The notes beneath the pieces are model-generated. The model had not been told where the DNA came from. It worked only from the letters and a program-made list of their open reading frames with translations, and ran no database searches. The translations under genes were made by a program, and so were the position numbers. 47,901 nt of DNA, taken from assembly GCA_018715195.1 (NCBI GenBank), contig DVMA01000026.1, positions 1-47,901 of the forward strand, written 5' to 3'. The stretch is from Candidatus Coproplasma excrementavium. GTDB lineage: Bacteria > Bacillota > Clostridia > Christensenellales > Borkfalkiaceae. Below are positions 1 through 47,901 of this stretch, piece after piece; the first letter of the stretch is position 1, and each line of letters starts with the position of its first letter.

Positions 1-40
1 TGATATATTTTAAGTTTTTGAATTGATTAAAATGCGGTTG

Positions 41-58
41 TTGGCATATATTGCCGCA
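41..58. repeat. Dispersed intergenic palindrome, copy 1
   Basis: GGCATATATTGCC core flanked by GCGG/CCGC-like arms, just beyond the stop codon of the DUF1461 gene. It belongs to the TTGCGGCATAT family described in the findings. Seen by eye; family membership is inferred. Confidence 0.5.
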
Positions 59-62
59 CTCT

Positions 63-815
63 TTAACGGTATCTTGCGCGAATGTTTTTTTCGCTGAGTT
101 TTTTCTGTAACAGACAGTCGGCCGTAATTGCCGCCGCTGAAAAGAAAATCAGCCCCGCACCTATGAATACGGCACAGTTCATAAAGAATTGTTCGGGCAT
201 TACCGTTATAATTTCGTCCGTGTACGGGTTGAACATCCAGTTGTCCTTGCCGGGGAAGAGTACGGCATGGAATATTTCGAATGCTCTGTCAAAATTTATG
301 GAGATAAGGCCGCCCAAAATAATGGGAATAACTATCGCCGCAATGGCCGACCAGAATGCAAATGAGTGTCCGGCAACATTTTTCAGCGTTATGATTTTTG
401 TAAAATGGAGGGCAACTATGCCGCAAATAACGCCAAAACTTACGCCCGCAATCACAAGGTCAAGCACAAACAAAAACTTGCAGTCGGCAAAGTGCGCGGC
501 GCCCTCTTCGGAAAATCTGAACACGCCTGCGCCGAACTGCCTGCCCGGCAGAAGAAGGTAGTCAAGTATTTCATCGTACGCCGCCTTGATTTCTGCATAT
601 GTGTGCCCGCTTGCCTGTTCAAGGTGCAGCGTGTCAATCTGAATATAGTAAAACCAGCGGTTTATTATCGGCAGACTTATCGAAAAGGAAAGAAGAAATA
701 AAAATGCCGCTGCTACTGCAATCACTGTTGCGACTATGCTTACAATTTGTTTTGCCCTGCAATTTCCTCCGCGCCAGGTGGAGGTGTCTGCGGCGCGCGT
801 GCCATATCTTTTCAT
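63..815 (-). CDS. DUF1461 (TIGR01906-type) integral membrane protein
   Basis: A 250-residue protein with about four membrane segments (roughly residues 27-49, 117-138, 154-172 and 213-235). Between the third and fourth lies the signature stretch with FHAVLFPGKDNWMFNP followed by a proline-glutamate-phenylalanine patch, which matches the DUF1461/TIGR01906 family of clostridial and lactobacillar membrane proteins. The function of that family is not known. Its ATG overlaps the stop codon of the upstream membrane gene by four bases (ATGA), so the two are translationally coupled and probably cotranscribed. Family call from recognised motif; function unknown. Confidence 0.75.
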   Translation of the reverse strand: MKRYGTRAADTSTWRGGNCRAKQIVSIVATVIAVAAAFLFLLSFSISLPIINRWFYYIQIDTLHLEQASGHTYAEIKAAYDEILDYLLLPGRQFGAGVFRFSEEGAAHFADCKFLFVLDLVIAGVSFGVICGIVALHFTKIITLKNVAGHSFAFWSAIAAIVIPIILGGLISINFDRAFEIFHAVLFPGKDNWMFNPYTDEIITVMPEQFFMNCAVFIGAGLIFFSAAAITADCLLQKKLSEKNIRARYR

Positions 816-1522
816 AAAATCTCCTTTTTATGCGTAAGCGGCACGGAGAGTGCCAGCAGTATCTGCGAAGGAATATAAAACAGCCATATTAAAATATTCA
901 CCGCGTAAAGAGCGCCTGAAGAAATGCGTATGCCTGCCATATATCCCGAGTTGAGTCCCACGCAGATATCGCATCCCATAAACAGTATCAGCCCTGCAAA
1001 AAAGAGTATGTTTTTTACTCCGCCGCGCGTCGATATCAGCGCTTCCGCGGCGTTTAATGCAAGGTTCGTAAAGTAGAATGCGGCAAGAATGATAAGCGCG
1101 GTTTCACCCTGGAAAGCAGTAGCCGCAATGGCGCATACAATGACGGAGAGCGCCGCGCGTACGGACAGGGCAATCGCTGAATATTTTTTATTCTTTCTGA
1201 AAAGTTGTATGCGGGCGCAGTAAATTAGCTGTGCCGCGGCAAAAAACACAAGCGATACCTCGAAATATTTTTCAAGCAGTATCATAAATAAGTCGGCTAT
1301 CGTGGTGCATACAAAAGCGCACAGAACAATGGTCTTGTCCGTTCCGCCGCGCAGTGTGACCATTGTGAATATAAGGCACAGCGGCACCGTTAAAAATTCT
1401 ATCGGGCGCACGGCGTCATATTCGCGTACGGCATTCAGCGCGGTGGTGGCAATCAGTACGGCAAGCGCAACGGCGCCGAACGATATATATGAAATGAGGT
1501 TGAGCTTTTGTTCGTACTTCAT
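812..1522 (-). CDS. Multi-spanning membrane protein, possibly YhhN/TMEM86-like
   Basis: A 236-residue, very hydrophobic protein with about eight predicted membrane helices and short loops. Conserved-looking acidic positions sit inside helices (TIADLFMILLE near residue 75 and MGCDICVGLNSGY near residue 190), a pattern reminiscent of the YhhN/TMEM86 lysoplasmalogenase family, but the match is weak and I would not rely on it. It is the first gene of a two-gene minus-strand operon with the DUF1461 protein, overlapping it by four bases. No clear Shine-Dalgarno is visible before the ATG at 1522. Confidence 0.6.
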   Translation of the reverse strand: MKYEQKLNLISYISFGAVALAVLIATTALNAVREYDAVRPIEFLTVPLCLIFTMVTLRGGTDKTIVLCAFVCTTIADLFMILLEKYFEVSLVFFAAAQLIYCARIQLFRKNKKYSAIALSVRAALSVIVCAIAATAFQGETALIILAAFYFTNLALNAAEALISTRGGVKNILFFAGLILFMGCDICVGLNSGYMAGIRISSGALYAVNILIWLFYIPSQILLALSVPLTHKKEIL

Positions 1523-1650
1523 AAAACAAGTTTACCCAAACGCTGAAAAAAACGCAAGCATATTGCAAAAATAAATTCGGCGGCAAAAATATTATTCAAA
1601 ATTTTACAAATTGTTTGCAAATTTGTGCATACTTTTTTACTCCCGCTTAT

Positions 1651-1656
1651 TATAAT
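1651..1656 (+). promoter_or_regulatory. -10 box of the ATPase leader
   Basis: TATAAT in an A/T-rich context; no good -35 is visible at 17 bases upstream. Transcription would start near 1663 and enter the structured leader. Confidence 0.5.
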
Positions 1657-1662
1657 ATACTT

Positions 1663-1838
1663 GTAAGCAGAGGGAAATCTGCTGCAAAGTTCTTAAGGTG
1701 CCGCGGAAAAGCGGGCAATAAGAGGGGGACCGGTGCTTTCACGAAAAAATTGTTTGCCTGGCAAATATTTTTTTGTGAGAGTGCTCAAGTCAATCTGAAT
1801 GTTTAACGGACGGAAGTTTTTTCCGTCCTTTTTTTATG
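1663..1838 (+). ncRNA. Candidate structured 5' leader (possible riboswitch) of the P-type ATPase gene
   Basis: The stretch folds by eye into several helices: GCAGA/TCTGC at its start, CCGC/GCGG near 1700, and a long arm in which GTGCTTTCAC (about 1733) pairs over ten positions with GTGAGAGTGC (about 1777), with A-tract/T-tract and TTTGC/GCAAA pairing inside. It ends in an intrinsic terminator about 200 bases before the ATPase start codon. A leader of folded domain plus terminator is the architecture of a transcriptional riboswitch. A GGGGGACC patch recalls one half of the ydaO (c-di-AMP) element, but the second half is not found, so no known class is assigned. Confidence 0.45.
1808..1835 (+). 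terminator. Intrinsic terminator ending the ATPase leader
   Basis: GGACGGAA pairs with TTCCGTCC over eight bases around a five-base loop and is followed by seven Ts. It lies between promoter and coding region, so it is likely an attenuator rather than the end of an operon. Confidence 0.75.
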
Positions 1839-2042
1839 TTGCCGGCTTTAAATGCAGAAGCGGGACTGCCTTGAAAGGCGCGCCCTGCACCGTTTTATGC
1901 TCCGCACTTTTTATGTGGCTGAAATTGTATAACTTAAAGTCGCATAAGTCTGTCCGCATACAAACGCCGTCTGCCGAATATCTATATATAACGGAAAAAG
2001 GCGGGCCTGTACCGCCGTTATTTTGCGGAAGGGGTATGACGG

Positions 2043-4661
2043 ATGGAAAATTTTTTTTGTGACAGCGGCGGTCAGGTGCTTAAACGGCTGAACTCCTCGC
2101 CTATCGGACTGACATCGGCCGAGGCGGCGGAAAGGCTGAAAAAGTTTGGCCCGAACGCGCTCGAACAGCAGAAAAAGAGCGGCTTTATAAAGCTGTTTCT
2201 CTCCCAGTTCAAGGACGTAATGACAATACTGCTGATAGCGGCCGCGGCGGTTACGGCGGTAATTGCCTTTCTTTCGGGCGACAAGCATGACCTTACCGAT
2301 ACGTTCATAATACTTTTTATAATATTTATGAATGCGGCTGTTGGTACGCTTCAGCAGTACCGCGCCGACCGTGCCATAGAAAATCTGAAAAAACTTTCTG
2401 TTTGTACGGTAAAGTGTATAAGGGACGGGCGCGACTGCTCGGTGGAGAGCGAAAATCTCGTTCCGGGTGACATTATTTCGCTTGAAGAGGGCGACGTTGT
2501 CCCCGCCGACTGCCGCATTTTGACGTGCGCCGCGCTCAAGTGCGATGAGAGCGCGCTCACCGGCGAAAGCGTGGGCGAAATAAAGTCGTCGCGGGATATA
2601 TGCGGTGAAAATGTGCCGCTCGCCGCGCAGAATAATATGTTGTTTTCCTCCTCCAGCGTGCTCAGCGGTACGGCTACGGCCGTGGTCTGCACTACGGGAA
2701 TGAATACCGAAATAGGTAAAATTGCCGCAATGCTCTCTCAGTCAAAAACCGTACCCACGCCGCTGGAAAAGAGTCTGGATAAACTGGGCAAATTCATTAC
2801 GGCGTTTGTGCTTGGCGTGACTGCCGTAATCTTTATTCTCTCGCTTGTAGTGGGCAAGGAGGGCATAGTCCGCAATTTCATGACGGCGGTAGCTATCGCC
2901 GTTGCCGCCATTCCCGAGGGGTTGCCCGCCGTAGTTACCATAATAATGGCTATGGGCGTCCAGCGTATGAGCAAAAAGCATGTCATAATCCGCCGACTCA
3001 AATCGGTGGAGACGCTTGGCGGGTGCAACTTTGTGTGTACCGATAAAACGGGCACGCTCACCGAAAACAGAATGCGCGTTGCGGAGGTCAGTTGTACATT
3101 GTCCGCGCGGCAGCTGATGCTTGACTGCATGCACGCGTGCGTGAACGTGAGAGGGGAAAACGGCTCATTCAGCGGCGACCCCACCGAAGTTGCCGTAAAG
3201 GAATATGCCGCGGCGCAGATGGAAAAATATTCCTTCCGCCGCACGGCCGAAATTCCCTTTTCCTCCGAACGCCGAATGATGACGGTAGGCGTTACGGACG
3301 GAAGGCAAAGTTTCTCCTTTTCCAAGGGTGCGCCCGACGTGCTTGTGGAACGCTGTCGCTTTTACATGGATGAAGGCGGCGTGCGCCGTATGACCAAAGC
3401 CGATAAAGACCGCATACTATCCCTGAATGACGATATGAGCGACCGTGCTCTGCGCGTGCTGGCGTTCGCCTTCTGCGATGGTGCTCCTGCCGAAAACGGA
3501 CTTGTATATCTGGGCCTCTGCGGAATGAAAGACGGGCTTAAGCGTGGCGTAAAACAGGCCGTGGAGGAGTGCAGCCGTGCGGGCATTACAACGGTTATGA
3601 TAACCGGCGACCACAGCCGCACCGCTCTTGCAATAGCCTCTCAGGCGGGCATATCCCGCAACGGAAAGGCGCTTACGGGCTCGGATATAGACAGAATGAC
3701 TCCTTCGCAGCTGAGGGAGGCGGTTAAGGACTGCACGGTATTTGCGCGCGTCACTCCGCGCCATAAAAACGCCATAGTCACTGCCTTGCGCGAAAACGGC
3801 GGGGTGGTTGCAATGACGGGCGACGGCGTAAACGATGCCCCGGGCATAAAAAATGCCGATATAGGCATAGCCATGGGCTCGGGTACGGAAGTTACAAAAA
3901 ACGCCGCGGATATGGTGATAACGGACGACAACTTCACTACAATTGTCTCCGCCGTGCGCGAGGGCAGGCGCATATTCTCCAACATAAAAAAGACTATATG
4001 CTTTTTCCTTGCCACCAACCTTGCGGAAGTGCTTGCCATTCTCATAGCTTCGCTGGCGTTTTCGGGCGTGGAATTTCTGCGCTCCACGCAACTGTTGTGG
4101 ATAAACCTCATAACCGACAGCTTTCCCGTGCTTGCGCTCGGCTGCGAGCGCGCGGACGACTATGCTATGTCGCGACCTCCGCAACGTGCTGAAAAGGCGC
4201 TGTTTTCCAGGCTTTCAATCTTTACCGTGCTGTTTTTCGGACTGTACATAACGGCCATAACCGTGGGCGTTTTTGTAATTGCCCTGCATATATGGGGCAA
4301 CGAAGTTGCAAGTACGCTGACTTTTCTCACCATTTCCTTTGCGGAGCTGTTCCACGCGTTCAATATCCGTTCAGAGAGGGCGTCTGCATTCAGGGGACTG
4401 TTTACAAACAAGGTGCTGATTGCAACCGTTGCGGCGGGCGTGGTGGTAAACGTGCTTCTGTGCGTGGTGCCGTGGCTTTCCTCGGCGTTTTCGCTTGCGG
4501 CCCTTACACCCGTTCAATGGGCCATAGTGGCGGGTCTTTCGCTCTCCGTGGTGCTGGTTGGCGAAATTTATAAACTTGTGCTTAAAATTTGTTCACGCAA
4601 AAGAAGGGTAAGAACCCGCCGTCTGTTCTTCGTAAGAATGAGCCGCGCAAAGAGCAGATAA
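2043..4661 (+). CDS. P-type cation-transporting ATPase, P2A (Ca2+) class
   Basis: An 872-residue ion pump with the full P-type signature: TGES actuator loop at residues 173-176, the PEGLP motif in helix M4 at 291-295, phosphorylated aspartate D334 in DKTGTLTE, and the hinge TGDGVNDAP at 592-600. The N-terminal cation_ATPase_N region is present, two helices lie near residues 55-105, and the C-terminal helices M5-M10 occupy about 650-860. PEGLP and the overall length fit SERCA-like calcium or calcium/manganese pumps exporting Ca2+ from the cytoplasm; the exact ion cannot be read from the sequence. GGAAGGGG lies before the ATG. It is preceded by a structured leader with a terminator, suggesting ion- or signal-dependent control. 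Confidence 0.93.
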   Translation: MENFFCDSGGQVLKRLNSSPIGLTSAEAAERLKKFGPNALEQQKKSGFIKLFLSQFKDVMTILLIAAAAVTAVIAFLSGDKHDLTDTFIILFIIFMNAAVGTLQQYRADRAIENLKKLSVCTVKCIRDGRDCSVESENLVPGDIISLEEGDVVPADCRILTCAALKCDESALTGESVGEIKSSRDICGENVPLAAQNNMLFSSSSVLSGTATAVVCTTGMNTEIGKIAAMLSQSKTVPTPLEKSLDKLGKFITAFVLGVTAVIFILSLVVGKEGIVRNFMTAVAIAVAAIPEGLPAVVTIIMAMGVQRMSKKHVIIRRLKSVETLGGCNFVCTDKTGTLTENRMRVAEVSCTLSARQLMLDCMHACVNVRGENGSFSGDPTEVAVKEYAAAQMEKYSFRRTAEIPFSSERRMMTVGVTDGRQSFSFSKGAPDVLVERCRFYMDEGGVRRMTKADKDRILSLNDDMSDRALRVLAFAFCDGAPAENGLVYLGLCGMKDGLKRGVKQAVEECSRAGITTVMITGDHSRTALAIASQAGISRNGKALTGSDIDRMTPSQLREAVKDCTVFARVTPRHKNAIVTALRENGGVVAMTGDGVNDAPGIKNADIGIAMGSGTEVTKNAADMVITDDNFTTIVSAVREGRRIFSNIKKTICFFLATNLAEVLAILIASLAFSGVEFLRSTQLLWINLITDSFPVLALGCERADDYAMSRPPQRAEKALFSRLSIFTVLFFGLYITAITVGVFVIALHIWGNEVASTLTFLTISFAELFHAFNIRSERASAFRGLFTNKVLIATVAAGVVVNVLLCVVPWLSSAFSLAALTPVQWAIVAGLSLSVVLVGEIYKLVLKICSRKRRVRTRRLFFVRMSRAKSR

Positions 4662-4758
4662 AGACCATTTTCTGAAACCTGTCTGCTTTTGTATTTATGA
4701 GGAGAAGGTTACGGCGCGTTCTGTTTCTTTTTGCGGAAAACGGGCAAAAAAATAAAAT

Positions 4759-4768
4759 TTGCTATAAT
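4759..4768 (+). promoter_or_regulatory. Extended -10 promoter for the malic enzyme gene
   Basis: TGCTATAAT matches an extended -10 (TGnTATAAT); no clear -35. It lies about 70 bases before the start codon. Confidence 0.5.
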
Positions 4769-4835
4769 GTTTTACAAAACCGCGCAAAAGTGATAAAATA
4801 TATACGTAAAGTTGATAAGCAACAGGAGATTTACT

Positions 4836-6005
4836 ATGAATTACAGACTGGAATCGCTTAAAAAGCACAAGGAATGGCACGGCAAAATTGAAACTAAAGT
4901 GCGCGTTCCCGTGGACAGCAGAGAGGCGCTTTCGCTTGCATATACGCCCGGCGTCGCCGAACCCTGCCTTGCCATAAAGGATGACCCCGAAAAGAGCTTT
5001 GAACTTACCCGCAGGTGGAACACCGTTCCCGTAATCACGGACGGTACGGCCGTGCTCGGTCTGGGCGATATAGGCCCCGTTGCAGGCATGCCCGTAATGG
5101 AGGGCAAATGCGCGCTGTTCAAGGCCTACGGTGATGTGGACGCGTTTCCTATCTGTATAGCATCCAAGGATGTGGACGAAATAGTAAATACCATAAAGCT
5201 CATTTCGGGTTCCTTCGGCGGAATCAACCTTGAAGATATCTCCGCTCCCAGGTGCTTTGAAATCGAGACCAGACTTAAAAGGGAGCTGGATATTCCCGTA
5301 TTCCACGACGACCAGCACGGCACGGCCGTAGTTATGGCTGCGGCGCTTATAAATGCTGCAAAGGTCGTTGAAAAGGAACTTGGCGAACTTAAAATTGTTA
5401 TAAACGGTGCGGGCGCGGCAGGCGTTGCCATTGCCAAGTACCTTTTAAAACTCGGCGTTGCCGATATAATTCTGTGCGACAAGTTTGGCACCATTTACGA
5501 TGGCGCCGAGGGCATGAACGAGGCGCAGTCCTCCATGGCAAAAGTCACCAATAAATCGGGCGTCAAGGGTCTGCTTGCCGATGCAATGAAGGGCGCGGAC
5601 GTGTTTATAGGCGTTTCCGCTCCCAACTGCGTCAGCCAGGATATGGTAAAGAGCATGGCTCCGAGGGCGATTGTGTTCAGTTGTGCTAATCCCGTTCCCG
5701 AAATTTCACGCAAGGCCGCTTTGGAGGCGGGCGCTGCGGTTGTAGGCACTGGCTCTACTGAGTTCCCTAACCAGATAAACAACGTGCTCGTATTCCCCGG
5801 TCTGTTCCGCGGCGCACTCGATGTGCGTGCCCGCGACATCAACTATGAAATGATGATTGCTGCGTCGTACGCCATTGCGGGCTATGTGGGTGACGAACTC
5901 TCCGCCGACCACATTCTGCCCTTTGCATACGATAAGGGCGCGCACGAGGCGGTTGCCCAGGCGGTAGCCGTTGCTGCGGCTAAGTCGGGCATGGCAAGAA
6001 AGTAA
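4836..6005 (+). CDS. NAD(P)-dependent malic enzyme
   Basis: A 389-residue enzyme that oxidatively decarboxylates malate to pyruvate. It shows the bacterial malic enzyme motifs in order: [12 protein letters not shown] near residue 33, [15 protein letters not shown] near 67, [11 protein letters not shown] near 132, FHDDQHGTA near 156, and the nucleotide-binding [10 protein letters not shown] near 190. Length equals the small single-domain bacterial type (YtsJ/MaeB catalytic part), without a phosphotransacetylase extension. The start at 4836 is chosen because CAGGAGAT precedes it; an upstream TTG in frame has no such site. It stands alone between a promoter and a strong bidirectional terminator. 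Confidence 0.95.
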
Positions 6006-6041
6006 AAACAATAAAAAGTCCGCAAAAGTAAACAAAAAAAA

Positions 6042-6076
6042 GTCCGCAAAGATTAAACTTTGCGGACAATTTTTTT
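6042..6076. terminator. Bidirectional terminator between malic enzyme and SGNH hydrolase
   Basis: GTCCGCAAAG pairs with CTTTGCGGAC over ten bases, loop ATTAAA, Ts on the plus side and an A-run upstream that serves the minus strand. A second GTCCGCAAAAG copy occurs at about 6018, which could pair alternatively. Confidence 0.85.
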
Positions 6077-6683
6077 ATATGAGGTGTTTTCTTATTGCCT
6101 TTATCGCCGTATCGGCAATCAGGCGGGAACCGCGGTGGGTGGGGTGTACGCCGTCCACGGAATATTCGGTGTAGTGTATGGACTCTGCAAGTCCGTTGAA
6201 CATTTCGTCGTAGGCCACAAACTCATCGGCAATTTCCACGGCAATGCGATGGATAATTTCCAGTTCCTTGTTGAAAAGCGGTCTTAAGCGCAGTTTGTCG
6301 GGTGCGGGCAGAAGGAAGGGTTCAAGGCAGATAAGCGTTATGCCTGCGTCCTTAATCTTCTGCAAAAGCTCGCGGAAGTCACTTTCAAACTGCTTTAAGT
6401 CCAGTTCCCTGTCCATGGTGAACTGATGTATTGCGTTGTTTACGCCTATCATAACCACGGCCACATCGGGCTTTAAATCAATCACGTCGGACTGAACTCT
6501 GTTTAAAACGTCCTTAACTTCATTTCCGCTTATACCCTTGTTGATAAGCTCTATATCCATGTCGGGGTAGATGGGGCGGAGCTTGTCGGCAAGAATTTTT
6601 ACATATCCGTTGCCAAGCGAATTTTCGTCCTTTCTGTCGCGCTCGCAATCAGTAATCGAGTCGCCAATGAAAACAACTTTCAT
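6075..6683 (-). CDS. SGNH/GDSL-family hydrolase (lipase/esterase)
   Basis: A 202-residue protein with the four SGNH blocks: GDSIT with nucleophile Ser9, the block II glycine in KGISGNEVKD, GVNN in block III, and DGVHPT with the catalytic Asp/His pair near the C terminus. This family hydrolyses esters of lipids, acyl-CoA or acetylated sugars; the substrate here is not evident. No signal peptide is seen, so it is probably cytoplasmic. The ATG at 6683 is preceded by GGGAG, whereas the longer frame would need a TTG at 6707. It is convergent with the malic enzyme gene. Confidence 0.88.
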   Translation of the reverse strand: MKVVFIGDSITDCERDRKDENSLGNGYVKILADKLRPIYPDMDIELINKGISGNEVKDVLNRVQSDVIDLKPDVAVVMIGVNNAIHQFTMDRELDLKQFESDFRELLQKIKDAGITLICLEPFLLPAPDKLRLRPLFNKELEIIHRIAVEIADEFVAYDEMFNGLAESIHYTEYSVDGVHPTHRGSRLIADTAIKAIRKHLI

Positions 6684-6877
6684 TTTTCTCCCTTTTTTAG
6701 GTGGCAAGTATTTTTGTAATGCCGCGTAAAAATTATTACATAATTATTTTACCACAGCGTTTCTTTCATTGCAAGCGCAAGTCTGAAAATAATGCAAAAT
6801 TTTTGTTAGCTAATTTTCAGCGTGGACGTGTTTATAGCAACATTTTAACAGTTTCGATGCAAGTACTTTTTTTAAAG

Positions 6878-6906
6878 TTGATTTTTTTTTGCCTCCGTGT
6901 TACAAT
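6878..6906 (+). promoter_or_regulatory. Sigma-70-type promoter for the DUF2798 gene
   Basis: TTGATT at 6878-6883, exactly 17 bases, then TACAAT at 6901-6906. Predicted start near 6913 gives a leader of about 130 nt. Confidence 0.7.
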
Positions 6907-6962
6907 ATATATACCTTAAAGGGAAAAGACTGAAATAAACACACGGGTATAAATTGGAAACG

Positions 6963-7022
6963 CAACACCGCGGCTTTTTTTCGCGGCGACAACGAACAAC
7001 ACTCAGCGGTGTTGTTTTTTTT
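6963..7022 (+). promoter_or_regulatory. Candidate attenuator with mutually exclusive hairpins
   Basis: CAACACCGC at 6963-6971 can pair perfectly with GCGGTGTTG at 7006-7014. The same 3' segment can instead pair with AACAACAC at 6995-7002, forming an eight-base stem followed by a T-run (terminator). A CCGCG/CGCGG hairpin lies between. This is the logic of an anti-terminator/terminator switch just before the DUF2798 ribosome binding site. Confidence 0.55.
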
Positions 7023-7041
7023 ATGTCTTAAAGGAGTATGT

Positions 7042-7575
7042 ATGCCTAAAAATTTATTTCAGGAAATTATCTTTACGCTGATAATGGTAGTGGTAATGGT
7101 GTACGCCATGGTGTGCTACAACATTGCGCTCGACTTCGGCGTGCTCAACAACACGGTGTTCGTTGCGGCATTCTCCGAGCTGTGGTATATGGGGCTCATC
7201 GCGTTCGCGTTTGAACTCTTCATCGTAGGCTCCATTGCCAAAAAACTTGCGTTCCGCATAATTGACCCTTCAAAGCACGCGCCCATTATAGTAACGCTTG
7301 CAATCTCTGCAATAACGGTATGCTTCATGTGCCCCATAATGAGCCTTATGGCTACGCTGATTATAAAGCAGCCCGCCGCGGCAGACTTCTTTGCAACGTG
7401 GGTACAGACAACGGCGTTCAACTTCCCCATGGCTTTCTGCTGGCAGATATTCTATGCGGGTCCTCTAGTAAGACTTATCTTCCGCGCAATCTTTGTATAT
7501 CCCAAGCAGTGGAAGGAGAAGAAAAAGGCCAAGGCCGCACAGCTTGCCGAAGGCGAAAAGTCTGAAAATAAATAA
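7042..7575 (+). CDS. DUF2798 family four-helix membrane protein
   Basis: A 177-residue protein with four hydrophobic segments (about residues 7-30, 45-67, 80-105 and 120-150) and a lysine-rich hydrophilic tail. The repeated pattern of two similar helix pairs and the NFPMAF/M..V.. helix ends fit DUF2798, a family of unknown role. Start at 7042 follows AAAGGAG; an in-frame start at 7009 lies inside the terminator stem and is rejected. It is a single-gene unit with its own promoter, switch-like leader and strong terminator. Confidence 0.75.
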   Translation: MPKNLFQEIIFTLIMVVVMVYAMVCYNIALDFGVLNNTVFVAAFSELWYMGLIAFAFELFIVGSIAKKLAFRIIDPSKHAPIIVTLAISAITVCFMCPIMSLMATLIIKQPAAADFFATWVQTTAFNFPMAFCWQIFYAGPLVRLIFRAIFVYPKQWKEKKKAKAAQLAEGEKSENK

Positions 7576-7592
7576 TCAGAATAAATATTTTT

Positions 7593-7628
7593 GTTGCCGC
7601 GGAAAGGTTTTTCCGCGGCAACATTTTT
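7593..7628 (+). terminator. Terminator of the DUF2798 gene
   Basis: GTTGCCGCGGAAA pairs with TTTCCGCGGCAAC, loop GGTT, followed by ATTTTT. Confidence 0.88.
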
Positions 7629-7663
7629 AAAAGCGGCGCGCCAAATACCGGCGCGCCGCTTTT
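7629..7663. terminator. Second, bidirectional terminator hairpin
   Basis: AAAAGCGGCGCGCC pairs with GGCGCGCCGCTTTT over fourteen bases around a seven-base loop. The symmetrical A and T ends suit it to stop the minus-strand HAD gene as well. Confidence 0.75.
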
Positions 7664-7684
7664 CCGTTTATACTTTATTTGACC

Positions 7685-7700
7685 GGCACATATGCCGCAA
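7685..7700 (-). repeat. Dispersed intergenic palindrome, copy 2
   Basis: GGCACATATGCCGCAA, abutting the stop codon of the HAD gene. Same family as copies at 30278 and 11551. Confidence 0.6.
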
Positions 7701-8582
7701 TTATTGCATATTTTCCCGCATTTCTGCAAGGTCTTCCACGTGCTTTTCTTCCAGCTTTTCGTAGGCGGCCGTCTTTATGATTATTGCCCTGAGCAGTCTG
7801 TCCAGCTCGCCGCCCTCGGTGTAGTCTGCGGGGGCAAAGTAGCGTATGCGGTTGTTTTTGAGCAGGTTGTAAACCTTGCTTTTTTTTCTGTTTTCGGGGT
7901 CGTATACGCCTATCGCGTGCCCGCCCGAGGCCGTTACCAGTTTCATGCAGGGTATGTCGGTGTCGCTGTCGCCTATATATACCATATTTCTCAGCGGCAC
8001 GCGCAGTTTTTCGGGCGGAATGTATTCGTTTACGCCCTCGTGGTCGTTTATGTCAAGACAGCCCTTTTCAATTCTGAACAGAAACTGCGTCTTGTTTGTG
8101 TAATTTATCGCCTGCGCGGGCCATACGGGAACGCCGTCCTCGTCATAGCAGAATGCGCTTGCATATATCTTTCTGAATTTGCCTGCAATGGCAGTACCTT
8201 CAATCATCTCTTTAAGTCCCGAGGAGATGACATAGTGTTCAACGCATATTCCGCGCTCTTTTGCAAATTCGTCTATGCGGTCAAACCAGCTTTCAACGCC
8301 GTTGTACAGCCTTATCTTTGCACCGTATTCGTTGAGCGCGCCGCGCGTTACGTAAAATTTGCCCTTTGCCCGCTTTACCATATTCAGCATATATGCAAGG
8401 TTCATATCCATATCGTTCTGCACGGCAAGCGCGTTGGACTGCTGCCAGAATTCTTTGACGTCAACGCCTACGGACTGTATAAATCCCTGCGCCTGCATAT
8501 CGTCGGGCGTAAGCGTGCGGTCAAAGTCGTAGCACACGGCAAGTACAGGCGTTGCGCCCTTTTTTAATCTTTCATACTGCAT
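7701..8582 (-). CDS. HAD-superfamily hydrolase (phosphatase)
   Basis: A 293-residue protein with the HAD motifs: nucleophile Asp19 and acid/base Asp21 in DFDRTLT, motif II Ser in VISSG near residue 109, and motif IV GDSDTDIPC near residue 213. The large, mainly helical cap between motifs I and II resembles the phosphoserine phosphatase-like branch (HAD_like family seen as a stand-alone protein in clostridia). Substrate unknown. GAGGTG lies before the ATG, and a TATAAT on the minus strand at 8605-8600 gives a very short 5' leader. Single gene, convergent with DUF2798. Confidence 0.82.
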   Translation of the reverse strand: MQYERLKKGATPVLAVCYDFDRTLTPDDMQAQGFIQSVGVDVKEFWQQSNALAVQNDMDMNLAYMLNMVKRAKGKFYVTRGALNEYGAKIRLYNGVESWFDRIDEFAKERGICVEHYVISSGLKEMIEGTAIAGKFRKIYASAFCYDEDGVPVWPAQAINYTNKTQFLFRIEKGCLDINDHEGVNEYIPPEKLRVPLRNMVYIGDSDTDIPCMKLVTASGGHAIGVYDPENRKKSKVYNLLKNNRIRYFAPADYTEGGELDRLLRAIIIKTAAYEKLEEKHVEDLAEMRENMQ

Positions 8583-8692
8583 TGTAGCACCTCATAATCA
8601 TTATACCGCGCCGCGGAACGGGCGGAGGAGGCAGTTTTTAATATAAGTCATTCATTCAAAATGATTTCAGAACGGCAAAAATTGCAATTGAC

Positions 8693-8709
8693 GGGGATAT
8701 ATGCCGCAA
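8693..8709 (-). repeat. Dispersed intergenic palindrome, copy 3
   Basis: GGGGATATATGCCGCAA, in the gap between the HAD and lipoprotein genes. Confidence 0.5.
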
Positions 8710-8763
8710 CTGATTAAATTAACGGGCGCGGCTGACTGCTGAAACGGCCGTGCCCTGACTGGT

Positions 8764-9171
8764 TCAGTTCTGAATTCTGTCGCCTTCGGCATTGTATAAA
8801 ATAATTTCGCTGACAAGGTAACGCGGTTCGTCGCCGACCGTGTACTGCGCCTGCGCGCAGTAGTATCCCTCGGCCGCGTCCGTTTCAATTACAAGCTGTC
8901 TGCCAATGTCAAGGTCGGGCGTATGAACGCTTTCAACGGCGTCCATATTTTCAAAACTTTCCGCAGGTGTTGCGGAGTAGTACAGCGTAAGCGTCACTTC
9001 CGTCGTTGACGGGCCGAGCGTGAACTCGTTTATCGCAACGGCGCGTATCTTGCCTTCGCCGCCCTTAAGCCTCACAGAAAGAAAGCGGAATGCTCCGTCC
9101 TCCGAACACGCGCTAAACGTAAAAAGAGCGGCAACTATGGCCGAAATAACGGCAAAAAACAGCCGCCTCAT
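8764..9171 (-). CDS. Small predicted lipoprotein, function unknown
   Basis: A 135-residue protein beginning MRR, a hydrophobic signal segment, and a lipobox ending FSAC with the lipidated cysteine at about residue 22 (Phe instead of Leu at -3 is slightly atypical). The mature part is rich in beta-type alternation (TEVTLTLYYS, YYCAQAQYTV, YLVSEIIL), suggesting a small Ig-like or sandwich domain; I recognise no family. The start at 9171 is set by the ATGA overlap with the upstream membrane regulator gene, so the lipoprotein is translationally coupled to it and likely works with it outside the membrane. Confidence 0.7.
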   Translation of the reverse strand: MRRLFFAVISAIVAALFTFSACSEDGAFRFLSVRLKGGEGKIRAVAINEFTLGPSTTEVTLTLYYSATPAESFENMDAVESVHTPDLDIGRQLVIETDAAEGYYCAQAQYTVGDEPRYLVSEIILYNAEGDRIQN

Positions 9172-9653
9172 CTGCCTTTCCCCCTTGTGATAAGGTACGC
9201 GAAGACAGCGGCTATAAGCAGTATGAACAGTCCCAGAAATACGCACAGCACAATCATGGGCGTGTTCTGCGGAATGGAAACTATCCACACGGTGGAGCTG
9301 GTATCGTACTGCGCGTCCTTCACCGCGTATGCAATGGTGGCAATAAGTCCGCCCAGCGCTGCCGCAAACAGTACGCAAAGCACAATTGCCGCGGCAATAA
9401 ACTTTTTGTCGCGCTTTTTCTGCTTTTGCGGCTCGGGCGGCCTTTCAATGGTTCCCTCGTCGCAGTCAAGAAGTTCGTTTGCGCCTATGTGAAAAGTGCG
9501 GCATATGCCTGCAATCTGCTGAATGGAGGGGTAGCTCTTGCCCGATTCCCAGCGCGAGACGGTCTGCCTTGTTACGTCCAGTTTGTCAGCCATCTCCTGC
9601 TGCGAAAGTTTATTTTCATCCCTTAGCTTTATAAGTCTTTCTCTGAAATCCAT
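9168..9653 (-). CDS. Membrane-anchored XRE-family transcriptional regulator
   Basis: A 161-residue protein: an N-terminal Cro/CI helix-turn-helix (about residues 5-60, with LSQQEMADKLDVTRQTVSRW), a charged proline-rich linker, and two membrane helices near 85-110 and 133-155. The domain layout suggests a DNA-binding protein tethered to the membrane that senses an envelope signal, with the coupled lipoprotein as a possible partner (inference). The start at 9653 is chosen because the DNA-binding domain begins there and a perfect consensus promoter lies immediately upstream at 9713-9685; the Shine-Dalgarno is weak. Confidence 0.82.
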   Translation of the reverse strand: MDFRERLIKLRDENKLSQQEMADKLDVTRQTVSRWESGKSYPSIQQIAGICRTFHIGANELLDCDEGTIERPPEPQKQKKRDKKFIAAAIVLCVLFAAALGGLIATIAYAVKDAQYDTSSTVWIVSIPQNTPMIVLCVFLGLFILLIAAVFAYLITRGKGR

Positions 9654-9684
9654 TGTCTTGCCGCTAACCTTTTCATTTTGAATA

Positions 9685-9713
9685 ATTATATCACGGGCGG
9701 CGGAGCGTGTCAA
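9685..9713 (-). promoter_or_regulatory. Perfect consensus promoter of the XRE-lipoprotein operon
   Basis: On the minus strand TTGACA at 9713-9708, 17 bases, TATAAT at 9690-9685. A full-consensus promoter on a regulator gene suggests that it is held in check by a repressor, possibly its own product (inference). Confidence 0.85.
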
Positions 9714-9787
9714 TGCGCGCCTTTGCAAAAGTGTCATAATTGGCGTTAATTCGCCGATATATCCCACCGATTTTAAATCTGCACGGC

Positions 9788-9793
9788 TATAAT
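9788..9793 (+). promoter_or_regulatory. -10 box directly before a start codon (possible leaderless mRNA)
   Basis: TATAAT ends seven bases before the ATG at 9801, and no Shine-Dalgarno is present. The -35 region is poor. Confidence 0.4.
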
Positions 9794-9800
9794 TTCTCAT

Positions 9801-10391
9801 ATGCTGACAAGTTTTTTTGAAGATGTTTATTCTGCCGTGCAATCGCTCTCTCTGGACGCGTGTCTGTGTATCTGCTGGGGAGCGTTCGCCTTCATTTTTC
9901 TCCTTACGCTTGTGCTCTCCCTCACCGTGGAGGGAGTGCGCCGCGCCGATAAGCGACCCTATCTTTGCATAGTCAATCTGTTTGCCGCGGCCACGTTCGC
10001 CTTTGCCGTATCAAGGCAGAGCCTTTCTTTTTCCGTACTGCTTTCGGCGGTGTTCTGGTGCGTGGCGTACTTGAGCTACGGCCTTGTCGTTCTGCTGTCA
10101 AAAAGAAAGCCGCGTTTAAAGGAGGGCACGGTTTTGCAACCCGAACCTCCCGCGGACATATTCACGCCGTCCGTGCGGCCTGCGCGCTCCAACGTGCGCA
10201 CCGAACACGCAATCTCTGTTACGGAAAAACTGTTGCAGGCCGACCTTTCCAAGGGCGACCGCCAGGAAGCGGAGCGCATAAAGTCCACGCTCGCCTTCTT
10301 GAAGGCCAAGCCCGACCTTACTCCCGCCGACAACGATTTGCTGAACGAAAAATTCAATACCTTATTAAAGCTTATGGCAAAGTATGACTGA
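9801..10391 (+). CDS. Two- or three-helix membrane protein with hydrophilic C-terminal domain, unknown function
   Basis: A 196-residue protein with hydrophobic segments at about residues 22-43, 56-72 and 78-100, then a cytoplasmic-looking tail of about 90 residues with a predicted helical region (KLLQADLSKGDRQEAERIKSTL). No family recognised. It is divergent from the XRE-lipoprotein operon and ends in its own terminator. There is no ribosome binding site at the ATG, which lies just after a TATAAT, so the transcript may be leaderless; a GTG at 9837 is an alternative start but also lacks a site. Confidence 0.65.
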   Translation: MLTSFFEDVYSAVQSLSLDACLCICWGAFAFIFLLTLVLSLTVEGVRRADKRPYLCIVNLFAAATFAFAVSRQSLSFSVLLSAVFWCVAYLSYGLVVLLSKRKPRLKEGTVLQPEPPADIFTPSVRPARSNVRTEHAISVTEKLLQADLSKGDRQEAERIKSTLAFLKAKPDLTPADNDLLNEKFNTLLKLMAKYD

Positions 10392-10394
10392 TAA

Positions 10395-10426
10395 AAGCTC
10401 CGCGCTTTATGCGCGGAGCTTTTTTA
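10395..10426. terminator. Bidirectional terminator
   Basis: AAGCTCCGCGC pairs with GCGCGGAGCTT, loop TTTAT, with Ts after and As before; it serves the plus-strand membrane protein and the minus-strand PRC-barrel gene, whose stop codon it overlaps. Confidence 0.88.
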
Positions 10427-10942
10427 TATCGTCTTCATCTGCGCCTGAAAGTACTCGCCCGCCTGCTCGGCTTTTTTAAGCGCTTCGCCAGTCAGAGCGG
10501 AGCCTTTTTTGAGTATTACTTCGCCGCTGGAATCTGTTACGTCCTCTTTCAGAACGCGGGCGGGGTGCACTATGATAACGTCGCCCGTGGTTATGTGTTC
10601 GGGGCGGAACTTCTTTTTGCCTATCACATAGTGTGCCGCCGCGCCGCTTCTGTCGGTTATTATCTCGGCAAGGTATCCCAGAAAGTTGCCGTATTCCGAG
10701 TATGCGGGCACGCCCAGCCGCATGTTTGTGCTCTGTTTTTTTATGGCGGGCCTGTCCTCGAACACAATTTTTTCGCCCGTGCATATAATGTTTTTAACAT
10801 CTATGTCAAATTCGCGCTCGTCGTCGTCAAAGCACTGCAAAAACTGCGGCGCGCCGTTTTTTGCCAGAATGCCGCGCACCCAGCCGTGAACCTGCCCGTC
10901 ATTGCTTTCAACCTCTTTTCCGTAAATTTCCGAAAGTTTCAT
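10424..10942 (-). CDS. PRC-barrel domain protein
   Basis: A 172-residue soluble protein. Residues 1-60 (MKLSEIYGKEV... followed by beta-rich sequence) and about 75-125 (RLGVPAYSEYGNFLGYLAEII) both look like PRC-barrel repeats, the small beta barrels found in RimM and in sporulation/electron-transfer proteins. The C-terminal third is charged and helical. Function unknown; related clostridial proteins are annotated only by the domain. GGAGGG precedes the ATG at 10942, which fixes the start inside a longer frame. Confidence 0.72.
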   Translation of the reverse strand: MKLSEIYGKEVESNDGQVHGWVRGILAKNGAPQFLQCFDDDEREFDIDVKNIICTGEKIVFEDRPAIKKQSTNMRLGVPAYSEYGNFLGYLAEIITDRSGAAAHYVIGKKKFRPEHITTGDVIIVHPARVLKEDVTDSSGEVILKKGSALTGEALKKAEQAGEYFQAQMKTI

Positions 10943-11045
10943 ACCGACCCTCCAAAACCTTTTCTGTTTTATAATATTTTCTGTAACAGGGCGGTAAATA
11001 CGCAAACTTTGCCGTATTTTGTATTTTTATGGATTAAGGTCATAT

Positions 11046-11095
11046 CGGAGTTGCGGATATTTTTTCGTCAACGGAGCTGCTTCATATTTTTTGCC
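11046..11095. repeat. Short imperfect direct repeat in the gap before nadB
   Basis: Two copies of a CGGAGyTGC...ATATTTTTT unit at 11046-11069 and 11072-11095. The rest of 10943-11220 shows no gene. Confidence 0.35.
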
Positions 11096-11226
11096 GCACG
11101 AGTCAGCTTTTGTTTTGTAGCGTTGTGGCGGCCATAACAGGCGGTGTGGCGCTTACTTGCTACAATTGTAACAAAATTGTTAAAAATTTTCATTTCTGAC
11201 CCGTTCAAAAAAAGTTTACACATAAC

Positions 11227-11255
11227 TTGACAGGTGTAAAGTTTCAGTGTAAACT
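11227..11255 (+). promoter_or_regulatory. nadB promoter with overlapping NiaR-type operator
   Basis: TTGACA at 11227-11232, 17 bases, TAAACT at 11250-11255. The -35 is part of TGACAGGTGTAAAG, which resembles the ACAGGTGT-type site I associate with the niacin-responsive repressor NiaR (YrxA) from memory. NiaR is encoded in the same operon, so autoregulated repression of NAD synthesis is likely. Confidence 0.6.
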
Positions 11256-11508
11256 ATGACTAACCTGAAAAGAAAAAGCGAGGGTGTATTGCCCGCGGGA
11301 AAATAATTCCCCATTCAGGCAGCTGCGCGAACAAGCGGGCGTCGGCGTATTACCGGCCTGCGCAGGCAGAAAACTTCTGCTGTCCGCGCGGACTGAACAA
11401 GGCAAATGGCGGCGTCGGCGTATTACCGGCCGGCAGGCTTTGTTCGGAACAGGGCAGGCTCGCGGGGTCGGTGTATTTCCGTCCGCACTCTGCCTGACTG
11501 AAATTTAC

Positions 11509-11538
11509 GCCGCGGCCCTTTTGCCGCGGCTTTTGCTT
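11509..11538 (+). terminator. Terminator-like hairpin inside the nad leader
   Basis: GCCGCGGC pairs with GCCGCGGC, loop CCTTTT, followed by TTTTGCTTT. It precedes nadB, so it would act as an attenuator. Confidence 0.55.
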
Positions 11539-11550
11539 TATATGCGCCGA

Positions 11551-11566
11551 TTGCGGCGTATGTGCC
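11551..11566 (+). repeat. Dispersed intergenic palindrome, copy 4 (in the nad leader)
   Basis: TTGCGGCGTATGTGCC, one base different from the core of the copies at 7685 and 30278 read on the minus strand. Confidence 0.6.
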
Positions 11567-11599
11567 TGAAACTTTACTTTGTGAACGGAGCGTTTGGTT

Positions 11600-12922
11600 A
11601 TGATTGAGCTTGAAAAGTATTACGACGTCATAATAGTAGGCGCCGGCGTTGCGGGTCTGAACTGTGCTCTCAATCTCCCGCGTGACAAAAAAATTCTGAT
11701 AATCTGCAAGGATACGCCCGACAAGTCGGACAGCTACCTTGCCCAGGGCGGCATATGCCGTCTTGTGGACGAGGACGACTACAAGGGCTATTTCGAGGAT
11801 ACGATGCGCGCGGGTCACTATGAAAACAATCCTGCAACCGTTGACTGCATGATTCGCAACTCCCAGGAGCTGATAGACGACCTCATTGCCTGCGGCGTAC
11901 GTTTTGCCCGCAACAGCGACGGCTCTCTGTGCTACACCAGGGAGGGCGGCCATTCCCGTCCCCGCATCTGCTTCCACGAGGATTGCACGGGCCGCGAAAT
12001 AACCACTCATCTGATGTCCGCCGTGCGCGCCTGCAGCAATATCTACGTAGTGCCCTATATAACTATGGTGGATATAATCTGCGATAAGGACAGGTGCTAC
12101 GGCATAGTGGCAAAGGACAGCAAGAGCGGCAGACTTTACAGACTGTTTGCCGACTACACCGTGCTCGCCTCGGGCGGACTTGGCGGCGTGTTTGAAAACT
12201 CCACCAACTTCCGCATACTCACCGGCGATGCGCTTGCAATCTGCCTCAACCACGGCATAGCCGTAGACCACATAAACTATATTCAGATTCACCCCACAAC
12301 GCTCTATTCAAAGGAAAAGGGCAGAAGGTTCTTAATCTCCGAAAGCGTGCGCGGCGAAGGCGCCGTACTGCTCGATAAAAATTTCCACAGGTTCTGCGAC
12401 GAGCTTCAGCCCCGCGACGTGGTGACGAAGAACATTCTCGCCCAGATGAAGAAGGACGGCACCGAACACGTATGGCTGGATATGCGTCCCATACCCAGGG
12501 AGGAGGTAATCAAACACTTCCCCGCAATAGTTCAGCGTTGCCTGGAAGAGGGGTACGATGTCTTCCGCGAGTGCGTGCCCGTAGTTCCCGCACAGCACTA
12601 TTTCATGGGCGGCATACGCTCCGACCTCGAGGGCAAAACGACGATGCCCAGACTGTACGCCGTAGGCGAAACGTGCTGCAACGGCGTTCACGGAGCAAAC
12701 AGACTGGCTTCCAACTCCCTGCTTGAAAGTTTAATCTTTGCAAAGCGTGCCGCAAAGGATATGACTGCAAACTATTCGCGCATAGACCTCAACGCCGCGG
12801 CGGAGGCAGAGCGCAAGCTCGACCTCACCAAATACGAAAACGTGCCCGCACTGCTCAAGAGCTATAAAAACGTAGTACTGAACGCTATCGAGGAGGCTCA
12901 ACGTGAACAACCACATCACTGA
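11600..12922 (+). CDS. nadB: L-aspartate oxidase
   Basis: A 440-residue FAD enzyme that oxidises L-aspartate to iminoaspartate, the first step of de novo NAD synthesis. It shows the FAD-binding GAGVAGLNC at about residue 14, the SYLAQGGI substrate loop, the FHEDCTGRE block near 130, SVRGEGAVL near 250 and the NGVHGANRLASNSLLE signature near 370. At 440 residues it is shorter than the usual 500-540; the C-terminal three-helix region is reduced, as in some anaerobe homologues. CGGAG precedes the ATG at 11600. It overlaps nadC by 20 bases. No nadA (quinolinate synthase) is found beside it. Confidence 0.93.
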   Translation: MIELEKYYDVIIVGAGVAGLNCALNLPRDKKILIICKDTPDKSDSYLAQGGICRLVDEDDYKGYFEDTMRAGHYENNPATVDCMIRNSQELIDDLIACGVRFARNSDGSLCYTREGGHSRPRICFHEDCTGREITTHLMSAVRACSNIYVVPYITMVDIICDKDRCYGIVAKDSKSGRLYRLFADYTVLASGGLGGVFENSTNFRILTGDALAICLNHGIAVDHINYIQIHPTTLYSKEKGRRFLISESVRGEGAVLLDKNFHRFCDELQPRDVVTKNILAQMKKDGTEHVWLDMRPIPREEVIKHFPAIVQRCLEEGYDVFRECVPVVPAQHYFMGGIRSDLEGKTTMPRLYAVGETCCNGVHGANRLASNSLLESLIFAKRAAKDMTANYSRIDLNAAAEAERKLDLTKYENVPALLKSYKNVVLNAIEEAQREQPHH

Positions 12923-13760
12923 AAAACTGCAAGCCGACGAGCTTATAAAACTGGCCCTCAGGGAGGATATCTCCAATGAGGACGTAACCACCAACGCCGT
13001 CATGCCCGAATACAGAAAGGGTACTGTCGACCTCATCTGCAAACAGAGCGGCGTAATCTGCGGCCTCGGCGTGTTTGCGCGCACATTTACGATTCTCGAC
13101 CCCGAAACTGATGTCGAGCTTTTCAAAAAGGACGGCGACGAGGTGGAAAAGGGTGAGCATATTGCCAAAGTCACGGGCGACATACGCGTGTTGCTCTCTG
13201 GTGAGCGCACCGCGCTCAACTATCTGCAAAGAATGAGCGGCATAGCCACCTATACCCGCCGCGTGGTAAAACTTCTCGAAGGTTGCAAAACGCGCCTGCT
13301 CGATACCAGAAAGACCACGCCCAATATGCGCATATTTGAAAAGTATGCCGTAAAGGTTGGCGGGGGAGTAAATCACCGCTACAATCTTTCGGACGGAATT
13401 CTGCTCAAGGACAACCACATAGGTGCTGCTGGCAGCGTAACGGCAGCCGTAAAGGCCGCACGCGAGTATGCTCCATTCGTGCGCAAGGTGGAAGTGGAGG
13501 TGGAAAACCTCGATATGGTGCGCGAGGCTCTTGAGGCGGGCGCAGATATCATTATGCTCGACAATATGTCCGTAGAGGATATGACTGCCGCGGTGAAGAT
13601 GATTGACGGCAGGGCTGTCACCGAAATAAGCGGCAACGTCACCGAGGCGACTATTCCTTCCATAAAAAAGGTAGGCGCCGACTATGTATCCAGCGGCGCG
13701 CTCACCCATTCTGCACCCATAATGGACCTGTCGCTTAAAAATCTGCACCCCATAGACTGA
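12903..13760 (+). CDS. nadC: Nicotinate-nucleotide pyrophosphorylase (quinolinate phosphoribosyltransferase)
   Basis: A 285-residue enzyme converting quinolinate and PRPP to nicotinate mononucleotide. The N-terminal domain carries LREDISNEDVTTNAV, and the barrel carries the signature DTRKTTPNMRIFEKYAV, GGGVNHRYNLSDGILLKDNHI, and the late EVEVENLDMVREAL and LDNMS phosphate-binding blocks. Length is normal. It starts with GTG, preceded by GAGGAGG located within nadB, so the two genes are translationally coupled. Confidence 0.95.
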   Translation: MNNHITEKLQADELIKLALREDISNEDVTTNAVMPEYRKGTVDLICKQSGVICGLGVFARTFTILDPETDVELFKKDGDEVEKGEHIAKVTGDIRVLLSGERTALNYLQRMSGIATYTRRVVKLLEGCKTRLLDTRKTTPNMRIFEKYAVKVGGGVNHRYNLSDGILLKDNHIGAAGSVTAAVKAAREYAPFVRKVEVEVENLDMVREALEAGADIIMLDNMSVEDMTAAVKMIDGRAVTEISGNVTEATIPSIKKVGADYVSSGALTHSAPIMDLSLKNLHPID

Positions 13761-13856
13761 CCCGAAGTCCGCTGTTTCTAAAAAATTCTGTGTCTGAAAG
13801 CGGTGGCAAAGTGTCATTTTTTTCAGCCGCGAAAGGCGTGAATTTTTGGTTTGAAC

Positions 13857-13879
13857 GGGGCATATGTGGCGGTCAATTT
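13857..13879. repeat. Dispersed intergenic palindrome, copy 5
   Basis: GGGGCATATGTGGCGG followed by TCAATTT, between nadC and niaR; close to the copy at 37620. Confidence 0.5.
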
Positions 13880-13922
13880 GTATTTTTAAAGCTGTATTAT
13901 TTACGGGAGGTAAATCCTTAAA

Positions 13923-14435
13923 ATGAAAGCTGATTCAAGGAGGAAGGAAATCCTCGCAATAGTCGGCAACAGCGATAACCCTCTGCCTGCGGGGGTGCTC
14001 GCCGAAAAGCTGGGCGTTTCCCGCCAGGTAATCGTGCAGGACATAGCCATTCTGCGCGCAAACGGGTACGATATAATTTCTACCAACCGCGGATATCTTC
14101 TCACTTCGCAAAAGAGCAACGCAACCCGCGTTTTCAAGTGCCGCCATACCTTTGAGCAGATTCTCGATGAGGGTTATCTGATAATAAATCTTGGCGGCAG
14201 AATAGAGGATATCTTTGTAAATCACCGCGTATATGGCCGAATTGCCGCAAGGCTTGAGCTGTACAACAACACCCACGTGGAGGAATTGTACCGCTCTCTG
14301 GTAAGCGGCGCGTCAAAGCCGCTCATGGCCGTAACCGACGGTTATCATTACCATACGGTGTCCGCACCCGACGAGGCCACTTTGGATAAAATAGAAGTTG
14401 CCTTGCGCAAGGCGGGGTATCTTATCGAAATTTAA
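13923..14435 (+). CDS. niaR: Niacin-responsive transcriptional repressor NiaR (YrxA type)
   Basis: A 170-residue regulator: an N-terminal winged helix of the HTH_11 type (residues about 7-62, with VLAEKLGVSRQVIVQDIAILRANGYDI) followed by a 3H domain named for three conserved histidines, seen here in KCRHTF, VNHRVYG and DGYHYHTV, which bind a metal and nicotinate. In Firmicutes NiaR represses NAD synthesis and niacin uptake when nicotinate is plentiful. Its place after nadB-nadC and the NiaR-like site at the nadB promoter support this role. GGGAGG precedes the ATG. Confidence 0.9.
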   Translation: MKADSRRKEILAIVGNSDNPLPAGVLAEKLGVSRQVIVQDIAILRANGYDIISTNRGYLLTSQKSNATRVFKCRHTFEQILDEGYLIINLGGRIEDIFVNHRVYGRIAARLELYNNTHVEELYRSLVSGASKPLMAVTDGYHYHTVSAPDEATLDKIEVALRKAGYLIEI

Positions 14436-14444
14436 GGTGCGTTT

Positions 14445-14642
14445 ATGACTATCCATCACGATAAAATGGCCTACGGCAAGCTGGAAAGTCTTTCGGAAAA
14501 GTTTTCGGACGATAAGCTTGCAAAAATGGCGCAACTTCTTTCGCAGAACAATCAGTCTGAGAAAGAGGGGGCATCTGAAAAAAATAATGGCACAGCCGCC
14601 AAAAATAAAAGTGCCGACGGGCATAATAAACAAAATAAATAA
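14445..14642 (+). CDS. Small charged protein, unknown function
   Basis: A 65-residue hydrophilic protein: an amphipathic helix (about residues 9-34, YGKLESLSEKFSDDKLAKMA) and a low-complexity tail rich in Asn, Lys, Gln and Ser. AAGGTG lies seven bases before the ATG, ten bases after niaR, so it is likely the last gene of the nad operon. Its stop codon forms part of the terminator stem that follows. No family recognised; a translated gene is likely but not certain. Confidence 0.55.
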   Translation: MTIHHDKMAYGKLESLSEKFSDDKLAKMAQLLSQNNQSEKEGASEKNNGTAAKNKSADGHNKQNK

Positions 14643-14679
14643 GGGATATATGCAGCTCAATTGCATATATCCCTTATTT
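14640..14679 (+). terminator. Terminator of the nad operon
   Basis: TAAGGGATATATGCA pairs perfectly with TGCATATATCCCTTA around a seven-base loop; the following T-run is short. The stop codon of the small ORF is the first triplet of the stem. Confidence 0.7.
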
Positions 14680-14724
14680 GTTGCCGTAAATAAATTTCAC
14701 TCTTTTTCAGGTTAAAATAAAAAA

Positions 14725-14745
14725 CGGACCGCAAAATCCGGTCCG
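14725..14745 (-). terminator. Terminator of the 76-residue minus-strand gene
   Basis: CGGACCG pairs with CGGTCCG; on the minus strand the hairpin is followed by a T-run (plus-strand A-run at 14716-14724). Confidence 0.75.
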
Positions 14746-14772
14746 CTTTTCAGTGATTTGTTGTCTACGCAA

Positions 14773-15003
14773 TCAGCGCGAAAGCATCCAGTCCTTTACT
14801 TTCTCTCTCTCAATGGGGGTGATGTTTTCACCCGTGTACCTGGAATTTTTGCCGCCGTTTGTGTAAACGAAGTATCTGCCGTCTTTAGTTATGTACAGCG
14901 TCTCTTCGTATCCGTTAGGGTCCCCCGGTGCGCCGTATGTGAACTTTTTATCGACTGTAGAGCTGAGGGTGTCATATACGACCCCGTCTATCACTTTGCG
15001 CAT
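14773..15003 (-). CDS. Small conserved protein of a family common in Firmicute accessory regions
   Basis: A 76-residue soluble protein opening MRKVIDGVVYDT and containing EETLYITKDGRYFVYTNGGKNS, then ITPIEREKVKDWM near the end. From memory this pattern (KVI.G..YDT, ETLY.TK.G.YF.Y..GG, I.P......WL) matches a small uncharacterised family often seen on phages and mobile elements of Firmicutes; this needs a search to confirm. GAGG lies about eleven bases before the ATG, and a terminator follows. No other mobile gene is nearby. Confidence 0.65.
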   Translation of the reverse strand: MRKVIDGVVYDTLSSTVDKKFTYGAPGDPNGYEETLYITKDGRYFVYTNGGKNSRYTGENITPIEREKVKDWMLSR

Positions 15004-15246
15004 AATTATTCACTGCCTCGCCTTTTATTTGGCTTTCTGGCGTTGACTAGCATCGCCATACTTCCATTGTTAATTTTATCATAATGATATATTTATGTCA
15101 ATGTACGTACGCTTTTCTGCATTTCGTGTCTATTATTGTGAAATACTTAATTTGCCTGAAAAAATATAACACGATAATTTTATTTATATTCAAAAATATA
15201 TATTTTTCGCGCCGACACATATCCGTGGTCGCAACATATTTTTATT
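15004..15246. other. AT-rich gap upstream of ylxM
   Basis: No gene, repeat or RNA recognised here; it contains the upstream region of the minus-strand 76-residue gene and runs into the ylxM promoter. Confidence 0.5.
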
Positions 15247-15291
15247 TGTCAAGTAAAAATACTTGACATAACTTTGCGTGCGATATATAAT
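15247..15291 (+). promoter_or_regulatory. Consensus promoter of ylxM-ffh with a palindrome over the -35 box
   Basis: TTGACA at 15263-15268, 17 bases, TATAAT at 15286-15291. TGTCAAGTA at 15247-15255 and TACTTGACA at 15260-15268 form a perfect nine-base inverted repeat with an AAAA spacer, so the -35 box is one arm of an operator-like palindrome. Confidence 0.8.
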
Positions 15292-15315
15292 TGTAAGGAA
15301 AACTGCGGAGGACAT

Positions 15316-15708
15316 ATGGCTGATTTAAAGTTCATGCGTCTCTGGGACATTTATTCGGCGCTTTTAACGCCCACCCAGCGCGAAATTACCGATATGTATT
15401 TTAATCTCGACCTCACCGTGTCGGAAATAGCCGAACAGAAGGGCATCTCCCGCCAGGGCGTGTCGGAGTGCCTCTCTTCCGCAAAAAAACAGCTTGAAGA
15501 GTACGAAGAAAAACTTAAATTTTCACGTATCATGAAGGAGAGCGATATTTCTTTCTCGCTCATTCTTACAAAGGCGACTCGCTGGGCGGAAGCTTTTTCT
15601 GCCGCTCATCCCGATTTTGCCCCTCAGGTAAAGGAGCTTGAAGATATCCTTCACGGTGACTACGCCGCCGAAGCCTGGGAAATCTGCAACAAAGACGATA
15701 AGGAGTGA
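15316..15708 (+). CDS. ylxM: YlxM/p13-like DNA-binding protein, SRP-associated
   Basis: A 130-residue protein with a sigma-70 region 4-type helix-turn-helix: LLTPTQREITDMYFNLDLTVSEIAE then KGISRQGVSECLSSAKKQL (about residues 15-70), followed by a helical C-terminal half. This is the YlxM family, which sits directly upstream of ffh in Firmicutes and is thought to modulate the SRP pathway. GCGGAGGA precedes the ATG. The ffh ATG lies one base after the stop codon, with its ribosome binding site inside ylxM. Confidence 0.9.
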   Translation: MADLKFMRLWDIYSALLTPTQREITDMYFNLDLTVSEIAEQKGISRQGVSECLSSAKKQLEEYEEKLKFSRIMKESDISFSLILTKATRWAEAFSAAHPDFAPQVKELEDILHGDYAAEAWEICNKDDKE

Positions 15709-15709
15709 T

Positions 15710-17020
15710 ATGGGAGCTTTTTCCTCACTTTCAGAAAGATTAAACCATATATTTTCCAAACTCACAAAGCGCGGCAGGCTCACCGAACTGGAGATAAAGA
15801 CGGCCATGCGCGAAGTGCGCGTTGCGCTGCTTGAAGCTGACGTCAACATTCAGGTTGCAAAAAAGTTCTGCGCAGAAGTTTTGGAAAAGGCGGTGGGTCA
15901 GGAGATTTTAAAAAGCCTCAACCCCGCCCAGCAGGTAATAAAAATAGTCAATGAAGAACTCATTGCGCTGATGGGTTCTTCCAATTCCAAACTCGCTGTT
16001 GCCAGCAAGCCGCCCACGGTAATAATGATGTGCGGCCTTCAGGGCGCGGGCAAAACAACGCTGTGCGGCAAGCTTGCCGTATACCTTAAAAAGAACGGAA
16101 AGCGTCCGCTGCTTGTTGCGGGCGACATATACCGCCCCGCAGCCATAAACCAGCTCAAAGTCGTAGGCAAAAACGCAGGCGCGGAAGTGTTTGAAAAGGG
16201 CACGCAGAGCCCCGTAAAAACAGCTAAAGAGGCTGTCGAATACGCCCGTTCCCAGGGCTATGACACCGTGATAATAGATACGGCCGGCCGTCTTGAAATA
16301 GACGAAAGGCTGATGAAGGAGCTTGAAGATATCTGCGCCGCGGTAGAAATTTCTGAAATTCTGCTCACCGTTGACGCGATGATGGGTCAGGTAGCGGTAA
16401 ACGTTGCCAAGACCTTCAACGAAAGACTGGAAATCACAGGCATAATTCTGACCAAGCTCGACGGCGACACCCGCGGCGGCGCCTGCCTTTCCATAAAGGC
16501 CGTTACGGGCAAGCCCATTAAATTTATCGGCACGGGCGAAAAGCTTTCCGATCTCGAACCCTTCTACCCTGACAGAATGGCCTCCCGCATACTCGGCATG
16601 GGCGATGTGCTCACGCTGATTGAAAAGGCACAACAGGCCGTAACCGAAGAGGACGCCAAAAAAATGCAGCAGAAACTGCGCGAAAATTCCTTCACATTGG
16701 AGGACTACCTCGAACAGTTCGAAAGCATGAAGAAGATGGGCGGTCTGCAGTCGGTTATGTCAATGCTTCCGGGCATGGGCGGCAAGCTCAAAGACGCCGA
16801 CCTTGACGAGAGCAAGATGGAGCGCACCAAGGCCATAATCCTTTCGATGACCAAAAAGGAGAGGGAGGACCCCGTCATAATAAACGCCTCCAGAAAGCGC
16901 CGCATAGCGGCAGGTTCGGGAACTTCCGTGCAGGAAATCAACCAGCTTTTAAAGCAGTTCGACCAGGTAAAAACGCTTATGAAACAGCTTAAAAGCGGTA
17001 AAAGAAGGCTTCCTTTCTGA
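15710..17020 (+). CDS. ffh: Signal recognition particle protein Ffh
   Basis: A 436-residue SRP54 GTPase that binds 4.5S/6S-type SRP RNA and signal peptides for cotranslational targeting. Residues 1-90 form the N domain; the G domain carries GLQGAGKT at 109-116, DTAGR near 189, and TKLDGDTRGG near 247; the methionine-rich M domain begins near 325 and contains MLPGMGG and the SGTSVQEINQLLKQF RNA-binding helix-turn-helix. Length is standard. The start at 15710 follows AAGGAG and gives the usual MGAFSSLSERL N terminus. Confidence 0.97.
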   Translation: MGAFSSLSERLNHIFSKLTKRGRLTELEIKTAMREVRVALLEADVNIQVAKKFCAEVLEKAVGQEILKSLNPAQQVIKIVNEELIALMGSSNSKLAVASKPPTVIMMCGLQGAGKTTLCGKLAVYLKKNGKRPLLVAGDIYRPAAINQLKVVGKNAGAEVFEKGTQSPVKTAKEAVEYARSQGYDTVIIDTAGRLEIDERLMKELEDICAAVEISEILLTVDAMMGQVAVNVAKTFNERLEITGIILTKLDGDTRGGACLSIKAVTGKPIKFIGTGEKLSDLEPFYPDRMASRILGMGDVLTLIEKAQQAVTEEDAKKMQQKLRENSFTLEDYLEQFESMKKMGGLQSVMSMLPGMGGKLKDADLDESKMERTKAIILSMTKKEREDPVIINASRKRRIAAGSGTSVQEINQLLKQFDQVKTLMKQLKSGKRRLPF

Positions 17021-17060
17021 AACTGAAATCAGCCTTGCAATATAAAAAAATACGCAATGG

Positions 17061-17078
17061 TTGCGGCATATTGCCGCA
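17061..17078 (+). repeat. Dispersed intergenic palindrome, copy 6
   Basis: TTGCGGCATATTGCCGCA, a clean hairpin between ffh and rpsP. Confidence 0.65.
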
Positions 17079-17120
17079 TCAATATAAATCAAAAGAAATT
17101 TTTAAGGAGAAATTTTTAAT

Positions 17121-17417
17121 ATGGCAGTTAAAATGAGACTCACCAGAATGGGCGATAAGAAATCTCCCTTCTACCGCATCGTCGTAATAGACAGCAGAAA
17201 GGCACGTTCGGGCGAATACATCGATAAAATCGGTTATGTAGATCCCCTCAAGACTCCCGCAGAAATCAAAATCGATGTTGAAAAGGCAAAGGATTGGATT
17301 GCTAAGGGTGTACAGCCTACCGAAACCGTAAAGAGCTACCTTGTAAACGCAGGCGTTATCGAAAAGAGCGCAAAGCTTTCCGCTCCCAAGACCAACGACA
17401 AGAAAAAGAAGAACTAA
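17121..17417 (+). CDS. rpsP: 30S ribosomal protein bS16
   Basis: A 98-residue protein with the bS16 signature [19 protein letters not shown] at the N terminus and [27 protein letters not shown] further on, ending in a lysine-rich tail. It is part of the small subunit body. AAGGAG stands about twelve bases before the ATG. It opens the rpsP-khpA-rimM-trmD gene order typical of Firmicutes. Confidence 0.97.
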
Positions 17418-17479
17418 GTTTTTTATAGCTTATTTCTCGCGGCGGGTATGCGCCGCATTAACAAGGAGGAAGGTGACTT

Positions 17480-17728
17480 ATGCTTGAGCTTGTAAAATAC
17501 ATTGTTGAACAGTTTGCCGAACACAAGGACGAAATAGAGTATAAGGAAGAGGAAAAGGAGAACGGCATTGAAATAACCGTTTACCTTGAAGATTCCGATA
17601 TGGGTAAAGTCATCGGCAAGCAGGGTAAAATTGCCAAGGCGCTGCGCACGCTTGTAAAGGCCGCAACACCCAAGGATTCCAAAAAGTACTCTGTGGAAAT
17701 CAAAGGCAAGGAAGTTGCCGCCGAATAA
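17480..17728 (+). CDS. khpA: KH-domain RNA-binding protein KhpA (YlqC)
   Basis: An 82-residue protein consisting of a single type II KH domain with the GxxG loop GKQG at residues 46-49 in MGKVIGKQGKIAKALRTLV. In Firmicutes KhpA pairs with KhpB/Jag in RNA binding and cell elongation control. GGAGG precedes the ATG at normal spacing. Its position between rpsP and rimM is the conserved one. Confidence 0.93.
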   Translation: MLELVKYIVEQFAEHKDEIEYKEEEKENGIEITVYLEDSDMGKVIGKQGKIAKALRTLVKAATPKDSKKYSVEIKGKEVAAE

Positions 17729-17752
17729 ATCAGCAAATTTTTTTGCGGTTAT

Positions 17753-17770
17753 TTGCGGCATATTACCGCA
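17753..17770 (+). repeat. Dispersed intergenic palindrome, copy 7
   Basis: TTGCGGCATATTACCGCA, 24 bases after the khpA stop codon and just before the terminator at 17779. Confidence 0.65.
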
Positions 17771-17778
17771 TGTATTCA

Positions 17779-17808
17779 AAGGCCGTGCTGCAATGCGCGG
17801 CCTTTTTT
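17779..17808 (+). terminator. Terminator between khpA and rimM
   Basis: AAGGCCGTGC pairs with GCGCGGCCTT (one G-T), loop TGCAAT, followed by Ts. It may reduce expression of rimM-trmD relative to rpsP. Confidence 0.75.
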
Positions 17809-17831
17809 AAACAAATTTTAAAGGTTTTTAT

Positions 17832-18332
17832 ATGCATAAATTTCTTACGGTTGCAACAGTTTTAAAGCCCCAGGGCATACGCGGCGAAATTAAAGTAATG
17901 CCGCAGACGGACAGCGCCGAAGACCTCAAAGATTTTACTTCCGTTCTGATAGGCGACACAAAATATAAGGTGCTGGCGTGCAGAGCAGCGGGCGGATACG
18001 CTTTTCTTACGCTCCGCGGCATAGCGGACAGAAACGCCGCAGAACTTCTGCGCGGCAAAGAGGTGCTTGTAGACCGTTCCGAGGCGCCCGAATTGCCCGA
18101 GGACCGCGTCTACATAGCCGATGTGATAGGTTGCAGACTGGTCACCGCCGAGGGCGAGCTTTTGGGCGAGGTTACGGACGTCACTCCCGCGCGCACGGAT
18201 ATTTATACGATATCTGTCGGCGATAAGGAGATAATGTTCCCCGCGGCTGACGGCGTAATTCTCTCCGTAGACACCGAAAACGGCATTGTCACTGTGGACA
18301 AAAAGCGCTTTGAAGAGGTTGCACTGCTTTAA
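17832..18332 (+). CDS. rimM: 16S rRNA processing/maturation factor RimM
   Basis: A 166-residue protein with an N-terminal RimM barrel (VLKPQGIRGEIKVMP at about residue 12, LTLRGIADRNAAELLRGKEV near 58) and a C-terminal PRC barrel (YIADVIGCRLVTAEGELLGEVTDV and the terminal block IMFPAADGVILSVD). It binds uS19 during 30S head assembly. AAAGG lies before the ATG. It is placed just upstream of trmD as in most bacteria. Confidence 0.95.
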   Translation: MHKFLTVATVLKPQGIRGEIKVMPQTDSAEDLKDFTSVLIGDTKYKVLACRAAGGYAFLTLRGIADRNAAELLRGKEVLVDRSEAPELPEDRVYIADVIGCRLVTAEGELLGEVTDVTPARTDIYTISVGDKEIMFPAADGVILSVDTENGIVTVDKKRFEEVALL

Positions 18333-18372
18333 ATAAAGATTTGTCCGTGCGGAATATCGGCACGGCGCTTTA

Positions 18373-18394
18373 ATGCGCGCAAAAGTTTGCGCAT
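18373..18394 (+). promoter_or_regulatory. Hairpin in the trmD 5' region
   Basis: GCGCAA pairs with TTGCGC, extendable with ATG/CAT, fifteen bases before the trmD start. No Shine-Dalgarno lies between hairpin and ATG. Confidence 0.4.
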
Positions 18395-18408
18395 ACGGTA
18401 ATTGACCC

Positions 18409-19074
18409 ATGAATATCACCGTTTTAACGCTGTTTCCAGAAATGTTTGCCCCGCTCAGAGAGAGCGTTATAGGCCGCGCGGTAAATGGCGGAAAACTCAA
18501 TATAAACGTTATAAACATACGCGACCATGCCGAAAACAAGCACTTCAAGTGTGATGACTATCCCTTCGGCGGCGGTGCGGGAATGGTTATGATGCCTCAG
18601 CCGATAGGTTCGGCTATCGAGGCCGCCGATCCCGAACACAAGGCGCACCGCATATACATGTCGCCCCGCGGCAGAGTGTTCAGCCAGAAAATAGTCACGG
18701 AACTTGCGGCAAAGCAGGACCTGTTGCTGCTCTGCGGCCATTACGAGGGTGTGGACCAGCGCGTGATAGATATGTATATCGATGAGGAACTGTCCATAGG
18801 CGACTATGTGTTAACGGGCGGCGAACTGCCCGCAATGGTGGTGTGCGACTGCGTTGCGCGCTACGTGGACGGGGTTATTTCGGGCGAGAGCTTAAAGGAC
18901 GAAAGCTTTTCCAAGGGACTGCTTGAATATCCGCAGTATACCCGCCCCGCGGTGTACAAGGGCGTCTCCGTGCCCGAGGTGCTGCTTTCGGGTAATCACG
19001 CCGAAGTGGATAAGTGGAGGCTTGAAAAGTCGCTGGAAATAACGAAAAAAAATCGCCCCGACCTGCTTAAATAG
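18409..19074 (+). CDS. trmD: tRNA (guanine-N1)-methyltransferase TrmD
   Basis: A 221-residue SPOUT enzyme that makes m1G37 in tRNAs with G36, preventing +1 frameshifts. The trefoil-knot signature LLCGHYEGVDQRV and IGDYVLTGGELPA lie at about residues 108-145, and the substrate block GGGAGMVM near 55. Slightly shorter than the usual 240-250 residues because the C-terminal helical domain is brief. No ribosome binding site is seen before the ATG, so translation may depend on coupling or on the preceding hairpin. Confidence 0.95.
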   Translation: MNITVLTLFPEMFAPLRESVIGRAVNGGKLNINVINIRDHAENKHFKCDDYPFGGGAGMVMMPQPIGSAIEAADPEHKAHRIYMSPRGRVFSQKIVTELAAKQDLLLLCGHYEGVDQRVIDMYIDEELSIGDYVLTGGELPAMVVCDCVARYVDGVISGESLKDESFSKGLLEYPQYTRPAVYKGVSVPEVLLSGNHAEVDKWRLEKSLEITKKNRPDLLK

Positions 19075-19095
19075 CACATAGTACGGGGTCAATTT
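19074..19095. repeat. Dispersed intergenic palindrome, copy 8 (subtype with CATAGTACGGGG)
   Basis: GCACATAGTACGGGG followed by TCAATTT; it begins at the last base of the trmD stop codon. Related to the copies at 41434 and 46456. Confidence 0.5.
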
Positions 19096-19222
19096 GCTTT
19101 TTAATGTATTGCGGCGTACGCTTAAAAACACAGCGCGCCGTTTTTGCATAATACATGCCGATTGTAAAATTTAAGGTTCGGAGGGGCATTTTTGTGCCGC
19201 TCCGTAGAATCAGGGTGTTACT

Positions 19223-20077
19223 ATGAAGACGATACAATGGTTTCCCGGGCATATGACCAAGGCTATGCGCATGATGAAGGACAACGCCGCTCTTTGTGAC
19301 GGTGCAATTATCGTGCTCGATGCCCGCTGTCCCGCATCTTCGTTCAACGCTAAATTGAAGAATATATTTTCAGGCAAGCCCGTGCTCTACGTGCTCAACA
19401 AATCTGACCTCGCCGAAAAAACGGAGGAGGCCGTCAAAATAATAAAATCTGCGGGCGCGGAGGCGGTGAGCCTAAACGCAACGCAGAGCGGTTGCCGCAG
19501 GTTGCTCTTTTCTGCCTGCTCAAACGTTGTGCGCGAAAAGCGTGACCGTGCCCGCGATAAGGGGTACGAGCGCACCTTCCGCTTTATGGTGACGGGCGTT
19601 CCAAATACGGGCAAAAGCACGGTTATCAACCTGCTTTCAGGTTCAAAACGTACCGCTACGGGCGATAAGGCGGGCGTGACGCGCGGAAAACAGTGGATAA
19701 GGCTTGAGGGGTTTGAACTTCTTGATACCCCGGGAACAATGCCGCCCGCCTTTGAAAATCAGACGTTTGCCCGCCGTCTTGCGTATGTCGGCAGTATAAA
19801 CGACGACATTCTCGACTTTGACGACCTTGCGCTTGCTCTCCTTGCCGATATGGCGGAAAAGTACCCCGAAAAGCTTGCGGAAAGGTACAACATAACCGAC
19901 TTTTCCGCGCCGCTTGCAATGCTTGAGGGGGTATGCACCCGCATGGGCTTTATGCTCCGCGGCGGCGAATATGACTATGACAGAGCCTGCAAAGCGGTGG
20001 TGGACGACCTCCGCAAGGGCAGACTGGGTAAAATCGCGCTGGACAGCGCGGAGGATATGCTTTCGGTGAAGTACTGA
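19223..20077 (+). CDS. rbgA: Ribosome biogenesis GTPase RbgA (YlqF)
   Basis: A 284-residue circularly permuted GTPase: the G4 motif NKSD comes first (about residue 54), then G1 GVPNTGKST (about 126) and G3 DTPG (about 170), with a C-terminal helical domain. It promotes late 50S assembly (uL16 incorporation). The opening IQWFPGHMTKAM is characteristic. Its stop overlaps the rnhB start by one base. In Firmicutes this gene normally lies next to rplS and rnhB, as here. Confidence 0.96.
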   Translation: MKTIQWFPGHMTKAMRMMKDNAALCDGAIIVLDARCPASSFNAKLKNIFSGKPVLYVLNKSDLAEKTEEAVKIIKSAGAEAVSLNATQSGCRRLLFSACSNVVREKRDRARDKGYERTFRFMVTGVPNTGKSTVINLLSGSKRTATGDKAGVTRGKQWIRLEGFELLDTPGTMPPAFENQTFARRLAYVGSINDDILDFDDLALALLADMAEKYPEKLAERYNITDFSAPLAMLEGVCTRMGFMLRGGEYDYDRACKAVVDDLRKGRLGKIALDSAEDMLSVKY

Positions 20078-20700
20078 TGAGCCGTTCAAAACAAGATATG
20101 TCTGCCAAACTGGCGGCAGAAAATGCCCTCCGCGCGGAGGGGTACAACTATATATGCGGCGTGGACGAAGTCGGCCGCGGTCCGCTTGCAGGTCCCGTGG
20201 TGTGCGCCGCGGTAATAATGCCTGCCGACGACATAGTTGAGGGTGTGGACGACAGCAAAAAACTTTCTGCAAAAAAGCGTGAAAAATTGGATGCGCTCAT
20301 ACGCGAAAAAGCAATTGCCTGGGCAATATGCCGCATCGAACCGCAGCAGATAGACGAAATGAATATTCTGCAGGCGACGCGTCTGTGCATGAAAAACGCC
20401 ATCGAAAGCCTGAAAATAAGGCCCGATTTTGTGATAACCGACGGCAATATGACGCTTGATATAGCCTTTCCGCAGCGCCACATAATAGGTGGGGACGCCT
20501 CATGCTATTCGATAGGCGCGGCCTCCATTCTCGCAAAGGTGTACAGGGATAAAATTATGGATGAATACGCCGCAGATTACCCCTGGTACGGCTTTGAAAA
20601 GAACAAAGGTTACGGCACCGCCGCACACATTGCGGCCATAAAAGACCGCGGACTATGCCCCATTCACCGCAGGAGTTTTACAAAAAAATGGTCGGACTGA
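20077..20700 (+). CDS. rnhB: Ribonuclease HII
   Basis: A 207-residue RNase H type 2 enzyme that cuts RNA in DNA-RNA hybrids and at single ribonucleotides. The DEXXGRGPLAGPV motif is present as GVDEVGRGPLAGPV near residue 26; further metal ligands lie in VITDGNMTLDI and DASCYSIGAASILAKV. The C terminus has the NKGYGTAAHIAAI block. TGATGA joins it to rbgA, and yraN starts before its end, so the three genes form one operon. Confidence 0.96.
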   Translation: MSRSKQDMSAKLAAENALRAEGYNYICGVDEVGRGPLAGPVVCAAVIMPADDIVEGVDDSKKLSAKKREKLDALIREKAIAWAICRIEPQQIDEMNILQATRLCMKNAIESLKIRPDFVITDGNMTLDIAFPQRHIIGGDASCYSIGAASILAKVYRDKIMDEYAADYPWYGFEKNKGYGTAAHIAAIKDRGLCPIHRRSFTKKWSD

Positions 20701-21065
20701 CGGGGCACGGAGCGTCTTCAAAGACGCACAACAGAGAAAAGGGCGCCGCGGGTGAAAAACTTGCGGTAAAATACCTTAAAGGTTGCGGCTACAAAATTTT
20801 AAAGCGCAACTGGCGCAACCCTTTCGGCGAGGTGGACATCATCGCCGCCATTGACGACGTGGTGGCATTTGTGGAAGTAAAGACCCGCCTTTCCGACGAG
20901 TTCGGCGCTCCGTCCGAGGCAGTGGACTTCCGTCGGCGCGAACGCTATGTAAAGGCCGCCCGCTTTTATTTTTCGGGCAGGGAAATTGACTGCGTTGTCC
21001 GCTTTGACGTAATCGAAGTGAAAGAAGGAAAGGTAAACCATATCGTCTCCGCGTTTGAGGCGTAA
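20688..21065 (+). CDS. yraN: UPF0102 (YraN) endonuclease-like protein
   Basis: A 125-residue protein of the YraN family, with the restriction-endonuclease-like core GEKLAVKYLKGCGYKILKRNWR, GEVDIIA and FVEVKTR, whose E, D and ExK residues match the PD-(D/E)XK pattern. The biological role is not established. It overlaps the rnhB 3' end by 13 bases. Start at 20688 was chosen because AGGAG lies upstream and it gives the usual family length; an ATG at 20655 would add 11 residues. Confidence 0.9.
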   Translation: MVGLTGHGASSKTHNREKGAAGEKLAVKYLKGCGYKILKRNWRNPFGEVDIIAAIDDVVAFVEVKTRLSDEFGAPSEAVDFRRRERYVKAARFYFSGREIDCVVRFDVIEVKEGKVNHIVSAFEA

Positions 21066-21147
21066 CCATCTCAGTTCTTCCTTTTCCATATAATATATAT
21101 GGAAAGGCGGGCTCGAAAATATGTGAATTGCGCCGTGTCCGAGGGCG

Positions 21148-21205
21148 GGTGTATCGCACTTTTCACAAAATTATGGGGTGTGTCGCAATTTTCACAAAAC
21201 AAGGG
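21148..21205 (+). repeat. Tandem imperfect repeat upstream of rplS
   Basis: Two 29-base units, GGTGTATCGCACTTTTCACA and GGTGTGTCGCAATTTTCACA at their 5' parts, with an inverted partial copy (TGTGAATTGCG) at about 21122-21132. No gene seen. Confidence 0.55.
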
Positions 21206-21215
21206 CGAAAATAGC

Positions 21216-21244
21216 TTGCTTTTTTTTGCGGGCTTTGGTAAAAT
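21216..21244 (+). promoter_or_regulatory. rplS promoter
   Basis: TTGCTT at 21216-21221, 17 bases, TAAAAT at 21239-21244. Confidence 0.6.
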
Positions 21245-21250
21245 AACGGC

Positions 21251-21315
21251 TGTAATTTGAAAAACGAGGCGGTCCTCTGCGCAAACCCGTACGAACGCCT
21301 TTTCAGGAGGAATGA
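21251..21315 (+). ncRNA. Candidate L19 mRNA leader
   Basis: The short leader can pair GGCG (near 21269) with CGCC (near 21296), enclosing a GAGG/CCTC hairpin, right up to the AGGAGG of rplS. Position and compact shape fit the Firmicute L19 autoregulatory leader class, but I match it by context only. Confidence 0.4.
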
Positions 21316-21318
21316 CTT

Positions 21319-21663
21319 ATGAAGGGTCTTATCGAGGCAATCGAGAAAGAAGGCATGAGAGAAAACGTACCTGCATTCAACGTTGGCGATACCGTAAGGG
21401 TTGGCTTCAAGGTTATAGAAGGTACCAAGGAAAGAATCCAGAACTTTGAAGGCGTTGTAATCGCTAAAAAGCACGGCGGCATAAGGGAGAGCTTTACTGT
21501 AAGAAGACTTTCCTTCGGCGTCGGCGTAGAGAGGACTTTCCCCGTTCACTCGCCCAAGATTGCGTCCATCACCGTAGTTAAGCGCGGCAAGGTTAAGAGG
21601 GCTAAGCTCTACTATCTCCGCGGTCTCACCGGTAAGGCAGCAAAAATTCAGGAAATTAAATAA
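21319..21663 (+). CDS. rplS: 50S ribosomal protein bL19
   Basis: A 114-residue protein with the bL19 blocks [57 protein letters not shown] and the basic C-terminal [20 protein letters not shown]. It lies at the 30S-50S interface. AGGAGG stands before the ATG. It has its own promoter and terminator, and is separated from trmD by rbgA-rnhB-yraN. Confidence 0.97.
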
Positions 21664-21670
21664 GCCGAAA

Positions 21671-21698
21671 AAGAGCCTGTTTTTGCAGGTTCTTTTTT
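21671..21698 (+). terminator. rplS terminator
   Basis: AAGAGCCTG pairs with CAGGTTCTT (one G-T), six-base loop, T-run. Confidence 0.85.
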
Positions 21699-21869
21699 CT
21701 TTTATGCCGTTTTTTTTGCGTAATTGCGCGAAAAGATGGCAAAATTTTTCAGCGGCGGAGTGGCTAGTATCTGGCTTCCTTCGCACAGTTTTCGGCGGCA
21801 CGCACACGTAAAAAGGCAATAATTTTTGGGGTACCTTAAAAATAAGTGTTCTGATTTTATTGTGTCGTG

Positions 21870-21898
21870 TTGAAAAATGTGTCCGACTGCTGTATAAT
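21870..21898 (+). promoter_or_regulatory. Promoter of the comM-dprA operon
   Basis: TTGAAA at 21870-21875, 17 bases, TATAAT at 21893-21898. Confidence 0.7.
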
Positions 21899-21958
21899 AA
21901 TGTGGTATATGCAAAAGATAAGCGGCGTTTTGCGTGAACGCATCAGGGAGGAACTTTT

Positions 21959-23482
21959 GTGCTTTCGAGAGTGATGAGTTTTGCCCTCCGCGGATTGGAG
22001 GGCGTTCCCGTAGAGGTGGAGACGGATATAAATAAGGGTCTGGTTGCCTACGACCTTGTAGGTCTGCCCGACGCTGCCGTTAAGGAGAGCAAGGAACGCG
22101 TGCGCTCTGCCATAAAGAACAGCGCGCTGCGCTTTCCCGTCAGCAAGATAACTATAAATCTTGCGCCTGCCGACATAAAAAAGGAGGGTTCGCATTACGA
22201 CCTTCCCATAGCCGTAAGCATTCTCAAGGCCAGCGACCAGCTCCCGTCCGATACGGAGGGAGTGGTGTTTTTAGGCGAGCTTGCGCTGGACGGTACGCTG
22301 CGCGCGGTAACGGGCATGCTGCCCATGCTGATATCTGCCAAGGCGCGCGGCTTTACAAAATTTATAGTTCCCTATCCAAACGCCAACGAGGCCAGCTTTA
22401 TTGAGGGCGCAAGCGTGTACGCGCTCAGGTCGCTCAAAGAGGTGGTGGCTTTCCTTTCTGGTGAGGGTACGTTTCAGCCCGTTGAACATCGCAGTTACGA
22501 CAGCGTGGTCCGCGCGAGAAAGTACGATTGCGACCTCTGTTTCGTAAAGGGTCAGCGCATTGCAAAGCGTGCGCTTGAGATAGCCGCGGCGGGCGGGCAC
22601 AACATTCTGCTTGTAGGCCCTCCGGGAACGGGCAAGACGATGCTTGCAAGATGTCTGCCCACGATAATGCCCGACATGACCTTTGAAGAAGCATTGGAAG
22701 TTACCAAAATTCACTCCGTTTCGGGCGAGCTTTCCGAAGAGGGAATTGTCACTCTCCGTCCGTTCCGTACGCCCCATCACACGGCGACTACGGTATCGCT
22801 GTGCGGAGGCGGTGCAAACGTGCGGCCCGGCGAAATTTCCAAGGCGCACAACGGCGTGCTCTTTCTGGACGAATTGCCCGAGTATTCGCGCTCCGCGCTG
22901 GAATCTCTGCGTCAGCCGCTTGAGGACGGTCAGATTACCGTCACCAGGGCGGGCGGCGCGGCAACGTTCCCCGCAGACTTTATGCTGTGCGCAAGCATGA
23001 ACCCCTGTCCGTGCGGCAATTACGGCTCTGCAGAGCTCGTATGCACCTGCACGCCCGCGCAGATAAAGCGTTACCGCTCCAAGATATCGGGCCCCCTGCT
23101 CGACAGAATAGACTTGCAGGTAGAGGTTGACTCGGTGAAATACGACGACTTAATTTCCGATGGAGCGGAGGAGACGAGCGCGCAGGTAAAGGCCAGGGTA
23201 GAGGCGGCGCGCGCCGTTCAGCGCGAACGCTTTGCCGAGGACGGTATCCGATGCAACGCGTCGATGGGCGAACGTCAGCTAAAAAAATACTGCCGTCTTT
23301 CGCGCGAGTGCGAGCAGGTTCTGCGCAGCGCGTTTGAAAATCTGCATCTTTCGGTGCGTGCGCGGTCAAGGATAATCAAGGTGGCGCGCACGATTGCCGA
23401 CCTCGACTATTCGTCGGAAATTCAGCCCCGACACATTCTGGAGGCGGCCTCCTACCGCAGTCTGGACGGGGATATGTTATGA
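21959..23482 (+). CDS. comM: ComM/YifB family Mg-chelatase-like AAA+ ATPase
   Basis: A 507-residue protein: an N-terminal Lon-protease-like domain (GLVAYDLVGLPDAAVKESKERVR), then an AAA+ module with Walker A GPPGTGKT near residue 222 and Walker B GVLFLDELPEY near 299, a conserved cysteine cluster CASMNPCPCG near 344, and a C-terminal Mg_chelatase_C domain. ComM is a branch-migration helicase in natural transformation of some bacteria; in Firmicutes the role of this homologue is less defined. It starts with GTG after AGGGAGG. Its stop overlaps dprA by four bases. Confidence 0.93.
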   Translation: MLSRVMSFALRGLEGVPVEVETDINKGLVAYDLVGLPDAAVKESKERVRSAIKNSALRFPVSKITINLAPADIKKEGSHYDLPIAVSILKASDQLPSDTEGVVFLGELALDGTLRAVTGMLPMLISAKARGFTKFIVPYPNANEASFIEGASVYALRSLKEVVAFLSGEGTFQPVEHRSYDSVVRARKYDCDLCFVKGQRIAKRALEIAAAGGHNILLVGPPGTGKTMLARCLPTIMPDMTFEEALEVTKIHSVSGELSEEGIVTLRPFRTPHHTATTVSLCGGGANVRPGEISKAHNGVLFLDELPEYSRSALESLRQPLEDGQITVTRAGGAATFPADFMLCASMNPCPCGNYGSAELVCTCTPAQIKRYRSKISGPLLDRIDLQVEVDSVKYDDLISDGAEETSAQVKARVEAARAVQRERFAEDGIRCNASMGERQLKKYCRLSRECEQVLRSAFENLHLSVRARSRIIKVARTIADLDYSSEIQPRHILEAASYRSLDGDML

Positions 23483-24552
23483 ACTACACCTCGCAGGAGC
23501 TGAACGCCATAGTGCTGGACAGCTTTGAAAAAATTACATATAAAGTAAAGCAGGAGATAACGGAAAATTTCAGATTTTCCGTTCCGCGCAAAAAATACGA
23601 AGGATTTTTGATTAAAACGCTCGGTGAGGGCGTATATAATAAAGTAAGAGAGCAATTCTTTTCGGAGGAGTACCGCAGACAGGTGGTATCTTCGCTGGAA
23701 AAATTGCGCATAACGTGCGTTACGTATTTTTCGGAGAACTACCCCGAAAACTTCCGCAACATTCCCGCGCCGCCGCTTGTGCTGTATTGCAGGGGAAACG
23801 CAGACCTTTTAAAGCGCCGTGCGTTTGCCATTGTGGGTTCGCGGCACACGCTGCCCAAAGTGCTCAAGGACACCGCGGAAATAAGTTCCCGCCTTGCCGA
23901 AAAGTTTGTGATAGTCACGGGCACGGCCGACGGCGGAGATACGGCCGCGGCAGAGGGCGCCGTTGCAAGCGGCAATCTGATATTTTTCGCAGCTCAGGGG
24001 CTTGGTTACAGATATCCCGCATCCAACGCGCGGCTTTACCGCAGGGCGGAGGAAAAGGGACTTGTGATATCCGAACAGCGGCCGAACGTAAGGGCCAGCG
24101 GCTATCTTTTTCCCGTACGCAACAGACTCATCGCCGCGCTTGCTGACGGAGTGCTTATAGTGTCTGCGGGCGAAAAGAGCGGTGCGGCAATCACTGCCGA
24201 ATATGCCTTTGAATACGGCAAAGACGTGTTCTGTTTTCCCTATTCCGTGGGCGTTCCCTCGGGCGTGGGGTGTAACAGACTCATCAAAAAAGGCGCCTAT
24301 CTTACGGAAAATATACTTGACATATCCGAGGCGTATGGTTTAGACTTTACACCGCGGGTGCGTCCCGTTCTCACCGAAAGGGAGAAAGAAGTACTTTCTT
24401 CCATACAGAGCCGCGGAGAAGCTCACGTATCGCAGGTGGCGGCAGATGTTGGCTGTAACGCCTTCGAGCTGCTTGCAGAGCTCTCCTCGCTGGAAGTAAA
24501 GGGACTGATAATCCGCCTCGGCGGCAACAGGTACGCCGCCGCAGACCAATAA
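23479..24552 (+). CDS. dprA: DNA processing protein DprA (Smf), divergent
   Basis: A 357-residue protein with a central Rossmann-like DprA domain that loads RecA on incoming single-stranded DNA, and a C-terminal winged-helix (about residues 300-350). FAIVGSR near 116, TGTADGGDTAAAEGAV near 148, YP..N..LY near 178 and FPVRNRLIAALAD near 213 are recognisable. The usual GSGLD before YP is replaced by AAQGLGYR, and the ID in G.GID is GDT, so it is diverged from the typical sequence. It follows comM with an ATGA overlap. Confidence 0.88.
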   Translation: MNYTSQELNAIVLDSFEKITYKVKQEITENFRFSVPRKKYEGFLIKTLGEGVYNKVREQFFSEEYRRQVVSSLEKLRITCVTYFSENYPENFRNIPAPPLVLYCRGNADLLKRRAFAIVGSRHTLPKVLKDTAEISSRLAEKFVIVTGTADGGDTAAAEGAVASGNLIFFAAQGLGYRYPASNARLYRRAEEKGLVISEQRPNVRASGYLFPVRNRLIAALADGVLIVSAGEKSGAAITAEYAFEYGKDVFCFPYSVGVPSGVGCNRLIKKGAYLTENILDISEAYGLDFTPRVRPVLTEREKEVLSSIQSRGEAHVSQVAADVGCNAFELLAELSSLEVKGLIIRLGGNRYAAADQ

Positions 24553-24560
24553 AAAACGGG

Positions 24561-24566
24561 TATAAT
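24561..24566 (+). promoter_or_regulatory. -10 box before topA
   Basis: TATAAT 35 bases upstream of the topA ATG; no convincing -35. Confidence 0.4.
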
Positions 24567-24601
24567 TTTTGTTGCGCCGCGTTCGCGGCACGGTGTGTAA
24601 T

Positions 24602-26947
24602 ATGGATCTTATCATAGTGGAATCGCCTTCCAAGGCAAAGACAATTTCAAAATATTTAAAGGGCAAGTACAAGGTGGACGCCTCGGGCGGACATATCCGC
24701 GATTTGCCCGAGCGCACTCTCGGCGTGAAGATAACCGATAACTTTGAACCCAAATACGAGGAATCTCCCGGCAAGAAGGAGATTATAGCAAGGCTGACCG
24801 CCGAGGCGAAGAAGGCGGGCAAAGTATACCTTGCAACCGACCCTGACCGCGAAGGCGAGGCCATAAGCTGGCATCTTCAGACCGTGCTGGGACTTGACCC
24901 CGACGGCGAGAACAGAATAGAATTCAACGAAATATCCCCCAAGGCCGTGCAGAACGCACTTCAGCACCCCCGCAAGATAAATTACAATCTCGTGGACGCC
25001 CAGCAGGCGAGAAGAGTGCTGGACAGGCTTGTGGGCTACAAACTTTCGCCCCTTCTCAATAACAGAATACAGAACGGGCTGTCTGCGGGCAGAGTGCAGT
25101 CTGTTGCACTCCGTCTTATCGTGGACAGAGAGCGCGAAATAAAGGCGTTCGTGCCAGAAGAATACTGGAATCTTGTGGCAATGCTGCAGGATACCGAGGC
25201 AAAATATGCCGCATTCAGGGCGGTATGCCAGCTCAAAAAGAGCGGCAAGAGCATAGGCAAGGACCAGGCGGACGAGGCGGAGGCAAAGGTCAAGGCCTCG
25301 CCGTTTACCGTCACCAAGGTAAAGAGCGGCGTAACCAAACAGCACGCTCCCGCGCCCTTCACAACGTCCTCGCTGCAGCAGGACGCCTCCAACAAGTACG
25401 GAATGTCCTCGCCCGAAACGATGCTCGTTGCGCAGCATCTGTATGAAGGTATGGACGTCGGCGGCGACCATATCGCGCTGATAACCTACATCAGAACGGA
25501 CTCCGTGCGCGTATCGGAGGAGGCTCAGGCCAACGCTCTGCAGTTCATAAAGGATACTTACGGGGAAAAATACGCCCCCGCAAAGCCCAACCACTACGTG
25601 ACCAAAAAGGGCGCGCAGGACGCGCACGAGGCTATCCGCCCCATAAACCTTGCGGTTACGCCCGAAAGCGTCAAAAAATCGCTCGATAAAAAGCATTACA
25701 ACATATACAAACTGGTATACGACAGGTTCATCGCCTCGCAGATGGCAGAGGCGCAGTACAATACCATGCAGATAGAGGCCACCAGCGCGGGCTATGTGTT
25801 CAAGGCAAGCGGCCGTTCGCTGTTGTTTGCGGGATATACCGCGGCCTATCAGGACGCGCCCAAGGAAAAGGACGACGATGAGGAGGCGGCAAAACTGCTC
25901 CCGCCCCTGCAGGAGGGCGACGCGCTCAACCTCAAGGACTTCCTCAAAGAGCAGAAGTTCACCCGCCCGCCCCTGCGCTATACCGATGCGTCCCTCGTCA
26001 AGGCGATGGAGGAAAAGGGCATAGGCCGTCCCTCCACATACGCAAGCATAATTTCCGTGCTCACGAGGCGCAGATACGTTGAAAAGGATGGCAAGTATAT
26101 GGCGCCCACCGAGGTGGCGTATAAGATTACCGATATGCTGTGCCACTACTTCAAGGACATAATGGACGTAGGCTTTACGGCGCACATGGAGGACGACCTG
26201 GATAAGATTGAAGAGGGCGGCACCGACTGGCACAAGATAATCGCCGACTTCTACCCCGGCTTTGCCGAAAAGCTCAAGACGGCCTCCACGGACGGCGACG
26301 AGCTCACCGACATAATGTGCGAAAAGTGCGGTCATCCCATGATAAGGCGCACGGGCAAGTACGGCAAATATCTTGCCTGCTCCAACTATCCCGCCTGCTC
26401 CAACATAATCAGCGAGTCCGAACAGGAAGTTTCCGCCGTCCGCTGCCCCAAATGCGGCGCAAATATGGTGGTCAAGAGCGGCAAGTACGGCAAATTCCTT
26501 GCCTGCCCCAACTATCCCGAATGTTCATCAATACTGCCTATGGACGCCAAAATCTCCGAGGAAAAGTGCAAGGAATGCGGCGGCGAAATGCTCATCAAAA
26601 AGGGCAGATACGGCCAGTATCTCGAGTGCGCAAAGTGCGGCGCAAAGCGTCCCCTTGGCGGCGAGGCGTCGTCCGAGGGCGTAAAGCTGGAGGGCAAGTG
26701 CCCCGAATGCGGCAAGCCTATGCGCAGAATGCGCTCCAAAAACGGCAAGATATATTACGGCTGCACGGGCTATCCCGAATGCAAGTTCTTAAGCTGGGAT
26801 GTGCCCACGGGCGATAAGTGTCCCAAGTGCGGCAAGGGTTACCTCGTTAAAAAGGGCAATGAGATAAGGTGCTCGGAAAAGTCGTGCGACTACTCCGCGC
26901 CCGCCCCTGCCGAGGAAGCTCAAGAAGACAAAAAAGATGAAAGTTAA
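24602..26947 (+). CDS. topA: DNA topoisomerase I
   Basis: A 781-residue type IA enzyme relaxing negative supercoils. The Toprim domain opens at LIIVESPSKAKTI and contains TDPDREGEAISWHL near residue 77; the active-site tyrosine is Y296 in ITYIRTDS. After the catalytic core (ending near 560) come about five C-terminal zinc-ribbon units, the first four with CxxCG and a downstream cysteine pair, often with a GKYGKYLACSNYP-like stretch. The ATG at 24602 is chosen because translation from it gives MDLIIVESPSKAK. It overlaps trmFO by 11 bases. Confidence 0.97.
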   Translation: MDLIIVESPSKAKTISKYLKGKYKVDASGGHIRDLPERTLGVKITDNFEPKYEESPGKKEIIARLTAEAKKAGKVYLATDPDREGEAISWHLQTVLGLDPDGENRIEFNEISPKAVQNALQHPRKINYNLVDAQQARRVLDRLVGYKLSPLLNNRIQNGLSAGRVQSVALRLIVDREREIKAFVPEEYWNLVAMLQDTEAKYAAFRAVCQLKKSGKSIGKDQADEAEAKVKASPFTVTKVKSGVTKQHAPAPFTTSSLQQDASNKYGMSSPETMLVAQHLYEGMDVGGDHIALITYIRTDSVRVSEEAQANALQFIKDTYGEKYAPAKPNHYVTKKGAQDAHEAIRPINLAVTPESVKKSLDKKHYNIYKLVYDRFIASQMAEAQYNTMQIEATSAGYVFKASGRSLLFAGYTAAYQDAPKEKDDDEEAAKLLPPLQEGDALNLKDFLKEQKFTRPPLRYTDASLVKAMEEKGIGRPSTYASIISVLTRRRYVEKDGKYMAPTEVAYKITDMLCHYFKDIMDVGFTAHMEDDLDKIEEGGTDWHKIIADFYPGFAEKLKTASTDGDELTDIMCEKCGHPMIRRTGKYGKYLACSNYPACSNIISESEQEVSAVRCPKCGANMVVKSGKYGKFLACPNYPECSSILPMDAKISEEKCKECGGEMLIKKGRYGQYLECAKCGAKRPLGGEASSEGVKLEGKCPECGKPMRRMRSKNGKIYYGCTGYPECKFLSWDVPTGDKCPKCGKGYLVKKGNEIRCSEKSCDYSAPAPAEEAQEDKKDES

Positions 26948-28232
26948 GGTAATAGGCGCGGGCCTTGCGGGGTGCGAGGCGGCATACAGACTTGCTGAAG
27001 AGGGCTTTGAAGTTGACCTGTTCGATATAAAGCCGAAGGCGTACACCCCCGCCCACAGCAATGCGGACTTCGGCGAACTGGTATGCTCCAATTCGCTCAA
27101 GAGCGACGATGTCTACGGCAATGCTTGCGGACTTCTGAAAGAGGAGATGCGCATACTCGGTTCGCTCACAATGCAGGCGGCGGAGGCGTCAAGGGTGCCC
27201 GCGGGCGGAGCTCTTGCCGTGGACCGCGACCTGTTTGCCCGCTTCATAACAGAAAAGATAAAGTCAGAAGACAAAATAAACATAGTATGCGGCGAGGTGC
27301 AGTCGGTACCCGAGGAAAACTGCATACTCGCCACGGGACCGCTTACGGCGGGCGCGCTGGCCGAAGATATAGCAAATGTGACGGGCGGCGGTCTGCACTT
27401 TTACGATGCGTCCGCACCCATAGTTTCGGCTGAAAGCATTGATATGACGCGCGCTTTTGCGGGCGGCAGATACGGCAAGGGCGGAGACGACTACATAAAC
27501 TGCCCGATGACCAAGGAGGAGTACAAGGCCTTTTATGCCGCGCTCACCTCGGCCGAACGCGCCGACCTTCATTCCTTTGAAAAGAGGGAGATATTCGAAG
27601 GCTGCATGCCGCTTGAGGTTATGGCGGCGCGCGGGGAGGACACTCTGCGTTTCGGCCCCTTCAAACCCGTTGGCTTAAGGGACGCCGAGGGTCGCTCCTA
27701 TTACGCCGTCCTTCAGCTGAGAAAGGAAAATATTCAGGGCAGCGCGTACAATCTCGTAGGCTGCCAGACCAACCTTAAATTCGGCGAACAGAAGAGGGTT
27801 TTTTCCCTCGTTCCCGCACTTAAGGAGGCGCAGTTTCTGCGCTACGGAGTAATGCACCGCAACACGTTCATAAATTCTCCCGCCTGCCTGGACGCGGACT
27901 TTTCTCTCCGCGGCGGCACGGTGTTCTTTGCGGGACAGATTACGGGCGTGGAGGGCTATGTGGAGTCGGCGGCCTCTGGCATACTTGCGGCAATTCACCT
28001 TGCACGCAGACTCAAGGGCCTGCCCCGTGCCATTCCGCCAAGGGATACGGCGTGCGGCGCGCTTTCGGAATACATCTCCTCGCCCAACGCCGATTTTCAG
28101 CCAATGAATGCAAACTACGGTCTTCTCGGCGCGGCGGCAACGGGCATACGCGATAAAAAGGAGCGCTACCGCTATCTTTCCGAGAGGGCTTTGAAAAATA
28201 TAAGGGAGTATAAAAATACCATATGTCAGTAG
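26937..28232 (+). CDS. trmFO: Methylenetetrahydrofolate-tRNA-(uracil-5)-methyltransferase TrmFO
   Basis: A 431-residue flavoprotein that makes m5U54 in tRNA using methylene-THF and FADH2. The N-terminal FAD motif [10 protein letters not shown] begins at residue 7; the conserved active cysteine region [11 protein letters not shown] includes Cys50; [17 protein letters not shown] lies near residue 335. Length is typical. It starts inside topA and overlaps hslV by ten bases, so topA-trmFO-hslV are tightly coupled. The xerC/codV gene often found between trmFO and hslV in Firmicutes is absent. Confidence 0.96.
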
Positions 28233-28762
28233 AATTTCACGCTACAACCATATGCGCCGTAAAGCGCGACGGAGTCACCGCTATAGCGGGCGACGGCCAG
28301 GTTACGATGGGTGAAAGCGTTATATTTAAAAACAGCGCAACCAAGGTGCGCAGAATTTTCGGCGGAAAGGTTGTGCTCGGCTTTGCGGGCGCTGTGTCCG
28401 ATGCCTTTTCGCTCAGCGAAAAGTTCGAAGGTATGCTCAATAAGTTTTCGGGCAATCTGATGCGCTCGGCGGTGGAACTTGCCGAACTCTGGCGTTCGGA
28501 CAAAATGCCCCGCAAGCTTGAAGCGCTCATGATTGTCGCCGATAAGGATACAATGCTCATCGTGTCTGGCACGGGCGAGGTTATAGAACCCGACGGCGGC
28601 GTCTGCGCGATAGGCAGCGGCGGCAACTATGCGCTCGCGGCGGCGCGCGCGCTCATTCAGAATACCGATTTCTCTGCAGAGGAAATTGCAACCAAGGCGC
28701 TCAAAATTGCCAGCGAAATCTGCGTGTTCACAAACGACAACATCAAGTGCGAAACTGTCTGA
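28223..28762 (+). CDS. hslV: ATP-dependent protease subunit HslV (ClpQ)
   Basis: A 179-residue proteasome-like peptidase. The N-terminal threonine nucleophile is expected to be Thr8 in [12 protein letters not shown] after removal of a seven-residue propeptide; GDGQVTMG and the conserved lysine region [20 protein letters not shown] follow. It assembles into a dodecamer capped by HslU. The start lies within the trmFO end. A gap of about 170 bases, without recognised genes, separates it from hslU. Confidence 0.96.
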
Positions 28763-28932
28763 AAAGACGCCTTTTCACAGTTTGCCTGAATCTTAAAATT
28801 TCTCTTTTTGCAGCCTCGCTGCGGCACGGCCGGTTTTTTGCCTGAAATGCGGCTGCGAAAGTCTTGCGCGTATGCACTTGCCTTGTCTGATTGCCTTTTT
28901 AAGGGCAGTAAATATTTTATAGGTGTAAAATT

Positions 28933-30246
28933 ATGGATTTATCACCCAAACAGATAGTAAACGAACTCAATAAACACATCATAGGGCAGGAGGAGGCCAA
29001 AAAGGCCGTTGCAATCGCCCTCAGAAACAGATACAGAAGAAGTCAGCTCTCTCCCCAGCTCATGGAGGAGATTACGCCCAAAAACATCATAATGAAGGGC
29101 CCCACGGGCGTAGGCAAAACGGAAATTGCAAGAAGGCTTGCCAAACTTGTAAAAGCTCCCTTTTTAAAGGTGGAGGCCACAAAGTATACCGAAGTCGGCT
29201 ATGTGGGCAGGGACGTTGAATCGATGGTGCGCGACCTTGCCGAGTGCGCCATACGCCTCGTGCGCGAGGAAAAGACGGCGGAGGTTGAGTACAAGGCTCG
29301 CGCTACGGCTGAAAGAAGGGTTGCCAAGGTGCTTGCCGAAAACAACAAGGCAGACCGCGGCGAACTTGCAAAGGATGTGTTCGAGCAGAACTTTGTGGAT
29401 GCCATTCACGAGGGCAAGTACGACCACGCCACAATAGAAATTGACGTGCTTGACCAGCCCAAGCCCATGGAACTTTCCGCGGGCAGCGGTGCGGCGATAG
29501 ACCTCGGTTCAATATTCGGCGGAATGGGGCTTCCCGGCAGAAGAAAAAAGCGCAAACTCACCGTAAAGGAGGCCGTGAACCTGCTTATGGCCGAGGAGGC
29601 GGATAAGCTTATAGATAACGATGCGGTCAATGCCGAAGCTCTGCGCCGTGCCGAAAACGACGGCATAATCTTCATAGATGAAATAGATAAAATTGCAGGC
29701 AAGGGCAACCAGGGCGCGGACGTCTCCCGCGAGGGCGTGCAGAGGGATATTCTTCCCATAGTTGAAGGCTGCACGGTAATGACCAAGTACGGCCCCGTAA
29801 AGACAGACTACATTCTCTTCATAGCGGCGGGCGCGTTCCACGTATCAAAGGTGGAGGACCTCATTCCCGAACTTCAGGGTAGGTTCCCCATCCAGGTGGA
29901 GCTTTCCTCGCTTACAAAGCAGGATTTCATAGACATACTCACCCAGCCCGAAAATGCCATAACTACGCAGTACTCGGCTCTGCTTGCCGTGGATAACATA
30001 GATTTGCACTTCACTCCCGACGCCATAGAAAAGATTGCAGAGATTGCCGAGGACATCAACGCCACCTCCGAAGATATCGGCGCAAGGCGACTCCATACGG
30101 TTATGGAGTACCTTCTTGAAGACATTTCGTTCAACGCGGGCGGCGGCGACTATCCCGTAATACCCGTGGAAATCAACAGCAAGTACGTTGAAGAACATCT
30201 CGATAAGATAATTAAAAACAGGGACCTTAAAAAGTACGTTCTTTAA
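28933..30246 (+). CDS. hslU: ATP-dependent protease ATPase subunit HslU (ClpY)
   Basis: A 437-residue AAA+ unfoldase partner of HslV. Walker A GPTGVGKT is at residues 56-63; the HslU-specific [20 protein letters not shown] follows; Walker [13 protein letters not shown] lies near 243; sensor and C-terminal blocks [12 protein letters not shown] and [19 protein letters not shown] are intact. The intermediate domain is somewhat shorter than in E. coli, which explains the length. AGGTG precedes the ATG. codY does not follow, unlike in Bacillus. Confidence 0.97.
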
Positions 30247-30277
30247 TTCTTAATCGCAGTTGCAAAACAAATCGGAC

Positions 30278-30293
30278 GGCACATATGCCGCAA
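30278..30293 (-). repeat. Dispersed intergenic palindrome, copy 9
   Basis: GGCACATATGCCGCAA, identical over sixteen bases to the copy at 7685. Confidence 0.65.
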
Positions 30294-30372
30294 CTAGTGA
30301 ATCTTTGAAGGCGAATCGCCTGGCAAAAGCGGCGTGTATTCTCACTTACAATTAACTGATAAAGAGGTCTTT

Positions 30373-31638
30373 ATGATAAACATTCCCAAGGGAACAAAGG
30401 ACGTCCTCCCCCGCGAGGCGTACAAGTGGCACTATATAGAGGACGCCGCGCGCAAAACGGCCGAACTTTACAATATGAAGGAAATCCGCACCCCCGTATT
30501 TGAACATACCGAACTGTTTTTAAGGGGCGTGGGCGACACCACCGACATAGTCAACAAGGAGATGTACACCTTCAAGGACAAGGGCGACCGCTCCATAACC
30601 CTCAAGCCCGAGGGCACGGCGGGTGCGGCGCGCTCCTTCATTGAAAACGGTATGGGCGGCGGCGTTCTGCCCGTAAAAATGTACTACATCACCCCCGCGT
30701 TCCGCTATGAACGCCCCCAGGCGGGCAGACTGCGCGAATTCCACCAGTTCGGCGTGGAGGTATACGGCTCCGCCGCTCCCGATGCCGATGCGGAAGTCAT
30801 ATTCGCCGCAGCTTCTTTCCTTAAAAAACTGGGCATAAAGGATGTTAAGCTCAACATAAATTCCATAGGCTGCAAAACCTGCCGTGCGCGCTACAATGCG
30901 GCGCTCAAGGCCTATCTTCAGCCTCATCTCGGAGAAATGTGCCCCACCTGCCGCGAAAGATTCGACAAAAACCCTCTGCGCATTCTCGACTGCAAGGAGG
31001 AGGGGTGCAAAAAAATTACGCACGACGCTCCCAGAATACTCGACTACCTGTGCGACGACTGCTCCGAACACTTCAAAAAGGTGCAGCAGCTTTTAACGGC
31101 GGGCGGCCTTGAATTCAATATAGACCCCAACATTGTGCGCGGCCTCGACTACTATACAAGAACGGTATTCGAGTTCGTGTCCGAAAGCATAGGCGCCCAG
31201 GGCACTGTGTGCGGCGGCGGCCGTTATGACGGTCTGATTGAAGAGCTGGGCGGCAACCACACCCCCGCGGTTGGCTTTGCCGCAGGCATAGAGCGCCTTA
31301 TTCTGCTCATGGAAAACACGGGCGTTGCCTTCCCCGAGGACTGCGGTCCCGAGGTGTTCGTTGCAGGTATGGATGACGACAGCCGACTTGCGGCGTTCAA
31401 AGTGGTATGCAAACTGCGCGAAGAGGGCATCTCGGCCGAGTGTGACCATATGGGCAAGTCGATAAAGGCCCAGTTCAAGTATGCGGACAAGATTGGCGCA
31501 AAGTATGTAATTGCGCTCGGCTGCAACGAACTTGAAAGCGGCGAATGCAACATAAAGTGCATGGCTGACGGCGCAACTTCTCCCGTAAAGATTTGCGACA
31601 TATGCGCTTGCTTCAAAAATAAGATGTCTGAAAAATAA
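30373..31638 (+). CDS. hisS: Histidyl-tRNA synthetase
   Basis: A 421-residue class II synthetase. Motif 2 is ITPAFRYERPQAGRLREFHQFGVE at about residues 106-129 (given here in brief), the histidine-specific block GLDYYTRTVFEF lies near 256, motif 3 with GGGRYDGL near 282 and GFAAGIERL near 305, and the C-terminal anticodon-binding domain ends near 415. KGTKDVLPRE at the N terminus is typical. The ATG at 30373 follows AAAGAGG; a start at 30334 has no site. No T-box motif is seen in the leader. Confidence 0.96.
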   Translation: MINIPKGTKDVLPREAYKWHYIEDAARKTAELYNMKEIRTPVFEHTELFLRGVGDTTDIVNKEMYTFKDKGDRSITLKPEGTAGAARSFIENGMGGGVLPVKMYYITPAFRYERPQAGRLREFHQFGVEVYGSAAPDADAEVIFAAASFLKKLGIKDVKLNINSIGCKTCRARYNAALKAYLQPHLGEMCPTCRERFDKNPLRILDCKEEGCKKITHDAPRILDYLCDDCSEHFKKVQQLLTAGGLEFNIDPNIVRGLDYYTRTVFEFVSESIGAQGTVCGGGRYDGLIEELGGNHTPAVGFAAGIERLILLMENTGVAFPEDCGPEVFVAGMDDDSRLAAFKVVCKLREEGISAECDHMGKSIKAQFKYADKIGAKYVIALGCNELESGECNIKCMADGATSPVKICDICACFKNKMSEK

Positions 31639-31717
31639 GTTTTTTCAAACCAGAACCATACGGCATTAAATTTGCCGTAATATACATAATAAATACACAT
31701 AAGGAAGGATAGAATTT

Positions 31718-32029
31718 ATGAAACAGTTGACAGAACAGCAGTTCAACGAACTCATTGCGGGTTCTAAGCCCGTAGTGTGCGACTTTTTTGCAACGTGGTG
31801 CGGCCCCTGTAAAATGCTTGCTCCCGTACTTGAAGATGTATCTTCAGAGTATGCGGCAAAGGCCGAATTTGTAAAGGTTGATGTGGACAATGCCCCCGCG
31901 CTCTCTGCAAAGTACGGCATAATGAGCATACCCTTCGTTGCAATATTTGAAAACGGCCAGCTCAAGGCAAAGTCCATCGGCTTTATGCCCAAGGCGGAAG
32001 TAAAGCAGTTCCTTGACGCCAACCTTTAA
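31718..32029 (+). CDS. trxA: Thioredoxin
   Basis: A 103-residue single-domain thioredoxin with the active site ATWCGPCKM (Cys28 and Cys31) and the cis-proline loop MSIPFVAIF. It reduces cytoplasmic protein disulfides. GGAAGGAT precedes the ATG. A TACGGCA/TGCCGTA inverted repeat at about 31661-31679 lies in the promoter region. It is a single-gene unit followed by a very strong terminator. Confidence 0.95.
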   Translation: MKQLTEQQFNELIAGSKPVVCDFFATWCGPCKMLAPVLEDVSSEYAAKAEFVKVDVDNAPALSAKYGIMSIPFVAIFENGQLKAKSIGFMPKAEVKQFLDANL

Positions 32030-32065
32030 TTTTATGTAAGTTTATTTGCCGCGCTTTGCGCGGTG

Positions 32066-32105
32066 ATGCGCGGAGCGGACTTCAAGTCCGCTCCGCGCAT
32101 TTTTA
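32066..32105 (+). terminator. trxA terminator
   Basis: ATGCGCGGAGCGGAC pairs with GTCCGCTCCGCGCAT over fifteen bases, loop TTCAA, then TTTTTA. Confidence 0.9.
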
Positions 32106-32112
32106 TACGGCA

Positions 32113-32140
32113 GGCGGGCACGGAAATTTCCGTGCCCGCC
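32113..32140. repeat. Perfect 28-base palindrome after the trxA terminator
   Basis: GGCGGGCACGGAAA joined to its exact reverse complement TTTCCGTGCCCGCC; a second hairpin or cruciform-forming site. Confidence 0.7.
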
Positions 32141-32201
32141 TTGCGGGTATTACAAAAAACGCACACATGCATTGCCATATTATTAAAATTGCGCGCAGCT
32201 G

Positions 32202-32230
32202 TTTACAAACTCCGTCCGCCGCGGTATACT
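32202..32230 (+). promoter_or_regulatory. Promoter of the iron alcohol dehydrogenase gene
   Basis: TTTACA at 32202-32207, 17 bases, TATACT at 32225-32230. Confidence 0.7.
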
Positions 32231-32294
32231 TTAAAAGAAAAATAAAATTTTGCTTACCATATCTGCCGTACGGCGGAAATTTTCGGAGGAAATT

Positions 32295-33464
32295 ATGCAG
32301 TTCGAATTTTTTGTACCTTCAAGAATAATGTTCGGAAATGGAGCTCTGGATGAGCTCAAAGACCGCGCTCTTCCCGGCAAAAAGGCCCTTCTCGTTACGT
32401 CTTGCGGCAGCTCGGCAAAGCGCAGCGGTGCGCTGGATAAGGTTCTTGCCGCGCTTGAAAAGCAGGGGTGCACATACGTGCTGTTCAATAAAATAGGCGC
32501 AAATCCTGACCTTCCAACCGTAAATGAAGGTGCCCGCCTTGCCGAGAAAGAGGAGTGCGACTTTGTAATCGCGCTCGGCGGCGGCTCTGTAATGGATGCG
32601 TCCAAGGCGATAGCGCTCACCGCACCCAACGGAAAAAATTACTGGGACTTTGTCACTGCGGGCACCGGCGGCGGCAAGCCCATTAAAAATAAGCCTCTGC
32701 CCCTTGTCGCAATAACAACTACCGCGGGCACGGGGTCGGAGGCGGACGCCACAGCCGTGGTTACCAACCCCGAAACGCTGGAAAAGATAGGTTTCGTACA
32801 CAGCGGAATGTTTCCCGTGCTCTCCGTCGTGGACAGCTCGCTCACGCTCGGGATACCTGCAAAGCTGACAGCGTACCAGGGCTTTGACGCTCTCTTTCAC
32901 GCAACGGAGTGTTATGTTGCCAATAAGGCCAATAAGATGAGCGAAATGCTCTCCCTCACATCGATAAGTTACTGCGCAAAGTACCTTGCCCGCGCGGTCA
33001 ACTGCGGGGGTGACGAGGAGGCGAGGGACGGCATGTCATTTGCAAACACAATCTCGGGTATGGTAATGACGCTCTCGGGCTGTACGTCAAAGCACGGAAT
33101 GGAGCATGCAATGAGCGCAAAATGTCCGTCTCTTGCCCACGGGGCGGGACTTATCATGCTTGCGCCCGCCTACTATGAGCATATGATAGAAAGGCACGTG
33201 TGCGACGACAGATTTATTGCAATGGCAAGGGCGATGGGAGCGGAGGGCGACGTTCAGCCTTGCGACTTCCTTACAAAGCTGTGTGCGCTCATAAAGGAGT
33301 GTGGCGCGGATAACCTTAAAATGTCCGACTACGGCATCCGCCCCGAAGATTTCCCTTCGCTTGCGGAAAATGCAATGTCGTCTATGAAGAGAGTGTTTTT
33401 AAACGACCGCATTCCCCTCACAAAGGAAGATGTTATTGCCATATACAGCAAGTCTTACAAATAA
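32295..33464 (+). CDS. Iron-containing alcohol dehydrogenase (class III)
   Basis: A 389-residue NAD(P)-dependent dehydrogenase. The nucleotide-binding GGGSVMDASKAIAL lies near residue 94; metal ligands appear in GSEADATAV, in GFDALFHATECY, and in the histidine-rich GMEHAMSA and LAHGAGL blocks near 270-285. The family reduces aldehydes to alcohols (butanol, ethanol, lactaldehyde or similar); the substrate is not determined here, though the sequence looks closest to the stand-alone butanol-dehydrogenase-like group. GGAGGA precedes the ATG. Single-gene unit between its promoter and a strong terminator; a fermentative role is inferred. Confidence 0.93.
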   Translation: MQFEFFVPSRIMFGNGALDELKDRALPGKKALLVTSCGSSAKRSGALDKVLAALEKQGCTYVLFNKIGANPDLPTVNEGARLAEKEECDFVIALGGGSVMDASKAIALTAPNGKNYWDFVTAGTGGGKPIKNKPLPLVAITTTAGTGSEADATAVVTNPETLEKIGFVHSGMFPVLSVVDSSLTLGIPAKLTAYQGFDALFHATECYVANKANKMSEMLSLTSISYCAKYLARAVNCGGDEEARDGMSFANTISGMVMTLSGCTSKHGMEHAMSAKCPSLAHGAGLIMLAPAYYEHMIERHVCDDRFIAMARAMGAEGDVQPCDFLTKLCALIKECGADNLKMSDYGIRPEDFPSLAENAMSSMKRVFLNDRIPLTKEDVIAIYSKSYK

Positions 33465-33509
33465 AACTTGTAAAATCAGTATATTTTTGCAAATATAAAT
33501 TATCAATTT

Positions 33510-33547
33510 AAGGCGGAGCCGCAATCGGAGTTGCGGCTCCGCCTTTT
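33510..33547 (+). terminator. Terminator of the iron alcohol dehydrogenase gene
   Basis: AAGGCGGAGCCGCAA pairs with TTGCGGCTCCGCCTT, loop TCGGAG, then Ts. Confidence 0.9.
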
Positions 33548-33620
33548 CTGGAACAAAAATCTTCCGCTTTGAGGCATTATATTAAAAGTGGCAAATATTC
33601 AGAAAGTTTCTTTCATTTTA

Positions 33621-33649
33621 TTGTAAAATTTAAAAAAATATGTTAAAAT
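33621..33649 (+). promoter_or_regulatory. glyA promoter
   Basis: TTGTAA at 33621-33626, 17 bases, TAAAAT at 33644-33649. Confidence 0.6.
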
Positions 33650-33681
33650 AAATTATACAAATTTTTTACGGAGCATTTAAT

Positions 33682-34932
33682 ATGATAGATATTTCCTTGA
33701 TAGAACAGACCGACCCTGAAATTGCCGAAGCTCTTAAACTGGAACTTGGTCGTCAGCAGGGCAACATAGAACTCATCGCAAGCGAAAACTTCGTATCTCC
33801 CGCGGTAATGGCGGCGGCAGGCAGCCACCTTACCAACAAATATGCCGAAGGCTATCCCGGACACCGTTACTATGGCGGTTGCCAGTTTGTGGATATAGCC
33901 GAAAATCTTGCACGCGACAGGCTCAAGCAGCTCTTCGGCTGTGAATACTGCAACGTTCAGCCTCACAGCGGCGCGCAGGCAAATATGGCGGTATTCTTTG
34001 CAATGCTCCAGCCCGGCGATACCGTAATGGGCATGAATCTTGCTCACGGCGGACATCTTTCCCACGGTTCTCCCGTAAACATCTCGGGCAAATACTTTAA
34101 CGTCGTTCCCTACGGCGTAAGCAAAGAGGATGAGCGCATCGACTATGACGAAATGGAGCGCATCGCCCTCGAGTGCAAACCCAAGATGATAATTTCAGGC
34201 GCCAGCGCCTATCCCAGAATAATTGATTTCAACCGTATCCGCGAAATATGCGACAAAGTCGGCGCATATATGATGGTGGATATCGCGCACATAGCAGGTC
34301 TTGTTGCGGCAGGTCTGCATCCCTCGCCCGTACCCGTTGCGGACTTCGTTACCACAACCACGCACAAAACTCTCCGCGGCCCCCGCGGCGGCGTAATCAT
34401 GTGCAAGGAGCAGTACGGCAAGGCTATAGATAAGGCCGTATTCCCCGGCATACAGGGCGGCCCTCTCATGCACATAATAGCGGCTAAGGCCGTAGCTTTC
34501 AAGGAGGCGCTTACACCCGAATTCAAGGCATACCAGCAGCAGATTGTAAAGAACTGCGCGGCTATGGCAGATGAATTCAACAAGCTCGGCGTCAAAATGG
34601 TATCGGGCGGCACGGATAACCATCTCATACTTCTCAACCTTACGGAAAAGGGCATAACGGGCAAGGAACTGGAAAAGATGCTTGACGAAGTTCACATCAC
34701 CGTAAACAAGAACGCCATTCCTTTCGATACGCAGAAACCCTTCGTAACTTCGGGTATCCGTCTCGGTACTCCCGCAATGACCACCCGCGGAATGAAGGAA
34801 GAGGAGGCCCGCAAGGTTGCCCGCCTCATAACAAAGATTATCGACGAAAAAGAGGCCGCGTTTGATTATGTCAAGGCGGAAGTTGCCAAGCTCTGCGCGG
34901 CATTCCCTCTGTACGCAAACGATGTAAAGTAA
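33682..34932 (+). CDS. glyA: Serine hydroxymethyltransferase
   Basis: A 416-residue PLP enzyme interconverting serine and glycine with transfer of a one-carbon unit to tetrahydrofolate. [14 protein letters not shown] near residue 29, [14 protein letters not shown] near 54 and the PLP lysine K229 in [14 protein letters not shown] are all intact. Length is standard. CGGAG precedes the ATG at 33682. It supplies methylene-THF, the carbon donor of TrmFO encoded in the same window. Confidence 0.97.
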
Positions 34933-34955
34933 TTTCTGGTAATAAAAATGCAGCA

Positions 34956-34987
34956 GCCTCGGCGCAGTAACGCCGAGGCGTTTTTTT
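34956..34987 (+). terminator. glyA terminator
   Basis: GCCTCGGCG pairs with CGCCGAGGC, loop CAGTAA, then seven Ts. Confidence 0.9.
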
Positions 34988-35122
34988 ATAATATTCACAA
35001 CCAAATTTTTTTAAATTAAAAAAAGTATGCCTTATTCCGCAAGGCACAGCCGTATGTTTAATGAGCTTATGCGTCAGCAATTTGTAGATTAGTGTTTTTA
35101 TCTGAAGAATTTAAAGATAGTA

Positions 35123-35151
35123 TTGACAAATATGTAATAATAAACTATAAT
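35123..35151 (+). promoter_or_regulatory. Perfect consensus promoter for the first zinc-ribbon gene
   Basis: TTGACA at 35123-35128, 17 bases, TATAAT at 35146-35151. Confidence 0.85.
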
Positions 35152-35187
35152 TAAAGCATACAGTAATAAAAAATATTGGAGGGAATT

Positions 35188-35514
35188 ATGTTTTGCAAAA
35201 ACTGCGGCAAGGAACTCGATGACAGAGCAGTAATCTGCCCCTATTGCGGCGTGCCTACCGGTGTAAGCGAAGACAACAAGATTTATGACTATCAGGCAAC
35301 CCGTACAAACGGCTATGCAATTGCGGGCTTTGTTCTTTCATTCTTCATTGCTCTGCTGGGCCTTATTTTCAGTATAATAGGCCTCAGAAAAGTAGATGAA
35401 TACAATTCAGGCAAGGGATTCAGCATTGCAGGCATAGTTATTTCCATTGTTAGCATGGTTTTATATTTTATAGTTATAATGGCTGAAGCTTGTATGGTCG
35501 CGGGAACAATGTAA
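35188..35514 (+). CDS. Zinc-ribbon/DUF4190-like membrane protein, paralogue A
   Basis: A 108-residue protein: an N-terminal zinc ribbon with CKNCG and CPYCG separated as CX2C-X10-CX2C (residues 3-22), a short linker, then two membrane helices (about 44-66 and 76-100). The helix-end motif NSGKGFSIAGIVIS is typical of DUF4190-like membrane modules. GGAGGG precedes the ATG at 35188. It has a perfect consensus promoter and a hairpin terminator. Its closest relative nearby is paralogue E (37198-37572). Role unknown; such proteins may sense or scaffold at the membrane, but nothing in the sequence proves it. Confidence 0.82.
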   Translation: MFCKNCGKELDDRAVICPYCGVPTGVSEDNKIYDYQATRTNGYAIAGFVLSFFIALLGLIFSIIGLRKVDEYNSGKGFSIAGIVISIVSMVLYFIVIMAEACMVAGTM

Positions 35515-35522
35515 AAAAATAA

Positions 35523-35554
35523 TCCCCGATGCGCGTTGTTGCATCGGGGACTTT
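35523..35554 (+). terminator. Terminator of zinc-ribbon gene A
   Basis: TCCCCGATGC pairs with GCATCGGGGA, eight-base loop, followed by CTTTT. Confidence 0.8.
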
Positions 35555-35571
35555 TAATGTAAAAATAATAA

Positions 35572-35600
35572 GCCGCGGCGCAAAGCGCCGCGGCATTCTT
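35572..35600. terminator. Second hairpin between convergent zinc-ribbon genes
   Basis: GCCGCGGCGC pairs with GCGCCGCGGC, loop AAA, with a nearby T-run on the plus side. Confidence 0.65.
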
Positions 35601-35605
35601 TTTTC

Positions 35606-35959
35606 TCACACGATAATTAAACCTGCGTTGATGAGTACTGTAACCATGAATAGCGTCATATAAGTCATAGCGACTATTATAACATCCACAACCACGCCTA
35701 AAATAGCACCCCTTGCGCAGGACTTGGCCCTTTTAGGCATAGAGTTCTGCCATACCAAAAAGAGTATGAGCCCGACAATGGGAAAGAAGAAGGAGAGTAC
35801 GCTTAGTCCCGCATTGGGCATGTCTTCAGTATTTTCGTGCCTTATGCTTGTGCCTTCTACTTTGTGGCCCGGTGTATAATAATTGTCGGTAGGAACGCCG
35901 CAGTGCGGGCAAATCACCGCCCTGTCGTCAAGCTGCGTTCCGCAGTTTTTACAATACAT
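35606..35959 (-). CDS. Zinc-ribbon membrane protein, paralogue B
   Basis: A 117-residue protein with an N-terminal zinc ribbon CKNCG...CPHCG, a linker of about 25 residues and two membrane helices (about 50-70 and 83-115). Between them is MPKRAKSCARGAILG, shared almost word for word with paralogue D (MPLKAKSCGKGAITG), so B and D are the closest pair. The ATG at 35959 follows GAGGG. It lies 26 bases after paralogue C and is probably cotranscribed with it. Function unknown. Confidence 0.8.
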   Translation of the reverse strand: MYCKNCGTQLDDRAVICPHCGVPTDNYYTPGHKVEGTSIRHENTEDMPNAGLSVLSFFFPIVGLILFLVWQNSMPKRAKSCARGAILGVVVDVIIVAMTYMTLFMVTVLINAGLIIV

Positions 35960-35985
35960 ATATTCTGTCCCTCTGAAATTTTAAT

Positions 35986-36378
35986 TTACATTGGCAAAGG
36001 TTGGCCGTTTTGTGGCGTGAACAGTAAATAAAACAGGAAAATGAGCGCCAGTATAGCCAGCACATCGATTACCAGACTCACTATGGACATTATAATGCCC
36101 GCAGTCGCCAGATCGCTTTTGTTTCCGATTTTTCTCTTATCTTTGCTGCCCGAAAGGCAGAGTATGAGCGAGATAATGGGGATAATAAATAATGGCGATG
36201 TGACAAGTCCGATAATGGAAAGGATAAAACCGGCCTGTATGCTGCTGTTTTTTTCGGAATTGAGTTTATTGTTGTGCGTTGCGTACTGCCATCGGCTGTA
36301 ATTTTTTGTGGCAACGCCGCAATGCGGGCAGACGACTGCGTTATCGTTCAGTTCGGCGCCGCAAACTTCACATTTCAT
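35986..36378 (-). CDS. Zinc-ribbon membrane protein, paralogue C
   Basis: A 130-residue protein, the most diverged of the five: CEVCG...CPHCG zinc ribbon, a polar linker of about 25 residues rich in Asn and Ser, then hydrophobic helices at about 47-75 and 90-120 with a charged loop (SGSKDKRKIGNKSD) between. GGAGGA precedes the ATG. A GATGTC/GACATC inverted repeat stands just upstream (36390-36403). First gene of a probable operon with paralogue B. Confidence 0.78.
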   Translation of the reverse strand: MKCEVCGAELNDNAVVCPHCGVATKNYSRWQYATHNNKLNSEKNSSIQAGFILSIIGLVTSPLFIIPIISLILCLSGSKDKRKIGNKSDLATAGIIMSIVSLVIDVLAILALIFLFYLLFTPQNGQPLPM

Positions 36379-36528
36379 TTTTTCCTCCGATGTCGGAAGA
36401 CATCATAAAAACATATTATATAGCGTTATAATTCAAGCGACTGCACTTTTCTGCATATTTAAAACCCAAGGCTCAGTCAGCAAGTCTGCAATAAGTGCGG
36501 CATGGCTGTGCTGTTTTATCTGTCGGGT

Positions 36529-36894
36529 TTATCGCAACAGCGGCAACTCATAGTAAGTGTTGGAGTATATGACTATAAAAATCGTCAGGTAAATCATTGC
36601 GGCGGCGAACCATATGACCAGTCCCGTAATTGCGCCTTTGCCGCAGGATTTTGCTTTCAGCGGCATAACGTCAACCCAGACGAGATAGAGTATAAAACCT
36701 ACCACGGGGAACATAAAACTTAAAACGCCGAAACCTATGCTGCCTGAATCTGAACTGTTTGAATTTGCAGAGGGAGCAGGGGGTGGGCTCTTCGCCGTGC
36801 CGTCAGTCTGATTAAATTTGTCTGTGGGTATTCCGCAGTGAGGGCATATTACCGCGCGGTCGTCCATCTGATTGCCACAGTATTTACAATACAT
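36529..36894 (-). CDS. Zinc-ribbon membrane protein, paralogue D
   Basis: A 121-residue protein: zinc ribbon CKYCG...CPHCG, a proline/serine/asparagine-rich linker (about residues 28-50), and two membrane helices with the loop MPLKAKSCGKGAITG. Very similar to paralogue B in both the ribbon and the membrane part. GGAG stands before the ATG at 36894, and a good promoter with an internal palindrome lies at 36953-36925. Role unknown. Confidence 0.8.
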   Translation of the reverse strand: MYCKYCGNQMDDRAVICPHCGIPTDKFNQTDGTAKSPPPAPSANSNSSDSGSIGFGVLSFMFPVVGFILYLVWVDVMPLKAKSCGKGAITGLVIWFAAAMIYLTIFIVIYSNTYYELPLLR

Positions 36895-36924
36895 CTTTGC
36901 ACTCCGTTATATACGTTCATCTTT

Positions 36925-36953
36925 ATTGTAACATTTTGAAGTGTTACAGTCAA
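36925..36953 (-). promoter_or_regulatory. Promoter of paralogue D with an operator-like palindrome
   Basis: On the minus strand TTGACT at 36953-36948, 17 bases, TACAAT at 36930-36925. TGTAACA (36927-36933) and TGTTACA (36942-36948) form a perfect inverted repeat inside the promoter. Confidence 0.75.
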
Positions 36954-37124
36954 GGGTATTGTAAAAATTATATTTTTATGTTGAAAATGGTTATCGTTGT
37001 GAATAGCAACGGCGCGCCTGTTCGCAGCTTTTGCGCATAATGTTACTGTACTAAAAATGCTGGGCGCTTTTGTGTGCGGTCAGAGTTTTTTCGGCGCCGC
37101 TTCTTGATTTAAAATATAAAAAGA
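36954..37124. other. Gap between zinc-ribbon genes D and E
   Basis: No gene recognised. It ends in a dispersed palindrome and the terminator of paralogue E. Confidence 0.5.
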
Positions 37125-37142
37125 GGCCGCACTATGCCGCAA
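37125..37142 (-). repeat. Dispersed intergenic palindrome, copy 10
   Basis: GGCCGCACTATGCCGCAA, fifteen bases beyond the terminator of paralogue E. Confidence 0.5.
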
Positions 37143-37156
37143 CTATCGCAATAAAA

Positions 37157-37184
37157 AAGGCGGCAGCATTTATGCTGACGCCTT
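37157..37184 (-). terminator. Terminator of paralogue E
   Basis: AAGGCG-CAGCAT pairs with ATGCTG-CGCCTT with one mismatch and a two-base loop; A-runs flank it so that Ts follow on the minus strand. Confidence 0.75.
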
Positions 37185-37197
37185 AAAAAATTTAGAG

Positions 37198-37572
37198 TTA
37201 ATAAATTATTGTAATTGCAGAATTCGGCAAAATGGCCATTATCCAGGCAAAAAGCCATATGCACAGACTTATAATTGAAGTGACGAGGCCTGCAATGGCA
37301 AACCCGCGGCCGCTGTTAAGCTGTTTTACTTTTTTGAATGAGCAGATGCTTAAAATAAGTGCCACTATCGGCAGAACGCAGTACAAAAATCCCAGCCAGA
37401 AACTGAGTATTCCCAGCACCATACCGACAATTGCAAGAATGTTGACAGGTTTGTTTTCTCTTTGTTCGGCGTGCGGCTGAGCTTGTCTGTAATAATTTTC
37501 AGTCGCGCAGCCGCAGTGGGGGCAGATTACTGCCCTGTTGTCTATCTCTGCTCCGCAGTGTGTACAGAACAT
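37198..37572 (-). CDS. Zinc-ribbon/DUF4190-like membrane protein, paralogue E
   Basis: A 124-residue protein: zinc ribbon CTHCG...CPHCG, a polar linker and two membrane helices (about 44-75 and 92-118) with NSGRGFAIAGLVTS before the second helix, as in paralogue A. The start at 37572 was chosen because GGAGG lies six bases before it, while the ATG at 37578 would overlap that site. Its own terminator follows. Function unknown. Confidence 0.82.
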   Translation of the reverse strand: MFCTHCGAEIDNRAVICPHCGCATENYYRQAQPHAEQRENKPVNILAIVGMVLGILSFWLGFLYCVLPIVALILSICSFKKVKQLNSGRGFAIAGLVTSIISLCIWLFAWIMAILPNSAITIIY

Positions 37573-37619
37573 ATACATCCTCCAAAAATTTTCTTCACGT
37601 ATATTTTATGTCGCGGATA

Positions 37620-37640
37620 GGGCATATGTGCGGGGCAATT
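37620..37640. repeat. Dispersed intergenic palindrome, copy 11
   Basis: GGGCATATGTGCGGGGCAAT, touching the stop codon of degV; similar to the copy at 13857. Confidence 0.5.
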
Positions 37641-38484
37641 ATTCGGAAATGAACAGAACGCCCAGCGTGTTTTTGCCGCAGTGACCCGTTACCACGCCGC
37701 CTGCAACCGTTTCAAGAATTTCGTTGAAGCGGAAAGTGTTTTCAACCATTCCGCGCACCATATCAACAACTTCCTTCTCGCAGCAGCTGTGCGTTATAAA
37801 ACAGCGCGTCTGGTCGTAGTCGGGGTATTCCTTTGCAAGGTCGTTTACATAGTTTTTAAGGCAACGCGTAAGGTTGCCCATATACTTGCGCGAAGCGTAA
37901 AGCTGACCGTCTTTCATCTCTATCATTGGATGAAGTTTCAGTACCTTTGCGCCCATGAGCGCGGCAAGCGAGCATCTGCCGCCCTTATGCAGGTATTCAA
38001 GCGAGTCGGGCACAAAGGAGGTGTTCACTTTGGGACGGAGCGACTCCGTAATCTCAACTATTTCCTCGGGCGTCTTTCCCTCTGCGGCCAAATCGCACGC
38101 TTTCAGTACAAGCAGTCCCTGACCCGTGGAGAGGGCAAGACTGTCCACCACGTGTACTTTGCCGCCGAAGCGTTTTGCCGCCTCTGCCGCGTTGCGGTGC
38201 GTTACGGACGCCTTTGAAGAGATGTTGAAGTGTATTACAGCGTCATAGTCATCAAGGTAACTTTTGAACTTTTCGGCATACGTCTCTTCTGGGCAGGCCG
38301 CAGTTTTGGGCAGGGTCTTGGTCGCGGCAACGTAATCGAATATCTGCTGCGGAGTTATGTCAATGCCGTCGCTGTAAACCTTATCTCCGAGTATGACCGA
38401 CAGCGGAATTATTCCTATGTCATACTTTTGTATGAGTTCGCTGCTTAAATCGCAGGTGGAATCGGAAGATATTTTAATTCTCAT
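37639..38484 (-). CDS. DegV family fatty-acid-binding protein
   Basis: A 281-residue DegV-type protein. The N-terminal DSTCDL and PLSV blocks, HFNISSKASVTHRNA near residue 90, DSLALSTGQGLLV near 113 and YLHKGGRCSLAAL near 160 are typical, and the C-terminal HCGKNTLGVLF closes the fold. Proteins of this family bind a fatty acid and, as FakB, deliver it to the kinase FakA for phospholipid synthesis; no fakA is in the window, so the exact role is open. GGAGGA precedes the ATG at 38484. Confidence 0.92.
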   Translation of the reverse strand: MRIKISSDSTCDLSSELIQKYDIGIIPLSVILGDKVYSDGIDITPQQIFDYVAATKTLPKTAACPEETYAEKFKSYLDDYDAVIHFNISSKASVTHRNAAEAAKRFGGKVHVVDSLALSTGQGLLVLKACDLAAEGKTPEEIVEITESLRPKVNTSFVPDSLEYLHKGGRCSLAALMGAKVLKLHPMIEMKDGQLYASRKYMGNLTRCLKNYVNDLAKEYPDYDQTRCFITHSCCEKEVVDMVRGMVENTFRFNEILETVAGGVVTGHCGKNTLGVLFISE

Positions 38485-38510
38485 TTTTTTCCTCCTTAAA
38501 TGTGGCTGCA

Positions 38511-38536
38511 AAAACATTGACTTAGATCAATGTTTT
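38511..38536 (-). promoter_or_regulatory. Inverted repeat in the degV leader
   Basis: AAAACATTGA and TCAATGTTTT form a perfect ten-base inverted repeat around a six-base loop between the degV promoter and start codon. It could be an operator or an RNA hairpin. Confidence 0.5.
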
Positions 38537-38563
38537 TTGCGGAAATTTCCTTCAGCCATATAT

Positions 38564-38592
38564 ATAATACCACATTACTTTGCAGAATTCAA
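38564..38592 (-). promoter_or_regulatory. degV promoter
   Basis: On the minus strand TTGAAT at 38592-38587, 17 bases, TATTAT at 38569-38564. Confidence 0.6.
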
Positions 38593-38704
38593 TCCCGTAT
38601 GGCACAAATAATTGTCCGCAATGCATTAACTTTTGCTAAACGGAAGAAAATGTTGCAACATAAAAAATAAATTCTGCAATGTTTTATAAGTCATATAAAT
38701 GTAT

Positions 38705-38733
38705 TTGACAACACGCGTGCATAGTTATATAAT
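38705..38733 (+). promoter_or_regulatory. Perfect consensus promoter of the riboflavin transporter
   Basis: TTGACA at 38705-38710, 17 bases, TATAAT at 38728-38733; transcription would begin about 15 bases before the FMN riboswitch. Confidence 0.85.
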
Positions 38734-38754
38734 ATATGAGAAAATTAAAGTAAG

Positions 38755-38886
38755 TTCTTTGGGGCGGGGTGCAATTCCCCACCGGCAGTGAGTGCCTAGT
38801 TGCGGCATAAGTCTGCGAAGAAGGGTTTTCCCTTCCCGATACGGTGCAATTCCGTAACCGACGGTATAGTCCGGATGGTAAAAGAA
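38755..38886 (+). ncRNA. FMN riboswitch (RFN element)
   Basis: All conserved RFN segments are visible: GGGGCGGGGTGCAATTCCCC, ACCGGCAGTGAG, GCGAAG, CCCGATACGGTGCAATTCCG, AACCGACGGTATAGTCCGGATG. The closing helix pairs TTCTTT with AAAGAA. Binding of FMN should favour the terminator downstream and switch off the riboflavin transporter gene. Confidence 0.97.
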
Positions 38887-38912
38887 TTTTTTTATCACAA
38901 CCGCTTTTTATG

Positions 38913-38944
38913 GCGCCCCTTATCGTTTAAGGAGCGCTTTTTTT
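38913..38944 (+). terminator. FMN riboswitch-controlled terminator
   Basis: GCGC-CCTTA pairs with TAAGG-GCGC with one mismatch, loop TCGTT, followed by seven Ts, placed between riboswitch and ribU. Confidence 0.85.
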
Positions 38945-38995
38945 ATGCGGAGCAAAAGGACTGCTTTAAAATAAATTTTTAAGGAGTTCTTTTCA

Positions 38996-39775
38996 ATGGA
39001 ACGAAAAAACACTCTGTTTTTCACGCCCACAAGAATTGCGGTAATCGCTCTGTTTGCCGCGCTTGCAGGCGTGCTGTACGCCTTCGGCTTCCCCATCAAC
39101 GTGGCATTCCCGTTCTGGCTGGAGCTTAACTTTTCGGATATCCCCGCGCTTATCGGCACATTCGTGCTCGGACCTCTTTCGGGCGGCATAATAGTATTCG
39201 TAAAGATACTTGTAAAGCTGATAATTAAGGGCACATCCACGGTGTTCGTAGGCGAACTTGCAGACCTTATAATCGGCCTTGCCTTCATAGTTCCCGCGGG
39301 CCTCATCTACAAAAAGCACCGCACATTCAAGGGTGCGCTTGACGGAATGGGAGTGGGAACATTCTTCTCGGTAGCGCTCTCCGTGCTCGCCAACTGGCTG
39401 GTGCTCGTGCCCTTCTATCTGCACCTCTTTTTCCAGGATGACTGGAACAATCTTGTTGCGCCCATGCAGGCTCTGTTCGGCGACGGCGTGACCAAGGAAA
39501 CGTTTTATAACTTCTATCTCTGGATATCCGTGCTTCCTTTCAACGTTATGCGCTGTCTTATAGCCGTGCTGGTAACGTTGCCCATATATAAGCGCATATC
39601 CATGCTCATCAACCGCATGAACGAAAGGTTTATGCCCCGCAGCTGTCGTACCGAGGGAGGGGACGCCGAGTGCGGCGCGGCCGTAAAAAAGCGCATCATA
39701 ATAACGGTGGCAATCTGTTCAGGCGTTGTGCTTCTGCTTGTAGGCGGCGTGCTTCTTCGCTACTTCCTCGGCTGA
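38996..39775 (+). CDS. ribU: Riboflavin ECF transporter S component RibU
   Basis: A 259-residue membrane protein. Six helices occupy about residues 12-200; FGFPINVAFPFWLELNFSDIPALIGTFVLGPLSGG is the region that binds riboflavin in RibU, followed by KGTSTVFVGELADLIIGL. It works with a shared energizing module (EcfT and two ATPases), not encoded here. The FMN riboswitch directly upstream confirms the substrate. After the RibU core there is a cysteine-containing linker and one extra C-terminal membrane helix (about 232-256), longer than usual. AAGGAG precedes the ATG. Confidence 0.95.
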   Translation: MERKNTLFFTPTRIAVIALFAALAGVLYAFGFPINVAFPFWLELNFSDIPALIGTFVLGPLSGGIIVFVKILVKLIIKGTSTVFVGELADLIIGLAFIVPAGLIYKKHRTFKGALDGMGVGTFFSVALSVLANWLVLVPFYLHLFFQDDWNNLVAPMQALFGDGVTKETFYNFYLWISVLPFNVMRCLIAVLVTLPIYKRISMLINRMNERFMPRSCRTEGGDAECGAAVKKRIIITVAICSGVVLLLVGGVLLRYFLG

Positions 39776-39841
39776 GAATGCTCTCGCGGCTTTAAGGCGC
39801 GGCAATTGAGCCATACTGTTAAAAATAAAATATAATTTTTA

Positions 39842-39870
39842 TTGCAAAAAACTGCCGTGCGCGCTATAAT
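39842..39870 (+). promoter_or_regulatory. tsaE promoter, leaving almost no 5' leader
   Basis: TTGCAA at 39842-39847, 17 bases, TATAAT at 39865-39870. The ATG follows nine bases later, so the transcript would be leaderless or nearly so. Confidence 0.75.
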
Positions 39871-39879
39871 ATAAAGCGT

Positions 39880-40281
39880 ATGGCAGTTTTTATTTCACAT
39901 TCCGCGGAAGATACCATAAGTTTCGCAAAGCAGTATGCGTCATCGCTGAAAGCGGGCGATGTAGTGCTTTTAAACGGCGATATGGGCGCGGGCAAAACGG
40001 TATTTGCAAAGGGCGTTGCTCTCGGCCTGGGCATTCAGGACGAGATATTGAGCCCCACATATGCCTATATGAACGACTACGACGGCAAGTTGTATCATTA
40101 TGATTGTTACCGTCTTTCGGGCGGCGTGCAGGCGGAGGCGCTTGGCCTTACCGACTACTTTTACGGCGGCGGAGTATGCCTTATAGAATGGGCGGAAAAC
40201 ATAGCCGACGTGCTCCCCGAAAACTGTAAAATTGTGAACATTAAAAAACTTGGCGAAGGGGAACGCGAAATAATTTATTAA
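39880..40281 (+). CDS. tsaE: tRNA threonylcarbamoyladenosine biosynthesis ATPase TsaE
   Basis: A 133-residue P-loop protein with Walker A GDMGAGKT at 33-40 and the family blocks ILSPTYAYMNDY, LYHYDCYRL and CLIEWAENI. With TsaB and TsaD it transfers threonylcarbamoyl to A37 of ANN-decoding tRNAs. There is no ribosome binding site before the ATG; a consensus -10 box ends nine bases upstream, implying a leaderless message. It begins a tsaE-tsaB-rimI cluster common in Firmicutes. Confidence 0.95.
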   Translation: MAVFISHSAEDTISFAKQYASSLKAGDVVLLNGDMGAGKTVFAKGVALGLGIQDEILSPTYAYMNDYDGKLYHYDCYRLSGGVQAEALGLTDYFYGGGVCLIEWAENIADVLPENCKIVNIKKLGEGEREIIY

Positions 40282-40355
40282 AACAGTCAGCTTTAGCTGT
40301 TTGCGTCAATTAAGGCATAAGGCTTTGTCTTTTTTATTTCGGAGGCTGAAAAGTT

Positions 40356-40979
40356 ATGGAAAAAATGAATAAATTTCTCGCTATGGATACGGCCTCCGCG
40401 CACCTTACCGTGCTTGCGGTGAACGGCGGCGTTGCGGCGGAAAGTTACATAAAAGATTGCGCTCTGCGCCATTCCGTACTGCTTATGGGCGAGGTTGAAA
40501 AGGTGCTTGAAGAGGCGGCGCTTTCTGCGGCCGACTGCGATTTTTTCTGCGCGGTTACCGGCCCCGGTTCGTTTACTGGCATCAGAATAGGCATATCTGC
40601 GGCAAAGGGATTTGCGCTTGCCGTAAAAAAACCTCTCATGCCGCTCACATCTTTCGAACTGATTGCATATAATGTAAATGCTGATGATTTTTATGCCGTT
40701 ATAGATGCCGCTCACGGTCACCTCTATGCCTGCCGCTTTACGCGTGCGGGGGGAGAGCTGCGCTGCGGTCAGCCCGAATACATCTCGGCGGAAGAACTTG
40801 CGGGCAGCGGACTGCCGCTCTTCGGTTTTCAGCCGCTGGAGCTTCTGCGCTACACCGTGCTCGACGGGGGTGCGTGCCTTCGACCCGCCGTGGAGAAGAA
40901 GCTTGAAAGCGGTCAGCCGTTTTCGCAGATGCACGCATTGTATGTGCGCAAATCTCAGGCGGAGGAGGGGCGCAGATGA
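40356..40979 (+). CDS. tsaB: tRNA threonylcarbamoyladenosine biosynthesis protein TsaB
   Basis: A 207-residue ASKHA-fold protein. FLAMDTASAHLTVLAV opens the domain; RHSVLLMGEVEKVL and the signature VTGPGSFTGIRIGISAAKGFALA near residues 66-90 are clear, while the metal-binding residues of TsaD are lacking, as in all TsaB. It scaffolds TsaD and TsaE. GGAGG lies nine bases before the ATG. Its end overlaps rimI by four bases. Confidence 0.94.
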   Translation: MEKMNKFLAMDTASAHLTVLAVNGGVAAESYIKDCALRHSVLLMGEVEKVLEEAALSAADCDFFCAVTGPGSFTGIRIGISAAKGFALAVKKPLMPLTSFELIAYNVNADDFYAVIDAAHGHLYACRFTRAGGELRCGQPEYISAEELAGSGLPLFGFQPLELLRYTVLDGGACLRPAVEKKLESGQPFSQMHALYVRKSQAEEGRR

Positions 40980-41410
40980 CCTTCCGTCCGTGGAAGTTTG
41001 AAGATATTTTAAAAATTTCGCAGCTCGAAAAGGAGTGTTTCCCCGCGGAGCCGTGGAGCTATCGCATGCTTGCGGACAGTTTCGCATCAGATAATTTCAG
41101 CGGAATACTGTGCGACGATGACGGCGAAATTGCTGCATACGGCGGCATTTCCATGGGTTACGACACGGCCGACATCGATAACATTGCAGTGGCTGAAAGA
41201 TACAGAAGGTGCGGTCTCGGCGGAAAAATTTTGGATAGCCTAATCGCCGTGGCAAAGGAAAAGGGCGCAAGCAAAGTCTTTCTTGAAGTGCGCGTGTCCA
41301 ACGTTGCCGCAATGAGCTTATATTTAAAACACGGGTTCAGGGGCGTATATGCCCGAACGAGATATTATACGGACGGAGAAGATTGCCTCGTCATGGCAAA
41401 GGATATTTAA
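40976..41410 (+). CDS. rimI: Ribosomal-protein-alanine N-acetyltransferase RimI-like (GNAT)
   Basis: A 144-residue GNAT acetyltransferase with DIDNIAVAERYRRCGLGGKIL (acetyl-CoA-binding loop of the RxxGxG type), FLEVRVSNVAAMSLYLKHGF and the RTRYY ending of the RimI group. In E. coli RimI acetylates the N terminus of bS18. ATGA overlap with tsaB implies coupling. Confidence 0.93.
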   Translation: MTFRPWKFEDILKISQLEKECFPAEPWSYRMLADSFASDNFSGILCDDDGEIAAYGGISMGYDTADIDNIAVAERYRRCGLGGKILDSLIAVAKEKGASKVFLEVRVSNVAAMSLYLKHGFRGVYARTRYYTDGEDCLVMAKDI

Positions 41411-41433
41411 GTTGGCACGGCGGTGCCTTAAAT

Positions 41434-41454
41434 CGGCCATAGTACGGGGGTAAT
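41434..41454. repeat. Dispersed intergenic palindrome, copy 12 (CATAGTACGGGG subtype)
   Basis: CGGCCATAGTACGGGGGTAA, directly before the alpha/beta hydrolase reading frame; its G-run could also act as a Shine-Dalgarno. Confidence 0.5.
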
Positions 41455-41478
41455 CGTATTTTTACAGACAATATTCAC

Positions 41479-42213
41479 GTGTCCGTAATGCAGAAAGGCG
41501 AAGGGCGGGATGTGCTTTTGTTGCACGGGTATATGTCCTGCAAGGAGAGTTTTTACTTCACCGCGGAGTGCCTTAAAAAGCAGTACCGCGTCACCGCGCC
41601 CGATTTTCCGGGGTTCGGAGCGTCCTCGCCGCTTATTGAGGCCTGGTCGGTGGGCGACTACGCCGTCTGGCTGGAAAAATTCATAAAATCGAGCGGCCTT
41701 TCAAGGCCCTACATACTTGCGCACTCGTTCGGGGCGAGGGTGGCAATAAAGCTTGCCGCCGCACACCCGCAGCTGATTTCGGGACTTATTATAACGGGCG
41801 GCGCGGGGATAGTAAAAAAGCGCACAAGGGCGTATAAAGCCAGGGTGCGCGCCTACAAAATAGTAAAGCGCTTTGCGCCGAAGTTCGCTGAAAAACATTT
41901 CGGCAGCAGCGAATACCGCTCGCTTTCACCGCTCATGCGGGAGAGCTATAAAAAAATAGTCAATGAAGATTTAAGCGCGGAAGCGGCAAAAGTAAGTCTG
42001 CCCGTACAGCTGATTTATGGCAGTGACGACACCGTTACGCCCGCGTGCGAAGAAGGGCTTGCATTCGCCTCGCTTTTTAAAAACTCGCGGCTGGAGATAA
42101 TGGAGGGCGGTCACTTCTGTTTTTCGCAGAATCATGCAATTTTCAACTCTAAGGTCATCGCCTTTTTAACGGAGGGCGAACGGGAGCAAAAATGGGAATA
42201 TTCATATCCGTAG
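41479..42213 (+). CDS. Alpha/beta hydrolase
   Basis: A protein of about 244 residues with the alpha/beta hydrolase fold: oxyanion region LLLHGYMSCKE, APDFPGFGASSP, nucleophile elbow AHSFGA (Ser near residue 82), acid in YGSDDTVTP near 177 and the catalytic His in GGHFCF near 212. Substrate unknown. No ATG has a ribosome binding site; the GTG at 41479 is used here, but an in-frame ATT at 41458 would add MFTDNIH, a natural first strand, with GGGGG seven bases upstream. It overlaps the MurF-like gene by 22 bases. Confidence 0.85.
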   Translation: MSVMQKGEGRDVLLLHGYMSCKESFYFTAECLKKQYRVTAPDFPGFGASSPLIEAWSVGDYAVWLEKFIKSSGLSRPYILAHSFGARVAIKLAAAHPQLISGLIITGGAGIVKKRTRAYKARVRAYKIVKRFAPKFAEKHFGSSEYRSLSPLMRESYKKIVNEDLSAEAAKVSLPVQLIYGSDDTVTPACEEGLAFASLFKNSRLEIMEGGHFCFSQNHAIFNSKVIAFLTEGEREQKWEYSYP

Positions 42214-43790
42214 GAAGAACAATTGAATGCGTGCTTATAGCGTTGTGTTTCGGCGCATTGCTCACAATGTCGTCCACAAAACTTCTGGGCGCATTGCAAA
42301 GCTATAACTATTCGGGCAAAAAACTGCTGCGCTGGGCGCGCAAGCGCAACAACATGTCCTTTGAAAGGCTTTCCTTGCTCGGAATGCTCTGCGTGCTCTC
42401 TTCGGCGATAGTTTCGCTCTGCTTTTCCTTTGCGGGCAAGTGGGGCGCGCTCATAGGTCTCATTCCGTTTGCCGTGTTCTTCGGCGTGTACATATATGCC
42501 GATAACAAAATAGCGCTCCGCGTTCCCGCAGTTCCCACAAAGCGGTTCAAAAGGCTGGAAATAATTTTATTTGCCGTGTGCGCGATTGTTTCCTATATTG
42601 TTGTGACGCTGCTCAATTTCGCGGCGGAGGTATGGGGCTCACCCCTGTTTTTGGTGCTCAGGTATTGTCCTCTTGCAATAATGCCGCCGCTGCTTCTTCC
42701 GCTCATATGTCTTTCTAACCTCATTTCAAAGATATATGAAGTGCCGCATAACCGCACTTATATCACAAAGGCAACGCAAAAAATTGCCTCTTCGGGCATA
42801 ACGGTGGTGGGAATTACTGGAAGCTACGGCAAGACGAGTACAAAGAACATACTCGCCGCAATGCTCGGCAAAAAATACCGCGTGCTCTCAACGCCCCGCT
42901 CCTACAATACGCCCATAGGCATTGCCCTTGCTGTAAACGGCAACAATCTTGAAGATTTCGATGTGTTCATAGCAGAAATGGGCGCGCGCAACGTTGGCGA
43001 CATCGCCGAACTGTGCGATATCTGCCCGCCCGACTATTCCATTATAACGGGCATATGCTCGCAGCATCTGGAAACTTTTGAAACGTTGGAAAATATAATA
43101 AAGGCAAAGGGTGAAATTCTTACGGCAACCCATAAAAAGGCCTTTATCGCGGCCGACTGCGCCGACTATTTCAAGGAAAGTCCCTGCCCCGTGCAGGTAT
43201 GCGACTGCGTAAGCGATGTCAGCGCGGACTGCAACGGTACGCAGTTTACGCTCACTCTCGGCGGGGAGAGCGCAGTGGTAAAGACCAGACTGCTCGGCGC
43301 GCACTGCGCATACAACATAGGCATAGCCGCCCAGCTCGCCTTTGAAATGGGCGTCAGCCTTGCCGATATCGCCGCGGCTGCGGAGGAGTTGCAGTTCATA
43401 GAACACCGTCTGCAGCTCACCACCTCCAACGGCATAAACATTCTCGATGACGGCTACAATGCAAACGTAAAGGGGGCGCGCGCCGCGCTCGATGTGCTGC
43501 GTACGTTCGGCGGCAGAAAGATTGTCGTTACCCCGGGCATTGTTGAACTCGGCATTCTCGAGGAGACGGAAAACAAACAATTCGGCGGTCTGCTTGCAGG
43601 TTTTGACTATGTAATACTTGTGGGCGATACTCTTGTCACCCCCGTAAAGGAGGGTTACTATGGCGAGGGCGGCGATCCCGCAAAGCTTATGGTGCGCGAA
43701 ACGCTCAAAGACGCCCAGGCCGAGCTCAAAAAGATACTTAAAAAGGGCGATACCGTGCTCTTTTTAAACGACCTTCCCGGCATTTACTGA
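42192..43790 (+). CDS. Membrane-anchored Mur ligase family protein (MurF-like)
   Basis: A 532-residue protein. The first 185 residues contain about five membrane helices (near 10-30, 58-80, 85-103, 123-146 and 153-180). Then follow a Mur ligase central domain with ATP-binding ITGSYGKTSTKN (about 207-218), the MGARNVGDI and SQHLETFETLENIIKAKGEI blocks, and a C-terminal ligase domain with FIEHRLQL and LDDGYNAN. The blocks are most like MurF, which adds D-Ala-D-Ala to the peptidoglycan precursor; the Ddl-like gene next door supports this. The usual soluble N-terminal MurF substrate domain is not seen. GGGAG precedes the ATG. Confidence 0.85.
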   Translation: MGIFISVGRTIECVLIALCFGALLTMSSTKLLGALQSYNYSGKKLLRWARKRNNMSFERLSLLGMLCVLSSAIVSLCFSFAGKWGALIGLIPFAVFFGVYIYADNKIALRVPAVPTKRFKRLEIILFAVCAIVSYIVVTLLNFAAEVWGSPLFLVLRYCPLAIMPPLLLPLICLSNLISKIYEVPHNRTYITKATQKIASSGITVVGITGSYGKTSTKNILAAMLGKKYRVLSTPRSYNTPIGIALAVNGNNLEDFDVFIAEMGARNVGDIAELCDICPPDYSIITGICSQHLETFETLENIIKAKGEILTATHKKAFIAADCADYFKESPCPVQVCDCVSDVSADCNGTQFTLTLGGESAVVKTRLLGAHCAYNIGIAAQLAFEMGVSLADIAAAAEELQFIEHRLQLTTSNGINILDDGYNANVKGARAALDVLRTFGGRKIVVTPGIVELGILEETENKQFGGLLAGFDYVILVGDTLVTPVKEGYYGEGGDPAKLMVRETLKDAQAELKKILKKGDTVLFLNDLPGIY

Positions 43791-43854
43791 TTGTAAAACT
43801 TCAGGCATTGCCCGTCATTTTTCGATGAAGTTTGTTACACCTGACTTTAAATTG

Positions 43855-43884
43855 CGGCGCGCCGTGCGATGCGCGGCGCGCCGC
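43855..43884. terminator. GC-rich hairpin between the Mur ligase and ddl
   Basis: GGCGCGCCG and CGGCGCGCC arms around a short loop; no T-run follows, so termination is uncertain. Confidence 0.4.
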
Positions 43885-43894
43885 CGAAAAAGAA

Positions 43895-43900
43895 TATAAT
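43895..43900 (+). promoter_or_regulatory. -10 box before ddl
   Basis: TATAAT; no clear -35. Confidence 0.4.
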
Positions 43901-43965
43901 TTCATATATTTTCTGGCCGTAAGGCCGACTCACCAAAGCAAAATAAAGCGGAGGTGATTTTTTTT

Positions 43966-45063
43966 ATGTCTGCGGGAAAAATTGCCGTGTTGTTCGGCGG
44001 AGCTTCAAACGAAAGCGAAATTTCTGTAATTACTGGCACAATGTGTGCCAACGTACTGAAATACGGCGGGGAAGATGTGCTCTGCATATACGTCACGCCT
44101 TCGGGGGCATTTCTTTGCGGCGAAGAGCTTTCGGATATCTCTCTGTTCAAAAGCGGTGCATACCTGGAATTTCCCCGCTGTGTGATTGCTGAAGGCGGAG
44201 TGTACATACACGGCCGCAGGGGCAAGTTCAAAAAATTTGTGCCCATATATGCCGCAATCAATTGCTGTCACGGCGGACTTGGCGAAGGCGGCGGAGCGGG
44301 CGGACTGTTCGCGTATGCGGGAATACCGCTCGTCGGCGGTGACATATTCGGCGGTGCGGCGTTCATGGATAAGTGCCTTACAAAAATAATTCTCGGCGGG
44401 CTTAAAGTAAATGTGCTTGATTATGCCGAGGTGCGTTCAATCGATGATATTCCCGCGGCAATTGAAAAAATCGGCTTGCCTGCGGTGGTAAAACCTGCGC
44501 GGCTTGGCTCAAGCATAGGCATATCGCTTGCCCGTACGGAAAATGAGTTTCTGTCCGCTGTGCAGTCGGCGCTTATGTTTGATAATAAGGTGCTCTGCGA
44601 AAGGTATGTAAGCGACCGCCGCGAAATAAATTGCGCCGCATATTTTGGCGGCGGAAAGGTAAATGTATCCGAGTGTGAGGAGGCGTTCTCTTCTGGCGGA
44701 CTGCTTTCTTTTGACGATAAATATGCGGGCGGCGGCAAGTCGGTTATTCCCGCAAACATTCCCGCGTCCGCGGCAGATGAAATAAAGTCCGTCACAAAAT
44801 ATGTGTATTCCTCGCTGGATATGCGCGGAATTGCCCGCTTTGACTTTATAATGGAGGGGGAAACCATATACCTCAGCGAGGTGAACACCGTCCCCGGTTC
44901 GCTTGCGTGGTATCTGTTTGCGCCTTCTTATAAAGATTTTCTGCCCGTGCTGAAAGAGCTGATTGCACAGGCCGTGGCAGATTACGCCAATGCGGCTGGC
45001 AGACTCGTGCTTAAAACGGGAATACTTGCCTCCGTTCCTGAAGGCGGGACTAATATCAAATAA
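43966..45063 (+). CDS. ddl: D-alanine-D-alanine ligase family protein
   Basis: A 365-residue ATP-grasp enzyme. VLFGGASNESEISV opens the family fold; CCHGGLGEGGGAGG near residue 97 stands where the canonical HG..GEDG..QG lies, so D and Q are replaced by glycine; AFMDKCLTK, VKPARLGSSIGIS near 172 and the metal/product loop EVNTVPGS near 307 are intact. It should join two D-amino acids for peptidoglycan, probably D-Ala, but the altered loop leaves product specificity open. The ATG at 43966 follows GGAGGTGAT. It lies next to the MurF-like gene. Confidence 0.9.
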   Translation: MSAGKIAVLFGGASNESEISVITGTMCANVLKYGGEDVLCIYVTPSGAFLCGEELSDISLFKSGAYLEFPRCVIAEGGVYIHGRRGKFKKFVPIYAAINCCHGGLGEGGGAGGLFAYAGIPLVGGDIFGGAAFMDKCLTKIILGGLKVNVLDYAEVRSIDDIPAAIEKIGLPAVVKPARLGSSIGISLARTENEFLSAVQSALMFDNKVLCERYVSDRREINCAAYFGGGKVNVSECEEAFSSGGLLSFDDKYAGGGKSVIPANIPASAADEIKSVTKYVYSSLDMRGIARFDFIMEGETIYLSEVNTVPGSLAWYLFAPSYKDFLPVLKELIAQAVADYANAAGRLVLKTGILASVPEGGTNIK

Positions 45064-45068
45064 TCTAT

Positions 45069-45105
45069 GCAGCCCCGCGCGCCAAAAGCCGCGCGGGGCT
45101 GCATT
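45069..45105 (+). terminator. ddl terminator
   Basis: GCAGCCCCGCGCG pairs with CGCGCGGGGCTGC over thirteen bases, followed by ATTTG. Confidence 0.75.
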
Positions 45106-45171
45106 TGTATATATGGCAACAGAAAAAAGTTGTGCTTATATCCGCTGTTAAAATTATTTTTTTTCGAGCAT

Positions 45172-45201
45172 TTGACAAAGTGTTGCCTTTAATTATATAA
45201 T
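45172..45201 (+). promoter_or_regulatory. icd promoter
   Basis: TTGACA at 45172-45177, 18 bases, TATAAT at 45196-45201. Confidence 0.75.
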
Positions 45202-45236
45202 TCAGTTATAAACGCTATTTTAAAGGAGCTCTTGCC

Positions 45237-46445
45237 ATGGTTGAAAAGATTAAAATGACCACGCCGCTCGTTGAAATGGACGGCGATGAAATGACGCGCA
45301 TTCTCTGGAAGTGGATAAAAGAGATACTCATAGAGCCGTATGTCGATTTAAAGACCGAATACTACGACCTCGGCCTGCCCGAACGCGACAGAACGGATGA
45401 TAAGGTTACGGAAGAGGCCGCCTATGCAACCAAAAAATACGGCGTTGCCGTAAAGTGCGCAACCATTACGCCCAACGCGCAGCGCGTGCAGGAATACAAC
45501 CTGAAACAGATGTGGAAGAGCCCCAACGGCACCGTAAGGCGCATACTTGACGGCACCGTGTTCCGTGCGCCCATACTCGTAGACGGCATAACGCCCTATG
45601 TGCCCGGCTGGAAAAAGCCGATAGTGCTTGCCCGTCACGCATACGGCGATATTTACAACTCCGTGGAGGAGCGTACTTCCGCAGGCGACAGCGCATACCT
45701 CGTGGTGTGCGATAAATCCGGCAAGGAAATTTCCCGCCGACTTATAAAGAGCTTTGACGGCGACGGCATAGTGCAGGGCGTTCACAACCTGGACAAGTCC
45801 ATCAGCAGTTTTGCCGTAAGCTGTTTCAATTACGCGCTCGAACACAAAATTCCGCTCTGGTTTGGTGCAAAGGATACTATATCCAAGACGTACGACCACC
45901 GTTTCAAGGACATTTTCAACGAAATTTATGAGCGCGACTATAAGGCTAAGTTTGAAGAGGCGGGCATATACTTTATGTATACGCTCATTGACGACATTGT
46001 TGCCCGCATTGTGCGCAGCGAAGGCGGCGTGCTGTGGGCGTGCAAAAACTATGACGGCGATGTTATGAGCGACATGGTTGCCACGGCCTATGGCTCGCTG
46101 GGTATGATGAGTTCCGTGCTAGTCTCTCCCGAAGGTTGCTATGAATTCGAGGCGGCTCACGGCACGGTAACCCGCCATTACTATAAGTATCTCAAGGGGG
46201 AGGAGACCTCCACAAACTCCGTGGCCACCATATGGGCGTGGACGGGTGCGCTTGCCAAGCGCGGCGAACTGGACGGAATTCCCGCCCTTACGCAGTTTGC
46301 CGCAAAGCTTGAAAAAGCGGTAAAGGACACCATAGAAAGCGGCTTTATGACGGGCGACCTCGTTCCTCTGTTCAAGCGCGAGGGCGTAACGCCCGTAAAG
46401 CTTGAAAGCCGTGCTTTTTTAAAAGAGATTGCTTCCCGCCTTTAA
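45237..46445 (+). CDS. icd: NADP-dependent isocitrate dehydrogenase (type II, homodimeric)
   Basis: A 402-residue enzyme converting isocitrate to 2-oxoglutarate. It is of the eukaryote-like type [47 protein letters not shown], the substrate serine region there, [29 protein letters not shown] with the metal aspartates, and [10 protein letters not shown] for NADP binding. AAAGGAG precedes the ATG. A single-gene unit; it supplies 2-oxoglutarate and NADPH, and with the malic enzyme forms the NADPH-producing part of the window. Confidence 0.96.
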
Positions 46446-46455
46446 GTGGATAAAT

Positions 46456-46477
46456 CGGCCATAGTATGGCACTATTT
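46456..46477. repeat. Dispersed intergenic palindrome, copy 13
   Basis: CGGCCATAGTATGGCACTAT, ten bases after the icd stop codon; same subtype as 41434. Confidence 0.5.
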
Positions 46478-46506
46478 GCCTTGCTGTGTGTTTTGTTTTA
46501 AACTAA

Positions 46507-46551
46507 CGCCCCGCGCCGCGGCAAATGCCGCGGCGCGGGGCGTGATTTTTT
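46507..46551 (+). terminator. icd terminator with a 17-base stem
   Basis: CGCCCCGCGCCGCGGCA pairs perfectly with TGCCGCGGCGCGGGGCG around AA, then TGATTTTTT. Confidence 0.9.
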
Positions 46552-46634
46552 CTCCGCAGATTGACTTTAACAAAAAAATCTGATATTATTACTTTATAAA
46601 AATTTGCATATTTTATAATATCAGTTTTGAAATT

Positions 46635-46652
46635 GGTATGGCAGTATGGCCG
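46635..46652. repeat. Dispersed intergenic palindrome, copy 14
   Basis: GGTATGGCAGTATGGCCG, just before the MocR gene; inverted relative to copy 13. Confidence 0.45.
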
Positions 46653-46666
46653 AATTAAGGTGAAGT

Positions 46667-47901
46667 ATGTACCCCTATGACCTCAGCGGAAAGAATAAAT
46701 ATTACACTCTGTATGAAAATCTGCGCGGCGATATTCTGCACGGCAGAATAAAGTCGGGTGAAAAACTGCCCGGCAAGAGGACGCTCGCCCGCGAACTTGG
46801 CGTAAGCGTGGTCACCGTCCAGACGGCGTACGACCAGCTGCTGGCCGAAGGCTATGTGCGCTCGCGCGAGAGAAGCGGTTACTACGTCTGCCCCGTGGAA
46901 ATTTCTCCGCGCGAACGCCCTGCCGCGCCCGAAGAGTGCCTGCCCGTTTCGCCCGAGTACGTTGCCGACTTCGTAAAGGGCAGTACGCCCGCAGAGCTCT
47001 TTCCCTTTTCAACGTGGGCAAAGCTGATGCGCGAGGTGCTTTCCGACTGCGGCGAACATCTCCTTGAAAAGGTGCCCGCTGAGGGCGACAGACAGCTTAA
47101 ATCGGCCATAGCGGACTATCTCTACCGTGCGCGCGGCATATCTGTAGACCCAAGGCTGATAATAATCGGCGCGGGCGCGGAACAGCTCTACGGCACAATT
47201 GTCCAGCTTGTCGGGCGGGATAAGCTGTACGGCGTGGAAAATCCCTGCTACCGCAAAATTTATCAGACGTATAGCTTAAACGGCGCAAAATGCGTTTTTC
47301 TCGGCGTCGGCGATGGCGGTATGAATGTGGAAGAGGCAATCTCATCCTCTGCAGACGTGCTGCACATCTCTCCCGCGCACCAGTTTCCCACGGGTGCGGT
47401 AATGCCCGTATCCTCGCGCGTACGCCTTTTGAATTACGTATCTTCGCGCGGCGGCTACATGGTGGAGGACGATTACGACAGCGAATTCCGTTTAAGCGGC
47501 AAGCCGCTGCAGAATATGTACGCGCTTGACCCCGCGCACGTTATATATGTAAACACCTTTTCCAAGACTCTTGCGCCATCTATGCGCATGGGCTATATGG
47601 TTCTGCCGCCCGCGCTGTATAAAAAGTTTACCGAGCTTTTGGGCCGCACCTCGTCGGCCGTACCTCTGTTCGAGCAGAAGGCGCTGTATAAAATGATAGC
47701 GTGCGGCGCGTTTGAGCGACATATCAACAGACTTAAAAACTATTACCGCGGAGTGCGCTCGGCGCTCACGGAAAAGCTGGAAAATCTCGCCTGTCCGCAT
47801 ATCTTAAAGGACAGCGGCGGCGGTCTGCACTTCACCGTAAAATTTCCGCAGGCAACTTCGGACGAGGCTATAAAGGCGCACGCCCTTGCCGAGGGCATAA
47901 A
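46667..47901 (+). CDS. MocR/PdxR-type GntR regulator with aminotransferase domain (3' end cut off)
   Basis: At least 411 residues, open at the window end (family total about 450-490). An N-terminal GntR winged helix (about residues 12-78, with LPGKRTLARELGVSVVTVQTAYDQL) is linked to a fold-type I aminotransferase domain: EDDYDSEF near 268 and the PLP lysine K300 in NTFSKTLAPSMRMGY. Such regulators use PLP as a cofactor or signal and often control pyridoxal, GABA or D-amino acid genes; the target is not in view. AAGG lies upstream of the ATG. The gene is intact as far as it goes. Confidence 0.92.
   Translation, partial: MYPYDLSGKNKYYTLYENLRGDILHGRIKSGEKLPGKRTLARELGVSVVTVQTAYDQLLAEGYVRSRERSGYYVCPVEISPRERPAAPEECLPVSPEYVADFVKGSTPAELFPFSTWAKLMREVLSDCGEHLLEKVPAEGDRQLKSAIADYLYRARGISVDPRLIIIGAGAEQLYGTIVQLVGRDKLYGVENPCYRKIYQTYSLNGAKCVFLGVGDGGMNVEEAISSSADVLHISPAHQFPTGAVMPVSSRVRLLNYVSSRGGYMVEDDYDSEFRLSGKPLQNMYALDPAHVIYVNTFSKTLAPSMRMGYMVLPPALYKKFTELLGRTSSAVPLFEQKALYKMIACGAFERHINRLKNYYRGVRSALTEKLENLACPHILKDSGGGLHFTVKFPQATSDEAIKAHALAEGI

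Follow-up and report, generated by a model that had tools for sequence, protein, structure and literature searches.

In the lambda boxB, BglG/LicT RAT and LoaP dfn systems, a short hairpin with a conserved tip lies upstream of a terminator, a protein reads it and polymerase passes. Rfam includes both the NAD+-I and the NAD+-II classes. In the published descriptions, the pan motif consists of simple bulged stems, usually in tandem, before a vitamin or coenzyme operon, with two conserved bulged A residues (PMC2864571), and NAD+-I (the nadA motif) consists of tandem bulged stem-loops before an NAD synthesis gene; its bulge, ACANCCCC, is 8 nt long, and its second domain contains a putative ribosome site (PMC7297122). 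The loops of mini-ykkC read ACGR, and its small, repetitive hairpins once led to the view that it binds a protein (PMC2864571); the motif has since become the guanidine-II riboswitch, in which a loop-loop contact dimerises the two stem loops (PMC5486947). By analogy, mini-ykkC serves as a caution that repeated hairpins can bind small molecules.

We analysed a window of 47,901 nucleotides (the whole of the stretch from contig DVMA01000026.1 of Candidatus Coproplasma excrementavium, assembly GCA_018715195.1), in which an array of hairpins precedes nadB, nadC and a niaR-type gene. The element is a real and conserved RNA that has no Rfam family and belongs by its features with the tandem-hairpin, probably cis-regulatory leaders; it is nearest in style to the pan motif and NAD+-I. 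In contrast to the two bulged A residues of pan, its units have a single 5' GN bulge; their loop, GUAYU, is constant, they number up to five, a terminator follows them and the pathway is another one. What sets them apart from NAD+-I is the short bulge (2 nt, GN), the conservation of the loop and the presence of a terminator, and the ACANCCCC bulge is absent from all 50 units known to us. With mini-ykkC they share small repeated hairpins with the same conserved loop, but the loop is YGUAYUN, a bulge G is present and there are 2-5 hairpins rather than two. These protein-dependent antitermination hairpins of lambda, BglG/LicT and LoaP are not known to have the tip of the nadB leader, which occurs in two to five copies. 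The tip may bear some likeness to the lambda boxB pentaloop, and its UAY to tyrosine codons. The features of the locus are as follows.

11211-11244, + strand: operator-like inverted repeat AAAGTTTACAC / GTGTAAAGTTT (arms 11211-11221 and 11234-11244), overlapping the promoter; presumed NiaR site
11227-11255, + strand: promoter (TTGACA, 17 nt, TAAACT)
11278-11296, + strand: unit 1; stem GC/GC, bulge GA (11280-11281), GGG/CCC, loop TGTATTG (11285-11291); 31.1 bits with model R2
11335-11361, + strand: unit 2; 6-bp stem, bulge GT (11341-11342), CGG/CCG, loop CGTATTA (11346-11352); 34.7 bits with R2
11393-11447, + strand: unit 3 with an 11-bp outer stem (11393-11403 / 11437-11447); bulge GT (11414-11415), CGG/CCG, loop CGTATTA (11419-11425); 35.1 bits with R2
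11462-11486, + strand: unit 4; 5-bp stem including one G-U, bulge GT (11467-11468), CGG/CCG, loop TGTATTT (11472-11478); 35.5 bits with R2
11509-11540, + strand: intrinsic terminator; stem 11509-11530 with 8 G-C pairs and a loop of 6, tail TTTTGCTTTA
11600-12922, + strand: nadB, L-aspartate oxidase (NF004820 equivalog over cut-off; TIGR00551 nadB below cut-off)
12903-13760, + strand: nadC, quinolinate phosphoribosyltransferase (TIGR00078 over cut-off)
13923-14435, + strand: niaR-type regulator, HTH_11 plus 3H domain (PF08279 and PF02829 over cut-off)

NiaR is described as a niacin-responsive repressor of the Bacillus/Clostridium group (PMC7713382). Because the operon encodes an HTH_11 plus 3H protein, the repeat at the promoter is presumed to be a NiaR site. 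The promoter is retained in array leaders as well as in the array-less nadB leaders that were read, and nadA lies on a different contig from the nadB-nadC operon. The gap between nadC and niaR measures 77-422 nt in eight array-clade loci (13761-13922 in the window; L170-L175 and L183), and no shared element was seen in these eight gaps; in five sister loci (L176-L180) niaR directly abuts nadC.

An earlier note, made from the letters of this DNA, had described four tandem hairpins with a constant tip on stems that vary and still pair, and both observations hold. Exact matches to GGYGTATTNCC are found in the window at 11283, 11344, 11417 and 11470, all on the + strand, and at no other position. 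Whole-window shuffles contained 0.20 matches on average and never reached four (0 of 100), and when the leader was resampled 20,000 times with a first-order Markov model, no core appeared in 19,990 cases, one in 10 and two or more in none. Chance, against which the earlier note had suggested a random-shuffle check, is thus excluded as the source of the four cores. Each core forms the tip of a hairpin with a 2-nt 5' bulge (GA, GT, GT and GT in order) under a 3-bp inner stem. The stems below the four tips differ in sequence, yet pair, and together with three units from the relative G097 they covary. The outer stem of unit 3 pairs at 11 of 11 positions, two of them G-U, just as had been read with G-T pairs allowed. 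The single-sequence fold of the leader region is only modestly more stable than that of shuffles (z -1.96), so the support for the structure is comparative. The note had also claimed a fifth related hairpin just before nadB. A hairpin is indeed present there (11540-11561), but it has neither the loop nor the bulge and the unit models are silent on it; it is therefore not a fifth unit.

Across relatives we collected 50 units in 15 leaders (five in one leader, four in four, three in nine and two in one), picked by GG.GTA..NCC plus flanks, so that those letters are invariant by construction. In the consensus unit a variable stem leads to a 2-nt 5' bulge whose first base is an invariant G and whose second may be any base; above it come three base pairs and the loop YGUAYUN. 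Among the letters outside the pick pattern, the bulge G is present in 50 of 50 units, loop position 1 is C or T and loop position 5 is T or C in all 50, and loop position 6 is T in 49, which gives YGUAYUN in 49 units and YGUAYAN in one. At the second position of the bulge all four bases occur (T 18, A 17, C 9, G 6), and the bulge is 3 nt long instead of GN in four of the 50 units. At the ends of the loop (Y1-N7; n=50) the pairs are U-U 20, U-G 17, C-A 10, U-A 2 and C-G 1, that is, a wobble-type mismatch in 47 of 50 against 32.3 +- 2.5 in shuffles; the association of C with A is significant (P = 7e-8, Fisher's exact test), a value inflated by shared descent. Given these wobble-type ends, the tip is better read, from the aligned letters, as a GUAYU pentaloop that a wobble mismatch probably closes; beneath it lie two G-C pairs and one variable pair.

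Pairing was counted on 46 of the 50 units, leaving out those with an apparent three-base bulge and exact duplicates. Paired cells amount to 83.8% compared with 63.2% in shuffles, cells changed on both sides to 83 compared with 33.0, and the covariation measure to 0.493 compared with 0.155 in shuffles and at most 0.162 in slid registers; many of the units are related by descent, and these counts are not independent events. One further measure, the number of pairs that show changes on both sides, gave no excess over the shuffles for the same 46 units (316 of 500 reached the observed value). Within orthologous unit positions double changes are fewer, but present. In the unit stems G-U outnumbers A-C by 24 to 9, against 30.2 to 25.2 in shuffles, an excess that fits an RNA of the + strand. 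In full leader folds the predicted pairing of the units ranges from 0.0 to 0.99. The third hairpin in the leader of L054 (genome G132) is a decayed unit, in which the hairpin is retained and the loop reads CTTGTTG, which suggests redundancy among units.

To follow the array in relatives, as the earlier note had proposed, we used a covariance model (R1) built on seven units, four from the window and three from G097. The assembly of the window is 1.45 Mb in size and 91% complete, and carrier genomes are 75-96% complete. Clustered units were found with R1 in 15 of the 93 genomes of the genus, with compensatory changes in their stems, and in all 15 the cluster lies between the promoter and nadB; records of Candidatus Coproplasma avistercoris and Ca. 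Coproplasma stercoripullorum are among them. At E<=0.1 this search matched 27 of 93 genomes, the 15 arrays and 12 single matches against 9.3 expected, and the loci of two of these 12 (L057 and L059) were read. In the family, R2 at E<=0.05 matched 41 of 398 genomes, namely the same 15 and 26 others (about 20 expected), none of the 26 being clustered; of the 11 loci read among them, ten overlap long reading frames and one, L100, is an intergenic single hairpin. In the order, the search at E<=0.003 matched 10 of 396 genomes, the window's own, G097 and eight others, in excess of the 1.2 expected; the eight others were all read (L092 included) and rejected as arrays, since every one is single and overlaps a long reading frame. 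These searches scored the best candidates per genome (82 in the genus, 18 in the family and the order, 150 within carriers), so that units which score lower or deviate may have escaped them. A pattern of three units, which sees neither two-unit arrays nor other loops, found 39 stretches in a genome collection of 84,980 species, and the model confirms arrays in 8 of these 39, all among the 15 carriers; viral contigs gave 0 matches.

In a tree of NadB with 33 rows the 15 carriers form one clade (support 100/95), and their NadB is 82-91% identical to that of the window, whereas the other 74 genus genomes with a NadB match reach at most 80%. Wide occurrence in relatives is therefore not supported at the level of genus, family, order and 84,980 species, and the array appears, on the sequences searched, to be confined to one clade of one genus of gut Clostridia. 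Elsewhere in the carriers, units occur at chance level (E<1: 15 matches in the 15 genomes). The genome of the window also holds ten further exact matches to the core, which were likewise set aside as chance, a reversed control pattern giving 13. Three array-less sister loci (L150, L151 and L154) bear a small GGACGG...CCGCCC hairpin before nadB that has no GUAYU loop; judged by its sequence, it could be a source from which the units grew.

The array is followed by a terminator. A terminator-like stem had been noticed earlier at this place, and it is confirmed at 11509-11530 with a T-rich tail and by an equivalent in 15 of 15 array leaders, although a terminator scan of the window alone is weak (two sites compared with 1.2 in shuffles). 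None of the 24 array-less nadB leaders scored has a terminator (0/24 against 15/15), so array and terminator occur together. The 24 were placed by script from a sample of 28 array-less relatives (20 + 8); L165, L166 and L169 were placed later, stand outside the test by the terminator rule and also have short leaders, and L168 was not placed. The array-less relatives keep the promoter and the repeat, and their leaders are short. Terminators of all 15 carriers have at least 8 G-C pairs, a number reached by 0 of 300 resampled array leaders, of which 14 have a terminator by a looser rule. The leader thus combines compensatory paired structure with a fixed position between promoter and nadB and a terminator platform (15/15).

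The terminator helix has a probability of 1.0 in 14 of the 15 folded leaders; the full fold of L056 has no terminator. When the RNA is cut before the 3' arm of the terminator, strands of the units hold more than half of the pairing of the 5' arm in 6 of 15 leaders (L015, L049, L054, L055, L056 and L062), with the unit and the strand differing among them, and in most of the remaining truncated leaders the 5' arm pairs with other parts. No shared antiterminator was found among the 15 carrier leaders in full and truncated folds, and the lack of a common partner of the 5' arm argues against one conserved refolding switch. In single species, competition for the terminator by unfolded units is possible according to these folds. 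A long-range pairing of GGCGTA loops with TACGC/TATGC before the terminator is seen by eye in many leaders and was rejected because the changes are not compensatory. A leader peptide was also rejected among the leaders read, as the short frame of L015 lacks a start codon in L050 and is shifted to another frame in L049.

The leader had been called undescribed, and this agrees with our comparisons. No Rfam family matches it at the gathering threshold, and at E 10 the region 11200-11620 gives no riboswitch, while four sRNA models match weakly, each scoring far under its gathering threshold, and are of no use. The leader was not found in print in the open-licence literature, which is a weak check, and the 224 motifs of Weinberg 2017 were compared via Rfam only. 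We also searched for proteins that might read the tips. CsrA was found in 0 of 15 carriers (75-96% complete) and by the same search in 3 of 14 control genomes, and the BglG/LicT domain CAT_RBD in 0 of 93 genus genomes and 4 of 14 control genomes. A second NusG (LoaP-type) was never found in the 93 genomes, 87 of which have one NusG match and 6 none. An ANTAR protein occurs in 2 of 15 carriers and in 0 of 14 control genomes, so that this search has no positive control. All of these counts come from incomplete genomes.

Of the second, RNA-level control that the earlier note had proposed, the conserved structured leader with a constant tip, the compensatory stems, the terminators in 15 of 15 and the promoter with its operator-like repeat stand. 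A conserved leader and terminator downstream of such a promoter suggest an RNA-level layer besides the presumed repressor. Because units do not occur elsewhere in the carriers beyond chance, the array most likely acts in cis on one operon, and because the terminator precedes nadB, read-through would be the control point. Conserved tips restricted to cis with no shared antiterminator favour a factor that would recognise the repeats and influence termination. We therefore give an about even chance to the reading that the leader is a cis-acting attenuator of nadB-nadC(-niaR), in which a trans factor, most likely a protein, reads the tips and alters read-through. Transcription would start at the promoter overlapped by the operator-like repeat, presumably under NiaR control; polymerase would run through the array and by default stop at the terminator. 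The trans-acting factor would bind the repeated tips on the nascent RNA and change how often RNA polymerase reads through into nadB, and the copies, unequally spaced, may serve to raise avidity or to grade the response to dose rather than to set up a fixed geometry. The anatomy, covariation, position, terminator sequence and single clade are direct observations; we infer that a factor binds, in which direction it controls, that transcription stops by default and that read-through is the step affected. A bolder form of this reading, which we consider unlikely, is that the array is the platform of an undescribed antitermination system, where a protein of the clade, perhaps an enzyme or regulator of the operon, would load on the GN-bulge/GUAYU tips and let polymerase pass with no RNA antiterminator.

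By sequence alone, a protein site and an aptamer would look alike. It is conceivable, if somewhat unlikely, that the array is a multi-aptamer riboswitch, each tip or pair of tips binding a small molecule of NAD metabolism (NAD+, quinolinate, nicotinate mononucleotide or aspartate) and thereby altering termination. The position before an operon of NAD synthesis speaks for this; mini-ykkC / guanidine-II shows that a riboswitch can be made of simple hairpins in tandem, and NAD+-I itself consists of two tandem bulged stem-loops (PMC7297122). However, few nucleotides are conserved per unit, the spacing is unequal with 2-5 copies, only one clade has the array, and even at E 10 Rfam yields no riboswitch match; a guanidine-II-like loop-loop pairing is not obvious either, because the loop shows no clear self-complementarity.

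Repeated hairpins with near-identical tips between an own promoter and terminator could also yield a terminated transcript that is a small RNA in its own right, a CsrB-like sponge for an RNA-binding protein, with nadB reached by read-through only. We regard this as improbable, since CsrA is missing from the search results of all 15 carriers, single units that might be mRNA targets are not in excess elsewhere in these genomes, and the array is tied to nadB in 15 of 15. The repeats might alternatively act as DNA, as extra repressor half-sites downstream of the promoter, because the loop GGTGTATT resembles the operator GGTGTAAA and both contain GGTGTA; this is very improbable, as the likeness is lost in the C-type loops GGCGTATTACC and the compensatory stem changes and G-U excess point to single-stranded RNA. 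That the array is a functionless spreading repeat (a selfish hairpin or a local duplication) is scarcely credible: loop types tend to agree within a leader (L016, L048, and units 2-3 of L015), which may reflect local duplication or conversion, and one L054 unit has decayed, but across 50 units the bulge G and the loop persist while the stems change in a compensatory way, units are not beyond chance elsewhere in carriers, and the terminator accompanies the array in 15/15 against 0/24.

If the attenuator reading is right, the RNA controls known for NAD synthesis gain an element that has no Rfam model, and in a single clade an operon that presumably has a repressor site would bear a further layer made of RNA, the array and the terminator being present jointly in every case. 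How the array was gained can be studied in the close relatives with short leaders. If a protein reads the tips, it would be neither CsrA nor a BglG/LicT-type protein nor a second NusG as far as the genomes show, and a new RNA-binding factor may await.

The intergenic hairpin L100 lies in another genus (genome G319) and stands alone, with the core GGTGTATTGCC and no array. Upstream of the operon, a divergent gene of about 170 aa (10424-10942, - strand) has no Pfam match in its 172-aa form and no NCBIfam match in its 193-aa form, and similar genes lie upstream of nadB in other array loci (L171-L175). The sole Rfam match at the gathering threshold in the window is an FMN riboswitch (RF00050, 107 bits) at 38751-38890 on the + strand.
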